NCBI RefSeq assembly: GCF_021183825.1
Contig: NZ_CP089211.1
Coordinates: 2,852,001-2,916,000 of the forward strand
Reading direction: 5' to 3'
Origin: Sinomicrobium kalidii
Lineage (GTDB): Bacteria > Bacteroidota > Bacteroidia > Flavobacteriales > Flavobacteriaceae
DNA length: 64,000 bases
The notes under the pieces were generated by a model, which was given only the letters and a program-made list of their open reading frames with translations, made no database searches and was not told the DNA's origin. Numbering within the stretch: the stretch's first letter is position 1; the number at the start of each line of letters is the position of its first letter. This document shows positions 1 through 64,000 of the stretch, piece by piece. The translations under genes and the position numbers were made by a program.

Positions 1-554
1 ATTTTTGCTATGATGATGCGGAGTTTGACATTATGAAAAGGGATATAGCATTTTGTAAAGAAGCAGGCTGTGCCGGCATTGTCTCCGGGATACTGACTTC
101 GGATAATGAGCCGGATGAAGAACGAACAAGGGAACTTGTGGAATTGACACGACCACTTACTTTTACATTTCACCGGGCTTTTGACTGGGTCACTGATCCT
201 CTGCAAACCGCTGATTTATTGAAAACACTGGAAGTGGACCGGATTTTGACTTCAGGCCAAAAAACTGTTGCTGCCCTCGGGATGGATCTGCTTGTGGCCT
301 TGCGGGAAAAGTGTGAGGGCAAACCCGTGATTATGCCGGGAGGAGGGATCAATGAAAATAATATCGCAGATTTTGTGCGGAACGGATTCGGGGAAGTCCA
401 TTTTTCGGCCACTGTTTTTCGTCAGGTGCTTCACAATACCCCGGAAATTTCCATGAACAGTCCCAAATTTCTGGACGAAACGGCAATACCATTTTCCGAT
501 ATAGATAAAATCAGGCGTATATCAGACAGATTAAAACAGGAAACAGAAAGCTAA
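1..554 (+). CDS. cutC: CutC family protein, C-terminal part (5' end outside window)
   Basis: The reading frame is open from base 3, so the gene begins before the window; 183 codons are visible of a family length of about 240. The first codons read FCYDDAEFDIMKRDI, the typical CutC segment after the RPRGG motif, followed by the conserved GCAGIVSGIL, the TFHRAFDW stretch and a glycine-rich IMPGGGINENN loop. CutC is a TIM-barrel protein historically linked to copper homeostasis; its biochemical activity is not settled. The gene is convergent with the next one and their stop ends overlap by 4 bp (551-554), so there is no room for a terminator between them. The identification is secure; the missing N-terminus is due only to the window edge. 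Confidence 0.9.
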   Translation, partial: FCYDDAEFDIMKRDIAFCKEAGCAGIVSGILTSDNEPDEERTRELVELTRPLTFTFHRAFDWVTDPLQTADLLKTLEVDRILTSGQKTVAALGMDLLVALREKCEGKPVIMPGGGINENNIADFVRNGFGEVHFSATVFRQVLHNTPEISMNSPKFLDETAIPFSDIDKIRRISDRLKQETES

Positions 555-1612
555 CTTCCCTGTACGGGGATTTTCATATAAGCTACAAAACAATGTTTCT
601 TGATCCCGGTTTGCAACGCAAAATTGTTTTGATACAAAAGGAACAAACGGCGTTTTACATTCTTGATCCCTATGCCACCCCTGGGTTTTATGGAGTCGTC
701 TTCCGGGTTTATGGTGTTTTTAATGAGGAAATGAAGGCTGTTGTCACCCGGAAGTGATTTAAAGGTGATGTCTATATGCATTTCTTTGTCTGCATTGCCG
801 CCGTGCTTAAAACAGTTTTCAATAAACGGTAAAAATAACAGTGGCGGGGTTTTTACTTCTTCAATGTTCCCGATGATATTCAGGCTAAGTCCGATATTTC
901 CGCGCCGCAGTTCTTCCAGGTTCACATAGCTGTTGATATACCGGATTTCCCGGGTGAGGTGAATGTTCCGTTCCTGTACTTCATAAAGCACATACTGCAT
1001 AATTTCCGAAAGTTTTACTACTACCCGTGGTGCATTGTCAGACTTTTGCAAGGTAAGTGCGTAGAGGCTGTTCAGCGTGTTAAAGAAAAAGTGCGGCTGT
1101 ATCTGGGCACGCAGGTATTTTATTTCGGTCTGCAGTTGCAGTTTCTGTAGTTCGTCCCGCTGATTCTTTACCGATATCCAGTCTATGGTCAGTTTTATGG
1201 CAGAAACAAATGCTACCACATAAAGTTCGCCCAACACAACGGTTATAAAGTGATTGAGGCTCGGGGCCGTCTGCCCTTCGGGAGCTTCCGGCCAGATGGT
1301 TTTGTCAATAAACCAATACATCATCCCTGTTTTGAGAAAATAAAAGAAAACGGAAGAAAGCAGTATCCAGGCAATGTAAGCTATGATTTTCTTCCGGGCA
1401 ATGTATTTCGGGATAAGGACATAGATATGCCAGTAACAAAACAGGATGCTGACGAAAAAACTGACCAGGTTGGATTTTGCCGAATACGTATAGTCGTTAA
1501 AATAACTCCCCCAACGGATGGTATTGAAAATGTAATAGAGTATCCAGAAGATAAAATGATATTTTACCGGGATGGTATAGTTGTATGCGATCGGGCCGGA
1601 AGTGTTTTTCAT
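551..1612 (-). CDS. LytS/YehU-type sensor histidine kinase, orphan
   Basis: 353 aa. The N-terminal 145 residues contain about four hydrophobic segments (near 18-32, 47-66, 76-94 and 121-142), so the sensor part is membrane-embedded. A short coiled linker (150-166) leads to the His_kinase domain with the phosphoacceptor His174 in QPHFFFNTLNSLYAL and the N-box FIENCFKHG (Asn266). A GGIGIKNVKRRL segment near the end matches the ATP-lid region. Kinases of this class normally phosphorylate a LytTR response regulator encoded next door; none is adjacent, since cutC lies on one side and a SusC gene is divergent on the other. The signal sensed cannot be read from the sequence. A second, complete LytS/LytTR pair lies at 42-43.8 kb. 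Confidence 0.88.
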   Translation of the reverse strand: MKNTSGPIAYNYTIPVKYHFIFWILYYIFNTIRWGSYFNDYTYSAKSNLVSFFVSILFCYWHIYVLIPKYIARKKIIAYIAWILLSSVFFYFLKTGMMYWFIDKTIWPEAPEGQTAPSLNHFITVVLGELYVVAFVSAIKLTIDWISVKNQRDELQKLQLQTEIKYLRAQIQPHFFFNTLNSLYALTLQKSDNAPRVVVKLSEIMQYVLYEVQERNIHLTREIRYINSYVNLEELRRGNIGLSLNIIGNIEEVKTPPLLFLPFIENCFKHGGNADKEMHIDITFKSLPGDNSLHFLIKNTINPEDDSIKPRGGIGIKNVKRRLFLLYQNNFALQTGIKKHCFVAYMKIPVQGS

Positions 1613-1973
1613 GCTTTACGGTTTTTAATGGCCGGTTGATGTCATAGACGGGCGGGGTTCACATTAGGTTAAACGGTGTGTGTTTTTCCGGATTCAAGGT
1701 AAAAAAGAAATGTTGTAATGTTAATATTAAGGGTGAATTTTTATTTGATTATCGTTTGTCTACGAATACGTGCCGTCTGTTGTATAAAAAGCGTCATTTA
1801 TATAAATAATTTTTAACAAAAATTTAATACTGTTAGTTTAGGCTCACTAACTAAAGTCAATTTTTCATTGTGAAGTGCACACGAATTTTTCCGGTAACCT
1901 TCTCTGGAAAATTCCTGTAATCGTGAAATTTTACGATGGGATGTTCTTTGTCAAATCAAAAAAGCAAAAACAA
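1613..1973. other. intergenic region between divergent kinase and susC
   Basis: This AT-rich 361-bp gap must hold the promoters of both divergent genes. A small inverted repeat GTTAGT/ACTAAC (1832-1837 and 1846-1851) is visible. I find no convincing TAnnTTTG -7 box and no RNA gene. The frame of the downstream SusC gene extends back to a GTG at 1875, but the extra residues do not look like a signal peptide, so I leave them as untranslated leader. Confidence 0.5.
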
Positions 1974-4900
1974 ATGAAGAGAATTTTAGTAATGAGCCTG
2001 TGTTTCCTGTTCATGTCGGTACTCGTATATGGTCAGGAAGGGACGGTTACCGGAACGGTGGTTTCCAAAAAGGATCAGACACCGTTGCCGGGAGTAAACA
2101 TTCTGGTGGTCGGGGAACCTGTAGGGACCTCAACCGACTTTGACGGAAATTATACGATAGAGGTCTCTGAGGGACAGCAACTGCAGTTTTCCTATCTGGG
2201 ATTTGTTGCGCATACTGTTACTGTGGGAAGCGAATCGGTCATTGATGTGCAATTGGAAGAAGACGCTTCCCAACTGGATGAGGTCGTGGTAACGGCGCTG
2301 GGTATTTCCAGGGAAAAGAAAGCCCTGGGATATGCGGTTACCGAGTTGAAATCTGAAGAGATCAACACGATAAAAGACCATAACGTGGCCAATTCACTTG
2401 TGGGTAAAGTGGCCGGGGTAGTTGTAAACCAGTCCGGCGGAGTCGGTTCGGGGTCTCGGATCACTATCCGGGGGAACAATAGTATCACCGGAAATAATCA
2501 GGCTCTTATTGTTGTAGATGGTATTCCCATTGATGCTACCGGAGCCGATTCCGGAGGAGATGTATACAGCAGTACGGTTACCGGAGGAGGGATAACCGAC
2601 ATAAATCCCGAAGATGTGGAATCAGTTTCCATACTCAAAGGTCCCAATGCTGCCGCGCTCTACGGGTCCAGGGCAGGTAACGGGGTAATATTAATTACGA
2701 CCAAAAAAGGTAGTAAAGGACAGGGGCTGGGTATCTCCGTCAATTCTAATGTTACCCTGGAAAATGTAATGTTCCTCCCCGATTACCAGAATATTTACGG
2801 GCAGGGGACAAACGGGGTTCCGTATCCGAACCTTAGCGATATGGGCGGCGCCTCATGGGGAAGTGAACTGGACGGTTCACAGCAGTTGTATTATACCGGG
2901 GAGGAAAGAGCGTATAATGCCCAACCGGATAATGTGAAGGACTTTTTTGAAACCGGGCTAAAGAGTATAAATTCCCTTTCCATAGAAAAGGGAGGTGATG
3001 CATATAGTGTAAGATTTTCCTATACCAATAACAACACTACTTCCGTAATTCCGGATTCCAAATTGAACAGTCATAGTTTTAATCTCCGGGGATTGGTAGA
3101 CCTCACTGACAAGCTGAGCTTTGACGGTAAGGCCACATATTTTACCCAGGAACTGAACAACCGTGTATCTCTGGGTTCCGAAGGAGTCCTGGCATACGTG
3201 TATTACATGCCGAGAAATATCAGGGTAAAGGGGCTGAAAAACTACCAGATGGAGAACCCTTCCGTATATGATCCCCAGAACGGTCTGAGCGATTATGACG
3301 TTATTAGTTATGCAGGACAGGGAAAGAGTACCGGAAATCCGTATTGGATGTTGAATAAGGATACCAACGATGAAAGAAGGTCGAGATTTCTGGGATTTGC
3401 AAAACTGAATTATCAGTTTAACGACTGGTTATCGGCGTTTATCCGTATTGGTAGCGATGTTACCAATATAAGGACAGATCTGATAAACCAGGTAGGGCAT
3501 CATTTCAACAGGTATGGTTCGCTGGCATTCGGAACATCCAAAAATACCGAATTAAATGCGGACTTTTTGTTTTCTGTCAATAAGGACCTGAGTGAAAAGC
3601 TGAACCTTTCGGCCAATGTAGGGGGGAACCTTTCCAAACGGACAAACGAAAATATGTCGGTTTCCGGACGACAGTTTAAAATACCTACCCGGGCATTGCT
3701 GGCCAACACTTCTGTACAGACCAGTACACATACTCCCTTATCGGTTAAAAAGGTGAATTCACTGTACGGAGCATTTAGTTTCGCTTATGACGACTTTGTG
3801 TATCTGGACCTGACCGCAAGAAACGACTGGTCTTCCACATTACCCAAAGACAACAGGTCCTTTTTTTATCCTTCGGCCAGTTTCTCCGTGTTGGCAGACC
3901 GGTTTCTGGATCCTGAAAAAAACACTTTCGATCTCTTTAAGCTGAGAGCAGGATGGGCAGAGGTAGGAAATGATACGGATCCGTATCAACTCAGGCAGAC
4001 ATTTAGCATCAGTCAGCAGGGATATCTGGGACTTACCGTTCTGGATCCTCCGAATGTCAAGGCTAACGCCAACCTGAAACCGGAAAGTGTAAAATCACTT
4101 GAATTCGGGGTAGAAGCCAGAATGTTCGGGAACCGTCTCTATGCCGATTTCTCTGTATATAGAATTGTGACCAACGATCTTATTTTTGACGTACCGGTAA
4201 ATCCGGCAACAGGCTATAATTTTTTCAGGGAAAATGTAGGGGAAACAGAAAACAAAGGGGTAGAATTGCTCATTGGAGGTGTCCCTGTTCGGAATGAGGA
4301 CTTTAGCTGGGATATAGCCTTTAATTTCTCCAGGAATAAGAACAGGCTGAACAAATTGATAGACGGCCTGGATTCCTACGTGTTTAATACGAGTAATAGC
4401 GGAAACGTATCGCTCCGGGCACAGGTGGACGGAGCTATAGGAGACATCTACGGAACTACATGGAAAACCGATGAGAACGGGAACCTGCTGGTAAATGCCG
4501 AAGGAAGGCCTGTGCAGTCCACCGAACAAGAACATCTCGGGAACTCCCAGCCGGACTGGATAGGAGGATTGACCAATACATTTTCATACAAAAACTTTTC
4601 GTTCCGGTTTCTGGTAGACGCCAGGATAGGCGGCGAGATTTATTCGGCTACTTCGGCTGCCCTCGACGGTAACGGGGTTTCGGAAAGAAGTTTACTGTAC
4701 CGCGATGGAGGTGTAGTGGTTGATGCTATCAATGAAGGAACAGGAGAGCAGAATGCCGAAAATATTACAGCCCAGGAATACTGGAGTAATTATTCGGGTA
4801 TCGCAGCACCTTATATATACGACCAGACCAATGTCCGGCTCAGGGAATTTTCGCTGAACTACAATGTTCCGAAAAGTTTTGTACAGAAACTGGGGTTAAA

Positions 4901-5069
4901 TTCAGCTTCATTGGGATTGATTGGCAGAAACCTGTTTTTCTTCTATAAGAAGGCCAAAGATATAGACCCGGATGCCACATTGGGAACCGGGCTTACCGGA
5001 CAGGGTATTTCACTGAATAATGTACCTACGGTACGGAGTCTTGGCGTAAATGTAAATCTTAAATTTTAA
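1974..5069 (+). CDS. SusC/RagA-family TonB-linked outer membrane transporter
   Basis: 1031 aa. I place the start at ATG 1974 because a textbook signal peptide follows at once (MKRILVMSLCFLFM, ending near VYGQ); an upstream in-frame GTG at 1875 would put 33 residues in front of it. After the signal comes a carboxypeptidase-regulatory-like domain (TVTGTVVSKKDQTPLPGVNI), then LDEVVVTALGI, a plug domain with the DGIPID and ALYGSRAGNGVILITT hallmarks, and a long beta barrel ending in LGVNVNLKF with a terminal aromatic. It should form the TonB-dependent channel of a SusCD nutrient importer in the outer membrane. The SusD partner starts 11 bp downstream. No glycan-degrading enzyme is adjacent, so the substrate is open. 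Confidence 0.93.
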   Translation: MKRILVMSLCFLFMSVLVYGQEGTVTGTVVSKKDQTPLPGVNILVVGEPVGTSTDFDGNYTIEVSEGQQLQFSYLGFVAHTVTVGSESVIDVQLEEDASQLDEVVVTALGISREKKALGYAVTELKSEEINTIKDHNVANSLVGKVAGVVVNQSGGVGSGSRITIRGNNSITGNNQALIVVDGIPIDATGADSGGDVYSSTVTGGGITDINPEDVESVSILKGPNAAALYGSRAGNGVILITTKKGSKGQGLGISVNSNVTLENVMFLPDYQNIYGQGTNGVPYPNLSDMGGASWGSELDGSQQLYYTGEERAYNAQPDNVKDFFETGLKSINSLSIEKGGDAYSVRFSYTNNNTTSVIPDSKLNSHSFNLRGLVDLTDKLSFDGKATYFTQELNNRVSLGSEGVLAYVYYMPRNIRVKGLKNYQMENPSVYDPQNGLSDYDVISYAGQGKSTGNPYWMLNKDTNDERRSRFLGFAKLNYQFNDWLSAFIRIGSDVTNIRTDLINQVGHHFNRYGSLAFGTSKNTELNADFLFSVNKDLSEKLNLSANVGGNLSKRTNENMSVSGRQFKIPTRALLANTSVQTSTHTPLSVKKVNSLYGAFSFAYDDFVYLDLTARNDWSSTLPKDNRSFFYPSASFSVLADRFLDPEKNTFDLFKLRAGWAEVGNDTDPYQLRQTFSISQQGYLGLTVLDPPNVKANANLKPESVKSLEFGVEARMFGNRLYADFSVYRIVTNDLIFDVPVNPATGYNFFRENVGETENKGVELLIGGVPVRNEDFSWDIAFNFSRNKNRLNKLIDGLDSYVFNTSNSGNVSLRAQVDGAIGDIYGTTWKTDENGNLLVNAEGRPVQSTEQEHLGNSQPDWIGGLTNTFSYKNFSFRFLVDARIGGEIYSATSAALDGNGVSERSLLYRDGGVVVDAINEGTGEQNAENITAQEYWSNYSGIAAPYIYDQTNVRLREFSLNYNVPKSFVQKLGLNSASLGLIGRNLFFFYKKAKDIDPDATLGTGLTGQGISLNNVPTVRSLGVNVNLKF

Positions 5070-5080
5070 AAGGAAACACC

Positions 5081-6772
5081 ATGAAAAAGATAATAAACAG
5101 TTTATATTTATCCGTATTGGTCCTTCTTATATCGGCAGGTTGTTCCGATTTTGAAGAGATAAACGAACGACCGGACGAGTTTCCCTCAGAAGAAGTAAGC
5201 GCAAAATTCTTTCTCACCGGTCTCCAGATCGGGTTGTATGCTCCCGACCGTTTTCCGTATTGGCGTGCTCAACTGATTCATGCCGATCGTTTTGCAGGGC
5301 ATTTTACTTTTGGTTTTAACGGTTGCTGGTGGAATGACGGGCTGGCCTATACTTATGATATAGGATATACCGATGCTGCCTATGACTGGATAGCAAATTA
5401 CATCGTAAAACTAAGTGCCTTCATCAATTTTGTACAAGAGGGCGGCGAACTGGAAAATGATAAGTTTTATGCTATTGCCTTGATAATGAAGGGGCTTTAT
5501 TATCAGATGTTTACAGATACATTCGGAATGGTGTCATATTCTGAGGCCTTAAATCCGGACATTATCACCCCCGGGTACGATAGTCAGGCCGACATCTATG
5601 AGGGGGTTATTGCAGAACTTGAAGAAGCCATGACCATTATAGGAGAGGCTTCCGCTACGGGAGAAGGAGTGGAGTTGCTCACAAATAACGACCTTTTCTT
5701 TAACGGGGATTTGCAAAAGTGGAAAAAACTGGCCAACAGTCTAAAATTGAGGATGGCTTTGAGGGCACAGGGGGCATCCGGGGCTTCCTTTGCGGAAACG
5801 GCAGTTGACGAAGCCATGCAGCAAGGACTTTTAATTGCCGAAGCAGATAATGTGCTCATGGAAAAGGATACCGAAATAGACCAGTTCCAGAATGCGGTAT
5901 ACGGTGATGTATGGCATAATTTCGGAGTAGGCTCCAACTGGACCGTAGGCAAAACCCTTATTGATTACCTGAGAAACAACAATGATCCCAGGCTGTTCAA
6001 ATATGCCCGACCCATAGACGGCGGGGAAGTGGTTTTTGCCAAACCTGCCGGAGGACAGGGAGAAGCACTGTTTGACAAGCATGTCGATTTTATTGTGGAA
6101 CAACTGGACAATGCGGGGGTGCCTTATAGCAGGACCGACGGGGCAGATGAGGTTACCGTTACAGTTGAAGAAGGAGAATATTATGTAGGACAGCCCACCA
6201 GGCTTAATGCCGACATATATACGCATGTGAAAGAGGCCCTTTTTTCCCGTCCGGCAGATATCATTATCAATCCGAAAAACCAGGGGCTTCCCATTTTTCC
6301 AGAGGTGGTCTTTACTGCTGCCGAAGGTAATTTTTTACAGGCAGAAGCCATTGTTAAGGGGTTAGCTGCCGGAGATGCCCAATCCTTGTACCAGGAAGGG
6401 ATTCGCCAGGCTATGCTGATGTGGGGTGTGAGTGAAGGAGATATAGATACTTTCCTTGCCACAGAAGACATGGCGCTCCTAAATGGAACCCCGGAGGAAA
6501 ACCTGGAAAAAATTGCCATTCAGCGATGGATCGCTGCTTATACCGATGGCTTTGAAGCCTGGGCCATAGTCCGGGACACCGGATATCCGTCCGAATTGTA
6601 CCAGGGAGTGTCCGATTATGATATTTTTAGTGCGGGAACGCTTAATGGCGCCTATCCCCAGCGAATGAGGTACGGGACCAATGCCTATAATACGAACGGT
6701 GAGAATACCCGGGAAGCTAACCAGGTACAGGGGCCGGATGAACAGACAACAAAACTCTGGTGGGCCAGATAA
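5081..6772 (+). CDS. SusD-like substrate-binding lipoprotein (SusD-like_2 type)
   Basis: 563 aa with a lipoprotein signal: the lipobox LISAGC places the acylated Cys at residue 21. The mature start (SDFEEINERPDEFP) and the helical arrangement resemble the SusD-like_2 branch rather than classical SusD/RagB. It should be the surface lid that captures ligand for the SusC barrel encoded 11 bp upstream; the two form one operon that ends at the hairpin at 6804-6838. Tryptophan- and aromatic-rich segments near residues 80-110 (GCWWNDGLAY) may contact the ligand, but that is inference. This pair differs in family from the SusCD pair at 52-57 kb. Confidence 0.9.
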   Translation: MKKIINSLYLSVLVLLISAGCSDFEEINERPDEFPSEEVSAKFFLTGLQIGLYAPDRFPYWRAQLIHADRFAGHFTFGFNGCWWNDGLAYTYDIGYTDAAYDWIANYIVKLSAFINFVQEGGELENDKFYAIALIMKGLYYQMFTDTFGMVSYSEALNPDIITPGYDSQADIYEGVIAELEEAMTIIGEASATGEGVELLTNNDLFFNGDLQKWKKLANSLKLRMALRAQGASGASFAETAVDEAMQQGLLIAEADNVLMEKDTEIDQFQNAVYGDVWHNFGVGSNWTVGKTLIDYLRNNNDPRLFKYARPIDGGEVVFAKPAGGQGEALFDKHVDFIVEQLDNAGVPYSRTDGADEVTVTVEEGEYYVGQPTRLNADIYTHVKEALFSRPADIIINPKNQGLPIFPEVVFTAAEGNFLQAEAIVKGLAAGDAQSLYQEGIRQAMLMWGVSEGDIDTFLATEDMALLNGTPEENLEKIAIQRWIAAYTDGFEAWAIVRDTGYPSELYQGVSDYDIFSAGTLNGAYPQRMRYGTNAYNTNGENTREANQVQGPDEQTTKLWWAR

Positions 6773-6803
6773 CAGTGTCCGCTCACTGTGTTATTTTAAC
6801 CGG

Positions 6804-6838
6804 AGCGGGGATGTAACAAACGTCCCCGCTTTTTCTTT
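6804..6838 (+). terminator. rho-independent terminator of the first susCD operon
   Basis: An 8-bp stem AGCGGGGA/TCCCCGCT (6804-6811 and 6823-6830) with an 11-nt loop is followed by TTTTCTTT. It lies about 30 bp after the susD stop codon. Confidence 0.85.
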
Positions 6839-6907
6839 AACATTACCATAACAAAGGATATTCCCCGAATACCTTACTTTTATACCTTTAAAACTAAAAG
6901 GTTACGT

Positions 6908-8137
6908 ATGTGGAATTGGGTTCTCTTTGTTTTTTTGTATATCCTTTTGGGATTTTATGCATTTCAGGCGGTCCGGGTACTTACCAAGAGCCCTTTTGTG
7001 TTGTATGCCTATCTGCTTTTTTCGCTCGTAATAGTAGCTAATTTTATATATCATTTCGCCATTTTGGGGGCAGAAAGGGGAATCAGTGGTGCTGCGAGTT
7101 ATGCCCTGGCATACCTGTTTATCCTTATCCTTTTTCAGCTTATCGTGGTTGTTTTCCTGTTCGGGGAGGACCTGGTGCGTCTCGGTATTGGCGCGTTTCA
7201 TAAATTAAGTGGCTCCGCGGAAAAATCCGGAATGCCTTCAAGGCGAAAATTTTTAAGTGTCGTTGCCCTGGGGGTGGCGGCCATACCCTTTACCAGTCTT
7301 CTGTACGGGATGTTCAGGGGCAAATACGATTTCCGGGTGCTGAAATACACCCTGGAATTCGACGACCTTCCCGATGCTTTCGACGGGTATAAGATCACAC
7401 AGATATCAGACATTCATAGCGGTAGTTTTGACAACAGGGAAAAGGTGGACTATGCCATAGACCTGATAAACCGGCAGGAAGGAGATGTGCTTCTTTTTAC
7501 CGGGGATATGGTTAACAATAAAGCAGATGAGATGCTGCCCTGGATGGAGAGCTTTTCCAGGTTAAAGGCCCGTGACGGCAAGTATTCCATATTGGGTAAC
7601 CATGACTACGGGGATTATGCAGACTGGAACAGTGAAGAAGACAAGGCTGCAAACCTGGAATATTTAAAAGAGTTGCAACGGCAACTCGGTTTTGACCTGT
7701 TGCTGAACGAAAGCAGGTTCCTGGAAAGGAAAAAAGATAAGATAGCCCTGATCGGTGTGGAAAACTGGGGCGCAGGTGGTTTTAAAAAGGCAGGTGACCT
7801 GGAGAAGGCCATACGGAATGTAGATGAGGATGCCTTTAAAATACTGATGAGCCACGATCCCTCACATTGGGAGAAGGAAGTGATAAAACACCCGTACCAC
7901 TACCACCTTACACTGAGCGGGCATACTCACGGTATGCAATTTGGTGTGGAAATCCCCGGTCTGGTAAAATGGAGCCCTATCAAATGGCGCTATAAATACT
8001 GGGCGGGTATTTACAGGGAAATGGGGCAGTATATCAACGTGAACCGGGGATTGGGCTTTATAGGTTATCCCGGAAGAGTGGGGATATGGCCTGAAATTTC
8101 TGTGATAGAACTAAAAAAGGCCGGAAAATCTGCATAA
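6908..8137 (+). CDS. membrane-anchored calcineurin-like metallophosphoesterase (YaeI/YkuE-like)
   Basis: 409 aa. Three hydrophobic segments fill residues 3-22, 30-52 and 64-86. They are followed by a linker with SRRKFL (111-116) and a fourth hydrophobic stretch (117-134), which looks like a twin-arginine signal inside the protein. The catalytic domain carries all metallophosphoesterase motifs: SDIH (Asp168, His170), FTGD (Asp200), GNHDYG, MSHDP and SGHTHG. Family members of the YaeI/YkuE branch hydrolyse phosphate esters such as lipid phosphates; the substrate here is unknown. The RR motif before the last membrane segment suggests the enzyme domain faces the periplasm. The gene stands alone with a short spacer before the thioredoxin-like gene. 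Confidence 0.88.
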   Translation: MWNWVLFVFLYILLGFYAFQAVRVLTKSPFVLYAYLLFSLVIVANFIYHFAILGAERGISGAASYALAYLFILILFQLIVVVFLFGEDLVRLGIGAFHKLSGSAEKSGMPSRRKFLSVVALGVAAIPFTSLLYGMFRGKYDFRVLKYTLEFDDLPDAFDGYKITQISDIHSGSFDNREKVDYAIDLINRQEGDVLLFTGDMVNNKADEMLPWMESFSRLKARDGKYSILGNHDYGDYADWNSEEDKAANLEYLKELQRQLGFDLLLNESRFLERKKDKIALIGVENWGAGGFKKAGDLEKAIRNVDEDAFKILMSHDPSHWEKEVIKHPYHYHLTLSGHTHGMQFGVEIPGLVKWSPIKWRYKYWAGIYREMGQYINVNRGLGFIGYPGRVGIWPEISVIELKKAGKSA

Positions 8138-8180
8138 TTCGCAGAAAATACTACATTTGTAATACTAATCCCTTGTTAAA

Positions 8181-8480
8181 ATGTCAAAATTCGGTGAATT
8201 AATAGATATCAGTATTCCGGTACTGCTGGATTTTTATACTGACTGGAACGAGGCATCGACGGCAATGCACCCCGTACTCAGGGACGTAGCTGCAGCGCTG
8301 GGCGATAAGGCGAAAGTGATAAAAATTGATGTGGACAAAAACCAGGAGTTGGCCAACGCCCTTCGGGTTAAGGGATTGCCTACACTGATGATCTATAAAG
8401 AAGGAGAAATGGTGTGGCGGCAGAGTGGCGAACTGGATGCCAATACGCTGATTGGTCTGCTACAGGAATATGTGCAATAA
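8181..8480 (+). CDS. thioredoxin-fold protein lacking the CxxC active site
   Basis: 99 aa, no signal peptide, so cytosolic. The thioredoxin pattern is clear: VLLDFYTDW, then KVIKIDVDKNQELA, the cis-proline GLPT (Pro67) and a C-terminal helix. The redox motif WCGPC is replaced by W-N-E-A-S (residues 22-26), and there is no cysteine anywhere in the protein. It therefore cannot act as a disulfide reductase and more likely binds or scaffolds a partner. I recall similar cysteine-free thioredoxin-family proteins in Flavobacteriia, so this may be a lineage trait rather than decay. It follows the phosphoesterase gene by 43 bp, possibly co-transcribed. Confidence 0.85.
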   Translation: MSKFGELIDISIPVLLDFYTDWNEASTAMHPVLRDVAAALGDKAKVIKIDVDKNQELANALRVKGLPTLMIYKEGEMVWRQSGELDANTLIGLLQEYVQ

Positions 8481-8495
8481 AATATGTTGGAATTC

Positions 8496-8530
8496 CCCTC
8501 CGGCAGGCCATTTCTGGTAATACCGGAGGG
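8496..8530. terminator. hairpin between convergent genes
   Basis: A perfect 8-bp inverted repeat CCCTCCGG/CCGGAGGG (8496-8503 and 8523-8530) lies between the thioredoxin-like gene and the convergent peptidase gene. The T-tracts are weak on both sides, so efficiency is uncertain. Confidence 0.5.
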
Positions 8531-8541
8531 AAGTCTTTCTG

Positions 8542-10701
8542 TTATTCCGACATTTCTTTCTTTATAACTTCCGGATCCGGCAGTTCTTTATATCCCATTT
8601 GATAGAGTGTAAACCCGAAAATGTCTGCCGTCTGTTCGATAGTCTTGCTTATCGGGGTGCCCGCCCCGTGACCTGCATTGGTTTCTATCCGTATCAGTAC
8701 CGGGTTGGTGCCCGTTTGTTTTTCCTGTAGTGTTGCGGCAAACTTAAAACTGTGTGCAGGCACTACGCGGTCATCGTGGTCGGCTGTTGTTATCAGTGTT
8801 GCGGGATATTCCGTGCCTTCCTTAATGTTGTGCAGCGGAGAATAGCCCAGGAGATATTTGAACATCGCTTCACTGTCTTCCGAGGTGCCGTAGTCATAAG
8901 CCCATCCCGCCCCTGCGGTAAATTTGTGATAGCGAAGCATATCCAGTACGCCCACGGCCGGTAAGGCTACCTTCATCAGGTCGGGCCGCTGGGTCATGGT
9001 GGCTCCTACGAGCAGTCCGCCGTTAGACCCTCCCCGTATGGCCAGGTATTCCGGAGAAGTATATTTGTTATCTATCAGGTATTCCGCGGCAGCTATAAAA
9101 TCGTCAAATACGTTTTGTTTTTGCATTTTAGTCCCGGCAACATGCCATTTTTTACCGTATTCCCCGCCTCCGCGGATGTTGGGTACGGCATAGATGCCGC
9201 CCTGTTCCAGCCAGATGGCATTGGTGGTACTGAAATAGGGCTGCAGGCTGATGTTGAAACCACCGTAACCATACAGCATGGCAGGGTTCTTTCCGTTGAG
9301 TTCGGTCCCTTTTTTGTAAGTGATGATCATGGGGATACGGGTGCCGTCTTTGGAAGTGTAGAATACCTGTTCCGAGGTGTAGTTGTCCGGATTGAAATCT
9401 ATTTCGGGCTTCCAGTACAATTCAGACTTGCCGCTGCCGGCATCATAAGTATAAATATTGCCCGGTGTATTGTAGTTGGTAAAGGAGTAATACAGGGTTT
9501 TTTGGTCTTCTTTGCCGCCAAATCCTCCGGCCGTCCCTATTCCGGGGAGCTCTATTTCCCGTATTTTACGACCTTCATAGTCGTATTGGTAAACTTTGGA
9601 TATGGCATCGACCATATATTCGGCAAAGAGGTATCCCCCGCCTTTGGAAATACTGAGGACATTTTCGGTTTCCGGAATGAGGTCTTTCCAGTTCTCCGGT
9701 ACGGGATCGGCGGCATCCGTGGTAACCACTTTTTGATTGGGAGCATCCAGGTTGGTGACAATGTAAAGGGTTGTTCCTTTGTTGTCGAGCAGATAAGAAT
9801 CGTTCTTTTCGTGATCTATAATGGGGACCAGTTCCGCACCGGGTGATTGCAAATCTTTTAGAAACAGTTTGTTTCCGGAAGTCGAATTTGCAGCGCTGAT
9901 CGCCAGATAGCGTTCGTCTTCCGTTACTTTTGCCCTTATATAGCGGTGTTTTTCTTCCGGTTTTCCGCCATAGATCAGGATATCTTCACTTTGCGGGGTT
10001 CCGAGTTTGTGGTAATACAATTTGTGTTGGTCGGTTTTGGCAGAGAGCTCACTGCCTTCGGGTTTGTCATAGCTGGAATAGTAGACCCCTTCCCTGCCTT
10101 TCCACGAAACCCCGCTGAATTTAATATCCCTCAGCGTATCTTCTATGATTTCTCTGGAAGCAGCATTCATAACAATGACTTTTCGCCAGTCACTGCCGCC
10201 TTCGGATATGGAATACGCAAGCAAATCACCGTCTTTGGAAAAATTCAGTCCGCCCAGCGAAACGGTGCCGTCTTCCGAAAAAGTATTCGGATCAAGGAAA
10301 ACTTCCTCGGTCCCCTCTGCATTTTTCCGGTACAGTACCGACTGATCTTGCAATCCGTCGTTTTTAAAATAGTAGGTGTAATCGCCCTCTTTAAAAGGGG
10401 AAGACACCTTTTCGTAGTTCCAGAGGTATTCCAGTCGCTCCTTGAGCTGTTGCCGGAAAGGTAGCTGTTCCAGGTAATCAAAAGTAACCTTGTTCTCCGC
10501 TTTAACCCATGCTGCCGTTTCGGGAGACCTGTCGTCCTCCAGCCAGCGATAAGGGTCTTTTACTTCGGTATTGAAATATGTATCGGTAGTGTCTGTTTTT
10601 CTGGTTTCGGGATATGTTACGGCCATGTCTTTTTTTGCTGTTTTTTCACAGGAACACCATATAAGCGGCATTACAATGATGAGGATGATTCGTTTTTTCA
10701 T
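8542..10701 (-). CDS. prolyl oligopeptidase family serine peptidase (S9A), probable lipoprotein
   Basis: 719 aa from the ATG at 10701; a longer frame begins at 10743 but the [15 protein letters not shown] signal fits the internal start. Cys18 follows a lipobox-like segment (IWCSC), so the enzyme is probably a periplasmic or outer-membrane lipoprotein. The N-terminal seven-bladed propeller region (DPYRWLEDD entry motif) precedes an alpha/beta-hydrolase domain with the catalytic Ser559 in RGGSNGG, an Asp in ADHDDRVV (near 643) and His678 in NAGHGAG. The family cleaves short proline-containing peptides after Pro. All catalytic elements are present and the length is normal. It is a single-gene unit convergent with the thioredoxin-like gene. 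Confidence 0.92.
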
Positions 10702-10977
10702 TTTGATTGTGATTGAAGAGAATATAGATATCAAAAATAACATAAAATCAATCCGGAAAGAAAGGACCTGTACATTTTTTGTTAAGATGTCCTAAAACGT
10801 TGTGACGAAGTGTTTAAAATGCTTAATATTGTATATATTTAAATGCCCCGACCTGCATTTTCACTGTTGTTCCGGATTTTAACGTATGAGGTTAATAAAG
10901 GCGGAGAGAAGGAAAAGTTTTATAAAGAAAGGGTCTGGTGGTATAAAGAACACCAAAACCAAACCCCTGAAAATAAC

Positions 10978-12714
10978 ATGAAATACTTTTCTGCCCTGTT
11001 CCTGAAATGTATCTTTTTTTTGACCGTAAATACGGTTACAGGTCAGGAACAGATAAAGGATACCTTGTTTGGCAAGACCTATGAAGAGTTGAACACCCTG
11101 TTTTTTGAATGGCTTCCCGAAGATACTTTAACAGCGAGGAAAATTGCCGCTACATATATTGAAAAAGGCCGTGCAGAAAAGGATTCGGTGCGTATGGCCA
11201 AGGGATATTACTACTATGCCTCAAGGTTCGGCCCGGAAATGGGATTGCAATATGCTGACACTATTATAGCCTTGACTGAAAATTCAACGGATAAATCCTA
11301 TCCGGCGTTAGGGTATATGTTAAAGGGATACTGGCACTATCAACAGACCGATTATAAGGCGGCCGTACAATGTTATCTGAAAGCACATGAATATGCCGTT
11401 GAACGGGATAACATCAAGCAGATCATGTCCATTCGCCCTACGATCGCCGTATTAAAAGGAAAATCCGGAGATTACAGGGGAGCATTGCAGATCAACAAGG
11501 AACATTTAACAGCCCTTGAAAACGACCCGAAATACAGAAGGATTTACAGTAAAGGCACTTTTAGAGATCATTATGTCCCCTCCTACCTGAATGCGATCTT
11601 TAACGTGTCGTTAGGTTATATTGACCTCAGGGCTATAGATTCTGCTAAAAAATATGCCCGTAAGGGAATAAGAGAAACCTTGAGGTATAACGATACGTTG
11701 AGGTATTACTGGGGGATATCTGTTGGTGGCAAGGCCGAGTATTACGATGGCAATTACCAGGCGACCCTTGACAGTATGAACAAGGCCATTCCGCATCTTA
11801 CCAAAAAACCTAATGTGGTTCTGGCTAAATATTATGTGGGAAAATCGTATGAAGGATTAGGCAGGAATAAAAAGGCCCTGGCGACATTTATGGAAGTCGA
11901 TACGGTTGCCGAAAAAATAGATTATAGCTTCGGAGAGCTGCGAAAGGTCTATGAATACATGATAAATCATTACGGCATAAAACAACAAAAAGACAGTCAG
12001 TTAGTATATATAGACAAATTGTTGAAGCTGGATGAAGAACTCCTGGAAACCAGGGCGATGGATGGCAAGATTGCCCGGGAGTACGATACCCCTTACCTGC
12101 TGCGCCAAAAGGAAAAACTGATAAACGATCTGGAACAAAAGGACCAGCGGAGCCGGAAACATAAATTGCTTATGCTGGTTGTTGTAGCATTGTTTGCCAT
12201 ACTCCTGGCATATTATTATCAGAAGCAACGAATCTATAAAAGGCGGTACAGGCAATTATTGTCTGAAGATGATGGAGATGCCATGGAGAAAAGGACTTCC
12301 ACAAGTTCGGGTGACATCCGGGATTCGGGAGTTCCGGAGGAAACGTTCCGGGCTATAGAAAAAGGCCTGTCGAAGTTTGAACGGGAAAAACGGTTTACAA
12401 ATCCCGATGTTACCTTATACAGCCTGGCTAAAGATTTGGAAACCAACTCTACATATCTTTCCAAAGTAGTCAATACAACCAGACAGATGAACTTCAGTAA
12501 ATACCTGCACAACCTTCGTATAGATCATGTCATACAACGCCTGAAGAATGAAGAACGGCTGCGTTCATACAGCATGCAGGGAATTGCGGAAGAAGCAGGG
12601 TATAATACTGCGCAATCCTTTGCCAATTCGTTTTACCGCAATACCGGCATATACCCTTCCTATTTTGTAAAACGACTTCAGGAAGAGGAGTTTATCGGGA
12701 GCCGGGCAGTCTGA
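10978..12714 (+). CDS. TPR-transmembrane-AraC-type regulator, copy 1
   Basis: 578 aa from ATG 10978; an upstream in-frame ATG at 10843 would precede the signal peptide with 45 unrelated residues. Order of parts: signal peptide (1-22, ending TVTGQ), about 350 residues of degenerate TPR-like helical repeats rich in Tyr (GYYYYA, YADTII), one membrane helix (397-414), a short basic and polar linker, and a C-terminal AraC/HTH_18 domain (about 467-566) ending GIYPSYFVKRL. The arrangement places the TPRs in the periplasm and the DNA-binding domain inside, so it could act as a one-component membrane regulator. Paralogues follow directly at 12746 and 14499. Target genes and signal are unknown. Confidence 0.85.
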   Translation: MKYFSALFLKCIFFLTVNTVTGQEQIKDTLFGKTYEELNTLFFEWLPEDTLTARKIAATYIEKGRAEKDSVRMAKGYYYYASRFGPEMGLQYADTIIALTENSTDKSYPALGYMLKGYWHYQQTDYKAAVQCYLKAHEYAVERDNIKQIMSIRPTIAVLKGKSGDYRGALQINKEHLTALENDPKYRRIYSKGTFRDHYVPSYLNAIFNVSLGYIDLRAIDSAKKYARKGIRETLRYNDTLRYYWGISVGGKAEYYDGNYQATLDSMNKAIPHLTKKPNVVLAKYYVGKSYEGLGRNKKALATFMEVDTVAEKIDYSFGELRKVYEYMINHYGIKQQKDSQLVYIDKLLKLDEELLETRAMDGKIAREYDTPYLLRQKEKLINDLEQKDQRSRKHKLLMLVVVALFAILLAYYYQKQRIYKRRYRQLLSEDDGDAMEKRTSTSSGDIRDSGVPEETFRAIEKGLSKFEREKRFTNPDVTLYSLAKDLETNSTYLSKVVNTTRQMNFSKYLHNLRIDHVIQRLKNEERLRSYSMQGIAEEAGYNTAQSFANSFYRNTGIYPSYFVKRLQEEEFIGSRAV

Positions 12715-12745
12715 ATATAAACAATCACAAAACAATCTTTCAAAA

Positions 12746-14467
12746 ATGAAACGTGTTTCAGCGGTGATTATGCTTTTTTGCCTGTTTTTGATGTTTCACA
12801 GGGTTGGAGGGCAGGAAGATTCCGGGGATACTCTTTTTCTAAAGAGTTATGACGAATTGAGTGATTTGTTTTATAGATGGCTGCCCAAAGATACATTAAT
12901 AGCAAAGAAAATAGCAAATGCTTATATAGCCAAAGGACGTGAGAAAGGAGATTCGTTGCGTATGGCCAAGGGGTATTATTATTATGCTGAATTTGGTCCG
13001 GAAATGGGTATTCAATATGCAGATACTATTATTAAGCTAACTAAGAGTTCTGAAGATAAATTCCATCCTACAGTTGGATATATGATTAAAGGTTATTGGA
13101 ATTATCACACTGATAACTATACAGAATCAATAAAGTATTACCTAATAAGTTATAAATATGCATTAAAGAAGAAAAATATTAAACACTTGGTATATATTCG
13201 TCCAATGATAGCTGCGTTAAAGAATCGATCAGGAGATCATGAAGGCGCATTGAATATGCAGAAAGAAAATTTATATACTATTGAAAATGATCCGAAGTTT
13301 AAAGAGGAATACAGCAAAGATCCGAATCATGGGAATCTTTATAAAGCAAGCTATCTTTCGGCTATATATAATTTGGCTATATCATATTTACATCTTCGAA
13401 AAATAGATTCGGCCAAAATATATTTTCGAAGAAGTATTGAAGAAAGCCTGAAATACAAAGACACTTTAAGGTACTACCAATCTGTTTCTGCAGCAGGTTC
13501 TGCCCAATATTATGCAGGTAATTACCAGGCCGCATTAGACAGTCTGGACAAAGCCCTTCCTCATCTTACAGATAGGCATAGTATAGCCATGAACCATTAT
13601 TACAAAGGGCAATCCTACCGGGAGCTAAAAGAACACAACAAGGCAATGTCCATGTTCCTGATCTCGGATTCCGTAGCAGGGGAAATAGATTATAAATTCC
13701 CGGAGTTAAGACAGGCCTATGAATACCTGGTAGAGCATTACCGAAAAGAACAACAAGCGGACAGCCAGCTGGTCTACATCAATAAAATACTTGATCTGGA
13801 CGAGGCCTTGCTGAAAGTCCGTGCCATGGATGGCCAGATCTCCCGGGAATACGATACCCCGCATTTAATGCGTGAAAAAGAAGCATTGATAAAGGATTTG
13901 GAACGGAAAGATAGCCTTAATAAAAGCTATAAGCTGTTTTTACTGGGAGCGGTAGTGATCCTTTTGGGGTTTATCGTGTATTATTACCGGAGGCAGGGAG
14001 TGTACCGGAAAAGATACCGTGAACTTCTAAATAAAAGTGAAGAGAAAGAAAAGGCTTTTCCCGGGGCAAGCAAGAAAACAAAATCAGATTCGGATGTGCC
14101 GGAAGAAATATTCAGTGAAATAGAAAGACGGTTGCGGAAATTTGAAGAGAGGAAACAATTTGTCAATTCTGAAGTGACGCTACATCGTCTTGCAAAGGAG
14201 TTCCGGACCAACTCCAGCTATTTGTCCAGGGTGATAAACACAGTACAAGGTATAAATTTCAGTCAATACCTTCACCGTTTACGTATTAATGATATAGTAG
14301 ACCGGCTGAAAGAAGAAGAGAAGCTACGGGCCTACAGTATGGGAGCCCTTGCCGGAGAGGCGGGATATAAGACGGTACAATCCTTTACCAATGCATTTTA
14401 CAAACAGACAGGGATCTATCCCTCGTATTTTATCAGGAGATTGGAAGGAGAATCGGTGAAAGAGTAA
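12746..14467 (+). CDS. TPR-transmembrane-AraC-type regulator, copy 2
   Basis: 573 aa, with the same layout as copy 1: signal peptide (1-22, ending VGGQ), periplasmic TPR-like repeats, membrane helix (395-414) and a C-terminal AraC-type domain (about 460-565). The start at ATG 12746 lies 31 bp after copy 1, consistent with one transcript. The TPR part between about 12.98 and 13.45 kb is visibly richer in A+T than its flanks. The last 307 bp of the DNA-binding region (14129-14435) are almost identical to those of copy 3, whereas the periplasmic halves have diverged strongly. The two proteins may therefore sense different things but bind the same DNA sites. Confidence 0.85.
   Translation: MKRVSAVIMLFCLFLMFHRVGGQEDSGDTLFLKSYDELSDLFYRWLPKDTLIAKKIANAYIAKGREKGDSLRMAKGYYYYAEFGPEMGIQYADTIIKLTKSSEDKFHPTVGYMIKGYWNYHTDNYTESIKYYLISYKYALKKKNIKHLVYIRPMIAALKNRSGDHEGALNMQKENLYTIENDPKFKEEYSKDPNHGNLYKASYLSAIYNLAISYLHLRKIDSAKIYFRRSIEESLKYKDTLRYYQSVSAAGSAQYYAGNYQAALDSLDKALPHLTDRHSIAMNHYYKGQSYRELKEHNKAMSMFLISDSVAGEIDYKFPELRQAYEYLVEHYRKEQQADSQLVYINKILDLDEALLKVRAMDGQISREYDTPHLMREKEALIKDLERKDSLNKSYKLFLLGAVVILLGFIVYYYRRQGVYRKRYRELLNKSEEKEKAFPGASKKTKSDSDVPEEIFSEIERRLRKFEERKQFVNSEVTLHRLAKEFRTNSSYLSRVINTVQGINFSQYLHRLRINDIVDRLKEEEKLRAYSMGALAGEAGYKTVQSFTNAFYKQTGIYPSYFIRRLEGESVKE
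14129..14435 (+). repeat. 307-bp direct repeat, copy in TPR-AraC gene 2
   Basis: The segment from CGGTTGCGG to TTTTATCA encodes the AraC-type domain and is repeated at 15885-16191. Aligned by eye, the copies differ at two positions: one changes Gly to Glu after YSM, the other is silent in a Tyr codon. Sequence similarity falls sharply on both sides. Confidence 0.9.
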
Positions 14468-14498
14468 AAAGAAAATCCAACCAGCGAAACCAACTAAA

Positions 14499-16211
14499 AT
14501 GAGGCAAAAAGCATCTTTGCTATTAAGTATTATACTATTGGTCTTTGGCTATTATGGTATCAAAGGGCAGGAAGGCCCCAGGGATACTCTTTTTCTAAAG
14601 AATTATGACGAGTTGAACACCTTGTTTTATAAATGGCTCCCCAAAGATACCTTAACAGCCAGAGCTATAGCAGATGTCTATATAACCAAGGGACGTGTTA
14701 AAGGGGATTCGGTGCGTATGGCCAAGGGATATTATTACTATGCTATGGAATTTGGTCCGGAGATGGGGTTACAATATGCAGATACTATTATTAAGTTGAC
14801 TGAGAATTCCAAAGATAAATTTCATCCTACGGTCGGATATTTATTAAAAGGATATTGGTATTATTATTTGGCTAATTACAAGAAGTCTATAAAATATTAC
14901 CTCGTAGGATATAGGTATGCCTTGAAGAAAGATAATATCAAACATTTAATATCCATACGCCCGGCAATCGCAACGTTAAAGAGTAAGACAGGAGATTATG
15001 CAGGAGCATTAAAAATAGAAAGAGAACATTTAGGAGCTTTAGAAACAGATTCCAGGTACAAAAAAATTTATAGTAGTGATCCGAATCATGGAAATCAATA
15101 TGTTCAGAGTCACTTAAATGCAATGCATAATCTTTCTTTGTCCTATATTGATATGGAAAAAGTAGATTCTGCTAAAATCTACATCCGCAGAGGGATTGAT
15201 GGTAGTTTAGAACATAGCGAAATAGATCGTTACTATAGTTTTGTATCTGCTTGGGGAAAAGCAGAGTATTACGCCGGGAATTATCAGGTCGCTTTGGATA
15301 GTCTGAAAAAATCTGTTCCTTACCTCAAGAATAAGCGACATGTAGTTTTAGGACAGTTCTATATTGGAAAAAGTTATGAAAAAATCGGGCAGTATCGAAA
15401 AGCTTTTGATGTATTCCAGCAAGTGGATTCCATGTCTGAAAAATTGGAATATAAATTTCCGGAATTAAGAGAGGTTTATGAATTGCTCATAAATTACTAT
15501 CGTCAGAAAAAAGAAATTGGTAGTCAATTGGTTTATATAGATAAGGTTTTAAAACTGGATGAAAAGTTGTTGAAAGAGAGAACTCTTGATGGTATAATTT
15601 CCAGGGGATATGATACTCCTAACCTTCTCCGTAAAAAAGAGTTGCTGATTGGAGAACTGGAGCAACAGCATGATAGAAACAGGGGATATAAATTTTTATT
15701 GATTGCAACCTTAATACTTTTTGGCACAGGATTGATTTATTATTATACACTTCAAAGGAGGTATCGACAACGTTATCAGAGACTGTTGTCAAATGATAAT
15801 AGAATATCATTATCACTTCAAGCAGGTAATGATGTTAAATCGGATGTGGGGGTACCGGAAGAGATTTTCAGTGAAATAGAAAAGCGGTTGCGGAAATTTG
15901 AAGAGAGGAAACAATTTGTCAATTCTGAAGTGACGCTACATCGTCTTGCAAAGGAGTTCCGGACCAACTCCAGCTATTTGTCCAGGGTGATAAACACAGT
16001 ACAAGGTATAAATTTCAGTCAATACCTTCACCGTTTACGTATTAATGATATAGTAGACCGGCTGAAAGAAGAAGAGAAGCTACGGGCCTACAGTATGGAA
16101 GCCCTTGCCGGAGAGGCGGGATATAAGACGGTACAATCCTTTACCAATGCATTTTATAAACAGACAGGGATCTATCCCTCGTATTTTATCAAAATGTTAA
16201 AGAAGAAATAA
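14499..16211 (+). CDS. TPR-transmembrane-AraC-type regulator, copy 3
   Basis: 570 aa, 31 bp after copy 2 with the same orientation. Signal peptide (1-23, ending GIKGQ), TPR-like repeats with the family motifs KGYYYYAMEFGPEMG and LKGYWYYY, one membrane helix near 397-418 and a C-terminal AraC-type helix-turn-helix domain. The body of the gene (about 14.8-15.8 kb) is A+T-rich. Base composition then changes abruptly where the conserved DNA-binding segment (15885-16191) begins, which matches copy 2 with two mismatches by my reading. This boundary suggests gene conversion or a recent recombination between copies 2 and 3. Confidence 0.85.
   Translation: MRQKASLLLSIILLVFGYYGIKGQEGPRDTLFLKNYDELNTLFYKWLPKDTLTARAIADVYITKGRVKGDSVRMAKGYYYYAMEFGPEMGLQYADTIIKLTENSKDKFHPTVGYLLKGYWYYYLANYKKSIKYYLVGYRYALKKDNIKHLISIRPAIATLKSKTGDYAGALKIEREHLGALETDSRYKKIYSSDPNHGNQYVQSHLNAMHNLSLSYIDMEKVDSAKIYIRRGIDGSLEHSEIDRYYSFVSAWGKAEYYAGNYQVALDSLKKSVPYLKNKRHVVLGQFYIGKSYEKIGQYRKAFDVFQQVDSMSEKLEYKFPELREVYELLINYYRQKKEIGSQLVYIDKVLKLDEKLLKERTLDGIISRGYDTPNLLRKKELLIGELEQQHDRNRGYKFLLIATLILFGTGLIYYYTLQRRYRQRYQRLLSNDNRISLSLQAGNDVKSDVGVPEEIFSEIEKRLRKFEERKQFVNSEVTLHRLAKEFRTNSSYLSRVINTVQGINFSQYLHRLRINDIVDRLKEEEKLRAYSMEALAGEAGYKTVQSFTNAFYKQTGIYPSYFIKMLKKK
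15885..16191 (+). repeat. 307-bp direct repeat, copy in TPR-AraC gene 3
   Basis: Partner of the repeat at 14129-14435, in the same orientation and in the same reading frame, with two mismatches by eye. The spacing between copies is 1756 bp, so the repeats could also promote deletion of one gene. Confidence 0.9.
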
Positions 16212-16766
16212 GGAAAATTCTTCACAAAGTATACATTTTTTCTCTGAATTTTGAATTCTAAATCAACAGTATTTCTTGTTTGCTGTACGATCACGACACC
16301 ATTCCTGTTCCTGACGGTTTTAACACATTGTTCGTTTTTATTATTCTCATTATTAGCTATTTGATGTTTATTTGATGTAGTAAAAATCACGAAACTATTA
16401 CCCTGAATTTATAAATGTAGAGTACAACTTGTTGTAGAACTACAATGGGAGCTCTACTTTTACACCAACGATCTGAAGGATTCAAATGCTGATTCCCGGA
16501 ACCCGAAACAGATGCGGAAGAAAATTATACGATGTTTTTAGTATTTCGGTGGTTCCGATCATGATGATTTTGTAAAAGGTTTATTAGGTTTTAGGGGGCC
16601 TTAAAGGAGTGGCGTTTCGGCTTTATGATTATAAGTCGGCGCCCCCTTTTTGGATTTTCTGTACTCCCTTTTTCCGGGAGTATTTCCATCATTCAAAATA
16701 AGAAATTATGCTTTTGCTGCTCATAGAACTAATGGTATACATCCTGCCTTATCTGCTCCTTTTGCT
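16212..16766. other. intergenic region, convergent, with two hairpins
   Basis: No supported gene. Two stem-loops on the plus strand could end the TPR-AraC transcript: AGGGGGC/GCCCCCT (16593-16599, 16641-16647) followed by TTTTTGG, and TACTCCC/GGGAGTA (16662-16668, 16676-16682). A frame from 16407 to the TAG near 16541 reads WELYFYTNDLKDSNADSR and looks protein-like, but it has no start codon; it could be the end of a lost gene. Confidence 0.45.
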
Positions 16767-16810
16767 GGCTTGAAAAATAAAAACCACCCCATTATAATAA
16801 TGGAGTGGCT
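16767..16810 (-). terminator. terminator of the lipoprotein/TonB-receptor operon
   Basis: On the minus strand a 10-bp stem with two G-U pairs (arms 16801-16810 and 16782-16791) is followed by TTTTATTTTT. It lies 24 bp beyond the stop codon of the gene ending at 16835. Confidence 0.8.
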
Positions 16811-16834
16811 TTTCAGTGATCCTGTTGTTTGTTA

Positions 16835-17446
16835 TTATTCGATATCTACGTGAAAACTTATATCCATGTCGGTTTCCCCGCCTGCATCTTCAAGCCCGGT
16901 ATTGGGTTTTACGGGCTGGTGACGAAGTACGATTCTCAGGTCGCCATGACTTGCCGCCCCTGTTGTTAATGTAAAACTCAGCCCTACAGGATTATCCGAG
17001 CCGTCCTCAATATAGTCGGATTCGGCGTCTGTATAAGTGAAATTCGTAATGTCCAGTCCATCTATGTTTTGGTAGAAGAATTGGTGCTCATCGGCTTCTT
17101 CCTTGACTTCTTCGGTAATGTCGTCAGCAGGAGATACGGATTCGTTCAACAGACTAATGGAGCCCGTGTAGGTTGTGTTCGGCTTTAAAGGACCGGAAAC
17201 AGTACCCTCGAGGTGGTCGTGATCTTCTTCACTTCCTTCTTCCTCTTCATCATGATCGTGTCCCAGGCCGCTTTCGTCGGCAAATTCCAGGGTTACATCT
17301 TCTTCACCTTCTGTACTCAGGGTGACTGTAACTCTGGTTATCAGTTCTTCTTCGTTAACAGGATCGGGATTGTCATCGTCACTGGAACATGAGGCCAGTA
17401 AAATTGTTCCCGTAAATAAAAATGCCAGTAATCTGATTGTTTTCAT
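16835..17446 (-). CDS. putative surface/periplasmic lipoprotein with His/Asp/Glu-rich loop
   Basis: 203 aa. The lipobox ILLASC puts the lipidated Cys at residue 20, followed by the acidic SSDDD export signal common on flavobacterial surface lipoproteins. A beta-rich domain follows, with the conserved segments NTTYTGSISLLNE, DEHQFFYQ and DAGGETDMDISF. Residues 63-78 form a run of His, Asp and Glu (starting GHDHDEEEE, ending EEDHDH) that looks like a metal-binding loop. Proteins of this type are often found beside TonB receptors in flavobacteria; their function is not established. The receptor gene ends 21 bp upstream, so both are one operon, and a metal-capture role is a reasonable inference. 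Confidence 0.75.
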   Translation of the reverse strand: MKTIRLLAFLFTGTILLASCSSDDDNPDPVNEEELITRVTVTLSTEGEEDVTLEFADESGLGHDHDEEEEGSEEDHDHLEGTVSGPLKPNTTYTGSISLLNESVSPADDITEEVKEEADEHQFFYQNIDGLDITNFTYTDAESDYIEDGSDNPVGLSFTLTTGAASHGDLRIVLRHQPVKPNTGLEDAGGETDMDISFHVDIE

Positions 17447-17467
17447 AGTGTAAATGATTTTAAGAAA

Positions 17468-19882
17468 TTAGTAATTGATCTTTATTTGTAAGCGGAAATT
17501 CCTGCCCAGGTCATCGGCATAGAAACGAAGCCTGTTCAGGTAGTCCCTGTAATTGGTATTAAAAAGGTTATCGGCGGATAATCCTACCGTGATTTCCGAA
17601 TTTTTAACAAAAGGAAACCTTGCCGAGGCGTCCAGTCCCAAAAGATGGTAGGCATCCGGAGGTGTGCTTATATCCATTTCGCGATTGACGTATTCCCCGT
17701 TTTCCACAACCCTTACATCAAAATTGTTGTTCGGGTATTCGTTTTGCCTGAAATAATAATCGCTTCTCAGGGTAATTTGCAGGTTTTTCCACTCGGGTTT
17801 TGTGAATGTAATCCGGTTTGAGGTATTTGCGGACGGTATATCCACAAGGGGCCTGTCCCTGCTTGTGTCTTTGGCGTGTACATAAGAAAACTTGTGTGTA
17901 AAATCCCAATGGTCTGCTATCCTGTAATTAAAATCAAAGTCCACACCGAGGAACCTGGCATTGACCTGCCTGTATTGCCATACCGGGAAAGCACCGCGTA
18001 TGGTGAGTTCACTTCCGGAAGGTTCCAGGAGTATGTAATCGTTGATAAAGTTGACGTAAGGGGCGAGGGTAAACCGGAGTTTACGGCTTTCCCTGGAATA
18101 CGCCAGGGACAACTTATGCGAGGTTTCCTGGTCCATTCTAAGGTCGCCCAGTTCTATGGCTGCCGCCGAATGATGAAGTCCGTCACTGAACATTTCGGCC
18201 GGGTTCGGTGCCCGGTTGGCCAGAGCATAATTAAAGAGGAACTCATCTGAAACGGTCTGATATTTGAGCCCTGCCGTAGCCGAAACACTGTGAAAATCAA
18301 AAACCGGGTTGGTCAGCCATTGGTCGTCATAATCCTCAATGATGATATCCTGAAAGTCTTCATCGTATCCCTGGTCTTCCCAACGGTCTTTTTTGTAGAA
18401 TTTCTTGGCATCCGTCCGTGTAAAGTCATAGCGTGCACCTGCATCCAGTATCAGGTCATCCGTAAGGTATTGCCGGAGCGAGGCATAAGCGCCGAAATCA
18501 TAACGATCGTAGTCCGGAATAAGCCTGCGCACTCCTGTTTCAGGGTCGGGAAAATTGGTTTGATACCGGAACATGACCCCTGTATTTATTTTCCGCCCGC
18601 TTTGGGCATCAAACAGAAAATCGGAGGACAATGTATGTGTGGTCAGTTCCATGTCCATGGCAGGGACACCTTTGAGCGCTCCCCTGCGAACATCGTATTC
18701 CCGCCGGTTGTTTTGCTGGAAATCATATTGTACGCTCCATTTCCCGAGCTTTTCAAACCGTTTGAAAAAACGGAGTTTTGCCAGGTGGTGGGTAACTTCC
18801 TGTTTGGGAGCATTGATATCGTATGAAAACGGTTCGATGATATAGGGGGCCCGGCTGTTAATGGCATTCAGAAGGTCTTCCTGGCTGCCAATATGTGAGG
18901 CCCTCAATATGCCGATCTCATTTCGGTAAAAGCTGTAGTAGGCATCAAAACCGTAAGTAAACTTGTTGAGCCCGAAAGAAGCGGTAAAAGCCTGTTGCGA
19001 ATACCCTGTATTGGTCAGGGAATAATCGGGGGCTTCAAAATCGCCAAAGCGTTTTAGCGTACCCTGGGCCGACCAGTACCACCCGCTTTCATAGCTCTTT
19101 GTAAGGGAGGATACCAGGGCCCCGCCCCGGCCGTTGGTGGCACCGGAAAGCAGTGTTTTTCCGTAGAGGGTGTCTTTGACCGGGATATTTTTCGGTTCTG
19201 CAATGATCACTCCGCCTATGGCATCACCGCCGTACTGAAGTGCCGCGGCTCCCTTTACCACGGTAAGGCTTCCCGCTGCGTTCAGGTCCAGGTTGGGGGC
19301 GTGTTCCATTCCCCATTCCTGGTCCTGTAGCCTCACACCGTTGTTCATAGTGACTACCCTGCTGCTGTGTAATCCCTGTATTACCGGTTTTACAATGGAA
19401 CTCCCCGTATTCAGGGAAGATACACCGCTTATTTCCTTTAAGGCATCGCCGAGAGAAGCACTGCTGAACTTTTCGATGACATCGGAGTGGAGTATCTGCT
19501 CGGTTGCCGAGTTGGTGACGGGATGATCCCTGCTGCCTTCAACAACCACTTCCTTGAGTTCTTCAAGGTGGTGTTCCAAAGTAATGCGTTTAGTGGTTGT
19601 CCCCGTGATCGCAATGGTCATGATCCGGGTGGTACAGGATTCGTGGGAGATCTCCACCTCGTAACTGCCCGGACATATACCGCTAAGGGTAAATTTACCA
19701 TCGATGTCCGTGGCGGTCACCTTGCCGGTGTCGCCAAGTTGTACCAGGGCATTCACAAGAGGTTTACCGTCGTGAAAGTCTACAACTTCTCCTTTAAATA
19801 CAGCCGTGCAGTTTTGTGACAGGGCTGCTTCAATATTCCCGAAAAGGGAAATCAACAGGAATAAGGGAAATGCTAATTTCAT
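17468..19882 (-). CDS. TonB-dependent outer membrane receptor, possibly for metal uptake
   Basis: 804 aa with a signal peptide (about 1-23). A carboxypeptidase-regulatory-like domain (GEVVDFHDGKPLVNALVQLG) occupies roughly residues 27-110. Then come a TonB-box-like stretch (LKEVVVEGS) and a plug with PVIQGLHSSRVVTMNNGVR, QEWGMEHAPN and GAAALQYGGDAIGGVI, and a beta barrel ending in LQIKINY. The plug motifs (QGL..RV..NNGVR, Q.WG.EHAP) recall the receptor group that includes zinc transporter ZnuD, although the substrate cannot be fixed from sequence. It is co-transcribed with the His-rich lipoprotein downstream; a small CxxC protein is encoded 209 bp upstream on the same strand. Together these suggest divalent metal acquisition. 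Confidence 0.85.
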   Translation of the reverse strand: MKLAFPLFLLISLFGNIEAALSQNCTAVFKGEVVDFHDGKPLVNALVQLGDTGKVTATDIDGKFTLSGICPGSYEVEISHESCTTRIMTIAITGTTTKRITLEHHLEELKEVVVEGSRDHPVTNSATEQILHSDVIEKFSSASLGDALKEISGVSSLNTGSSIVKPVIQGLHSSRVVTMNNGVRLQDQEWGMEHAPNLDLNAAGSLTVVKGAAALQYGGDAIGGVIIAEPKNIPVKDTLYGKTLLSGATNGRGGALVSSLTKSYESGWYWSAQGTLKRFGDFEAPDYSLTNTGYSQQAFTASFGLNKFTYGFDAYYSFYRNEIGILRASHIGSQEDLLNAINSRAPYIIEPFSYDINAPKQEVTHHLAKLRFFKRFEKLGKWSVQYDFQQNNRREYDVRRGALKGVPAMDMELTTHTLSSDFLFDAQSGRKINTGVMFRYQTNFPDPETGVRRLIPDYDRYDFGAYASLRQYLTDDLILDAGARYDFTRTDAKKFYKKDRWEDQGYDEDFQDIIIEDYDDQWLTNPVFDFHSVSATAGLKYQTVSDEFLFNYALANRAPNPAEMFSDGLHHSAAAIELGDLRMDQETSHKLSLAYSRESRKLRFTLAPYVNFINDYILLEPSGSELTIRGAFPVWQYRQVNARFLGVDFDFNYRIADHWDFTHKFSYVHAKDTSRDRPLVDIPSANTSNRITFTKPEWKNLQITLRSDYYFRQNEYPNNNFDVRVVENGEYVNREMDISTPPDAYHLLGLDASARFPFVKNSEITVGLSADNLFNTNYRDYLNRLRFYADDLGRNFRLQIKINY

Positions 19883-20091
19883 ATGCCTTTAACTGATTTT
19901 AATTAGGATCGGGGAGTACCGTGTTTACTCCTTATGGGATGATTGTCAAGGGCTCCTTTTGTTCCTCCCGAAGTCAAATTGAAAGGTTTCTTTCAGTCGG
20001 ACTTATGGGAAATCCAAAATAGATTATAACGATAAATTATTTGAGGCACGGAAAATATACCTGTAAAAGGCTATAACCCTTTAGAAGAGAC

Positions 20092-20412
20092 CTATGCAGT
20101 GAAGGGCGGGGCCCTTAGCGAAAGAACACCTGTGTGAAAGGTGCTTGAAACCGGAGTATAAAAATTAACATATACTACGGGTTCTATGGTTGCCAGTGGT
20201 GTGAAGTTGACAATTTCCGGGGTGTGGAACACCGAAAATTTGAAATCACAGACCGGACATTTGGAAGCCGAACTGGTAACGGCACTTTGCTTTTCGGAAG
20301 AAAAAGGTGCGGTGTCCGAGGCGTGCTCTATAACATGTACAGCCTGGAACAGTATGGAAAACAATACCGCAAATATGAGGAAAAAGCTAATATGTACCTT
20401 AACGGCTTTCAT
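20092..20412 (-). CDS. small secreted or membrane-anchored protein with CPVC motif
   Basis: 106 aa from the ATG at 20412; an ATG at 20436 would add eight residues. One N-terminal hydrophobic segment (about 9-28) ends in VHVIEHA, then a linker leads to KCPVCDFKFS and a C-terminal LSLRAPPF tail. I have a general memory of small proteins with a C-x-x-C-D-F motif and a terminal RAPP next to metal-related TonB receptors in Bacteroidota, but no named family that I can cite with confidence. The histidine after the hydrophobic segment and the CxxC pair would suit metal binding. It precedes the TonB receptor on the same strand, with a 209-bp gap that may contain a second promoter. Confidence 0.6.
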   Translation of the reverse strand: MKAVKVHISFFLIFAVLFSILFQAVHVIEHASDTAPFSSEKQSAVTSSASKCPVCDFKFSVFHTPEIVNFTPLATIEPVVYVNFYTPVSSTFHTGVLSLRAPPFTA

Positions 20413-20527
20413 GCCAGGCAAAAGTATGAAAAACAATAAACAATGGAAGAGGTTTTAAGAAATTATTGGGTGAAACACGGAATTACCCGCTGTTATTACG
20501 AGATGTGGTGTAGTGATACCGGTTTTA

Positions 20528-20572
20528 TATAAAATCAAAGGAGCGTATCTGCATGGGCAAACACGCTCCTTT
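20528..20572 (-). terminator. terminator of asd
   Basis: A perfect 10-bp stem AAAGGAGCGT/ACGCTCCTTT (20537-20546 and 20563-20572) is followed on the minus strand by GATTTTATAT. It lies 36 bp after the asd stop codon. Confidence 0.75.
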
Positions 20573-20607
20573 GTCTATAGTTCCGAATTTCCCGGTATGG
20601 GAAATAA

Positions 20608-21600
20608 TTATACTTCCAGTTGATGTGCAACGAGGTGTTCTGCAATTTGCACCGCATTGGTGGCAGCTCCTTTCCTCAGGTTGTCGGCAACGATCCAGAG
20701 ATTCAGGCTGTTGGGCTGGGAATGGTCGCGGCGTATCCGGCCAACAAAAACGTCGTCCTTGCCCTGTGCATAGATGGGCATGGGGTAGGTGTTGGTATCC
20801 GGATTGTCCTGTACGGTCACTCCCGGGGTTTCGCTGAGTATCTTCCTGATATCGTTGATGTCGAAATCATTTTCGAATTGCAGGTTAACGGACTCGCTGT
20901 GCCCGCCTACCACGGGTATCCGGATAGCGGTAGAGGTAACTGCAATAGTGTTGTCATTCAGTATTTTCTGGGTTTCCCTTACCAGCTTCATTTCTTCTTT
21001 GGTATACCCGTTCTCTTCAAAGACATCGCAATGCGGCAATGCATTTTTGTGTATGGGGTAGGGATACGCCATTTCACCCTGCTTGTCTTCATACTCATTC
21101 TGGAGTTGGCGTACGGCTTTAACACCTGTACCGGTAATGGACTGGTAGGTAGAAACCACCACTCTTTTTATGGTATATTCTTTATGTAAGGGCGCAAGGG
21201 CCATGACCATCTGTATGGTAGAGCAGTTGGGGTTGGCAATGATCTTGTCTTCCCCGGTTACCTGGTCGCCGTTGATCTCGGGAACCACAAGTTTTTTATC
21301 GGGGTCCATACGCCAGGCCGAGGAATTGTCGATAACAGTAGTGCCTGCAGCGGCAAATTTGGGTGCCCATTCCAGTGAAGTGGCCCCTCCTGCTGAAAAC
21401 AGGGCAATTGCCGGTTGGGCAGCTACTGCTTCTTCCAGGCCGATCACTTTATAGGGTTTGCCCTGGAAGAGTATTTCCTTGCCCACGGATCTTTCCGAAG
21501 CAACGGGCAATAATTCTGTCACGGGAAAACGGCGCTCTGCAAGCACCTGTAACATAACTTCGCCAACCATACCGGTGGCGCCTACAACTGCAACTTTCAT
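20608..21600 (-). CDS. asd: aspartate-semialdehyde dehydrogenase
   Basis: 330 aa, normal family length. It starts with the NADP-binding motif VGATGMVGEVML, has the catalytic Cys126 in NPNCSTIQ and the substrate-binding His234 in GGHSESVN. It reduces aspartyl phosphate to aspartate semialdehyde, the branch point to lysine and diaminopimelate, threonine and methionine, in the cytosol. Monocistronic, with its own terminator; mscL lies upstream on the same strand, behind its own terminator. Confidence 0.97.
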   Translation of the reverse strand: MKVAVVGATGMVGEVMLQVLAERRFPVTELLPVASERSVGKEILFQGKPYKVIGLEEAVAAQPAIALFSAGGATSLEWAPKFAAAGTTVIDNSSAWRMDPDKKLVVPEINGDQVTGEDKIIANPNCSTIQMVMALAPLHKEYTIKRVVVSTYQSITGTGVKAVRQLQNEYEDKQGEMAYPYPIHKNALPHCDVFEENGYTKEEMKLVRETQKILNDNTIAVTSTAIRIPVVGGHSESVNLQFENDFDINDIRKILSETPGVTVQDNPDTNTYPMPIYAQGKDDVFVGRIRRDHSQPNSLNLWIVADNLRKGAATNAVQIAEHLVAHQLEV

Positions 21601-21765
21601 ACGTCTGTATTAGCTAAATAAGGTTAAACAACTTTGAGTAAGCAAAAGTAGGTATAAAAATCATAGGGACAAGCACGAAAAGAAAAGAATTATAATTTTA
21701 AAACAAAATGTTTTAATTGTAACAATCATTTCTTAGAAGACAGTGCACTGTATTGAGTTCTTTTA

Positions 21766-21793
21766 CAAAAAAACACCCTCCGCAAAGGAGGGT
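21766..21793 (-). terminator. terminator of mscL
   Basis: A 7-bp stem ACCCTCC/GGAGGGT (21775-21781 and 21787-21793) with a 5-nt loop is followed on the minus strand by GTTTTTTT. It is located 29 bp after the mscL stop. Confidence 0.85.
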
Positions 21794-21821
21794 TTTGGGT
21801 TAGAATATGTAGTGAAGCGGT

Positions 21822-22235
21822 CTATTTTTTCAACAAATCCCTTATTTCTGCAAGCAATTCTTCCTGTGTGGGGCCTGCAGGAGCTGCCGGTGCCGGTTTT
21901 TCCTTTTTCCGGGTCCTTTCATAGGCTTTCAATACCATAAATATACAAAATCCGATAATAATAAAATCAATAACCAGTTGGATAAAGTTACCGTAATTAA
22001 TGGAAACCGCTGCCCTGGTAATTTCCCCGGAAGCGTCGGTAACGGCTTCGCGGAGTTCATATTTCAGGTCGGCAAAATTTACATTTCCCAATACCAGTCC
22101 TATCGGAGGCATTAAAAGGTCGTTGGTAAACGAAGAGACGATCTTGCCAAACGCACCTGCTATGATAACGGCTGTGGCAAGGTTAACGATATCGCCCTTT
22201 AACAGGAACGATTTAAAATCCTTAAAGAAACCCAT
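21822..22235 (-). CDS. mscL: large-conductance mechanosensitive channel
   Basis: 137 aa, the usual length. The start MGFFKDFKSFLLKGDIVNLA matches the amphipathic N-terminal helix and beginning of TM1, followed by AVIIAGAFGKIVSSFTNDL (pore-lining TM1 with the small-residue face), a periplasmic loop, TM2 (FIQLVIDFIIIGFCIFMVL) and a C-terminal cytoplasmic helix EELLAEIRDLLKK that forms the bundle. It opens under membrane tension to release solutes on osmotic downshock. Ala/Pro-rich linker before the last helix is a mild variation. Monocistronic. Confidence 0.97.
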   Translation of the reverse strand: MGFFKDFKSFLLKGDIVNLATAVIIAGAFGKIVSSFTNDLLMPPIGLVLGNVNFADLKYELREAVTDASGEITRAAVSINYGNFIQLVIDFIIIGFCIFMVLKAYERTRKKEKPAPAAPAGPTQEELLAEIRDLLKK

Positions 22236-22362
22236 GTCTGTCTGATAAAGCGATGTGTGTAAATGTTAATCGGAATAAATAACATTACTAAAATACGAAA
22301 AAAGTCTTTTGATTTTTAAAAAAAGTTAATATCGGGTGTCTTTTTTCGTCTTTTACAGTTAT

Positions 22363-25300
22363 TTACTCCGTAATTTCCAGTGAATCACTTTCTCCGCCAT
22401 AAGATTGCTCCAGCTTGTCCAGGTATTGGTTAAAGGTATCGGTTTGTTCCTTGCCGAAAGCCTCTTCGTCGTTTTCCACAACAATATCTACAAGGCTGCG
22501 ATAACGTTGAATATCGTATATGACCTTATCCTGGGAGGTAAAGGCTTTCCCTGAAGACAGGTAATACGAAATGTTTTCCTGGTATTTTCCGGCTATTTTC
22601 AGAAACAGTTCCCTGGCCTTTTCGGTACGTCCGGTTTTGTAATAACCGTCTACATAGGGCTCGAGGAAAACATAATAGCCGTAGAATTCAAAAGGGAATT
22701 GTTTCATGGCGAGGTCTATGATCTCCCCGGCTTTTTCGTCCTTACCTTCATTTAACAGGGTTTCTACAAGCCTTGCCATGTTACTGCGATAGGATATACT
22801 GTTTTTCCGGGTTTCCGGATCGTGATAGATATCCGGGGATTCGGAATTGCCCCAGGACCAGCTTTTAACGATGTCATACATCAGTTCGCTGTCTATCCTT
22901 CCCATTTCAAAATTGCCCTGTTCTACCGGGGTTTTGATCGGTACCAGTTTGTAGACCATACCGTCCAGTTGCAGGTAATCCTTCATCCAGATGTATTCTG
23001 CGGAGGCAAAGCTTCCCCCTGTGAAATAGATGGGGCGTTCCCAGTCGTTATTGGCCAGGATATCGAGCATCATCATCCTGTTTTTACCAATAGCGCTTTT
23101 CGGCAGGTCAATGTCAATGTGGTCTACAATAAGCGCACTGTCTTTTTCCTTGACCAACCCGCTTTTCAATACATTTTCCTTGTTAACCGGAATCCTTATC
23201 TTATTGGTGGGATAAAAGATGGTGCTTTTTGTGTTTTCCGGATATTGACTGAGGTCGCCGCCCTGCCTTTTGATGAGGTTTCCGATAGTATTTTCGTCAT
23301 TGGCGATCCAGTTCATAAAGCGCTTTATGTCCCAGCGTTCGTCTGTAAGTTGCTGATAGTACACCGCGTCCCTGATGCCATAGGCATACTGCGAGTGGGT
23401 GAGTTGTGACGGTATGGGGTCGCTTTCATAGGCTTTGCGCTTCATCTGGTCAATGTACCAGTCGGTGGCAAAGAGACTGGAGTTTATGACCCTTACATCG
23501 GTACGGTGCCCTTCGATCTCCTGGATATACCACAGGCCGAAAGTGTCGTTATCACCAATAGAGAATATAATGCCTCCCTTATCTTCCTGAACGGAATTCA
23601 GGTAATTCCGGGCAATGGCTTCTGCGGTGTACCTGCCGGAACGGTCGTGGTCGTCCCAGTTGTGGGAAGCCATGAGTACGGGAACGGCAAATAAACACAC
23701 TACCGTAACTACGGGGGCAAGTATTTTCGGGGTCAGCCATTTCTTAAATTCTTCATACAGGCCAAAAACACCTATACCTATCCAGATGGAAAAGATGAGG
23801 AATGAGCCTACCAGCGAATAATCCCTTTCACGGGGTTCAAAGGGGCGTACATTGGTATAAAACTGGATGGCAATCCCCGTAAACATAAAGAATACGAACA
23901 ATACCCAAAACTGTTTCGGGTTTCTGCGTATCAGGAAAATGAGTCCTATGAGTCCCAGGATCAGGGGCAGGAAGAAATAGGTGTTCCTTGCCTTGTTGTT
24001 CAGAACATCGGAGGGCAGGTTATCCTGCGAGCCCAGGTGCCATTCGTCGATAAACCCGATGCCGCTTAGCCAGTTGCCGTGGTCGTCCATTTTTCCCTGG
24101 ATGTCGTCCTGTCGTCCTACAAAATTCCACATGAAATAACGCCAGTACATGTAGCCGAACTGGAACCGGAACATAAATTTTATATTATCTGCCAGTGAAG
24201 GCGGCTGTACTTCGATATACTGCCCGAACTGTTGGAGGAAATTCACATAACCGTCTTCATCTATCCTGCCGTTGGCATAATCGGTCCTGAACTGGTTGAT
24301 GGCATTTTTGAGATCGCTGTTGGACAGGTATTCCGAACGTATCCTGAAATCGAGCGGCCGGGTGAACCTCATATAATTGCCTGCGTGTTCCGAACTCCAC
24401 ATTCTCGGCAGCAAGCCTACGTGTTTACTGTGGTTATTGGGAATGGAATTTTTGTAGTGTTTGTTAACTATAATGTATTTCCCGGTTTCCTTGTCCTGTT
24501 CGTATTTGGGTGTGTCGTCTTTATACGGGTTTTGCGGGTCCTGTCCGGCAAACATGTCGGAATACATGGCTCCGTAAACCGGGCTGTCCACACCGGGATA
24601 TTGTTCCCTGTTGTAATAAGCCAGCAGTGCACGGGCGTCTGCCGGATCATTCTCGTTGATCGGGGTGTGGGCGTTGGCCCGTATCGGCAACATGAACCAG
24701 GAAGAGAAACCGATGAACATGAAGAGGAAGCAAAGGACAATGGTATTGGCCTTGTACAACTGTTTTCTCCGGGTATAACGCAGGGCGAAATAAAATATCA
24801 GGATAAAAATAATCCCCATAATAATGGTTCCTGAATTAAAAGGAAGTCCCATTGCATTGACAAAGAAGATCTCACTCCATCCGAAAAGTTCCAGGACATA
24901 GGTGAGCGAAAATTTATAGGTGAGCAGCAGCAGGGCTACCACGATGATGTTGGCTGCCAGAAAGTTTTTTACTGTAGTGGTTTTGTATCTTTTGAAATAA
25001 TATAACAGTCCGATGGAAGGAATGGCGAGGAACCCCATAAACTGAACGCCAAAGGTCATGCCTATAATCAGGGCAATGAGTACGAGCCAGCGGTTTCCAC
25101 GTGGGGTGTCCAGTTCGTCCGTCCATTTCAGGCCCAGCCAGAACAACATTGACATGAGCAGGCTGGCCATGGCATATACTTCGGCTTCTACTGCGCTAAA
25201 CCAGAAGCTGTCGGAAAACGTATAAGCCAGGGCGCCTACCGCACCACTGCCGAAAACGGCTATGGCAACCGGTTTTGTTATTTCCCCTTCGTTGGCTGCT

Positions 25301-25617
25301 ATTTTTTTTACCAGGTTGGTGATGATCCAGAATGTGAAGAGAATAGTAAAGGCACTGGAAAGTACCGACATACAGTTGACCATGAGCGCCACGTATTCCG
25401 TTCCGGGGGCGAACATGGCAAAGAAGGCACCGAGCATCTGAAAAAGCGGTGCTCCCGGTGGGTGCCCTACCTCAAGCCGGGCCGAGGTAGCTATGTATTC
25501 GCCGCAATCCCAGAAACTTACGGTGGGTTCGACGGTGAGTCCGTAGGTTAATAAAGCGATGGCAAATACAATCCATCCCACTATGGTGTCCCATCGTTTA
25601 AATGTAGCTGTAGTCAT
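22363..25617 (-). CDS. DUF2723 (GT117/TMEM260-like) membrane protein, copy 2
   Basis: 1084 aa. The N-terminal 650 residues hold about twelve membrane segments; the first loop has the family signature FWDCGEYIA (Asp37, Glu40) and HPPGAPLF (52-59), which resembles the acidic catalytic loop of GT-C glycosyltransferases. The remainder is soluble and ends in TPR-like helices (from about 950). The eukaryotic member TMEM260 is an O-mannosyltransferase, so a protein- or lipid-glycosylating role at the periplasmic face is plausible, but donor and acceptor are unknown for bacterial members. A closely related gene precedes it on the same strand, 102 bp apart, suggesting tandem duplication. Confidence 0.85.
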   Translation of the reverse strand: MTTATFKRWDTIVGWIVFAIALLTYGLTVEPTVSFWDCGEYIATSARLEVGHPPGAPLFQMLGAFFAMFAPGTEYVALMVNCMSVLSSAFTILFTFWIITNLVKKIAANEGEITKPVAIAVFGSGAVGALAYTFSDSFWFSAVEAEVYAMASLLMSMLFWLGLKWTDELDTPRGNRWLVLIALIIGMTFGVQFMGFLAIPSIGLLYYFKRYKTTTVKNFLAANIIVVALLLLTYKFSLTYVLELFGWSEIFFVNAMGLPFNSGTIIMGIIFILIFYFALRYTRRKQLYKANTIVLCFLFMFIGFSSWFMLPIRANAHTPINENDPADARALLAYYNREQYPGVDSPVYGAMYSDMFAGQDPQNPYKDDTPKYEQDKETGKYIIVNKHYKNSIPNNHSKHVGLLPRMWSSEHAGNYMRFTRPLDFRIRSEYLSNSDLKNAINQFRTDYANGRIDEDGYVNFLQQFGQYIEVQPPSLADNIKFMFRFQFGYMYWRYFMWNFVGRQDDIQGKMDDHGNWLSGIGFIDEWHLGSQDNLPSDVLNNKARNTYFFLPLILGLIGLIFLIRRNPKQFWVLFVFFMFTGIAIQFYTNVRPFEPRERDYSLVGSFLIFSIWIGIGVFGLYEEFKKWLTPKILAPVVTVVCLFAVPVLMASHNWDDHDRSGRYTAEAIARNYLNSVQEDKGGIIFSIGDNDTFGLWYIQEIEGHRTDVRVINSSLFATDWYIDQMKRKAYESDPIPSQLTHSQYAYGIRDAVYYQQLTDERWDIKRFMNWIANDENTIGNLIKRQGGDLSQYPENTKSTIFYPTNKIRIPVNKENVLKSGLVKEKDSALIVDHIDIDLPKSAIGKNRMMMLDILANNDWERPIYFTGGSFASAEYIWMKDYLQLDGMVYKLVPIKTPVEQGNFEMGRIDSELMYDIVKSWSWGNSESPDIYHDPETRKNSISYRSNMARLVETLLNEGKDEKAGEIIDLAMKQFPFEFYGYYVFLEPYVDGYYKTGRTEKARELFLKIAGKYQENISYYLSSGKAFTSQDKVIYDIQRYRSLVDIVVENDEEAFGKEQTDTFNQYLDKLEQSYGGESDSLEITE

Positions 25618-25719
25618 GAACTTGGTTTTCTCTGAAAAGGCGAATTTAATAATAATTCAGTATATAATCCGGTTTTTCAACGTTTAATGGTTTCCCGTCG
25701 TATCTGAAAACTGCTGTCA

Positions 25720-28700
25720 TTAACGGGAATAATAGTGTTCCGCCCTGTCGAGATAACGGTTGAACGCTTCGGTTTCTTGTTTTCCGAAGTTTTTATTGTC
25801 GTTCTCCATAACGATGTTGACAAGGGCCCTGTAGCGTTGCAGGTCATGCAGCACATCTTCCCGGGTTATAAACGGATGTTCCTCTGAAGTGAGGCAATAG
25901 TCCAAGTTTTCCCGGTATTTCTGACGCGTTCCGGCAAATAATTCCCGTGCTTTTTCGCGTTCCCCTGCCCGGTAATACCCTTCTACAAAAGGCTCCAGAA
26001 AAGTGTAATATCCATAGTGTTCCAGGGGCATTTTTTCCATGGCAAGGTCCATAACGTTTTTGGCTTTTTCCTTTTTGTTTTCCTTTAATAAGGTTTCTGC
26101 CAGGCGTGCCATGTTTATCCTGTAGGAAATTCCTTTTCTTCGGATGATGGAATCGTGATACACTTTGTCCGAACCCGAATTGCCCCAGTGCCACTTCATA
26201 ACGATATCGTACATGAGTTCAGTATCTATTCTTCCCATCTCATAGGGATTGTCCTGAGGAATCTGCGTCTTTATGGGCACCAGTTTATACACCATGCCGT
26301 CCAGTTGCAAGTATTCCCTGAGCCATAAATAGTTTGCCGGATCAAGGCTTCCCCCGGTGAAATAGAGCGGGCGTTTCCAGTTGTTGTTGGCCAGGATGTC
26401 CAGCATCATCATCTGGCTTTTGGTGATGCCGCTTTCCGGGAGGTCAATGTCAATGTGGTTTTCTATAAGCTCCTCGTCTTTTTCCCTGACCAGGCCGCTT
26501 TGCAATACCTGTTGTTTATTAACGGGAACGCGGATCTTATTCGTTGGATAGAAAATGGCATTCCGGTACCTTTCCGGATACCGGTCGGGGTCGCCTCCCT
26601 GTTTTTTTATAAGGCTGTCTATGGTGTGCTTGTCATTGGAAATCCAGTTCATGAACCGTTTGATGTCCCATCTTTCGTCTGTCAGAGGTTGGTGGTATAC
26701 GATGTCTCTTGTTCCGTAGGCATATTGCTTGTGAGTGAGTTGTGAAGGTATAGGATCGCTCTTGTGTGCCTTTCGCTTCATCTGGTCGATATACCAGTCG
26801 GTGGCGAGGTAACCGGGATATACTACCCGTACGTCGGTACGGTGTTTTTCCACTTCCTGTGTATACCACATCCCGAAAATATCATTTTCTCCCATGGTGA
26901 AGACAATGGCATCGGCGTTTTTCTGTATGGAATCCAGCGTATTTCTCGCCATGGCCCTGGCGATATAACGCCCGGAACGGTTGTGGTCGTCCCAGTTCTG
27001 ATAGGCCATAACAGCCGGTACGGCAAGCAAACAGGCTATTTTTATTGCCGGGGCAGCTATTTTTGGGGCCGGTAGCTTCTGTAACCCGCGGTATAATGCA
27101 AAGGCCCCCATGCCGATCCAGATGGCAAAGATGTAAAAGGAGCCTACAAGCGAATAATCCCTTTCCCTGGGTTCAAAGGGGCGTACATTGGTGTAGAACT
27201 GTATGGCAATTCCCGTAAAGAGGAAGAATACCAGCAATGCCCAGAACCGTTTCGGGTCTTTTCGCAACTGGAAAATAAATCCTATGATTCCCAGGATGAG
27301 GGGTAAAAAGAAATAAGTGTTCCGGGCTTTGTTGTTCAGTACATCCGAGGGCAGATTGTCCTGTGGCCCCAGGTGCTGTTCGTCTATGGACTTTATACCG
27401 CTTATCCAGTTGCCGTGATTGTTCATTTCACCCTGAATATCGTCCTGTCTGCCGGCGAAATTCCACATAAAATAGCGCCAGTACATATAGCCGAACTGAT
27501 ACCGGAACATAAACCCGAGATTATCCGGCAGCCCGGGAGGTTCCACATCAATATATGGGCTTAGTTGCTGAAGAAAATCGACGTAGCCGTCTTCATTTAT
27601 ATTACCGTTGGCATAGTCTTCCCGGAACCGGTTGATGGTGTCTTTTAACTCTGTACTGTTGGCATATTCGGGTTTAATGCTGAAGTCCGGGGGACCGGAG
27701 AGTTTTATGTAATTGGCAGCGTGCTCAGTGCTCCACATCCTGGGGAATATATCTACGTGCTTGCTGTTGGGATTGGACAAAGTATTTTTGAAGTTGTTTA
27801 CAACGGTGTATTTTCCGGTTTCCTTATCCTGTTCATATTTGGGTTTGTCATCTTTATAGGGATCGTCGGGGTCCTGTGAAGCAAACCTGTCGGAATACAT
27901 GGCGCCGTAAAGCGGGGAATTGGCGTTTCCGTATTGTTCCCTGTTGTAATAGGCCAGCAGTAACCGGGCATCCGAAGGATCATTTTCGTTGATAGGAGTG
28001 TGGGCATTAGCTCTTACAGGAAGCATGATCCAGGAAGAAAAACCGATACACATAAATAAGAGGCAAAGTACTATGGTATTGGCCTTGTACAGCTTTTTTC
28101 GCCTGGTGTAACGGAGTGCCAGGAAAAACACCAGGAAGAGCATAAAGGCTGCGATCATTGTACCCGAATGGAAAGGAAGCCCGAACGTATTTACGAAGAA
28201 CAGTTCACTCCAGCTGAAGAACTTCAGGGTGTAGGTAAGGGAATAACGATAGACCAGGAAAAGGACAAGAACGGCAATACACTGGGCTATGACAAAGTTT
28301 TTAATTGTGATGTTACGGTATTTTTTGAAGTAGTACAGCAGGATTATGGAAGGGATGGCGAGGAATCCCATGAAATGAAGTCCGAAGGCCATTCCCGTAA
28401 CAAGGGCAATAAGCAGGAGCCAGCGATGTCCCCGCGGAGTGTTGATTTCGTCGGTCCATTTGAGCCCCAGCCAGAGCAGCAGCGACATGAGCAGGCTGGC
28501 CATGGCATATACTTCGGCTTCCACGGCACTGAACCAGAAGCTGTCTGAAAAAGTAAAGGTAAGGGCACCTGTGAAGCCGCTTCCCAAAACTGCGATAGCG
28601 GTGTGGGTTGACATTTCCCGGTGTTTTCCGATCATCTGTTTTACAAGGTGCGTAACGGACCAGAACATAAACAGGATGGTGAAGGCACTGGCAAGTACGG

Positions 28701-28950
28701 AAATACAATTCACAGTGAGTGCAATATCTTCAGAGCCGGTGGCAAACAGAGCAAACACGGCGCCGAGCATTTGAAAGAGGGGAGCCCCGGGAGGATGGCC
28801 TATTTCGAGCTGTGAGGAAGAGGCAATGTATTCGCCGCAGTCCCAAAAGCTGACGGTGGGTGCTACGGTCAGTCCGTAAGTGATTAGTGCAATGAAGAAT
28901 ACGCCCCATCCCAAGGCCGTATTCCAGCGGTTAAAAGTAGCTGATTTCAT
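25720..28950 (-). CDS. DUF2723 (GT117/TMEM260-like) membrane protein, copy 1
   Basis: 1076 aa from the ATG at 28950, which aligns with the start of its tandem paralogue (MKSATFNRWN versus MTTATFKRWD). The open frame runs back to 29199 but that would cross the tRNA-Gln gene, so I reject the longer form. Motifs FWDCGEYIA (Asp37, Glu40) and HPPGAPLF are intact. The two copies stay alignable along their whole length, including the long loop beginning NENDPSDAR and the C-terminal TPR-like part. Divergence is greatest in the C-terminal half, which may define the acceptor. Membrane glycosyltransferase activity is inferred from the family only. Confidence 0.85.
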   Translation of the reverse strand: MKSATFNRWNTALGWGVFFIALITYGLTVAPTVSFWDCGEYIASSSQLEIGHPPGAPLFQMLGAVFALFATGSEDIALTVNCISVLASAFTILFMFWSVTHLVKQMIGKHREMSTHTAIAVLGSGFTGALTFTFSDSFWFSAVEAEVYAMASLLMSLLLWLGLKWTDEINTPRGHRWLLLIALVTGMAFGLHFMGFLAIPSIILLYYFKKYRNITIKNFVIAQCIAVLVLFLVYRYSLTYTLKFFSWSELFFVNTFGLPFHSGTMIAAFMLFLVFFLALRYTRRKKLYKANTIVLCLLFMCIGFSSWIMLPVRANAHTPINENDPSDARLLLAYYNREQYGNANSPLYGAMYSDRFASQDPDDPYKDDKPKYEQDKETGKYTVVNNFKNTLSNPNSKHVDIFPRMWSTEHAANYIKLSGPPDFSIKPEYANSTELKDTINRFREDYANGNINEDGYVDFLQQLSPYIDVEPPGLPDNLGFMFRYQFGYMYWRYFMWNFAGRQDDIQGEMNNHGNWISGIKSIDEQHLGPQDNLPSDVLNNKARNTYFFLPLILGIIGFIFQLRKDPKRFWALLVFFLFTGIAIQFYTNVRPFEPRERDYSLVGSFYIFAIWIGMGAFALYRGLQKLPAPKIAAPAIKIACLLAVPAVMAYQNWDDHNRSGRYIARAMARNTLDSIQKNADAIVFTMGENDIFGMWYTQEVEKHRTDVRVVYPGYLATDWYIDQMKRKAHKSDPIPSQLTHKQYAYGTRDIVYHQPLTDERWDIKRFMNWISNDKHTIDSLIKKQGGDPDRYPERYRNAIFYPTNKIRVPVNKQQVLQSGLVREKDEELIENHIDIDLPESGITKSQMMMLDILANNNWKRPLYFTGGSLDPANYLWLREYLQLDGMVYKLVPIKTQIPQDNPYEMGRIDTELMYDIVMKWHWGNSGSDKVYHDSIIRRKGISYRINMARLAETLLKENKKEKAKNVMDLAMEKMPLEHYGYYTFLEPFVEGYYRAGEREKARELFAGTRQKYRENLDYCLTSEEHPFITREDVLHDLQRYRALVNIVMENDNKNFGKQETEAFNRYLDRAEHYYSR

Positions 28951-29124
28951 GGAATTCCGGTGTTTGGGAAGTGAAAATAACAATAAAAAGGCTATATTTT
29001 CATAAATAAAGGTTAAAGCCTGCTGATATGCCTGTATTGACAGGAAGAAAAGGCGGTTAAAAAAGCAGAAAAAATATTTGCGCAAACCAAAGTTTGTTAT
29101 AAATTTGCATCCGCAATAAGGTAC

Positions 29125-29196
29125 TGGCCTATGGTGTAATTGGTAACACAGCTGGTTTTGGTCCAGTCGTTCAAGGTTCGAGTCCTTGTAGGCCAA
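29125..29196 (+). tRNA. tRNA-Gln (anticodon TTG)
   Basis: 72 nt. Acceptor TGGCCTA pairs with TAGGCCA, D-arm GTGT/ACAC, anticodon stem GCTGG/CCAGT (one G-T pair) with loop TTTTGGT, T-arm CAAGG/CCTTG with loop TTCGAGT, discriminator A. The CCA end is not encoded. Confidence 0.95.
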
Positions 29197-29200
29197 CAAA

Positions 29201-29230
29201 AAAAGAGATGTCGATCCGGCGTCTCTTTTT
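29201..29230 (+). terminator. terminator of tRNA-Gln
   Basis: Stem AGAGATG/CGTCTCT (one G-U pair), extended by A/T pairs, followed by TTTTTGTTTT directly after the tRNA. Confidence 0.8.
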
Positions 29231-29348
29231 GTTTTAACACTGCATTGATTGCTTCTTTTTAAGCGTCTTCCTTATCATTTCATAAGCTATTTAAAAAGGG
29301 TACGGACCCGGAAATAGGGTTGCGGAATCCTGTATTGAATGAAATACC

Positions 29349-30185
29349 TTATTCTTCAGTATCCTCCGGTATTTTAAATGTGATCACCGGACGCATGGCG
29401 TGGTTAACCAGGTCTTCGCTGATACTACCGTTAAAGAAATGGGCCAGCCCTTTGCGACCGTGGGTGCTCAGGCTTATGATATCGGCATTTATAGCCCGGG
29501 AAAAGTGGATAATGCCGTGTTCTACAGTGTGGTCATTATAGATATTGAGTGTGTATTTTTTCGGTTTCCCGTTCTTTATAAACAGGTTCATCCTGTTTTC
29601 CGCTTCCCGGGTGGTCACAAAATTATTGGGAGTGTTTACAAAAAGCAGGTGCATGGCGGCCCCGAATTTTTTGGCAAAGTTCAGGGCCTGCTTATAAGGT
29701 GCTGTGGTTTCCACAGAGAAATCCGAAGCAAAAACCATATGAGTTATGGATTTTAGGTCGAGCCTTGATTTTAACGTAAATACCGGTACTTCCGCAGTGC
29801 GTACCACTTTTTCGGTATTGGAACCGATAAACATTTCCCTGAATCCCGAGGCCCCGCCCGATCCCATGACAATCATATCTATATCATTGTCCGTTACTGC
29901 CTTTGCTATCCCGTGCGGGATGCTGTCGGATTCCACTGTTTCCCGGACGGTAATTCCCTTCAGGTAAGGTTTGTCAATAAAAGACTCGAACCTTTGGTGT
30001 GCCAGCTTCATGAAAAATATGGCTTCCGGGAGTTCACTCGTTTCTTCGGTTGCCAGGTGAACCGGAAGGTCCAGCACATGCAGAAGGTATATTTCCGAGC
30101 CGAACTGCCGGGCCAGCCAGGCTGCAGCATCGAGCGCAAATTCCGCCTCGTCTGAAAAATCGGTGGGAACTAAAATGCGTTTCAT
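29349..30185 (-). CDS. tandem-domain universal stress protein (UspA family)
   Basis: 278 aa from the ATG at 30185, chosen because MKRILVPTDFSD is the standard start of the first Usp domain; a longer open frame to 30263 adds unrelated residues, and an ATG also lies at 30188. Two Usp domains are fused: residues 1-about 147 and about 150-278. The first has the ATP-binding pattern GSGGASGFREMFIGSNTEKV; the second has THGRKGLAHFFNGSISEDLV. Proteins like this bind ATP and are induced under stress or growth arrest in the cytosol. It is divergent from ruvA. No terminator stronger than a 4-bp stem is visible after it. Confidence 0.9.
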   Translation of the reverse strand: MKRILVPTDFSDEAEFALDAAAWLARQFGSEIYLLHVLDLPVHLATEETSELPEAIFFMKLAHQRFESFIDKPYLKGITVRETVESDSIPHGIAKAVTDNDIDMIVMGSGGASGFREMFIGSNTEKVVRTAEVPVFTLKSRLDLKSITHMVFASDFSVETTAPYKQALNFAKKFGAAMHLLFVNTPNNFVTTREAENRMNLFIKNGKPKKYTLNIYNDHTVEHGIIHFSRAINADIISLSTHGRKGLAHFFNGSISEDLVNHAMRPVITFKIPEDTEE

Positions 30186-30375
30186 CATATATGAAATTTG
30201 CAATTTCATATTAAAGGTACGAAAAAAATGGCGGAAAGTGTAAGGGACTTGCGATGGCCGCAACGGTTTTCTGTATACGCCAAAACCGGGTCAGCGGGAA
30301 AAATATGAAACCCCTGAATTTACACATTGCACATCACATCTCACATTTAGTGCCTTTTTTTGTGAAATATTTTAT

Positions 30376-30383
30376 TACATTTG
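30376..30383 (+). promoter_or_regulatory. candidate -7 box for ruvA-sprA
   Basis: TACATTTG matches the Bacteroidota -7 consensus TAnnTTTG, 19 bp before the ruvA start codon. A clear TTTG at the right -33 distance is missing, so confidence is low. Confidence 0.35.
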
Positions 30384-30402
30384 GACAGCTAACCGATTTT
30401 AT

Positions 30403-30984
30403 ATGATTACACATATTCAAGGAAGATTGATAGAGAAAAACCCTACTGATGTAGTCATAGATTGTAATGGAGTAGGTTATTTTCTGAATATTTCACTGCA
30501 TACCTATTCCAGAATATCTGATAATGAACAATTAAAACTCTATACGCATCTTCACGTCAGGGAAGATGCTCAGACACTTTTTGGTTTTGCCGATAAGTCG
30601 GAACGCGATGTTTTCCGGCTTTTGATCTCGGTCTCGGGGATAGGTACCAGTACGGCCCGTACGCTCCTTTCTTCCTTAACCCCCGTTCAGGTGAGAGATG
30701 CCATAACTGCAGACGACGTGGCCGTTATACAGAGTGTTAAAGGTATAGGGGCCAAAACCGCACAGCGCGTCATACTGGACCTCAAGGATAAGGTGCTGAA
30801 AATATACGGCGGCGAAGAAATTTCTGAGGATAAGGGCAATACAAACAGGGAAGAAGCGTTATCAGCATTAGAGGTACTGGGCTTTGCCCGGAAACAATCC
30901 GAAAAAGTTGTTGATAAAATTGCCAAGGGATCACCGGATTTAAGTGTTGAAGGGATTATCAAAAACGCGCTTAAAATGCTATAG
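30403..30984 (+). CDS. ruvA: Holliday junction branch migration protein RuvA
   Basis: 193 aa, the normal length. N-terminal OB-fold (MITHIQGRLIEKNPTDVVID), two helix-hairpin-helix motifs (LISVSGIGTSTARTLLSSL near 70-88 and IQSVKGIGAKTAQRVILDL near 105-123) and a C-terminal UBA-like domain that contacts RuvB. It binds four-way junctions and loads RuvB for branch migration during recombinational repair. sprA begins 6 bp after the stop codon, an adjacency known from other flavobacteria. Confidence 0.97.
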   Translation: MITHIQGRLIEKNPTDVVIDCNGVGYFLNISLHTYSRISDNEQLKLYTHLHVREDAQTLFGFADKSERDVFRLLISVSGIGTSTARTLLSSLTPVQVRDAITADDVAVIQSVKGIGAKTAQRVILDLKDKVLKIYGGEEISEDKGNTNREEALSALEVLGFARKQSEKVVDKIAKGSPDLSVEGIIKNALKML

Positions 30985-30990
30985 TAAATT

Positions 30991-33900
30991 TTGAAAACAA
31001 CTACCAACCTGGAAAAAACATATACACCGTTAAGAGTTTTTTTTTGGCCCCTTTTCTTACTCTGTGCTACGGTTTCTCTGGCACAGGAAAGATCGGATAC
31101 CCAATCACAGGACTCTGTACAAACCGGAGGTGTGCCCGGAGAAATAAGGTTGAAAAACCCGGGAAGTATTTCTTCGAAGTATACCTATGATCCGGTTATG
31201 GACATGTATATCTATTCGGAATCCATAGACGGTTTCGATATAGACCATCCTGTTATTCTTACCCCTGAAGAATTTCGTGAGCTCGTTCGTAAGGAGGGCA
31301 TGAAAAGCTATTTCAAGCAGAAGACGGATGCTATTTCCGGGCGGAAAGAAGGCAGTGAGGAAGCACAGAAAGACCTCTTGCCCAATTTCTATGTGAATTC
31401 CGGCTTTTTCGAATCCATTTTCGGAGGGACTAACATTGATATCGTCCCGCAGGGATCGGTAGCCGTCGACCTGGGCATATTGTACAACAAGAATGATAAT
31501 CCTTCCTTTTCACCGAGAAACCGAAGTTCCATAACCTTCGATTTCGACCAGAGGATCAGCATGAGCCTTTTGGGGAAGGTAGGTGAAAAATTATCCGTTA
31601 CGGCCAATTACGACACACAGGCCACCTTCGATTTTCAGAACCTTATTAAGCTGGAGTATACCCCGACCGAGGACGACATTATCCGGAAAATAGAAGTGGG
31701 TAATGTGAGCATGCCGCTCAACAGTTCCCTGATCACCGGGGCCCAGAGCCTGTTTGGAGTAAAGACCGAATTGCAATTCGGGAAAACCCGTGTAACCGGC
31801 GTGTTTTCCGAGCAGCGTTCTGAAACCAGGTCGGTAGTGGCCCAGGGCGGCGGGACTGTAGATGATTTTGAACTCTTCGCACTGGATTATGACGAAGACC
31901 GCCACTTTTTTCTCTCCCACTTTTTTCGTGACCAGTATGACCAGGCCCTGGAAAATTATCCTTTCATCAATAGCCAGGTACAAATTACGAGAATAGAGGT
32001 CTGGGTGACCAACCGGGGCCAGCGAACGGAAAACATAAGGAACATTGTGGGTATACAGGACCTCGGCGAAGTCGACCCCCTGAATACCCGGATCAATACC
32101 AATGCCCCGCCCGGGTTCTTTAATGCCGGAACGGGAGGATTACTGCCCAGAAACGGGGCGAATGATTATGATCCGAGGGAAATAGGGGGAACCTCCGTGC
32201 TTACCGAACAGATACGTGACGTTGCTACCGTACAGTCGGGTTTTGGTCCCCTGAGTTCCATTGTTAACCAGGGATACGACTATGCCATTCTCGAGAATGC
32301 CCAGAAACTGGTGCAGGGAACCGATTTTACCCTGAATGCCCAACTGGGATATATTTCCCTTAACCAGCGGCTCAGCAATGACGAAGTCCTTGCGGTAGCC
32401 TATCAGTATACGTATCGCGGACAAGCCTACCAGGTGGGGGAATTTGCCAATGACGGTGTCAATGCTACCGAGTATGAAACGGGAACCAACGGACAGGTCA
32501 TAGCCGTAAACAACCAGAGCCTGATCGTAAAACTGCTGAAGAGTAATATCACCAATGTGTCCGATCCCATATGGGACCTGATGATGAAAAACATTTATGC
32601 CACCGGGGCATACCAGCTCAGCCAGGAAGATTTTAAACTGAATATCCTCTATACCGACCCTTCGCCCATAAACTACATAAAACCTGTGGACGAATCCTCA
32701 TGGCCTTCCGGTCTGCAGGACAGGATACTCCTGGATGTGTTTAATTTCGACCGCCTCAATGCTTATAACGATCCACAGAACGGTGGCGACGGTTTTTTTG
32801 ATTACCAGCCGGGAATAACCATTGCCCCCCAAACCGGGCGGATCATATTTACCAAGGTGGAACCTTTCGGGGAATTCCTGCACGAAGTGCTCGGGGGAGG
32901 TAATTATAGCCAGCCGGACTCCTATAACCCCAACCAGCAGAAATACGTGTTCCGGAACATGTATGAACTCACCAAAGCAGCAGCACTTGAAGACAGTGAC
33001 AAGAATAAATTCCAGCTCAAGGGAAAGTATAAATCTGAAGGAGGGGACGGTATTCCCATCGGGGCTTTCAATGTGCCCCAGGGCTCCGTAAAAGTCACTG
33101 CCGGCGGGAGAAGACTTCAGGAAGGTATCGATTTTACGGTCAATTACCAGACAGGAACCGTGCATATCCTTGACGAAAGTCTCAAGGCCTCTAATGTTCC
33201 CATTGAGGTTTCTGTGGAAAACAATGCCATATTCGGGAGGCAGACCCGCAGGTTTGCCGGGATTAACATAGAACACCAGTTCAATAAGAACTTAATGCTC
33301 GGCGCAACGCTGTTGAACATGAGCGAAAAGCCCCTTACGCAAAAAGCCAGTTACGGGCTCGAACCCGTGAACAATACCATCTTCGGTATTAACGGGAACT
33401 TTTCTACTGAACTCCCGTTCCTGACCCGTTGGGTAAACAAATTGCCGAATATCGATACTGATGCACCCTCTAACTTGTCGGTAAGGGGAGAATTTGCCTA
33501 TTTGCTTCCCGGTTCGCCCAAGAACGATAACTTTGACGGTGAAACCACGGTTTATGTAGATGACTTTGAAGGTGCGCAAACCCTTATTGACATGCGGGCG
33601 CCGCTGGCATGGTCACTGGCCAGTACACCGCTGGAATTCGTTCCGGGGGAAGAGCTGTACGGAAGTTCTCCCGACGACCCGGAAAACCTGAGGAACGGAT
33701 ACAAGCGATCAAAAATGGCCTGGTACACCATAGATCCGATATTTTACACCTCACAACGACCGTCGGGGATAAGTAACGACGATATTTCAACCAACCAGAC
33801 CCGGCGGATATACATCGACGAGATATTTCCCGAAGTGGACCTGTCCCAGGGAGAGACCACGGTGCAGTCTACGCTCGACCTTGCTTATTACCCCGATAGA

Positions 33901-36900
33901 AAGGGACCCTATAACAACAACCCCGAAACCGACTTTGAGAACCTGATCCCGGAAGAACGCTGGGGCGGTATTATGCGCGGACTTTCCAGTACCAACTTTG
34001 AACAGGGCAATGTGGAATATATCCAGTTTTGGGTAATGGACCCTTATGTAGAAGGTACGGAGGGTAACGGGGGGGAACTGGTGTTCAACCTCGGTAATAT
34101 TTCCGAAGATATACTTAAAGACGGTAAAAAACAATACGAGAACGGCCTTCCGGGTGTGGGAAGTACCGATTTGGTGTCGGAAACATCCTGGGGGCAGGTG
34201 CCTTCCGCACAGTCGCTGGTATATGCCTTTGATGCCGAAACGCAGAACCGGGCACTGCAGGATATAGGACTGGACGGTATGGACGATGCGGCGGAAGCGA
34301 CGATTTTCACCAACAATTCCGGGGAAGACCCGGCGTTGGACAATTACGAATATTACATCAGTGCCAGCGGGAGTATCCTGGACCGTTATCTGAACTACAA
34401 TAATCCCCAGGGCAACTCGCCGGTAAATGTGGGCAATAATAACCGGGGGTCTACAACAGAGCCCGATGTGGAAGATGTCAACGGAGACGGAACCATGAAT
34501 ACCATAAACAGCTATTATGAATACCGCATCCCCATAAAACCGAATATTCAGCGGTCAGACCGGTACGTTTCCGACATAAAGGAAGTGGAGCGGAAAATGC
34601 CCAATAACACAATGGTAAGTGCAAGATGGATACAATTCAAGATACCCGTTAAGGAATTTGACAATGCCGTGGGCGGTATTTCCGATTTTCGTTCCATGAG
34701 CTTCATGCGGATGTACCTGACGGGATTCAGTGAAGATATCGTATTGCGTTTAGGGACCCTTGACCTGGTAAGGGGCGATTGGCGGACGTATACCAGGAGC
34801 CTCCGGCCCGAAACGGACTCCGACCCTACTGACGACGGTACTACGGTAGAGGTGAATACGGTCAATATCGAAGAAAACGAACAGCGCAGACCGATTCCCT
34901 ACAGGCTCCCTCCCGGGGTAGTGCGTGAACAGCTCACCAACAACAATATGGTAGTCCGGCAGAACGAACAGTCCCTGTCATTTGCCGTATGCGGTCTGGA
35001 AGCGGAAGACTCCAGGGCGGTGTACAAAAATGTGGACATGGATATGCGGCAATATAAACGACTGAAAATGTTCCTGCATGCCGAAGCCTATAAGAACAAT
35101 CCGTTAAGAGATGGCGAACTCGTGGCTTTTCTGCGTATAGGAACTGACTTTTCGGAAAACTTTTATCAGGTGGAGGTTCCCCTGGAAGTAACCCGCCCCG
35201 GAGCGTCTACTTCTGAAGAAGTCTGGCCCGATATCAACAATATGGAGGTGCCGCTGAGCATCTTCTCCAAAATAAAATCGGAAGGAATTGCCAATTCCAC
35301 ACTTTCGGAACTGGTGTTTTACGACGAAGAAGGAAACCAGGTTGAAGAATTCGACCCCAGGGAATCCGGAGAACTCAGGCTGGGGATCAAGGGAAACCCC
35401 TCTCTCGGGAGTATCCGGGCCATTATGGTCGGGGTGAAGAACGTTGCGGGTAACCGCATGTGTGGTGAAGTATGGTTCAATGAACTCCGGCTGTCTGAAC
35501 TAGACAATAAAGGAGGATGGGCCGCCATAGCACAGGTAGATGCCAACGTGGCCGATTTTGCCAATGTCTCCGCCACAGGAAGCATGAGTACTTCGGGTTT
35601 CGGTGCCATAGACCAAAGGCCCAATGAAAGAAACCGGGAAGATGTGGTGCAATACGGAGTTAACACCAATGTAAATTTCGGACAGCTCATGCCAAAGAAC
35701 TGGGGCATCCAGATCCCGTTTAATTACAGCGTCTCCGAAGAGCTCATTACCCCGGAATTCGATCCGGTATATGAAGACCTCAAGTTGCAGGACAGAATAG
35801 ATGCAGCAGCCACACAGGATGAAAAAGATGCCATTAGAACCCGGGCGGAAGACTATACGAAGCGGAGAAGTATTAATTTGATAGGGGTCCGGAAAAACAG
35901 AGGCGAAGAACAGAAACAGCGGGTCTACGATATAGAGAACTTCACGTTTAATTATTCGTATAATGAGATGAACCACAGGGATTTTGAAGTCGAAAATCTG
36001 CGCGACCAGAATATCAGGACCGGGTTTACGTATAATTATAATTTTAAGCCCGCCGAGGTGGCGCCGTTCAAAAAATCCGACTCCATATTGCGAAGCAGGT
36101 ACTGGCAGTGGCTCAAGGATTTTAATTTCAATCCGCTGCCGACCAACATCTCGGTCAATTCGAACATCACCAGGACTTTTAACGAACAGCAATTCCGGGC
36201 GGTTCGGGTAGATGGTGTGGATTCTGACGAACAACTCGGCCTGCCCACATTGCAACAGCGGAATTTCCTTTTCGACTGGCAGTACACCATCAATTATAAT
36301 ATTACCAAGTCATTGCGCCTGAACTTTACGGCCTCCAATTACAATATCGTCCGTAATTATTATGATAAAGACGAAGATGATAATACCATTATACGTGAAG
36401 ACTTTAGCATTTGGGACGGTTTCTGGAATACGGGAGACCCCAACAGGCATACCCAGCAGTTACAGATAAATTATGAATTGCCCTTCAGTAAAATACCCTT
36501 CCTCAATTTTATTGAGGCGAATTATACCTATACCGGAGATTTTGACTGGCAACGCGGGAATGACGTGATCAACGAGATAGCCGAGGGGAATGTGAATACC
36601 GTACAGAATGCTTCTACCCATGTGCTTAACGCGTCCATGGGCATGGACCGTTTCTACAATTATCTCGGGCTCAAAAAGGAACAGCAGGCTGCTCCGCGAA
36701 GACGAAGGGCCGGGCCTGATGCCTTGGGTGCGGACACTGCGGAAGAAGAAACGGAGAAGAAAGAATCCGGGCTGGCCAACGCAGCTCTCGATCTGCTTAC
36801 CATGGTAAAACGCATCGATGTAAGTTATACGGATAACAGGGGTAAGGTGTTGCCGGGATATACCGAGTCTATTGGTTTTATAGGAACGCTCCGGCCATCC

Positions 36901-38124
36901 TGGGGCTTTGTGTTCGGCAGCCAGTCCGACATACGTTATGAAGCCGCGAGAAAAGGATGGCTTACGCAGTTTCCGGAACTCAACCAGCAGTATATGGAGC
37001 GGAACAGTACACAACTGAATATCACGGCCAACCTGGAGCCCACTCCCGACCTTACCATAGACCTGGTAGCCAACCGCCAGTATGCCGACAGCTATACGGA
37101 AAATTTTGAAGTGACCGATGATCTGGAATACCAAAGCCTTCTGGGGAATAAATACGGTGATTTTTCCATATCCACCGTGCTTATTAAATCGGCCTTCAGC
37201 AAGAGTGATGAGGTCAATTCGGAAACTTTCGAAAAATTCAGGGAAAACCGCCGGGCGGTGGCCGATCGCCTCGCAACGCAACGGGGAATTGATCTTAACG
37301 ATCCGGATAACCTGGACGATGAAGGTTATCCCAAGGGATACGGAAAAAATAATCAGGCGGTGTTACTACCTGCCTTCCTCGCGGCATATACCGGTAAAAG
37401 TGTGGACAAGATCAGCCTGGGGGCATTCCGGGATGTGCCTATTCCTAACTGGACGCTGAAATATACAGGGCTTATGCGGCTGGACTGGTTTAAGAACCGC
37501 TTCAGGCGGTTTTCTCTCGGACACGGGTACAGGGCCAGTTATAGCGTCAATTCGTTCCGGTCAAATCTGGAATACAGTAGGCAGAATCCGGACAAGATTG
37601 ATCAGTCCGGCAACTTTATGAATGAGTTGCTCTATACCAATGCCACTCTTGTAGAGCAGTTCAATCCCCTTGTCCGTGTGGATTTTGAAATGAAAAACTC
37701 TGTTAACGTACAGGCCGAAATAAAGAAAGACCGGGCGCTGTCACTCAGTTTCGACAACAACCTGCTTACCGAGACCGTCGGGAAAGAATATATCCTCGGT
37801 CTGGGATACAGGTTCAAGGAGGTACCCTTTACCACCAGTATAGGCGGAACGCGACAAACCCTGAAAGGAGATATTAACCTGAAGGCCGACCTCTCCCTGC
37901 GGGATAATATTACCATCATCAGGAACCTTGACCTGGACAACAACCAGGTGACTTCCGGGCAGACCATCTGGAGCATAAGGTTTACGGCCGATTATGCACT
38001 TACCAAAAACTTTACCACATTGTTCTTTTACGACCATACGTTCTCCAAATATGCGGTTTCCACAGCCTATCCGCAGACCACTATACGATCCGGTATAACA
38101 TTGCGTTATAATTTTGGAAATTAG
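30991..38124 (+). CDS. sprA: SprA, outer membrane translocon of type IX secretion/gliding
   Basis: 2377 aa, close to the roughly 2400 aa of characterised SprA. A signal peptide follows the start (VFFWPLFLLCATVSLAQE). The rest is one giant beta-barrel protein; SprA is known as the 36-strand pore of the type IX secretion system, needed for gliding and export of CTD-tagged proteins. The start must be TTG 30991 (or ATT 30988): the in-frame triplet at 30985-30987 is TAA, and the next ATG lies well beyond the signal peptide. It sits 6 bp after ruvA, so expression is probably coupled. The order ruvA-sprA-gcvH matches other gliding flavobacteria. Confidence 0.95.
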   Translation: MKTTTNLEKTYTPLRVFFWPLFLLCATVSLAQERSDTQSQDSVQTGGVPGEIRLKNPGSISSKYTYDPVMDMYIYSESIDGFDIDHPVILTPEEFRELVRKEGMKSYFKQKTDAISGRKEGSEEAQKDLLPNFYVNSGFFESIFGGTNIDIVPQGSVAVDLGILYNKNDNPSFSPRNRSSITFDFDQRISMSLLGKVGEKLSVTANYDTQATFDFQNLIKLEYTPTEDDIIRKIEVGNVSMPLNSSLITGAQSLFGVKTELQFGKTRVTGVFSEQRSETRSVVAQGGGTVDDFELFALDYDEDRHFFLSHFFRDQYDQALENYPFINSQVQITRIEVWVTNRGQRTENIRNIVGIQDLGEVDPLNTRINTNAPPGFFNAGTGGLLPRNGANDYDPREIGGTSVLTEQIRDVATVQSGFGPLSSIVNQGYDYAILENAQKLVQGTDFTLNAQLGYISLNQRLSNDEVLAVAYQYTYRGQAYQVGEFANDGVNATEYETGTNGQVIAVNNQSLIVKLLKSNITNVSDPIWDLMMKNIYATGAYQLSQEDFKLNILYTDPSPINYIKPVDESSWPSGLQDRILLDVFNFDRLNAYNDPQNGGDGFFDYQPGITIAPQTGRIIFTKVEPFGEFLHEVLGGGNYSQPDSYNPNQQKYVFRNMYELTKAAALEDSDKNKFQLKGKYKSEGGDGIPIGAFNVPQGSVKVTAGGRRLQEGIDFTVNYQTGTVHILDESLKASNVPIEVSVENNAIFGRQTRRFAGINIEHQFNKNLMLGATLLNMSEKPLTQKASYGLEPVNNTIFGINGNFSTELPFLTRWVNKLPNIDTDAPSNLSVRGEFAYLLPGSPKNDNFDGETTVYVDDFEGAQTLIDMRAPLAWSLASTPLEFVPGEELYGSSPDDPENLRNGYKRSKMAWYTIDPIFYTSQRPSGISNDDISTNQTRRIYIDEIFPEVDLSQGETTVQSTLDLAYYPDRKGPYNNNPETDFENLIPEERWGGIMRGLSSTNFEQGNVEYIQFWVMDPYVEGTEGNGGELVFNLGNISEDILKDGKKQYENGLPGVGSTDLVSETSWGQVPSAQSLVYAFDAETQNRALQDIGLDGMDDAAEATIFTNNSGEDPALDNYEYYISASGSILDRYLNYNNPQGNSPVNVGNNNRGSTTEPDVEDVNGDGTMNTINSYYEYRIPIKPNIQRSDRYVSDIKEVERKMPNNTMVSARWIQFKIPVKEFDNAVGGISDFRSMSFMRMYLTGFSEDIVLRLGTLDLVRGDWRTYTRSLRPETDSDPTDDGTTVEVNTVNIEENEQRRPIPYRLPPGVVREQLTNNNMVVRQNEQSLSFAVCGLEAEDSRAVYKNVDMDMRQYKRLKMFLHAEAYKNNPLRDGELVAFLRIGTDFSENFYQVEVPLEVTRPGASTSEEVWPDINNMEVPLSIFSKIKSEGIANSTLSELVFYDEEGNQVEEFDPRESGELRLGIKGNPSLGSIRAIMVGVKNVAGNRMCGEVWFNELRLSELDNKGGWAAIAQVDANVADFANVSATGSMSTSGFGAIDQRPNERNREDVVQYGVNTNVNFGQLMPKNWGIQIPFNYSVSEELITPEFDPVYEDLKLQDRIDAAATQDEKDAIRTRAEDYTKRRSINLIGVRKNRGEEQKQRVYDIENFTFNYSYNEMNHRDFEVENLRDQNIRTGFTYNYNFKPAEVAPFKKSDSILRSRYWQWLKDFNFNPLPTNISVNSNITRTFNEQQFRAVRVDGVDSDEQLGLPTLQQRNFLFDWQYTINYNITKSLRLNFTASNYNIVRNYYDKDEDDNTIIREDFSIWDGFWNTGDPNRHTQQLQINYELPFSKIPFLNFIEANYTYTGDFDWQRGNDVINEIAEGNVNTVQNASTHVLNASMGMDRFYNYLGLKKEQQAAPRRRRAGPDALGADTAEEETEKKESGLANAALDLLTMVKRIDVSYTDNRGKVLPGYTESIGFIGTLRPSWGFVFGSQSDIRYEAARKGWLTQFPELNQQYMERNSTQLNITANLEPTPDLTIDLVANRQYADSYTENFEVTDDLEYQSLLGNKYGDFSISTVLIKSAFSKSDEVNSETFEKFRENRRAVADRLATQRGIDLNDPDNLDDEGYPKGYGKNNQAVLLPAFLAAYTGKSVDKISLGAFRDVPIPNWTLKYTGLMRLDWFKNRFRRFSLGHGYRASYSVNSFRSNLEYSRQNPDKIDQSGNFMNELLYTNATLVEQFNPLVRVDFEMKNSVNVQAEIKKDRALSLSFDNNLLTETVGKEYILGLGYRFKEVPFTTSIGGTRQTLKGDINLKADLSLRDNITIIRNLDLDNNQVTSGQTIWSIRFTADYALTKNFTTLFFYDHTFSKYAVSTAYPQTTIRSGITLRYNFGN

Positions 38125-38265
38125 GAGTGATGTGATTTCAGGTTTCCGGTTCAAGCCGCGACCTGCAACTTTTAGCCCCCTGAATATTTTTAACGCAGTT
38201 AAGTTTTGGATTAAAATACTTTAAAAGTTACATTTGTCGCAAAATAATATATAATACGTTACCAA

Positions 38266-38646
38266 ATGAACATACCATCTGAATTAAAGTATACCAAAGA
38301 CCACGAATGGGTCAGGATAGAGGGCGATATCGCTACTGTAGGGGTTACCGATTTCGCACAAAGCGAGTTGGGAGATATTGTTTATGTGGAAGTAGAGACC
38401 CTGGACGAAACCCTGGAAAAGGATGAGGTTTTTGGTACGGTAGAGGCCGTAAAAACAGTATCAGATCTGTTTTTGCCGCTTTCCGGGGAAATCGTTGAGT
38501 TCAATACCGCACTGGAAGAAGAACCGGAAAAAGTGAACTCCGATCCCTACAACGATGGTTGGATGATAAAAATAAAGATTAATAATCCTGCAGAGGTGGA
38601 AGCGTTGTTGAGCAGTGAGGCATACAAAGAATTGGTTGGCGCATAG
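38266..38646 (+). CDS. gcvH: glycine cleavage system H protein
   Basis: 126 aa, the family's usual length. The lipoyl-domain motif [13 protein letters not shown] contains the lipoylated Lys63, and [10 protein letters not shown] near the start is typical. The H protein shuttles the aminomethyl group between the P and T proteins of the glycine cleavage complex in the cytosol; the other subunits are not in this window. The gene overlaps the VanZ-like gene by 32 bp if that gene starts at GTG 38615. Confidence 0.97.
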
Positions 38647-39034
38647 GAGAACGGTATTTTTGGTGCTCGCGATCGGGTGGGTCCTTACCGTCACTACCCT
38701 GAGCCTGATGCCCTCGTCCGGGCTGCCCGGGATATCCTTCCCTCATCTGGATAAAATAGTCCACTTTGTATTTTACTATGTATTTTTTATATTGTGGTAC
38801 GGTGCTTTTTGTAAGGAAAACCCGTTTTATACCATAAGTTACAAGGCGCTGGCCTTATCTTTTGTGCTTGCGGCCGTTTATGGTATAATTGTTGAGGTAT
38901 TACAATATACGATGAATTACGGCCGTGCGGGAGATATTGAAGATGCATTGGCCAATACGGCGGGAATAATATGTGGTATTTTTACGGTTATTCTTATAAA
39001 AGCCATAAATAAAACGACAAAAAGGGCAAATTAG
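38615..39034 (+). CDS. VanZ-like family membrane protein
   Basis: 139 aa with four hydrophobic segments (about 14-30, 46-64, 78-97 and 112-132). The pattern [28 protein letters not shown] and [12 protein letters not shown] is the VanZ-like core found in many Bacteroidota, of unknown function; VanZ itself confers low-level teicoplanin resistance. The start is uncertain: GTG 38615 overlaps gcvH by 32 bp, and a TTG at 38636 is an alternative. The overlap implies translational coupling to gcvH. Confidence 0.8.
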
Positions 39035-39177
39035 TTGCTTTCAATTCAAATAAATATTTAAATTAGCGACCGGTAAATAAACCGGGAAGGAAGATGTGAC
39101 CGGATAAAGTATCCATAATGGGTTACTTTCATGACGGACGACCATAAAAAGTAAACCAAACGATAAAATTTGAATCA

Positions 39178-39882
39178 ATGAAACCTAAAAAGAATCCAAA
39201 AGCCGATCTCACCAGGAATAGCGGCCTCTATTTTGCGATAGGGTTGGCTTTAGTGTTGTTTCTCACCTGGCGGGGTTTGGAGTGGAAAAAGTATGACAAG
39301 GATGAAGCATTCAATTATAAGATGGATGTAGATGAAGAACTGGAGGAAGAGATTCCGATTACGGAAATGCTGAAGACACCGCCGCCACCGCCACCGCCAC
39401 CGGCCGCTCCCGAAGAGATTGAAGTGGTTGAAGACGAAGAGGAAGTAGAGGAAACAGTGATAGAATCTACCGAAACCAGTCAGGATGAAGTGATCGAAGT
39501 GGAAGATGTTGAAGAGGTGGAAGAACCGGTAGATGTGGATGTACCTTTTGCGGTGATTGAAGACGTTCCTGTATTTCCCGGATGTGAAGATGCCAAGGAT
39601 AAAAGGGCTTGCTTCCAGGAAATGATGCAAAAACATATCCGTAAACACTTCCGTTACCCGGAAATCGCCCAGGAAATGGGTGTGCAAGGAAGGGTAGCAG
39701 TGATGTTTACCATAGATAAAGACGGAAGTATTACCAATATAAGAATGCGTGGACCGGATAAGAATCTGGAGAAAGAAGCGCAGCGGATCATAAGCAAACT
39801 GCCGAAAATGACCCCCGGAAAACAAAGGGGCAGAGCGGTAAGGGTTCCGTTTAGTATTCCGATTACTTTTAGGTTGCAATAA
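39178..39882 (+). CDS. energy transducer TonB, paralogue 1
   Basis: 234 aa. A cytoplasmic basic start (MKPKKNPKADL) leads to one membrane helix (about 17-34), an acidic linker, a proline run (68-75), a long Glu/Val-rich periplasmic spacer and a C-terminal TonB domain (about 150-234) with VFPGCED, HFRYPEIAQEMGVQGRV and VPFSIPITFRLQ. It should couple the ExbBD proton-motive force to TonB-dependent and SusC transporters. The spacer is far more acidic than in enterobacterial TonB. A paralogue with the same ends lies at 40695. Monocistronic with a strong terminator. Confidence 0.9.
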   Translation: MKPKKNPKADLTRNSGLYFAIGLALVLFLTWRGLEWKKYDKDEAFNYKMDVDEELEEEIPITEMLKTPPPPPPPPAAPEEIEVVEDEEEVEETVIESTETSQDEVIEVEDVEEVEEPVDVDVPFAVIEDVPVFPGCEDAKDKRACFQEMMQKHIRKHFRYPEIAQEMGVQGRVAVMFTIDKDGSITNIRMRGPDKNLEKEAQRIISKLPKMTPGKQRGRAVRVPFSIPITFRLQ

Positions 39883-39907
39883 TATATAATACCGATATAA
39901 ACTTTTA

Positions 39908-39937
39908 AAGCCTGTCTTGTTTTAGACAGGCTTTTTT
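39908..39937 (+). terminator. terminator of tonB paralogue 1
   Basis: Perfect 10-bp stem AAGCCTGTCT/AGACAGGCTT (39908-39917 and 39924-39933) with a 6-nt loop and a TTTTTTT tract. Confidence 0.95.
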
Positions 39938-40694
39938 TGTGCCTTTCAAGATGTTCCTGCCCGTGTTTATAGAGATTGTGCTAAAAAGTGATCACACAAA
40001 AATTACCGTAACGTGCGAATCCGGAAATGAAAAACAGGCTCTTTCACATGTTCGAAAAGGACAACCTTATTTAACGTGGATAATGGATAAGCAAAAAACT
40101 CCTCCTACTTCAGCTTCGCTCAGCACAGGCCTTGAGAAGAGGGGGCGCTTGCCGGACGGGGAGTTTGACCAGTCCCAAATCCCGGGCATACTTCTAATTT
40201 TTTGTGTTTTTCCAATGGCTTGGGATTTCAAACCCTCCGACCAGACTGAAGTCTGCCCACCTCCCTTCATCTCAAGGGAGGAGCTTGTTTGACGGCACAA
40301 ACAAGGGGTGTAATTTTGAAATGCTTTTGATTCATAGCGTTTAAACATTATTCACGTTATTCAGGCATGCTCATTCCTATAACCTGCAACATCTGATAAT
40401 TTCCCGACTCAAGGCTCCACAATTTTTGATCCCGGTTCCATTTCGGCTTGCAACAATTTAAGTCCTGTGACTTAACAGGCTTAGGTCTCATATCCGAAAT
40501 CAAACCATGCCCACAACTTTCGGGATTGATCTGTTTCAGGCTAAATATGAATGATATGATATTGGTAAACAGTATGTTATAGGTGTTAAAGTTTTTTCGA
40601 ACCGGGCTGTGGTACAGTTGTTGAAGCGGTGAAACAAACACTGCAAAAAGTGGTGCTTCACCTGCAGTTCATCATTAACCTTAAACTTTAGCAT
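39938..40694. other. 757-bp non-coding region with structured repeats
   Basis: No supported gene, although frames of about 90-117 codons exist on both strands. Two inverted repeats stand out: CAGACT-GA-AGTCTG (40242-40255) and CCTCCCTT/AAGGGAGG (40260-40267, 40274-40281). The stretch ACTTCAGCTTCGCTCAGCAC (40109-40128) and its surroundings look like repetitive extragenic DNA rather than coding sequence. A 103-bp repeat occupies 40429-40531 and recurs downstream of the next gene. The promoter of tonB paralogue 2 must lie in the last 150 bp. Confidence 0.5.
40429..40531 (+). repeat. 103-bp intergenic repeat, copy A
   Basis: It runs from ATCCCGGTTCC to GGGATTGATC and aligns without gaps to the copy at 41720-41822. 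Conserved blocks are TTTCGGCTTGCAAC, GTCTCATATC and GAAATCA plus both ends; the 25-bp middle differs. The termini are inverted (ATCCCG...CGGGAT). Confidence 0.75.
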
Positions 40695-41405
40695 ATGATA
40701 CCAAAGAAAAACCCGAAAGCCGACCTGGCCAGGAACAGCGGACTGTTCTTTGCCCTTGGCATGGCCGTTGTGCTGTTCCTTTCCTGGAAAGGGCTGGAAT
40801 GGAAAAAATACGATAAAAAGGAATTCGTTACCCCGGTAACCCCCGTTGAAGATTTTCCCGGGGAAAAAGAGGTCCCTGTAATTGACTTGAATACACCGCC
40901 CCCGCCACCACCGCCACCGGCTGTTATCCCTCCTGATTTTGAACCCGAAGATAATGATACGGAAAAGAAGGAATCCCCGATAATGTCTTCTGATGATGTC
41001 CTGGACGATCCGGTAGATATAGACGATATTCCGGTGACTGATGAGGTGAATCCCGATGAAACAATATCCATTACCCTCGTCGAGAACGTGCCGGTGTTCC
41101 CCGGCTGTGAAGATGCGGAGGACAAGTTGAAATGTTTCCAGGAAAAAATGATATCGCACGTGAGGAAGAATTTTCACTATCCCGAACCGGCACAGGAAAG
41201 AGGGATAGAAGGAAAGGTATATGTGGCTTTTATCATCGATAAGGAAGGTAATATTACCGGAGTGAAAATGCGGGGCCCGGATCAAAGCCTGGAAAAGGAA
41301 GCGGAACGCATAATTAACAAACTGCCGAAAATGACCCCGGGAAAACAAGGAAGCCGGGCGGTTCGTGTTCCCTTTAGTATTCCGATTACTTTTAAATTAC
41401 AATAA
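40695..41405 (+). CDS. energy transducer TonB, paralogue 2
   Basis: 236 aa, very similar to the gene at 39178 at both ends (MIPKKNPKADLARNSGL; VPFSIPITFKLQ) but with a different spacer. Membrane helix about 17-33, proline run 68-75, acidic spacer, then the TonB C-terminal domain with VFPGCEDAEDKLKCFQEKM and YPEPAQERGIEGKVY. The two cysteines in VFPGCED and KCFQ occur in both paralogues and could form a disulfide. Likely a tandem duplication that now serves different receptor sets. It is separated from copy 1 by repetitive intergenic DNA and has its own terminator. Confidence 0.9.
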   Translation: MIPKKNPKADLARNSGLFFALGMAVVLFLSWKGLEWKKYDKKEFVTPVTPVEDFPGEKEVPVIDLNTPPPPPPPPAVIPPDFEPEDNDTEKKESPIMSSDDVLDDPVDIDDIPVTDEVNPDETISITLVENVPVFPGCEDAEDKLKCFQEKMISHVRKNFHYPEPAQERGIEGKVYVAFIIDKEGNITGVKMRGPDQSLEKEAERIINKLPKMTPGKQGSRAVRVPFSIPITFKLQ

Positions 41406-41556
41406 ATGTAGTATGGATTGCAGGTATAAGTACTATTTTTTATATAGAAAAATATGTTTTGTTAAAAATTTTAGAAATGAAAAAGAAATTAGTACATTTA
41501 CGATCGCATGACTACCCTGGTTGAGTAGTGATAAATATTTTTCATAATCAGATAGA

Positions 41557-41590
41557 GCCTTCCGAAGTTTTCCGGAGGGCTTTTGTCTTT
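41557..41590 (+). terminator. probable terminator of tonB paralogue 2
   Basis: Stem GCCTTCCG/CGGAGGGC (one G-U pair) followed by TTTTGTCTTTT, about 150 bp after the tonB stop codon. The long distance is unusual. Confidence 0.7.
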
Positions 41591-41719
41591 TCCGTCCCGG
41601 GTAAAATTCTTCGTTGTCTTCGGTTACCGTCTTAAAAAGTTGAGGATGATGCAAAAATTATTGTAACTGTTGATCCGGAAATGAAAGGGTGTTACGTATC
41701 GCAGGTTGCATTACTTTAA

Positions 41720-41822
41720 ATCCCGGTTCCGTTTCGGCTTGCAACTATTTTTAATTCCTGCGTCTGAGGTCATATGTCTCATATCTGAAATCAGACTTTA
41801 CCCGTAACTTTTGGGATTGATC
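41720..41822 (+). repeat. 103-bp intergenic repeat, copy B
   Basis: Same length and orientation as copy A (40429-40531), with matching ends and central GTCTCATATC. Degraded relatives seem to lie near 47.55 kb (inverted) and 48.0 kb. Confidence 0.75.
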
Positions 41823-41971
41823 ACTTATTCCCGTATGTTGTGATTGATTTTCAATTATCTTTGAAAAGAGAGTTGCCCGGACTATGTACGTTCCGCAGTA
41901 TGGTTTCCCTTTGTGAAAGTGGAAACTCCGGGCACCTTTTCCGGCTATGAATACAGATCAGTTACAAACTT

Positions 41972-43138
41972 ATGATGTTTTTTGATCCGCACGAAAGTTT
42001 TCTGATTATCGTGTCCGTTCTGGGGACTGCGATCTGTTTTAACCTGGCCTTGTATTTCGGTTATCACAAAAGGGCGGCCTATCTATTTTTTGCTTTTTAT
42101 TGCCTCTTTCACATTTTCAAGATTTATCTCAAGACCTTTCCGGAAGGAGAAAAGCTCGTCCCGTTCATTCCTCTTACGGCAGCACACTATATTTATCTTT
42201 CGGTTCTTCTGGGGATGTTGTCATTACAAATATTCCTGATGTATCATTTTGCCCTGCCGCATAAAAAATACAGTATCGCGGTTCTTTCGGGGATTACTTT
42301 CTTTTCCTTTTTCCTGTTGGAGGAAGGTGTTTATATAACCATCGGCCTGGGCATTGCACTTTTGCAAACTTTGTGGGCCTGGAGAAATAAAAGGGATGTC
42401 GGGGTTATTCTTGTCGGCGTCCTTGGCTTTTCCACCTGTGTTTTACTCCGGGGATTCGGATACATGCCGTATGGCTATTTTGTGGGGATCATTTTCTTTA
42501 TTTTCTGTATGTTTTTATCCGTCGGGATCGAACTTTCCAGGCAAAACCGGGAACACAAGCAGGCATTATTGCGGTCGTCCCGGCTGGAAAACCAGTTGCT
42601 CAAAAAAAGTATCCAGCCGCATTTCCTGTTCAACTCCTTAACTTCATTACAGGAACTTATTGAGACCGACCCGGTTAAAGCCGGTAATTTTGTAGATGAC
42701 CTGTCGGGAGAATTTGAGCTTTTTTCCAGGATAAGCCATAAAAAGCTCATAAGGATACGGGACGAACTGAAACTGATAAACCACTACCTGGGCATTATGG
42801 CCGTAAGGAAGAACATAAAATTTAATCTGGATACCGTAAACCTGGATGAGGCAGACCGCATTCCGCCCGGTGTTTTCCTGACACTCGTAGAGAATGGCAT
42901 TACACACGGCTATGAAAACGGGGAGACCGGAAACTTCAGAATAAGTAAAAAAGAGAGCAAGGCCTTCCGGCAGTATGAAGTGTTCAATGACGGGACAATT
43001 ACGGATAAAAATACTGCTCAAGGCATGGGGCTGCAATATGTGATCTCCAGGCTGGAAGAATCGTACGGTGAAAACTACGATTTCGTTTCTTCCCCCTGTT
43101 CCGGTGGCTGGGTGTCCGTGATAAAAATATTTTCATGA
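41972..43138 (+). CDS. LytS-type sensor histidine kinase
   Basis: 388 aa; M1 and M2 are both possible starts. Seven or so hydrophobic segments between residues 9 and 188 form a membrane sensor that resembles 7TM-type input modules. After a short coiled linker (190-212) the His_kinase domain carries His217 in QPHFLFNSLTSLQ, Asn308 in LVENGITHG and a GMGLQYVISRLEESYG lid. The response regulator gene overlaps by 4 bp (ATGA), so kinase and regulator are translationally coupled and should be partners. Input signal unknown. Confidence 0.9.
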   Translation: MMFFDPHESFLIIVSVLGTAICFNLALYFGYHKRAAYLFFAFYCLFHIFKIYLKTFPEGEKLVPFIPLTAAHYIYLSVLLGMLSLQIFLMYHFALPHKKYSIAVLSGITFFSFFLLEEGVYITIGLGIALLQTLWAWRNKRDVGVILVGVLGFSTCVLLRGFGYMPYGYFVGIIFFIFCMFLSVGIELSRQNREHKQALLRSSRLENQLLKKSIQPHFLFNSLTSLQELIETDPVKAGNFVDDLSGEFELFSRISHKKLIRIRDELKLINHYLGIMAVRKNIKFNLDTVNLDEADRIPPGVFLTLVENGITHGYENGETGNFRISKKESKAFRQYEVFNDGTITDKNTAQGMGLQYVISRLEESYGENYDFVSSPCSGGWVSVIKIFS

Positions 43139-43839
43139 TACGTATCCTGATCTGTGAAGACGAAGTGCTTATTTCCAACCGCCTGGCACGGTTTATCAGG
43201 GAAGTCATGTCCGGACCTGTACAGATAGACTGTGTGTATACCCTGGGAGAAACGGAAGAGTATTTAAACAACAGGAAAATCGATCTCCTTTTTCTCGATT
43301 TGAACCTGCACGGCAGGGACGGATATGAGGTCCTGGAAAAATTTGTGGCGGGGGCTTTCCATACCATTGTGGTTTCTGCCTATACCGACCGGGCCATAGA
43401 GGCTTTTGAGTACGGTGTCGTAGATTTTATAGGCAAACCTTTTAAAAAAGAACGCATAGCCAAAGCCATAAGCCGTTATCTCGAAGGAGTCCCTCCCGGC
43501 GAAAGAAACCTGAAACGCCTGGTAACCAAAGCGCGGAAAGGATTGGAATTTGTAGAAACAGCGAGTGTAAAGTACATAAAAGCTGCCGGTATTTATGCCG
43601 AACTTCACCTATTGAAGGGAGAGGCAAAACTATATGATAAACCCCTCAGCCAGTTGGCAAAAATATTGCCCGGGAATTTTTGCAGGGTACACAAGTCCTA
43701 TGTGGTGAATATGGAAAAAGTACGGGCAGTCCGGAAAAGTAAGCCCAATAGCTTTTTACTGATACTCAGGTCAGGAGAAGAAATACCGCTCAGCAGGAAC
43801 CGGAAAAAAGAGATCATCGAGCGCTTTTCGCTTCATTAA
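43135..43839 (+). CDS. LytTR-family response regulator
   Basis: 234 aa. Receiver domain 1-about 118 with the acidic pair in CEDE, phosphoacceptor Asp55 in LLFLDLNLHG and Lys101 in GKPF. The LytTR DNA-binding domain fills about 135-232 (VKYIKAAGIYAELHL, NFCRVHKSYVVNMEKV, IPLSRNRKKEI). It would be phosphorylated by the kinase encoded just upstream and bind direct-repeat promoters. Possible targets are not evident; the immediately following DNA is an aminotransferase remnant and two secreted-protein genes. Confidence 0.93.
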   Translation: MIRILICEDEVLISNRLARFIREVMSGPVQIDCVYTLGETEEYLNNRKIDLLFLDLNLHGRDGYEVLEKFVAGAFHTIVVSAYTDRAIEAFEYGVVDFIGKPFKKERIAKAISRYLEGVPPGERNLKRLVTKARKGLEFVETASVKYIKAAGIYAELHLLKGEAKLYDKPLSQLAKILPGNFCRVHKSYVVNMEKVRAVRKSKPNSFLLILRSGEEIPLSRNRKKEIIERFSLH

Positions 43840-43937
43840 CATCGTTTTTACCATACAAAAGCTTATACTACACTTCGGAAGTTTTCCCCTTTTTTCCGGC
43901 ATTGTTTTCTTTTCCTTTGGTGGAAAATAAGAGCGTC

Positions 43938-44260
43938 ATGGAAAAATATAACCGCAGAAAGTGGCTTGCAGATACCACGTTGCAGGTTTTGTTGAGGAGT
44001 CCAGGGCCAAAAACCGGACCTGTATTGATTTCACGACAAACGCACTTAAAAAACTCGGTTTGCAAACAGCAAAATCCCATACCAACTTTCTGTATTTCGA
44101 ACCCGAAGGATACCCGGGGAATTTCAGGGAAGCCATGAAAAAACACAATATTCTGGTGAGCAACCTTACCACTGACAATAAAGAAAAAATAAGGGTGAGC
44201 ATGGGAACCGGGACCGAAATGGAAACTTTTGTGAAAGTTATCAGACAAATTTTGAAATAA
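43938..44260 (+). pseudogene. remnant of a Tat-exported class I/II aminotransferase (HisC-like)
   Basis: The C-terminal frame (about 43985-44260) encodes GFVEESRAKNR, SHTNFLYFEPEGYPG and EKIRVSMGTGTEMETFV, a clear match to the end of histidinol-phosphate-type PLP aminotransferases, but only about 90 of some 350-400 residues exist. Just upstream, in another frame, ATG 43938 starts MEKYNRRKWLADTT, which resembles the twin-arginine start of secreted aminotransferases in Bacteroidota. The simplest reading is one gene that lost its middle (PLP-lysine included) through an out-of-frame deletion near 43.96-43.99 kb. The fragment could be translated from GTG 43961, but it would be inactive. The N-terminal part of this reading is less certain than the C-terminal part. 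Confidence 0.7.
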
Positions 44261-44277
44261 TTTTAAAAAACTGAAAA

Positions 44278-44727
44278 ATGCAACGATTCAAAAACAAACA
44301 TTTATGCCTTGTGGTATTTTTTGTCTTAATGGCCGTGACATCCGTGCAGTCTTACGCACAGGCGGCAGACAGTTTATACCGGCAAGTGTGTAGGCCCTTG
44401 AATTATTACCTGGAAGGCGGTACGAACAATGATTTTGACGTACTTAAAAAAGCCTTTCATACCAACGCCACCATGAAATTTATGAGTGCCGACGAATATA
44501 AGGAAGTAAACGCCCTGGACTTTTTCAGGGAAAAGATCAAACCGGGGCCGCCACAGGACAGGATAACCAGGATAGTGTCTGTCAGCGTATCCGGAAATGC
44601 TGCCAGTGCCCGGGTGGAAGCCGAGTATGAGGATTTTACCTTTATAGACTATATGAACCTCCTTAAAACAGGAGAGGAGTGGAAAATCGTAGGTAAAATA
44701 TTTTACAAAAGGGAAACGTCGGAATAA
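44278..44727 (+). CDS. secreted NTF2-like protein (putative lumazine-binding type)
   Basis: 149 aa with a signal peptide (about 1-28, ending SYAQ). The mature part is one NTF2-like cone: YYLEGGTNNDFDVLKKAFH, TMKFMSADEYKEV, then VSGNAASARVEAEYEDFTFIDYMNLLKTGEEWKIVGKIF. This matches the Lumazine_bd_2 branch of the fold. Such proteins bind small ligands or act as isomerase-like scaffolds, mostly without known function. It begins 17 bp after the aminotransferase remnant and is followed after 34 bp by another secreted protein gene, so the three once formed an operon. Confidence 0.8.
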   Translation: MQRFKNKHLCLVVFFVLMAVTSVQSYAQAADSLYRQVCRPLNYYLEGGTNNDFDVLKKAFHTNATMKFMSADEYKEVNALDFFREKIKPGPPQDRITRIVSVSVSGNAASARVEAEYEDFTFIDYMNLLKTGEEWKIVGKIFYKRETSE

Positions 44728-44761
44728 ATTCGGCAATGATGTATTATTAAAAAGTCAGTAT

Positions 44762-45481
44762 ATGAGAAGAGTGATATTATTTTCGGTGTTTATGTGCATT
44801 ACTCTGGCCTCCGGTTATGCCCAAGGTAAGGTATTTGCCTTTTTTGAGTATGATATAAGGGAAGGAATGAAGGCGTCCTTTATAAACGGTTATGCCAAAG
44901 ACCTGGAATGGCAGCAATCACAAGGTGATGACTGGTGCTGGGCAGGCTGGTTTGTATTGAACGGGGATCGCCGGGGCCGTTTTATAGATGCCACCCCGGA
45001 TCACACCTGGAAAGATTTTGACAACTGGAAAATAGATGCTTCAGAAAATTCCCGTCATAACAGGATACACTGGCTGCCTTATGTGGAGAACCCTTCGGGG
45101 TCGTACAGGGAGGTTATGGAAAGGTATAGCAGTTATGCGAAGAAGTGGTATCGAAGCAAGTATTTACAGGTGTATTACATGCGGATGCATAGCGGAGAGG
45201 TCGCCGGATCAAATCAATTTCTGAGCGATCTGAAACCGCTGCTCGAAGATAAACTGCAGGGCAGGCCGTTTGTGTGGATGAAGACCGTTTCCGGGGGAGA
45301 CCCGGATACCTACCTGTTGTTTGTGGGGCTGAACAAGCTGGAAGACCTGCAACTTTGCAGTGAGCTGTTCCGGGAGTATTCTTCCGGAAAGGAGAACCAG
45401 GGGAAAAGGGCAGTAAAAGAAATAATATCGGAATTATGGGGATACAGCGATAAACTGAGTTTGTTTCCCGGCCGGAAATAA
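44762..45481 (+). CDS. secreted protein of unknown function
   Basis: 239 aa with a signal peptide (about 1-20, ending GYAQG). I do not recognise the family. The mature protein is rich in Trp and Tyr (DWCWAGWFVLNGD, DFDNWKIDA) and seems to contain two similar alpha-beta halves, FAFFEYDIREGMKASFINGY near the start and YLQVYYMRMHSGEVAGSNQF in the middle, which suggests a dimeric-ferredoxin-like double domain; this is only a visual impression. It is the last gene of the short run after the aminotransferase remnant and ends in a bidirectional terminator. Confidence 0.7.
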   Translation: MRRVILFSVFMCITLASGYAQGKVFAFFEYDIREGMKASFINGYAKDLEWQQSQGDDWCWAGWFVLNGDRRGRFIDATPDHTWKDFDNWKIDASENSRHNRIHWLPYVENPSGSYREVMERYSSYAKKWYRSKYLQVYYMRMHSGEVAGSNQFLSDLKPLLEDKLQGRPFVWMKTVSGGDPDTYLLFVGLNKLEDLQLCSELFREYSSGKENQGKRAVKEIISELWGYSDKLSLFPGRK

Positions 45482-45509
45482 AAAAGCCGGACTCATATTC
45501 CGGCTTTTT
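45481..45509. terminator. bidirectional terminator
   Basis: Perfect 11-bp stem AAAAAGCCGGA/TCCGGCTTTTT (45481-45491 and 45499-45509) overlaps the stop codon of the upstream gene and gives a T-tract on both strands, serving both convergent genes. Confidence 0.92.
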
Positions 45510-45525
45510 GTGATATGTTCCGGGA

Positions 45526-47295
45526 TTATTTCTGATTGTACGGGATGTAGTTCTCCCATTCCCAGGGTGTATAAGTGTCGGCCAGGGCCACTTCCAGGAG
45601 TTCTTTAAAGATGCTTTCACCGTTATCGCTGTTGGTCATCATCAGGATGCCTTGTCCCGTCTTTGGGAAAATGATAGAATAATGCTGAAAACCATCACCA
45701 TGCCCTTCTTTAAATGCTCCGGTCCCGTAAGGCGATTGTAACAGTCCCCAGCCCAGTCCATAGCTGAGGGAAATGTCGTCGTTTAATGTGGAATCCTTTT
45801 GTGATAGCGGACCAAATTGTCTTACGGACCGAATCCGTATCCGGGGAGTAAATATTTTATCCCGGGATGCCCTGGAAATAATTTTGTTTTGCAAAACGGC
45901 TTCCATGAATTTTGTATAGTCCTCCGGAGTGGTTTCCAGTGTACTCCCTCCTCTGGGTTCGTTGTCCTTGTCTTTTTTATACGGTTTTCCGCTGGGGGAA
46001 TGCCCGAAGGCAAATTCTTTTTCGAAGGAAGGCAGCCATTTGTAACTCGATCTTTTCATTTTAAGAGGAGTGAATATTTTTTCCCGAGCCAGTTCTTCCA
46101 GGCTCTTTCCCAAAAGTTTCTCAAGGACAACCTGTAAATAAACAAAGCCTTCACCGGAATAGCTGTAGCGGGTTCCGGGTTCAAAGTGAACCCTTAGTTT
46201 TTTATCTTCTTCAAACCAGCGCCAGTTTGGGAAGCCCGTGGTATGGGCAAGGCACATCCGGGCAGTGATCCCGGCGTATAACGTATCCGTTTGTAGATCG
46301 GAAAAATCGTCGTGCCTGGAAGTCCGGGGTTCGTATTGGAATATTTTCTTCGGAAGGCAGGATTCCAACGGAGTATCCAGGGCTATGACCTGTTCTTCGA
46401 CCAATTTCATTACAAGTATGGAAAACACAGCTTTGCTCAGGGAAGCCCCGTACATGTTTGTAGTATCGTGAAGTGGTAATTTCCGGGAGTAATCCCTGTA
46501 CCCGAAGGTCTTTTGATAGTGTTTGCGGTTATCGTTAAAAATGGTGACCGACATACCGTGTACTCCGGCATCTTCCATAAGTTGTTTTATTTTTGAGGTC
46601 AGGGAATCCCCGGAAATTACAGATCCGTCAAGGCGCGTAATATCAGTGTGATCGGGAGTACCTGTTTTGCATCCGCCCGTGCTGAATAAGAAGAACATTG
46701 CAATGATTGCGGCGCCATTAGCAGCTTTCTTTTTACCCGATTTCAGAAAGGGCAGGGATAAGGGGTAATAACATTTTTGATCCCTTACGGCAAACAGAAT
46801 GTTGATAACCATGACGATCACGGCATAGGGAATTATGGCCATAAACAGGAAGAAACCCCATTTTTCAACGGTAATTAATGCTATAAATGACAGGAAGAAC
46901 AAGATGGTCATGGTGATCTGGAAATTGACAATGGCCCTTCCGTGTATATCGTAAACCCGGTTATCTTCCCTTTTGTGAATCCACAAAAACAAGGGGAAAA
47001 GGATATTGCAAAGGGGAAGGACCATTCCCAGTACCGGAGTGCCGTGAAGCAACAACAACCATTTCTTTTGGATGGACTCCTGTTTGGGGTTTTCCAGGAT
47101 AATGAGATCATCAACCTCAATTTCCAGTGCCGATGCCAGTAATTTTACGGTTTGGAGATGTGGATTGACTTCTCCCTTTTCGATGCGCTGAATGGTACGT
47201 ACGGTAACTTTGGTTTTTTCGGAGAGTTCTTCCTGGGTGTATCCTTTTAATTTCCGTTGATAAACCAGGTTCCCGGCCAATGATGGATTTTCCAT
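45526..47295 (-). CDS. HTH (XRE) - DUF4870-like membrane - serine beta-lactamase-like fusion protein
   Basis: 589 aa in one uninterrupted frame. Residues 8-64 are a Cro/C1-type helix-turn-helix (YTQEELSEKTKVTVRTIQRIE). Residues 78-170 form a DUF4870/Tic20-like membrane module with three to four helices and RVYDIHGRAIVNFQ. A fourth or fifth hydrophobic segment (194-207) ends in FSTGGC (Cys209), which looks exactly like a lipoprotein signal inside the chain. From about 230 on comes a class C beta-lactamase/DD-peptidase-like domain with SLSK (Ser285, Lys288), a YSYSG motif (Tyr379; the usual Asn is Gly) and GHGDG (His532). Topology predicts DNA-binding domain inside, hydrolase outside. It may be a one-polypeptide sensor or two genes fused recently; both HTH-DUF4870 proteins and serine-hydrolase lipoproteins exist separately in relatives. 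Confidence 0.85.
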   Translation of the reverse strand: MENPSLAGNLVYQRKLKGYTQEELSEKTKVTVRTIQRIEKGEVNPHLQTVKLLASALEIEVDDLIILENPKQESIQKKWLLLLHGTPVLGMVLPLCNILFPLFLWIHKREDNRVYDIHGRAIVNFQITMTILFFLSFIALITVEKWGFFLFMAIIPYAVIVMVINILFAVRDQKCYYPLSLPFLKSGKKKAANGAAIIAMFFLFSTGGCKTGTPDHTDITRLDGSVISGDSLTSKIKQLMEDAGVHGMSVTIFNDNRKHYQKTFGYRDYSRKLPLHDTTNMYGASLSKAVFSILVMKLVEEQVIALDTPLESCLPKKIFQYEPRTSRHDDFSDLQTDTLYAGITARMCLAHTTGFPNWRWFEEDKKLRVHFEPGTRYSYSGEGFVYLQVVLEKLLGKSLEELAREKIFTPLKMKRSSYKWLPSFEKEFAFGHSPSGKPYKKDKDNEPRGGSTLETTPEDYTKFMEAVLQNKIISRASRDKIFTPRIRIRSVRQFGPLSQKDSTLNDDISLSYGLGWGLLQSPYGTGAFKEGHGDGFQHYSIIFPKTGQGILMMTNSDNGESIFKELLEVALADTYTPWEWENYIPYNQK

Positions 47296-48039
47296 GATAT
47301 GCGTTGTTTGTTTTGGACAAAGCTATGAAGAGGCTCTTGTTTTTAGCACGACATATCCGTGTCATGTACCTGTCATTTGAGGTGTAATGTGTTGTAGAAG
47401 ATAAAGATATAGAAAATGAAGGCGTTTTTACGCAGGATTTTTTGCTTTATGGCAATTTTTCTTTCTGTGCACAGGCAATGCAAATTTTGCCCGTCTCACA
47501 ATTTTTAATTCTTACATCTTATTATAGTCATAGATCATAGGTTTTACATCGGCTCAATCCTAAAAGTTGTGGACATTGTTGGTGTTCAGACGTCAACAGG
47601 ACATAAGAGGTACGACCTGCGATTTATGATATGGTCCCTTTTTGTTACAGGTTTGTACTAACCTCAATTGAGAGTCATTTATTGCAGCCCTTGAGTAGTA
47701 TAAAAAATTATAGTCTTGTTGCTGGGTTAACAGGTTAACGACAGGTTATTGAGTTCATGCGTGATGTCCAAATAAATAAATAGCTGAAATACAATTTAAT
47801 AGCCTGAAAAAACCACTGTACCTTTCAGTACAGTGTGGTTTGGTTTTTAGTAAAAGGAGTCATGAAACCGGAAACGATCCCGGGTTTACGATGTATCGGC
47901 CTCACATACAACATTCAGTCAAAAAACATTTGTGTATGCGTGGCGAAACCAAAACCGGAAACTTACAACAAACGAAAAACCCCACAACCTTTGCCTCCTG
48001 ATCCCTTACATCTCATATCTGAAATCCGTTTTTAAAGCA
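47296..48039. other. 744-bp non-coding region with degraded repeats
   Basis: No gene supported. Near 47553-47640 there is a weak inverted relative of the 103-bp repeat (CTCAATCCTAAAAGTTGTGG). An imperfect hairpin AACCACTGTA/TACAGTG(TG)GTT lies at 47811-47832 with T-tracts on both sides. The piece TCTCATATCTGAAATC at 48011-48026 matches the core of the same repeat. Confidence 0.45.
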
Positions 48040-48068
48040 TAAAAAAAGAGCATCAGAATTGATACTCT
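48040..48068 (-). terminator. terminator of tRNA-Val
   Basis: On the minus strand a 9-bp stem AGAGTATCA/TGATGCTCT (one G-U pair) with a 4-nt loop is followed by seven T residues. It starts 14 bp after the tRNA. Confidence 0.88.
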
Positions 48069-48081
48069 CATTTCAAAACCG

Positions 48082-48156
48082 TGGGTCATACTGGATTCGA
48101 ACCAGTGACTTCCACCCTGTCAAGGTGACACTCTAAACCAACTGAGTTAATGACCC
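48082..48156 (-). tRNA. tRNA-Val (anticodon GAC)
   Basis: 75 nt. Acceptor GGGTCAT/ATGACCC, D-arm ACTC/GAGT, anticodon stem TCACC/GGTGG with loop TTGACAG, T-arm ACTGG/CCAGT with loop TTCGAAT, discriminator A; CCA not encoded. The anticodon arm resembles the enterobacterial tRNA-Val(GAC). Confidence 0.94.
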
Positions 48157-48190
48157 AAAAGAGAAAGGTTCCGGAGCCTCCGGAACCTTT
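48157..48190 (-). terminator. hairpin between ecotin gene and tRNA-Val
   Basis: A perfect 12-bp stem AAAGGTTCCGGA/TCCGGAACCTTT (48164-48175 and 48179-48190) with a 3-nt loop. It is followed on the minus strand by CTCTTTT, so it can end the ecotin transcript before the tRNA. Confidence 0.75.
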
Positions 48191-48267
48191 TTACAGTCCG
48201 CGAGACGCATATCCCGGGCCAAATATACCAAAATATAATATATTAATCGTTTCAGGTAACGGTTATG

Positions 48268-48768
48268 TTACTGCTTAACTTCACTGGCCTGATAAATATC
48301 TTCTTCTGCTTTATATATTTTGAATTGCACATCATATTCTTCCGGGACATAGATGACGATGGGTAATTTCCCGTTGTACCTTACCATTTCAGGTTGGGCA
48401 GAAATAAATTGACGTACTGTTTTCTTATCAAGACAGGCCATTTGGGTAGATATGACATTTCCTTCGGTCTTGAAAATATAATAATTATACCCCCAACCCT
48501 GTAAGTCCTTTTTTTCTAAGGTACCTTGAAGACCGTGTTTGTTACAAGCGTCTACCTGTATCCATTTTCCGACGGTGAATTCTATTTTCTTATTGGTATC
48601 CTTATCGGAATAAGGAACTTCGATCACCATTTGCTTAAATCCTTTTTCAGGTTTGGGGTAAATAGATAAATCGGTTTTTGTTATGGATGATTGTCCCATA
48701 GCTATGGAGCTCAAGCACAAAAGTGCGACTAAAAATAAACCGGTTTGCTTAAATGCTACTGCTTTCAT
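48268..48768 (-). CDS. eco: ecotin-type serine protease inhibitor
   Basis: 166 aa from ATG 48768; an ATG seven codons earlier is less likely because the signal peptide (MKAVAFKQTGLFLVALLCLS, ending AMGQ) starts here. The mature protein aligns with ecotin throughout: YPKPEKGFKQMVIEVP, LEKKDLQGWGYNYYIF, STQMACLDKK, MVRYNGKLPIVIYVPEEYDV and KAEEDIY. Cys75 and Cys112 correspond to the ecotin disulfide. Ecotin is a periplasmic dimer that blocks trypsin-fold proteases. The reactive-site P1 residue, Met84 in E. coli, is Gln109 here, which should change the protease range. It stands alone between two tRNA genes. Confidence 0.92.
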   Translation of the reverse strand: MKAVAFKQTGLFLVALLCLSSIAMGQSSITKTDLSIYPKPEKGFKQMVIEVPYSDKDTNKKIEFTVGKWIQVDACNKHGLQGTLEKKDLQGWGYNYYIFKTEGNVISTQMACLDKKTVRQFISAQPEMVRYNGKLPIVIYVPEEYDVQFKIYKAEEDIYQASEVKQ

Positions 48769-48918
48769 GATAACTGAGTTTTTACACATCCTACCAAAAC
48801 CTATACCAAAATAGAAGGTTCCTTCGTTTGTTTTCCGAAAATTGTTCCCGATCCTTGACCCGTTTATTGGCTTATTTTATAAGAAAAATCCATTTTTTTC
48901 ACGGAAAGCCCCGGGGTA

Positions 48919-48951
48919 TAAAAAGCAAAAACCCCAGTGTTTACTGAGGTT
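48919..48951 (-). terminator. terminator of tRNA-fMet
   Basis: On the minus strand AACCTCAGT/ACTGGGGTT (9 bp, one G-U pair, 4-nt loop) is followed by TTTGCTTTTT, 11 bp after the tRNA. Confidence 0.85.
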
Positions 48952-48961
48952 CTTTCCGTAG

Positions 48962-49034
<73 letters not shown>

Positions 49035-49332
49035 ATGTTTGCGGTTGCAAAGATACAAGGTTTTTGTGATCTTGCAAACAAATACGGGATATTTTCAATA
49101 CATAAATTTTTAAGGCTCCCGGAAGTATTGGCGGTTAGGTTTTTAAGCAAGCGGGAAACGGAAAGTTGCAGGAAAATTTTTGGCAAAATCCCAAGGGATT
49201 GGTTTTTTAAATAAAAATCACCTATTTTGTGCTGGTCTACTGCCTTTATGAGCATTGGCGTTTTTGTTTGATCAACATCTGTAAGCTGTTGTAGTTAATG
49301 ATAGCAATAGGCTTATAATTCGATTTACCTCT

Positions 49333-50814
49333 ATGGACAACTATGGCTTTCTCTCCGTTTTACCTCCGGTACTTGCAATTATTCTGGCGTTAAGGACAAA
49401 ACAGGTTTACCTGGCGCTGCTCTTCGGGATCTGGTTTTCATGGGTGATCATGAGTGACTGGAATATTTTTACAGGAACACTGGCCACCATAGAGGGTTTT
49501 GTCAATGTGTTTAAATCACCGGGAAATACCAGGACCATTATGTTCAGTGCCCTGGTAGGCGCCTTGTTATTGTTTATTCAGTATTCAAGGGGAGTTGAAG
49601 GGTTTATTCACAAACTCAATAAACTCATTGTTTATTTTGAGAAAAAACAAAAGGGCTACAGCAGGGTTATGGTACAATTACTCGCCATGCTGACGGGAAT
49701 CCTGCTCTTTGTGGAAACCAATATCAGCTCACTCACCGTAGGGACATTGTACCGCCCGGTCTTTGATCAACTTAAGATCCCTAGAGAAAAACTGGCGTAT
49801 ATCGCAGACTCTACTTCGGCACCCTCATCCATCCTCATTCCGTTTAATGCATGGGGGGCATTTGTCATGGGATTGTTGCTCACCCAGGGGATTGAAGCTC
49901 CTTTTTCCCTGATGCTTTCGTCCATTGCCTATAATTTTTATCCCCTGATCACCATACTCATAGTTTTTATAGTGATCGTTTCCAGAAAGGATATCGGCCC
50001 CATGGCTAAGGCGGAACAAAGGACCCGGGAGACAGGAATGCTGATGAATGAGAACGCCAAGCCCATGCTATCGAACAAAGTAACTTCTTTCGAAACCAAA
50101 AAAGGGGTCAAAGCCAGGGCGCTTAATATGATCATTCCCCTCGGGGTCATGGTGGTTATGATGCCTGTTAACCTGGCATATACCGGCTGGGATAAAGTGG
50201 AAGACGCCAACTCTTTTTCGGAGCACCTGTTCAGGTCTATCGGTCAGGGATCGGGGTCTTCTGCGGTGTTGTATGCCGTGATGGCGGCTATATTGACGGC
50301 GATGATCCTTTACAGGGCCCAGGGGATCATGAAAACAAAGGAAATGGTGGATATTACCTTAAAGGGGATCAGCGAACTTATGCCACTGGCATTACTGATG
50401 CTGCTTGCTTTTGCCATCGGGGATGCCTGTAACCAGCTGGGAACGGGAGAGTTTGTGGCCGATTTCTCCAGGGATTGGCTCTCCCCCGAATTCCTTCCGG
50501 CCATTATTTTCCTGATAAGTGCATTCATCGCTTTTTCCACCGGGACCTCTTGGGGTACCTTTGCCATTATGATGGCTATTGCCATCCCGATGGCCGAAAT
50601 TCACCAGTCGGAACTGACCCTGGTGGTCGCGGCTACCCTCGGAGGAGGGGTTTTTGGCGATCATTGCTCACCCATTTCAGATACTTCCATCATATCCTCC
50701 ATGGCTTCGGCGAGTGACCATATAGATCACGTTAATACCCAGCTTCCGTACGCGCTGATAGGTGGAATTTTCACTACGCTGCTTTACCTGGTTCTGGGGA
50801 TGCTTTTTGTGTAA
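49333..50814 (+). CDS. NhaC-family Na+/H+ antiporter
   Basis: 493 aa with about eleven or twelve membrane helices. The NhaC signature near the end, LGGGVFGDHCSPISDTSIISS, is complete, and the middle DSTSAPSSILIPFNAWGAF is also typical of the family. Members exchange sodium for protons, or in some cases carboxylates, across the inner membrane. It stands 192 bp upstream of the GH109-type gene on the same strand; whether it belongs to that locus is unclear, because an operator-like site and promoter region intervene. Confidence 0.9.
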   Translation: MDNYGFLSVLPPVLAIILALRTKQVYLALLFGIWFSWVIMSDWNIFTGTLATIEGFVNVFKSPGNTRTIMFSALVGALLLFIQYSRGVEGFIHKLNKLIVYFEKKQKGYSRVMVQLLAMLTGILLFVETNISSLTVGTLYRPVFDQLKIPREKLAYIADSTSAPSSILIPFNAWGAFVMGLLLTQGIEAPFSLMLSSIAYNFYPLITILIVFIVIVSRKDIGPMAKAEQRTRETGMLMNENAKPMLSNKVTSFETKKGVKARALNMIIPLGVMVVMMPVNLAYTGWDKVEDANSFSEHLFRSIGQGSGSSAVLYAVMAAILTAMILYRAQGIMKTKEMVDITLKGISELMPLALLMLLAFAIGDACNQLGTGEFVADFSRDWLSPEFLPAIIFLISAFIAFSTGTSWGTFAIMMAIAIPMAEIHQSELTLVVAATLGGGVFGDHCSPISDTSIISSMASASDHIDHVNTQLPYALIGGIFTTLLYLVLGMLFV

Positions 50815-50910
50815 GTATCCGAAACAGGTATTATTTTATTACAAAAAAATCAGGAAAAAAGCAACATTTGTGTCCTGTGTTTTGTTAAAATTACTACTGT
50901 GTTATAAAAT

Positions 50911-50924
50911 TGTTATCGAACACA
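50911..50924 (+). promoter_or_regulatory. candidate LacI-type operator upstream of GH109-susCD operon
   Basis: TGTTATCGAACACA shares 11 of 14 positions with the palindrome in the lacI/kinase intergenic region (60833-60846), including the central TCGA and outer TGT/ACA. A TTTG (50925-50928) follows at once and a weak TATTTCTT lies 17 bp further, so the site may sit at the -33 region. Site and function are inferred. Confidence 0.45.
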
Positions 50925-51006
50925 TTTGATTTTTGGTAAAAAATTTATTTCTTCGTAGAGCAATTTTGAAGCGAATCATATTTCATTAACAATAATATTC
51001 AGAGAA

Positions 51007-52365
51007 ATGAGCTCAAGAAGGGATTTTATCAAAAAAACTGCGATAGCAGGAGCGGGTATTTCCGTAGTTCCCAATATGTCTTTCGGAAATATTTACGGAA
51101 AAGGCGATACCAAACTACGGCTGGCATTTATCGGGGTGGGACTCAGGGGTACCAACCATCTCAACAATGCACTGCAGCGGAAGGACCTTGAAATAACCGC
51201 TGTTTGCGATATAGATCCCGGGAGGATAAAGATCGCTTTGAAGAAAATAGAAGATGCCGGATTCAAAAAACCGAAAGTATTCGGAGATAACGAGTACGAC
51301 TACCGTAACCTGTTGGAACTTAAAGAGGTTGATGCCGTGGTCATCGCCACGCCCTGGTTGTGGCATACCAGAATGGCCGTTGACGCCATGAAAGCCGGAA
51401 AATATACCGGGCTGGAAGTTTCCGCCGCCAATACGCTGGAAGAGTGCTGGGATCTTGTAAATACCCATGAAGAGACCGGATCTCACCTGATGATACTGGA
51501 AAACGTGAACTACCGCCGGGACATTCTCGCTGTATTGAATATGGTAAAACAAAACGTTTTCGGCGAACTGGTACATTTCCGTTGCGGATACCAGCACGAT
51601 CTGCGTGAAGTAAAATTCAATGACGGAAAACAACCCTACGGAGGAGGCGTTGAATTCGGGGAAAAGGCCATTTCCGAAGCCAAATGGAGGACCCGGCATT
51701 CGGTGTTGAGAAACGGGGATATGTATCCTACACATGGCGTGGGCCCTATAGCCGTGATGAACGATATAAACCGGGGTAACCGTTTTGTATCACTGACCTC
51801 CAATGCTACCAAGGCCATCGGATTGCATAACTACGTAGTAAAACACGGGGGGAAAGACCACCCTAATGCCAAGGTGAAGTTTAAACAGGGCGATGTGATT
51901 ACCACCACTATAGAAACTTCCAACGGGGAAACCATTATCGTAACGCACGATTGTAACCTGCCCAGACCTTATTCGTTAGGTTTCAGGGTACAGGGAGCCA
52001 ACGGGCTCTGGGAAAATGACGGCGACCGGATATACATAGAAGGCAAATCCGAACCGCACCGCTGGGATTCCGATAAGGAATGGCTTGAAAAATATGACCA
52101 CCCGCTGTGGCAAAAATACGGGGAGCACGCTACGGGGGCCGGACACGGCGGTATGGATTTCTTTGTGCTCAACGCCTTTGTAGAATCTGCCAAACGGAAT
52201 ACAGCACCACCGCTCGATGCTTATGATGCCGCGGCCTGGAGTGCCATCACTCCGCTTTCCGAAGCGTCTATAGAAAACAACGGAGAACCTCAGGATTTTC
52301 CTGATTTTACCAGGGGGCTGTGGGTTAAACGGCAGCCTTATAACTGGATGAAGGATACGTATTGA
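51007..52365 (+). CDS. Gfo/Idh/MocA-type enzyme of the GH109 (alpha-N-acetylgalactosaminidase) group
   Basis: 452 aa with a twin-arginine signal (SSRRDFIKK then a short hydrophobic stretch), so it is exported folded with its cofactor. Rossmann motif FIGVGLRGTN (41-50) binds NAD. The segments ENVNYRRDILAVLNMVK, GYQHDLREVKF, YPTHGVGPIAV, LPRPYSLGFRVQGANGLW and GAGHGGMDFF are those of GH109 enzymes, which use NAD-dependent redox chemistry to cleave alpha-N-acetylgalactosamine from glycans. Specificity for GalNAc is inferred, since GH109 members vary. It is the first gene of an apparent operon with susC, susD and a DUF3472 lipoprotein. Confidence 0.85.
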   Translation: MSSRRDFIKKTAIAGAGISVVPNMSFGNIYGKGDTKLRLAFIGVGLRGTNHLNNALQRKDLEITAVCDIDPGRIKIALKKIEDAGFKKPKVFGDNEYDYRNLLELKEVDAVVIATPWLWHTRMAVDAMKAGKYTGLEVSAANTLEECWDLVNTHEETGSHLMILENVNYRRDILAVLNMVKQNVFGELVHFRCGYQHDLREVKFNDGKQPYGGGVEFGEKAISEAKWRTRHSVLRNGDMYPTHGVGPIAVMNDINRGNRFVSLTSNATKAIGLHNYVVKHGGKDHPNAKVKFKQGDVITTTIETSNGETIIVTHDCNLPRPYSLGFRVQGANGLWENDGDRIYIEGKSEPHRWDSDKEWLEKYDHPLWQKYGEHATGAGHGGMDFFVLNAFVESAKRNTAPPLDAYDAAAWSAITPLSEASIENNGEPQDFPDFTRGLWVKRQPYNWMKDTY

Positions 52366-52445
52366 TCCAACCACAGCTTTTAGCCGGGAGCTTTCCGGGT
52401 TAAAAGTTGCTTTCTTTTAAACTACTAACTCAAACTCAAATTTTT

Positions 52446-55409
52446 ATGAAGAATGCATTAAGTTTTTTAGTCTTCTTCTTTTTCGCCTTTTTTTGTGTAC
52501 GTGCACAAAATGAAGAGACGGTAAAAGGAGTGGTTACCGACGACACCGGTTTCCCTATTATGGGCGCCAGTGTTGTAGTGGAAGGGACCTCGGCAGGGAC
52601 CTCTACCAACATGGACGGGGAATACACCATTACCGTTCCGGAAGGAGGCACAGCCCTCGAAATTTCATACCTGGGGATGATATCCCGGGTTGTTGCCATT
52701 GACGGGCAGACAACAATTAACGTAACACTGAAGGAAGATGTATCCCAGCTCGATGAAGTGGTAGTGGTGGCCTATGGAACACAAAAGAAATCGGATGTTA
52801 CGGCCTCGGTGACCAGTATCGATGCCGAAGAGTTAAATGATGTAACGTCATCGGATGTCTCGACCATGATACAGGGAAAAGCTTCGGGAGTACAGGTTTT
52901 ACAGGGGTCCGGTGAGCCGGGTTCGGTGCCGTCGATCCGGGTGCGTGGCGTGTCTTCCATTGATGGAAGGGTGAGCCCCCTATGGGTGGTGGACGGTGTT
53001 ATTATGCACGGAACGCCCAACCTGAACCCCAACGAGATCGAATCCATTTCGGTGTTAAAAGATGCTTCGGCCACTTCCTTATACGGATCAAGAGGGGCCA
53101 ATGGCGTAGTGGTTGTTACCACTAAACAGGCAAAAACCGGCCGTAGCGAACTGACGATTTCAACCAAAACCGGTTTTTCGCAATTCAATCAGGGAAACTT
53201 CGAAGTGATGAACTCAAGGCAGATGTACGACTACTACAACGCCTTCGGGGATACTTTCGACAGGGAACAGAATGCCTGGTTTAACGAAAGTCTGCTGAAC
53301 AGGGATTACGACTGGATTGGAAACGGAACACAAACAGGGGTTGTACAAGACCACAACCTGGTGTTCACCGCCGGGACCGAAGTGACCAAGACCTATATTT
53401 CCCTGGGGTATTATGATGAAACGGGGACCATAAAAGGGAATGATTTTGACAAACTGAGCTTTCGCCTGAATCACAATTACAAAGTAAACGACAAGCTGAC
53501 GCTAAAGCCAAAAGTAGGACTTAACTACAGCACCAGGGAAAAACAACAACATTCCATGTATAGCATGACCACTTATATGCCCTGGGATCTGCCCTACGAT
53601 GACGGTGGAAATATAGTGAATCCTCAGGAAGACGGCGTTTCCTGGATAGGCCGGGACAATAACAATTACCGCTACGATCTTCAGTGGAATTATTCGGAAG
53701 GACAGGAATTTAACCTGTATACCAATTTCGATATAGAATACAGGTTTTCAGATCACTGGAGTTTTATATCGACCAATGGCTATACCTTGTACAAGTACGA
53801 CAGTAAATCATATACAGATCCGAGGTCAAACAGCGGGCTGGCCGATAACGGAAGGTTGTATCAGTTCAATTCAAAGAGGATCACAAGGTTTACCAACCAG
53901 ATGCTAAAGTATATCAACTCCTGGGGAGATCACAGTTTAACGGCACTGGTAGCCTATGAGTATAACGATTATGTATACCAGGATTTTTCAGCTACCGGGC
54001 GGGGAATTGTTCCGGGAACAGAGATCCTGGATAATGCCGCAGGCCCCAAGGAAGTTACGGGAGGCAAAAACGAATATGCATTGCAATCCCTGCTTTTCAA
54101 CTCCAATTACGCATATGCCGACCGCTATCTTGCCCAGTTGTCGGTACGTAGGGACGGGGCGTCCAATTTCGGAGAAAACAATCAGTACGGTACGTTCTAT
54201 TCTGCCAGTGCAGGCTGGAACATACACAATGAAAACTTTTTTAATATAGATGCCGTCAATCAGTTAAAACTGAGAGTGAGTTTCGGGGCCGTGGGGAACC
54301 GCCCGAGATCGTTATACCCGCAATACGGCCTGTACAGCCTGAAAAACACGTACAACGGGGTTCCTGTCGCTACACCGGACCAGTTGGCCAACGAAGACGT
54401 GTCCTGGGAAAAATCCTATCAAACCAATATAGGACTGGATACCAGGCTGTTCGACAGGATCGGACTTTCTCTCGATTACTATATCAAAAACACTTCCGAT
54501 CTGTTGTATTTCGTGACCATTCCGGATGTCACTGGGTATAGCGGTTACTGGGAAAATATCGGCGGTGTCAGGAACAGGGGATTCGAAGCCGTGGTGGATG
54601 CCGACATTATCCGCAAGGACAATTTCCTGTGGACATTCAATTTCAATATCGGTGTCAACAGGAACGAGGTTACCGAATTGCTGGACGGCGAGCCGATCGT
54701 GGTGGCCGGAAACAGGAAACGGCTCAACGAAGGCGACGATGTAAATACCTGGTATATGCGTAAGTGGATGGGGGTAGACCCGGAAAACGGCGATCCCCTA
54801 TGGGAAATGATAGACAAGGAGACCGGCGAAAGGTCACTGACAAACAACTGGAATGACGCCACTCCGCAAAATGTAGGATCTTCAACCCCCGATTTTTACG
54901 GTGGTTTTGGAACGATGGTACAATCTCACGGGATCAGTCTTTCTGCAAACTTTGCCTTTACCCGGGGAAACCAGATCTACAATTACAACAGGGAACTGTA
55001 TGATGCAGATGGCGCCTATCCTACATACAACCAACAGGTATTGACCAATGGATGGAACAGATGGGAAGAACCCGGGGATAATGCCACACACCCGAAACTG
55101 GTTCACGGAGGAAACAAGCTGTCCAACAAGCTGTCGTCGCGATACCTGGAAGACGGAAGCTTTTTGAGGATGCGAAATATAAGACTGGGCTACGAACTAC
55201 CCGAAAAATGGATAAACTCCATTGGATTGGGCAGGCTGAATATTTACGTGTCCGGAGATAATTTGTGGACCCTTACCGATTTTTCCGGTATGGACCCGGA
55301 GGTCGGCGTAAATCCGGACAGTGCGCAAAAGTCTACGGCAGATGGGGTGTATAGCAGCCTCTACCCGGTATCCAGGCGGATCACCTTTGGCCTGAATGCT
55401 TCATTTTAA
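52446..55409 (+). CDS. SusC/RagA-family TonB-linked transporter of the GH109 locus
   Basis: 987 aa from ATG 52446, where a clear signal peptide begins (KNALSFLVFFFFAFFCVRAQ); the frame is open back to 52407. Carboxypeptidase-regulatory-like domain (VKGVVTDDTGFPIMGASVVV), then LDEVVVVAYGTQKKSDVT, plug with VRGVSSIDGRVSPLWVVDGV and SLYGSRGANGVVVVTT, and a beta barrel ending SRRITFGLNASF. It imports the glycan fragments captured by SusD. Spacing: 80 bp after the GH109 gene and 16 bp before susD. Confidence 0.95.
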   Translation: MKNALSFLVFFFFAFFCVRAQNEETVKGVVTDDTGFPIMGASVVVEGTSAGTSTNMDGEYTITVPEGGTALEISYLGMISRVVAIDGQTTINVTLKEDVSQLDEVVVVAYGTQKKSDVTASVTSIDAEELNDVTSSDVSTMIQGKASGVQVLQGSGEPGSVPSIRVRGVSSIDGRVSPLWVVDGVIMHGTPNLNPNEIESISVLKDASATSLYGSRGANGVVVVTTKQAKTGRSELTISTKTGFSQFNQGNFEVMNSRQMYDYYNAFGDTFDREQNAWFNESLLNRDYDWIGNGTQTGVVQDHNLVFTAGTEVTKTYISLGYYDETGTIKGNDFDKLSFRLNHNYKVNDKLTLKPKVGLNYSTREKQQHSMYSMTTYMPWDLPYDDGGNIVNPQEDGVSWIGRDNNNYRYDLQWNYSEGQEFNLYTNFDIEYRFSDHWSFISTNGYTLYKYDSKSYTDPRSNSGLADNGRLYQFNSKRITRFTNQMLKYINSWGDHSLTALVAYEYNDYVYQDFSATGRGIVPGTEILDNAAGPKEVTGGKNEYALQSLLFNSNYAYADRYLAQLSVRRDGASNFGENNQYGTFYSASAGWNIHNENFFNIDAVNQLKLRVSFGAVGNRPRSLYPQYGLYSLKNTYNGVPVATPDQLANEDVSWEKSYQTNIGLDTRLFDRIGLSLDYYIKNTSDLLYFVTIPDVTGYSGYWENIGGVRNRGFEAVVDADIIRKDNFLWTFNFNIGVNRNEVTELLDGEPIVVAGNRKRLNEGDDVNTWYMRKWMGVDPENGDPLWEMIDKETGERSLTNNWNDATPQNVGSSTPDFYGGFGTMVQSHGISLSANFAFTRGNQIYNYNRELYDADGAYPTYNQQVLTNGWNRWEEPGDNATHPKLVHGGNKLSNKLSSRYLEDGSFLRMRNIRLGYELPEKWINSIGLGRLNIYVSGDNLWTLTDFSGMDPEVGVNPDSAQKSTADGVYSSLYPVSRRITFGLNASF

Positions 55410-55425
55410 CCAAAAAAACTAAAAG

Positions 55426-57075
55426 ATGAGACGAATCATATACAGTATACTCCTGATGGCATCATTTACAGCATGCGATCTGGACAGGTTCCCATACGAT
55501 GCTGTGGAAACCGATGAATTATTTGCAGACGAAGGTGGGCTCCAGGCAGCAACCCAGGGCTCTTATTCCCTTTTAAAAGGAGATGCCAACGGCAATGGTT
55601 TTTCGCCCCAGCTACACCGGCTGGCGGAATATTCGGGAGATAATGTTTCACTGAGCGGAACAACAACAGACGACCTTTTCTATACCTATAATTATAACAA
55701 CGTTACCACCAGCAGTAAGGCCAATGATCTGTGGCGGTCGGGTTACCGTGCTATTGTAAGTTGTAATAATGTTATAGAACTGGCAGTAGAAGGAGAAGCT
55801 GCGGAATCCGACCATTTGATCGGTGAAAACTATTATTTGAGGGCATATGCATATTTTCAGCTGGTCAATGTCTTTGGGAAACCCTATTCCCGGGGAAGGT
55901 CCAATCTGGGCGTTCCTCTCAAGTTGACGTCGGATGTTGAAGATATTCCCGACAGGCATACCGTAGGGGAAGTATATGACCAGATCGTTGCCGACCTGTT
56001 AAAGGCAGAATCGCTGATGACCGTATCGAAGACCAATGCCTATGCCACCAAAGAAGCCGCACAGGCGTTGTTGTCCAGGGTTTACCTGTACATGGAAGAA
56101 AATGAAAAAGCCGTAACCTATGCCGACAAGGTGATCAATTCCGGCCGTTTTAACCTAATTCCCAACGCAGAACTTGCCAAATATTTTGTAAAAGTACCGG
56201 AAGACAATACGGAAACCATTTTCTGTTTCCGGTATGTGGAAGATTCCGATTATAATCACGGCTGGTATACGGTCGGTTCGTTATATGCCAACATACAGGG
56301 CTCGGGCTGGGGAGAAATGTATGCTTCCAGCTCGTATCTGAACCTTGTCAACCAACATCCGGAAGATGCCAGGAAAGGATTTATTGAGCCACAATATGAA
56401 CTGGATGAAGAAGAAAACAGGATCCCTGCCGTATACTGGGTAAATGACAATTACAATTACCAGTTCCGAAGGACTTTTGAAGAAAACGGAAAGACATATT
56501 TTACACAGGAAGGAACAAACTACGAAGTAGTGCCCGAAGAAGGAGAAGACAGGACGTTGTACTATTTTGTAAACGGTTCGGGGGAAAAGGTCTATGTAGA
56601 AAAAAAATACGATATGTATAAGCGTAACGGCTATCCCAAATTCTATATTCTCAAGACCTCCCTTCAGGAAAACGTACCGCATTTGTGGTCGCCCGTAGTG
56701 TCCCGCCTGGCGGAAATGTACCTGAACAAGGCCGAGGCCTATGCCAAAATGGGGAATGAAGGCGAGGCCCTGAACAATGTCAATGTCATCAGGGAACGGG
56801 CAGGAATACCGGTTTATGACAGTGCTGTTGATTTTCCCTATGGAAAAGACCTGCTCGATGTGGTGCTGGATGAACGACGGCTGGAACTGGCCTACGAAGG
56901 ACACCGCAAGTTTGATGTTTTCCGGAACAACAGGGTCATGAACAGGCGTTATCCCGGTACGCATCTTAACGGGAACAATCCTTATTATGAAGTGTTGCCC
57001 ACAGATAACCGTGTAATAGAATACATTCCGGAAAGCCAGATCAATACACAACCGTCATTGATCCAGAACGATTGA
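55426..57075 (+). CDS. SusD/RagB-family glycan-binding lipoprotein
   Basis: 549 aa; lipobox SFTAC gives lipidated Cys17 followed by DLDRFPYD, a normal SusD start. The classical SusD architecture is visible: TPR-like helices with LIGENYYLRAYAYFQLVNVFG and a C-terminal ERRLELAYEGHRKFDVFRNN block. It lies 16 bp after susC and 16 bp before the DUF3472 gene. It should sit on the cell surface as the lid of the SusC barrel; ligand unknown but probably the GH109 substrate or product. Confidence 0.95.
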   Translation: MRRIIYSILLMASFTACDLDRFPYDAVETDELFADEGGLQAATQGSYSLLKGDANGNGFSPQLHRLAEYSGDNVSLSGTTTDDLFYTYNYNNVTTSSKANDLWRSGYRAIVSCNNVIELAVEGEAAESDHLIGENYYLRAYAYFQLVNVFGKPYSRGRSNLGVPLKLTSDVEDIPDRHTVGEVYDQIVADLLKAESLMTVSKTNAYATKEAAQALLSRVYLYMEENEKAVTYADKVINSGRFNLIPNAELAKYFVKVPEDNTETIFCFRYVEDSDYNHGWYTVGSLYANIQGSGWGEMYASSSYLNLVNQHPEDARKGFIEPQYELDEEENRIPAVYWVNDNYNYQFRRTFEENGKTYFTQEGTNYEVVPEEGEDRTLYYFVNGSGEKVYVEKKYDMYKRNGYPKFYILKTSLQENVPHLWSPVVSRLAEMYLNKAEAYAKMGNEGEALNNVNVIRERAGIPVYDSAVDFPYGKDLLDVVLDERRLELAYEGHRKFDVFRNNRVMNRRYPGTHLNGNNPYYEVLPTDNRVIEYIPESQINTQPSLIQND

Positions 57076-57091
57076 TAAAAACCATTGAACC

Positions 57092-58420
57092 ATGAAATAC
57101 TTAGCAAAATACTTTTGTTTATTGTCCGCAGTACTGTTGCTCGTTTCCTGTGTCAACGGAAATGTTATCCCGGGAGATGTGGAAGAAGATCAGGAACCGG
57201 AATTTTCCATCCGCATCCCCCCGGGAGGGAACAGTTGGGTGGTGAACGACCCGGAAGCAAACGAAGCTGTTATTTTCGATTCCGGCATACACAACTGGAC
57301 CGCTACGGATCACGTGATCCGTACCTGGTTCAAGGTGACCAGGGCAGGAGAACTCCATGTAGGTTTAAACGCCAAGGCTCCGACCGGAGTATCGGTATTA
57401 AAAGTTACCCTGGGTGAGGAAACCAGGGAAATAACCTTAGAGAATACTGACTACGAAGATGTTCCCGTAGGGATCTTTGAAGTGGAAACACCGGGGTATT
57501 ACTATGTGGAATTAGCGGGTAAGGAAAAATCCTCGACCTATATAGCCGATGTTAACGAAGTACTTCTCGGAGGGTCGGCAACCGAAGATACGGTCTACTA
57601 TGTAAAAGACGATTTCTACTGGGGAAGGAGGGGCCCTTCGGTACACCTGAATTATGAAATGCCGGCTTCGGAAGATATACTTTGGTTCTACAACGAGATC
57701 ACCGTACCCGAAGGCGAAGATATTTTGGGCTCCTATTTTATGGCCAACGGTTTCGGCCAGGGGTATTTCGGTATGCAGGTCAATTCGGAAACGGAACGAA
57801 GGATACTGTTTTCCGTATGGAGCCCTTACGAAACGGACGACCCGTCCAGCATTCCGGACGATTATAAGATCATCCTTCTGGACAAGGGAGAAGATGTGTA
57901 TGCGGGAGAGTTCGGTAATGAAGGCTCCGGGGGACAGAGCTACAAAAAGTTTATGTGGAAAGCCGGGAATACCTACAGGTTTTTGCTGAAGGGTGAACCT
58001 TCCGAAAATAATTCCACCGATTTTACAGCCTGGTTTTATGCCCCTGAAACCGGAAAATGGCAGCTTATGGCCAGTTTCCGCAGACCCTATACCAGCACCT
58101 ACCTGAGCAGGTTGCATTCCTTCCTGGAAAATTTCAGGACAGCGACCGGGTTTAAGAGCCGAAAAGGACTGTACACCAACCAGTGGGTCCGGGATACGTC
58201 CGGGGAATGGCACGAACTGACCAGGGCGAAATTTACTGCTGATGCCACGGCCAGGAAAGAGGCCCGTATGGATTATTCAGGGGGAACGGAAAGAAACGGG
58301 TTCTTTATGAAAAACTGCGGTTTTTTCAGTGACAATACCCCAATAGATAGCTATCACACCCGGGAAGCCGGGGGTACGCCTCCGGCCATAAACTGGTCTG
58401 AACTGGATGGAACAGACTGA
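57092..58420 (+). CDS. DUF5077/DUF3472 lipoprotein
   Basis: 442 aa. Lipobox LLVSC makes Cys20 the lipid anchor. Residues about 35-155 look like DUF5077 (FDSGIHNWTATDHVIRTWFK, GYYYVELAGK), and residues about 165-430 like DUF3472 (FYWGRRGPSVHLNYEMP, SYFMANGFGQGYFGMQVN, and a C-terminal FMKNCGFFSDN). Both domains are common in polysaccharide utilisation loci of Bacteroidota and are thought to bind or process carbohydrate, without a proven reaction. As the last gene of the GH109-susC-susD operon it is likely a surface glycan-binding or hydrolytic partner. Confidence 0.82.
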   Translation: MKYLAKYFCLLSAVLLLVSCVNGNVIPGDVEEDQEPEFSIRIPPGGNSWVVNDPEANEAVIFDSGIHNWTATDHVIRTWFKVTRAGELHVGLNAKAPTGVSVLKVTLGEETREITLENTDYEDVPVGIFEVETPGYYYVELAGKEKSSTYIADVNEVLLGGSATEDTVYYVKDDFYWGRRGPSVHLNYEMPASEDILWFYNEITVPEGEDILGSYFMANGFGQGYFGMQVNSETERRILFSVWSPYETDDPSSIPDDYKIILLDKGEDVYAGEFGNEGSGGQSYKKFMWKAGNTYRFLLKGEPSENNSTDFTAWFYAPETGKWQLMASFRRPYTSTYLSRLHSFLENFRTATGFKSRKGLYTNQWVRDTSGEWHELTRAKFTADATARKEARMDYSGGTERNGFFMKNCGFFSDNTPIDSYHTREAGGTPPAINWSELDGTD

Positions 58421-58466
58421 AAAGGGTGAATTTGACTTTGTTTTTGTTTATTTATTTTGATTTGGC

Positions 58467-58500
58467 AAAAATGCCGCCCACATACCGGGCGGCATTTTTT
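58467..58500 (+). terminator. terminator of the GH109-susCD-DUF3472 operon
   Basis: Perfect 13-bp stem AAAAATGCCGCCC/GGGCGGCATTTTT (58467-58479 and 58487-58499) with a 7-nt loop and T-tract, 46 bp after the stop. Confidence 0.95.
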
Positions 58501-58604
58501 GTCGAACTTGTTGAAGGGATATCAATAATGTATTGAGTGAAGCACGAATAAACCTTTGGGCAACCGCATAAACCGGTAATGACGCCCCCCTGTCACCGCT
58601 GTTA

Positions 58605-58647
58605 AACAGAAAAGGCAGGGACCGTAAAATTCCGGTCTCCTGCCTTT
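58605..58647 (-). terminator. terminator of the kinase-nucleotidyltransferase operon
   Basis: On the minus strand AAAGGCAGG and GACCG pair with CGGTC and CCTGCCTTT (arms 58633-58647 and 58611-58624) around a 1-nt bulge, followed by TCTGTTT. It lies 23 bp after the stop codon. Confidence 0.85.
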
Positions 58648-58670
58648 GGTCTTGAACAGAGGGTAAGTTA

Positions 58671-59543
58671 TTATTCCCAGCGCAGTTCCGGGAAGTGTTT
58701 TTCGAGGTATTTCTTTACGGCTGCAATATCATCTTTGGCCGTGAGGTCCGGTACGTGTTCCGAAAAAGGGATGCCCGCCGCAGAACCCGGGAAGTCCCGT
58801 ATCATGTTCAATAAGGCCGTAGGAAGTTCCTTTTCGTTTCTTTCCGGGTGAACGGGACAGTCTTTCAGGTAGGGGTAAAACATTTTGCCGTCAAATTTAA
58901 AAGCATTCATGCTCACCCTTATCTTACCGTTGTCGTCTTTGTATTTCGGAATGTCCTCCACTGCCGGTTTTTCGACGATATCGAGCAGCAGGTTATCCTT
59001 GTCCGTATGTGCAACGGCAAAACGGGACACCCTTTCATGGGGAAAATCCAGTGCGTCGCGGTCATAGGCGATAAATGCATGGGGCGTTTCGGCTTTTCGC
59101 AATGCCCGTAGCGCTTCTGTAGAATACAGGTTGTCACTGTTACAAACCGAATAGGCCTGTTCGTTGAGTTCCGGGTACTGTTCCACCGCCTGGAAAAGGG
59201 CGTCTGCCGTTCCCAGGGGCTTTTCCCGGCCTTCGGGGATATATTGTACGGCAAAGGAGATGTTCAGGCCGTAAAAGTCATTATCTCTTGAGGCGCTGCC
59301 GTAAAATTCCCTGAAGAGTGCCCCTTTTTCACTGATCACAATGTAGATGTTTTTGTACCCGGCCTCCCTGGCATTGTAGAGTACGTAGTCCACAAGGGGT
59401 CTCCCGTTGGGGCCTACACCTATCAGTCCCTTGCTGCGTTCATTGGCCTGGTTGATCTCCTCCGCGGTTAGTCCGGTAAAGGCGGTGGGCTTTTTCATTC
59501 TGGAGGAAGCACCTCCTGCTAAGATAATCAGATTGTCGTGCAT
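58671..59543 (-). CDS. sugar-phosphate nucleotidyltransferase
   Basis: 290 aa. The N-terminal signature LAGGASSRMKK is the NTP-binding loop of nucleotidyltransferases, followed by GRPLVDYVLYNAREAGYKNI, a GTADALFQAVE segment (substrate placement) and CNSDNLYS as the metal-binding Asp motif. The enzyme should convert a sugar 1-phosphate plus NTP to an NDP-sugar in the cytosol. The gene follows the GHMP kinase by 51 bp on the same strand, so the pair makes a two-step salvage pathway, sugar to sugar-1-phosphate to NDP-sugar. The sugar cannot be read from the sequence; GalNAc or galactose fit the GH109 neighbour. Confidence 0.85.
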   Translation of the reverse strand: MHDNLIILAGGASSRMKKPTAFTGLTAEEINQANERSKGLIGVGPNGRPLVDYVLYNAREAGYKNIYIVISEKGALFREFYGSASRDNDFYGLNISFAVQYIPEGREKPLGTADALFQAVEQYPELNEQAYSVCNSDNLYSTEALRALRKAETPHAFIAYDRDALDFPHERVSRFAVAHTDKDNLLLDIVEKPAVEDIPKYKDDNGKIRVSMNAFKFDGKMFYPYLKDCPVHPERNEKELPTALLNMIRDFPGSAAGIPFSEHVPDLTAKDDIAAVKKYLEKHFPELRWE

Positions 59544-59594
59544 GTCTCTGGTTCTTTTTTCCGGGGAGTTATGGGTGATCAGCGCTGCTCCCCG

Positions 59595-60719
59595 TTATGG
59601 TTTGTTATTTGTTTTAAAAACAGTGTTTATTATTCTTGCGCCGCGGTCAACAGACACCTCGTAGGCATCCTTTGCACCGGCTGTTTTAAGGGCACTTATT
59701 ACTTCTTTTTCCCTTCCGGGGGCTATGACCACAATACAGCCTCCGCCCCCCGATCCTACGATCTTGGCCCCGAAAGCGCCGGCCTTCAGAGCGGCGTTGA
59801 CCATATCGTCTATACGCGGTACGGTAATGTGGAGCAGGTCGCGCAGAATATTGTGGTGTTCGTTCATCAGTGCCCCGAGGTGCAGCATATCCGGTTCTTT
59901 GTGTTGCAACAGTTCCAGTGCCTGTTTGGTACAGGCGTGGTTGCGCACGGCTGCTTCAAAGAAAGGGTGCAGTTGTTCCGGCAGAAGGTCGAGGTACTGC
60001 GGGAGATCCTCATGGGTGGTATGTTCCAGAACAAAGTCCGGACGTTTCTTTTTTATAGAGGCTACGGCTTCCAGGGCATTGTTTTTCAAGCGGCTCAGCG
60101 TACCTATGGTTTCCTTGGGGATACCCGATTCGGCAACGATAAGGCCTTTTAAGGAACTGCCTATGACATTGCAGGAAAAGTCGTGGCCGGTTTCGATGTG
60201 CACGATGTTTCCCACCCCGATGCTGTACTGGTCCATTTTCCCCCCGGGTTCCCCGTGTTCCAGGACCTCTGCTTCATAAGCGATCTGGGACAGGGCGGAA
60301 GGGGTGACTTCCGCTTTCGTGCCGAAGGCCGTGGCCAGGAAATTAACCCAGGCGACTACTACGGCCGTGGAACTGGATATTCCGGCATTCATAGGAACGT
60401 CGCCTCTGATCTCTATGTCATATCCCTGGTCCGGTTTGCACCCGTGGCGGTGTAACACCTTGAGGGAAGAAACAAGGTAATCCCTGTAGGCGAGTTCGTG
60501 AGCAGATACATCGAGGGGGATACTCCTTTTGTCGTTGAGGTCCGGCAGCATGAGGTTAAATGTGTTCTTACCGTTGGGTACGGCCTTCAGGGTCACAAAG
60601 CGGTTAATGGCACAGGCAATTACCGGGAGCCCCAGGTAGTCCTGGTGATCCCCGAAGAGGCATACCCGGCCCGGGGCGATAGAAAGTATTTTTTCTGTTT
60701 TCTTTTTTAAAATGGTCAT
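59595..60719 (-). CDS. GHMP-family sugar kinase (galactokinase-like)
   Basis: 374 aa, typical length. Galactokinase-type signature APGRVCLFGDHQDYLG (15-30), ATP-binding PMNAGISSSTA (109-119) and the C-terminal KIVGSGGGGC (319-328) are all present. Family members phosphorylate sugars at C1, and the galactokinase branch acts on galactose or N-acetylgalactosamine. The first signature deviates slightly from bona fide GalK (GRVNLIGEHTDY), so another sugar is possible. It is the first gene of a two-gene operon read away from lacI, with a promoter that overlaps the operator-like palindrome. Confidence 0.88.
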   Translation of the reverse strand: MTILKKKTEKILSIAPGRVCLFGDHQDYLGLPVIACAINRFVTLKAVPNGKNTFNLMLPDLNDKRSIPLDVSAHELAYRDYLVSSLKVLHRHGCKPDQGYDIEIRGDVPMNAGISSSTAVVVAWVNFLATAFGTKAEVTPSALSQIAYEAEVLEHGEPGGKMDQYSIGVGNIVHIETGHDFSCNVIGSSLKGLIVAESGIPKETIGTLSRLKNNALEAVASIKKKRPDFVLEHTTHEDLPQYLDLLPEQLHPFFEAAVRNHACTKQALELLQHKEPDMLHLGALMNEHHNILRDLLHITVPRIDDMVNAALKAGAFGAKIVGSGGGGCIVVIAPGREKEVISALKTAGAKDAYEVSVDRGARIINTVFKTNNKP

Positions 60720-60816
60720 GTAATTTACGTTATCTCATCAATACAAAGCACACGGATCGTGCAGATTAATGAGTGATAATATGGCTAAAATATAAAATCC
60801 CTTTTTTAGGAGGGAA

Positions 60817-60848
60817 CAAATGTATGAATTTGTGTGTTCGAGCACAAA
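60817..60848 (-). promoter_or_regulatory. promoter of the GHMP kinase operon
   Basis: On the minus strand, -33 TTTG (60848-60845) and -7 TACATTTG (60824-60817) are separated by 20 nt, fitting the Bacteroidota consensus. The LacI-type palindrome lies between and over these boxes, the right place for repression. Confidence 0.6.
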
Positions 60849-60851
60849 AAT
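60828..60851. promoter_or_regulatory. candidate LacI-type operator
   Basis: A 24-bp palindrome centred on TCGA at 60838-60841, with two mismatched pairs out of twelve; its core is TGTGTTCGAGCACA (60833-60846). It lies between divergent lacI and the kinase gene and a related site occurs at 50911-50924. Confidence 0.6.
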
Positions 60852-60874
60852 ATAAAAAGAATTAATTATTTTTA

Positions 60875-60882
60875 TATATTTG
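60875..60882 (+). promoter_or_regulatory. candidate -7 box for the lacI-type gene
   Basis: TATATTTG matches TAnnTTTG exactly, 17 bp before the ATG. No convincing -33 TTTG; the palindromic operator ends 23 bp upstream, where activator or repressor contact is possible. Confidence 0.45.
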
Positions 60883-60899
60883 AATGTTAAATAAAAGCA

Positions 60900-61949
60900 A
60901 TGCTCAAGAAAAAGTACACCATCGCGGATATAGCCTCTATGGCGGGTGTCTCCAAAGGCACGGTGGACAGGGTTATCCACAAAAGGGGTAAGGTGTCCAA
61001 AAAGGCGCATGAAAAGATCACCAGGATACTGAAAGAGATCGATTATCAGCCCAACCTCGTAGCCAGGAACCTGAAAAAGAACAAGACCTACAGGTTACTT
61101 GTGCTTATCCCCGATCCGGAAAAGGATTCCTACTGGGCGCCCTGTGTAGAAGGAATAAATACGGCTTCCAGGGAGTTTCAGGCCTTCGGGGTAATGATAG
61201 AAGTGTTTTTCTTCGATCCTTCCAGTACCAGGAGTTTTACCTCCAGGAGCAAGGAAGTGCTCAGGAACAAGCCCGACGGTGTGGTGTTCGTGCCTTTATT
61301 CTACCAGGAGGCACTTACTTTTACGGAGTATTGCGAAAAGAACAATATTACCCTGGCTACCTTCAATAGCTCCGTTAATTCCAATAGTGCCAGGAGTTTT
61401 ATAGGCCAGGACCTCCATAAAAGCGGTAGGGTGGCCGGCAAATTAATGCATATGCTGGTGCCCGGTAAAGGGCATCTGGCCGTGGTGCATATGGATGAAG
61501 TCTATAAAAATGCCATCCACATGCAGGAAAAGGAAAAAGGGTTCAGGGATTATTTTGACGGGGCAGACCCGGGACGTACCATAGTTACACATAAAATTCC
61601 CGAAAAAAATATCCGTAAAATCCGCAAATCCGTTCGCGAATTTCTGGAGTTACATCCTGAAGTATCCGGGATATTCGTCACTACTTCCAAGGCCTACCTG
61701 CTGGCGGAAACTTTTCCGAAGGGAAAAACCGGGATACGTGTGGTGGGCTACGACCTTATCGAAAAAAACCTCGAATGCCTGGATGCGGGAAGTGTAGACT
61801 TTCTGATCCACCAGAACCCGAGGCAGCAGGCTTACCTGGGCGTAAGCTATCTTTCCGAATATTTTGCCTTTGATAAAAAGATACCGGACAACAAATTATT
61901 GCCCATAGATATTATTACTTCCGAGAATTATATGCATTACCTGGAATAA
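60900..61949 (+). CDS. LacI-family transcriptional regulator
   Basis: 349 aa. N-terminal helix-turn-helix YTIADIASMAGVSKGTVDRV with the hinge region up to about residue 60 (YQPNLVARNLKK), then a periplasmic-binding-like sugar-sensing domain (RLLVLIPDPEKDSYWAPCVE onward, including VVGYDLIEKN and the C-terminal IHQNPRQQAYLG). LacI-type proteins repress catabolic operons until a sugar binds. It is divergent from the kinase operon and 3.5 kb from the end of the GH109-susCD operon; shared operator-like sites suggest it controls both. No inducer can be named. Confidence 0.93.
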   Translation: MLKKKYTIADIASMAGVSKGTVDRVIHKRGKVSKKAHEKITRILKEIDYQPNLVARNLKKNKTYRLLVLIPDPEKDSYWAPCVEGINTASREFQAFGVMIEVFFFDPSSTRSFTSRSKEVLRNKPDGVVFVPLFYQEALTFTEYCEKNNITLATFNSSVNSNSARSFIGQDLHKSGRVAGKLMHMLVPGKGHLAVVHMDEVYKNAIHMQEKEKGFRDYFDGADPGRTIVTHKIPEKNIRKIRKSVREFLELHPEVSGIFVTTSKAYLLAETFPKGKTGIRVVGYDLIEKNLECLDAGSVDFLIHQNPRQQAYLGVSYLSEYFAFDKKIPDNKLLPIDIITSENYMHYLE

Positions 61950-62349
61950 TTTTTCGGGGCTGTTCACTTTTCCGGATTTCGAAGGGAGGGTGATGTATTC
62001 GGGCTTCCGGTGTTATTGAGCACAGCATTGAAAAACCTGTAATTTTCCCGGCCTTTTTTTAATAAAACATCATGAATTTATTAAATCTTACAAATAAAGT
62101 AGGTAAATACGTGTTTTTTTAGTACTATCGCAAGCGTTTGGTTCGCAGTAAGAGAATTGTAGTACAGCTTTACCGATGGTAAATTGAGGGCGAAAAAGCT
62201 TTTTATATGAAAAAAAGTGACAGGACATAATTTATTCTTACATCCCCCGTTGTAGGAACTGAGCTTTTTTAATTGTTTTTGCAATTGTAGTGTACTATTT
62301 TTGGCGCGGCCCGGTAAAATAGGTACAGGTTACGGAAAGAATAACCTCG
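61950..62349. other. 400-bp leader region of the sulfate-assimilation operon
   Basis: Long non-coding stretch before the DUF2061-cysC-cysD genes. Visible elements: a perfect TTTACC-GAT-GGTAAA hairpin (62169-62183) and three related AGTAC/GTACTA sites near 62120, 62157 and 62290. I recognise no known riboswitch. A short frame follows at 62350. Confidence 0.45.
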
Positions 62350-62460
62350 ATGGCATCCAAATTGAAGTATAGTATACAAGGCGGGAAAGTTAAGAAGAAG
62401 GATACTAAAAAAATACGGGAAGAGAATCTATGGGGAATAATTCACAAAAGAGGCACATAG
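62350..62460 (+). CDS. possible 36-codon small protein or leader peptide
   Basis: ATG 62350 to TAG 62460 encodes a lysine-rich 36-aa peptide (starting MASKLKYSIQGGKVKKKDT). It overlaps the start of the DUF2061 gene by 31 bp in another frame, which could couple or regulate translation of the operon. No family is recognised and chance is not excluded. Confidence 0.35.
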   Translation: MASKLKYSIQGGKVKKKDTKKIREENLWGIIHKRGT

Positions 62461-62861
62461 TCAAAGCAGTTACCTGGCGCATTGTGGGCACGATAGATAC
62501 TATGTTACTTTCATGGGTTATTTCCGGTAATCCCATGTCCGGACTTAAGATCGGACTTACGGAAGTCGTGACCAAGATGGTACTTTACTATTTTCACGAA
62601 AGGGCCTGGTTCAAGGCGGATATGCCGGACAGTAGAAAACGACACCTGTTGAAAACAGTGAGTTGGCGCGTGGTCGGTACCATAGACACCATGATACTGG
62701 CATGGATCATTACGGGCAATCCGATGACGGGAATGAAGATCGGCCTTGCGGAAGTCATGACCAAAATGATATTGTACTATCTTCACGAGCGGGTCTGGTA
62801 TAAAATTGATTATGGTTTAAATAAAAGGAAACGGGGAAAACGATGGAAAAAAATGTCGTAA
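62430..62861 (+). CDS. DUF2061 membrane protein with two repeats
   Basis: 143 aa made of two DUF2061 units of about 60 residues each: KRHIVKAVTWRIVGTIDTML and KRHLLKTVSWRVVGTIDTMI, each followed by a GNPM(S/T)G...EV.TKM..YY.HER.W segment. Each unit has two short hydrophobic helices. DUF2061 proteins are often encoded beside sulfate-activation genes in Bacteroidota, with unknown role. The stop end overlaps the cysC start by 19 bp, showing translational coupling. Confidence 0.88.
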   Translation: MGNNSQKRHIVKAVTWRIVGTIDTMLLSWVISGNPMSGLKIGLTEVVTKMVLYYFHERAWFKADMPDSRKRHLLKTVSWRVVGTIDTMILAWIITGNPMTGMKIGLAEVMTKMILYYLHERVWYKIDYGLNKRKRGKRWKKMS

Positions 62862-63436
62862 AACAATACTACAAAGTCTCCAAGAGGGAGCGAAACCTCA
62901 GCAACGGGCACAATTCTTTCCTGTTGTGGTTTACCGGGCTGTCCGGTTCCGGGAAGTCTACGATAGCAAATGCCGTGGAGCAGCGGCTGCACGATGAAGG
63001 GGTAAAAACCTACGTACTCGATGGTGATAATATACGGCGGGGGATCAACAGCGACCTGTCCTTTAGTCCGGAAGACCGGTCGGAGAACATCCGGCGGATC
63101 GCCGAGATCGCCAATTTAATGGTGGACGCCGGGCTCGTGGTACTGGCTGCTTTCGTATCGCCCTATAAAAAAGACAGGGAATTTATTGCAAACACCGTAA
63201 AACCCAGTAATTTTGTAGAGATTTATGTGAGTACCAGCCTGGAGGAGTGTGAACGCCGGGATGTGAAGGGGTTGTACAAAAAGGCCCGGGAAGGTAAAAT
63301 AGATAACATGACCGGTGTTTCCGCCCCTTACGAGGCGCCGGAAAATCCCGATATAGAAATCCATACCGAAAAGGAATCGGTGCCGGAAGCCGTGGAAAAA
63401 GTAATGAATGCAATTAAAACCAAATTAGAAAGCTAA
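62843..63436 (+). CDS. cysC: adenylylsulfate kinase
   Basis: 197 aa. The P-loop GLSGSGKST (32-40), DGDNIRRGINSDLSFSPEDR and the FVSPYKKDRE segment are the APS-kinase motifs. It phosphorylates adenosine 5'-phosphosulfate to PAPS using ATP, in the cytosol. The gene overlaps the DUF2061 gene by 19 bp and is followed after 9 bp by cysD, a standard sulfate-assimilation order. The start ATG 62843 is preceded by a purine-rich stretch. Confidence 0.95.
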   Translation: MEKNVVKQYYKVSKRERNLSNGHNSFLLWFTGLSGSGKSTIANAVEQRLHDEGVKTYVLDGDNIRRGINSDLSFSPEDRSENIRRIAEIANLMVDAGLVVLAAFVSPYKKDREFIANTVKPSNFVEIYVSTSLEECERRDVKGLYKKAREGKIDNMTGVSAPYEAPENPDIEIHTEKESVPEAVEKVMNAIKTKLES

Positions 63437-63445
63437 GTAAAGATC

Positions 63446-64000
63446 ATGACTAAGTATTATTTGAATTACCTGGATGAGCTCGAGTCGGAGGCCATATACG
63501 TGTTGCGGGAGGTATGGGCGCAGTTTCAGAATCCCGTTATCCTCTTTTCGGGAGGAAAGGACTCCATCGTAGTGACCCATCTGGCCCGTAAGGCCTTTTA
63601 CCCCGCAAAAATACCGTTTGCACTGATGCATGTCGATACCGGCCATAATTTTCCGGAAACCATTGCATTCCGTGATAAACTGATTGATGAACTGGGAGTC
63701 CGGCTTATTGTTGGTTCGGTACAGGAATCCATTGACAAGGGACGTGTCGCCGAAGAAAAAGGAAAGAACGCCACGCGTAATTCCCTTCAGATCACTACTT
63801 TGCTGGATGCTATCGAAGAAAATAAAATAGATTGTGCCATAGGAGGAGGGCGCCGTGATGAAGAAAAGGCCAGGGCCAAGGAACGTTTTTTCTCCCACAG
63901 GGACGACTTCGGACAGTGGGACCCCAAAAACCAGCGTCCCGAGTTATGGAACCTCTTTAACGGCAAATACTTTGAAGGAGAGCACTTCAGGGCCTTTCCC
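63446..64000 (+). CDS. cysD: sulfate adenylyltransferase subunit 2, N-terminal part (3' end outside window)
   Basis: 185 codons are visible of about 300. The PP-loop LFSGGKDSIV (33-42) binds ATP; HVDTGHNFPETI and GGGRRDEEKARAKERFFSHR are typical of CysD. With CysN it forms ATP sulfurylase, which activates sulfate to APS; CysC then makes PAPS. The ATG at 63446 lies 9 bp after cysC. The gene runs off the end of the window, where cysN should follow. Confidence 0.95.
   Translation, partial: MTKYYLNYLDELESEAIYVLREVWAQFQNPVILFSGGKDSIVVTHLARKAFYPAKIPFALMHVDTGHNFPETIAFRDKLIDELGVRLIVGSVQESIDKGRVAEEKGKNATRNSLQITTLLDAIEENKIDCAIGGGRRDEEKARAKERFFSHRDDFGQWDPKNQRPELWNLFNGKYFEGEHFRAFP

Follow-up and report, generated by a model that had tools for sequence, protein, structure and literature searches.

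Membrane-bound one-component regulators, such as CadC and ToxR, and polyproteins with an internal signal peptide, such as the Bradyrhizobium FbcH cytochrome b/c1, are known in principle. The HOTT (DUF4870) family has been described as a group of distant Tic20 homologues with a reentrant helix and two membrane helices, and was called completely uncharacterized in that account (PMC11628618). In Sinomicrobium kalidii, a HOTT domain is found in the middle of a long protein encoded within a 64,000-nucleotide stretch of contig NZ_CP089211.1 (positions 2,852,001 to 2,916,000; referred to as the window below). The comparisons reported here suggest that in many marine bacteria a single gene of this kind encodes one chain composed of a predicted membrane-anchored DNA-binding protein and an exported enzyme. 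We consider it probable that the chain is cut by signal peptidase II into two proteins and that the regulator half binds three TGWCR repeats spaced by 11 bp and controls the gene. The features of the locus, in window coordinates, are:

45480 to 45509, no strand assigned: hairpin with A/T tails, likely a terminator shared between convergent genes (by eye)
45526 to 47295, minus strand: single open reading frame of 589 amino acids plus stop, with XRE HTH, DUF4870/HOTT domain, internal signal peptide and serine hydrolase
45610 to 46596, minus strand: PF00144 serine hydrolase domain, residues 234-562, with S285-x-x-K288 and Y379-S-G-E (Pfam E 7.2e-46)
46669 to 46728, minus strand: predicted internal signal peptide, residues 190-209, with lipobox-like FSTGGC (predicted cut before Cys209), from the comparison of type-A fusions
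46744 to 47070, minus strand: DUF4870 (HOTT, Tic20-like) membrane domain, residues 76-184 (Pfam E 2.2e-20; a helix pair and two long helices in the AlphaFold2 model)
47104 to 47259, minus strand: HTH_3 (XRE) domain, residues 13-64 (Pfam E 3.9e-14; helices in the AlphaFold2 model)
47318 to 47325, minus strand: TAGCTTTG, a match to the -7 box TAnnTTTG whose TTTG starts 32 nt after the start of the third repeat
47349 to 47375, minus strand: candidate operator TGACA-N6-TGACA-N6-TGTCG, the sole exact copy in the genome, kept in related promoters

The initial annotation, made from the sequence of the window, had described one continuous frame of 589 codons that joins an XRE HTH, a DUF4870-like membrane module and a serine hydrolase. 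This description stands, and the strand can be added to it: the frame runs on the minus strand from an ATG at 47295, the plus-strand frame over the same interval being full of stops. Pfam places all three domains in their families, with 52.9 bits for PF01381 (HTH_3; cut-off 23), 73.1 bits for PF09685 (DUF4870; cut-off 25) and 157.3 bits for PF00144 (cut-off 27), the latter together with the S-x-x-K and Tyr residues. The positions given earlier for FSTGGC (204-209), SLSK (285-288), Tyr379 and Y-S-G (379-381) were all correct. None of the NCBIfam models scored above its cut-off against the regulator part.

The AlphaFold2 model of the fusion, based on a 38-row alignment, had a mean pLDDT of 89.6 and a pTM of 0.66, the latter making the placement of the domains unreliable. 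Downstream of the HTH, the model contains a two-part helix (70-91/96-108), helices 113-142 and 146-172, and a 16-residue helix 191-206. The first three correspond, in this predicted model, to a reentrant helix followed by two membrane helices, and the proposed topology, with DNA binding inside and hydrolase outside, fits the predicted helices. The sole segment of at least three residues with pLDDT below 50 is 207-214, where the putative cut site lies.

Several features surround the gene. The hairpin behind it has a loop of 9 and is absent from the program's list, whose loop limit is 8. The next gene upstream (48268-48789, minus strand) encodes an ecotin-family protein (PF03974). Farther away, a tandem pair of similar TonB-like proline-rich proteins (39178-39882 and 40695-41405) has behind it two genes that resemble a sensor kinase and a LytTR-type response regulator (41972-43839), all named by eye.

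Residues S285, K288, Y379, S380 and E382 of the hydrolase are invariant in the 38-row alignment. The replacement of Asn by Gly in the Tyr-x-Asn motif, pointed out earlier, is seen in most rows, residue 381 being G in 35 and N in 3. His532, which had been named along with SLSK and Tyr379, is an unsafe catalytic assignment, since H is present in just 26 of the 38 rows. The best match among solved structures, both by sequence and by fold, is 2qmi. The domain belongs to PF00144, and its best structural matches are 2qmi and AmpC; the name "class C beta-lactamase" was rejected, the NCBIfam class C model scoring 54.3 bits, far below its cut-off of 415.

A scan of GTDB species genomes retrieved at least 523 stretches encoding a relative, of which the best 80 loci were kept. 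A locus was considered fused when the match extended from before residue 70 to beyond residue 400 in one frame; 46 of these best 80 loci (from at least 523) are fused, 44 being of type A and 2 gammaproteobacterial. Together with the S. kalidii copy and five further loci, this gives 50 distinct type-A copies from at least three families, 48 of them uninterrupted, with frame changes near one end in the other two (L079 and L072). Among 199 genomes of the family, nearly all from different genera, the whole architecture was found in at least eight, S. kalidii included (a lower bound, with the six best candidates scored per genome). In two more of these genomes (G177 and G101), the same regulator is joined to another hydrolase. 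Owners of the fusion include Aquimarina, Maribacter, Leptobacterium, Arenibacter, Galbibacter, Salinimicrobium, Christiangramia, Allomuricauda, Marivirga and Xanthovirga.

The fusion was initially thought to be a recent joining of two neighbouring genes. The joining itself is borne out by loci in which regulator and hydrolase are separate neighbours (L083, L084, L085, L093, L096, L133 and L134). The age is not: the fusion is common to Flavobacteriaceae, Marivirgaceae and Fulvivirgaceae, and since identity to the S. kalidii copy falls to 47-48%, it is old. Its distribution is patchy, with no full-length fusion in the sole other sampled congener, G094, and at least five label changes are needed to account for type A on the regulator tree, which is unrooted and poorly resolved at its base. 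Two decaying copies were also seen. In Aquimarina algiphila (L087:3001-3800), the regulator ends at the old junction, with hydrolase-like remnants behind it; in G037 (L152:2332-1900), the array and the -7 box precede a broken first part of the regulator.

We next consider the junction. Standalone regulators carry a PFL motif in 34 of 37 cases and end 2-9 residues beyond it. In the fusions, the signal begins where the standalone regulators end: after the PFL motif come a run of basic residues, a hydrophobic core of short length and then a cut site. The S. kalidii junction has the basic n-region, the hydrophobic core and Cys209, its lipobox, S-T-G-G-C, being atypical at -3. A lipobox-like Cys is present in 41 of the 50 type-A fusions, in agreement with the lipoprotein-like signal noticed at first. 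When 52 distinct fused proteins (the 50 of type A plus gammaproteobacterial L088 and L090) were sorted with regular expressions, 41 junctions were lipobox-like by a permissive pattern (Cys after A, G, S or N), 8 were SPase I/Q-rule-like, and 3 were neither (L045, L088 and L090, the last of which, by eye, would be cut between ASA and S). Eight of the lipobox-like copies have Asn at -1, which is outside the usual lipobox. Eight of the nine type-A copies without Cys have [AGS]Q (Salinimicrobium catena has a copy of this Q type), the remaining one, L045, being without a clear substitute; according to the Q-rule described for Bacteroidetes, SPase I substrates expose Gln after cleavage (PMC5837995). 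The junctions of L091 and L088 have a hydrophobic segment and no clear cut site.

Every n-region of the fused proteins has at least two basic residues, and Met occurs within it in only four rows, which makes a general second start unlikely; a second translation start for the hydrolase was accordingly dropped as a candidate. Where the two genes are separate, an N-terminal signal was recognised by eye on the hydrolase itself. Regardless of class, the junction resembles a signal peptide, and the fact that the class changes yet a signal peptide is kept would point to selection for cleavage rather than tethering.

What follows the junction is exchangeable. In gammaproteobacterial L088 and L090, the regulator is 60-64% identical to that of S. 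kalidii, and the hydrolase 18-22% over about 250 residues. The cargo of L021 and L023 is another PF00144 protein behind a junction that is lipobox-like by eye, and that of L091 is a DJ-1/PfpI domain, with a separate PF00144 gene behind it. Judging from these sequences, the regulator module travels with different passengers.

The candidate operator, which the initial annotation had passed over, consists of repeats at 47375-47371, 47364-47360 and 47353-47349 (minus strand) and ends 53 bp before the ATG. Its exact form occurs once in the 5.36-Mb S. kalidii genome; with two mismatches allowed, there were 2 matches versus 9 for a reversed control, so that only the exact form is specific. A regulon in the same genome beyond this gene was rejected on these counts. 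When 45 type-A promoters were aligned on the array, 40 of them had all 15 repeat positions and 5 had 14 of 15, the flanking positions mostly drifting. Five further fused loci have three repeats as well (L013, L014 and L016), with one changed base in L012 and L017. Taking S. kalidii and the 46 fused loci together, three strict repeats are present in 42 and at least two in all 47, as compared to means of 0.0 strict triples and 0.14 occurrences of at least two repeats in 100 mononucleotide shuffles.

With repeats defined as TG[ATG]C[AG], at least three of them at an 11-bp period were found no more than 260 bp upstream in 77 of the 80 loci (the best 80 of at least 523), the exceptions being L073, which keeps 14 of 15 positions, L098 and L101. 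Elsewhere in those loci, 573,548 bp searched on both strands contained no array; six hits were the same sites re-read on the opposite strand. TGACA/TGTCA is readable on both strands, and the half-sites may therefore point either way. Related loci share ancestry and are not independent, so the locus counts overstate the number of independent events. A stricter pattern retrieved 21 sites in 20 of the 199 family genomes versus 1 for the reversed control. Sixteen of the 21 are located at most 150 bp upstream of a subfamily member, which in one case is a fragment at a contig end; one lies before an operon that holds a subfamily regulator (G125), and one before a decayed regulator copy whose first codons are still readable (G037). 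Viewed from the genes, 16 of the 22 subfamily members have a strict site, and variant arrays are present at five of the remaining six (G018, G009, G007, G135 and G154; the sixth is G156).

The other three strict sites (G013:C18:368114, G118:C1:21073 and G021:C1:2681235) lie away from such regulators and resemble each other (TGACAGARTGATGACAN6TGACG); the G013 site is beside a gene that by eye resembles a mobile-element primase. A second HTH-HOTT gene of S. kalidii, at about 2.358 Mb and 37% identical over the first part, has a diverged triple, TGACG-N6-TGTCG-N6-TGACA, followed by TAGCTTTG (L002:1400-1426). In L162 (1074-1122, minus strand), five consecutive TGTCG/TGTCA repeats at an 11-bp period separate an HTH-HOTT gene from one that resembles a serine hydrolase, and in G284, from another class of the phylum, a TGTCG triple array lies between tandem HTH-HOTT genes (L143:1309-2706).

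Loci in which the two genes are separate indicate what the array may control. A selected sample of 19 same-strand neighbouring regulator/hydrolase pairs (seven Pedobacter-like and twelve more distant) was searched up to 130 bp upstream of the hydrolase and 200 bp upstream of the regulator. An array of at least two repeats precedes the hydrolase in 18 of the 19 pairs (at least three repeats in 15) and the regulator in none of 18 (one regulator start was uncalled); the L122 pair has no array. We conclude from this distribution that the hydrolase gene is the most likely target. In a divergent arrangement (L086:2110-2929), a TGTCG triple array lies between a regulator with 37% identity and a hydrolase. 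In L125 and L091, where a separate hydrolase follows the fused gene, that hydrolase lacks an array, and no array of three was found at seventeen other hydrolase loci taken from protein searches (L003-L010, L018-L020 and L034-L039), one of which, L036, belongs to the two-repeat pair L160 as its hydrolase. By eye, standalone HTH-HOTT regulators adjoin Rce1-like (CPBP) protease-like membrane proteins (L025:2088-3552, L026-L033 and L151), with PF02517 confirmed by Pfam for both L025 genes (the only locus so scanned), and a gyrB-like gene follows in L026, L027 and L031.

The array also mostly keeps its position relative to the promoter. In Flavobacterium psychrophilum, the -7 box reads TAnnTTTG and spans -12 to -5 (PMC9723704), and a match to it is located at an identical distance from the array in 43 of the 45 type-A promoters. 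TTTG at -33 was found in none of the 45, and TTG at -33 in three. The phase distance was measured between the start of the last repeat and the TTTG within an NAnnTTTG match. In 49 fused loci with any cargo, it is 32 nt in 35, 31 nt in one and 21 nt in nine four-repeat promoters, leaving four without a score (L042, L074, L088 and L090). Of 26 standalone loci, 20 have 32 nt; five gammaproteobacterial ones have no match, and L098 lacks an array. Among the 18 array-bearing pairs, the distance is 32-33 nt in four, 41-44 nt in eleven and both in L134; the sole distance in L154, 23 nt, does not fit, and L093 has no match. Most steps between phase distances equal one helical turn. These distances would put the repeats near -62, -51 and -40, all facing the same side of the helix. 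Since the array ends near -36, stands in constant helical phase with the -7 box and is not accompanied by TTTG at -33, the regulator is more likely to activate than to repress, as far as promoter sequences can tell.

Repression by the regulator half of a cleaved polyprotein, with the array abutting the -33 region and being vacated on signal, is in our opinion unlikely, though it deserves serious attention. XRE proteins are often repressors, the HTH has a weak, sub-threshold similarity to models of the repressors RstR and DicA, the array does end at about -36, and the phase is compatible with this reading, if less suggestive of it. A distance to the -7 box that is mostly fixed at 32 nt, or differs by one turn, nevertheless suits an activator better, as the lack of TTTG at -33 in 45 promoters better suits an activator-dependent promoter. 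The initial annotation had drawn a parallel with BlaR1/MecR1, which would mean that the chain stays whole and that the outer hydrolase is a tethered sensor signalling to the inner HTH. A serine acyl-enzyme fold and an HTH do share one chain here, with S-x-x-K and Tyr invariant in 38 rows. We find such a sensor quite improbable, because the junction, which keeps signal-peptide features of either class, looks cleavable and would separate the halves, and because Pfam finds in the protein neither an M56 peptidase nor a sensor of the transpeptidase type nor an HTH of the BlaI type. The hydrolases of separate-gene loci, with the array before them and a signal of their own (by eye), argue against it too, as do the loci whose cargo is a PfpI domain or a hydrolase that is unrelated.

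We see a slim chance that some other protein recognises the array, which would then simply accompany these genes. The pairing of array and regulator comes from sequence comparison, three pattern sites lie apart from such regulator genes, and regulators of other families also use arrays of direct repeats. Against this, the array accompanies this regulator family across Bacteroidota and gammaproteobacteria, and more distant HOTT regulators, L002 included, have diverged arrays of the same period. A recently lost stop or a sequencing artefact, about which the initial annotation had warned, would agree with congener G094 having no full-length fusion; its probability is now practically nil, fifty distinct type-A fusions, 48 of them uninterrupted, having already refuted it, and the recurrence of the same uninterrupted frame in dozens of independent assemblies excluding an artefact.

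We return to the cleaved chain with an activating regulator. In this scheme, the HTH would stay cytoplasmic, and the HOTT helices would set the signal peptide in an N-in/C-out orientation. Lgt and LspA (SPase I in the Gln-type copies) would then release the hydrolase as a periplasm-facing lipoprotein or a soluble enzyme, the regulator half being left in the inner membrane after the cut. Regulators may sit side by side on one DNA face, one HTH per turn, and would more likely activate than repress the hydrolase gene, the HOTT domain presumably sensing the signal. A cut chain whose regulator acts on the array of its own gene would make the fused form a one-gene autoregulated unit, with regulator and target enzyme produced in a fixed ratio. 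In a broader and more tentative reading, one to which we give somewhat less than even confidence, HTH-HOTT proteins would constitute a so far undescribed class of transcription factors that sit in the inner membrane, read 11-bp-phased arrays with one HTH per turn and switch on an exported hydrolase; they would have been repeatedly fused with their cargo into a polyprotein cut by signal peptidase, the regulator being freed only after its own enzyme is exported.

The widespread, uncharacterized DUF4870/HOTT family would thereby receive its first candidates for a function, for a target gene and for a DNA site, and bacteria a candidate case in which one precursor contains both a regulator and the exported enzyme that it targets. 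Since the predictions for the operator, the target and the cleavage site are precise to single bases or residues, each step is directly testable. A phased array read by a membrane-bound factor, if true, would offer a tractable model for transcription at the membrane.

No paper on the combination, the HOTT anchor or the phased array was found among the matches listed from one open-licence collection, as judged by titles and the starts of abstracts. The middle domain is the same as HOTT/DUF4870 by Pfam, and the AlphaFold2 helices fit the layout described for that family; here, the same chain also contains a DNA-binding domain, for which there is a candidate operator, whereas the terms "HTH" and "helix-turn-helix" are absent from the main text of the description (PMC11628618). 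The hydrolase has in common with class C beta-lactamases, DD-peptidases and Pab87-like serine hydrolases (PF00144) the fold and the S-x-x-K and Y-x-[GN] motifs, but its identity to AmpC entries is about 16-21%, and the third motif is unconserved in the fusion family.

As in BlaR1/MecR1, a control function and a serine acyl-enzyme fold are encoded in one reading frame. Membership in that group was rejected on domains, no M56 zinc metalloprotease being found by the Pfam scan. The BlaR1/MecR1 sensor is of the transpeptidase/class D type, whereas PF00144, with 2qmi and AmpC as the best structural matches, is present here; BlaR1/MecR1 work with a separate BlaI/MecI repressor, and the HTH seen here, an HTH_3, is part of the same chain; and only the 589-residue fusion has a cleavable-looking signal between its halves. 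In CadC and ToxR, the DNA-binding domain is fixed to the inner membrane, as is predicted here, but that domain is of the winged OmpR type, as opposed to an XRE HTH on a polytopic HOTT anchor, and the exported part is kept as a sensor, while here it is likely released. Polyproteins of the FbcH type share with this gene a single open reading frame, an internal signal peptide and two expected products. The difference is that here one product likely regulates transcription of the other, and that the signal is mostly of the lipoprotein class.
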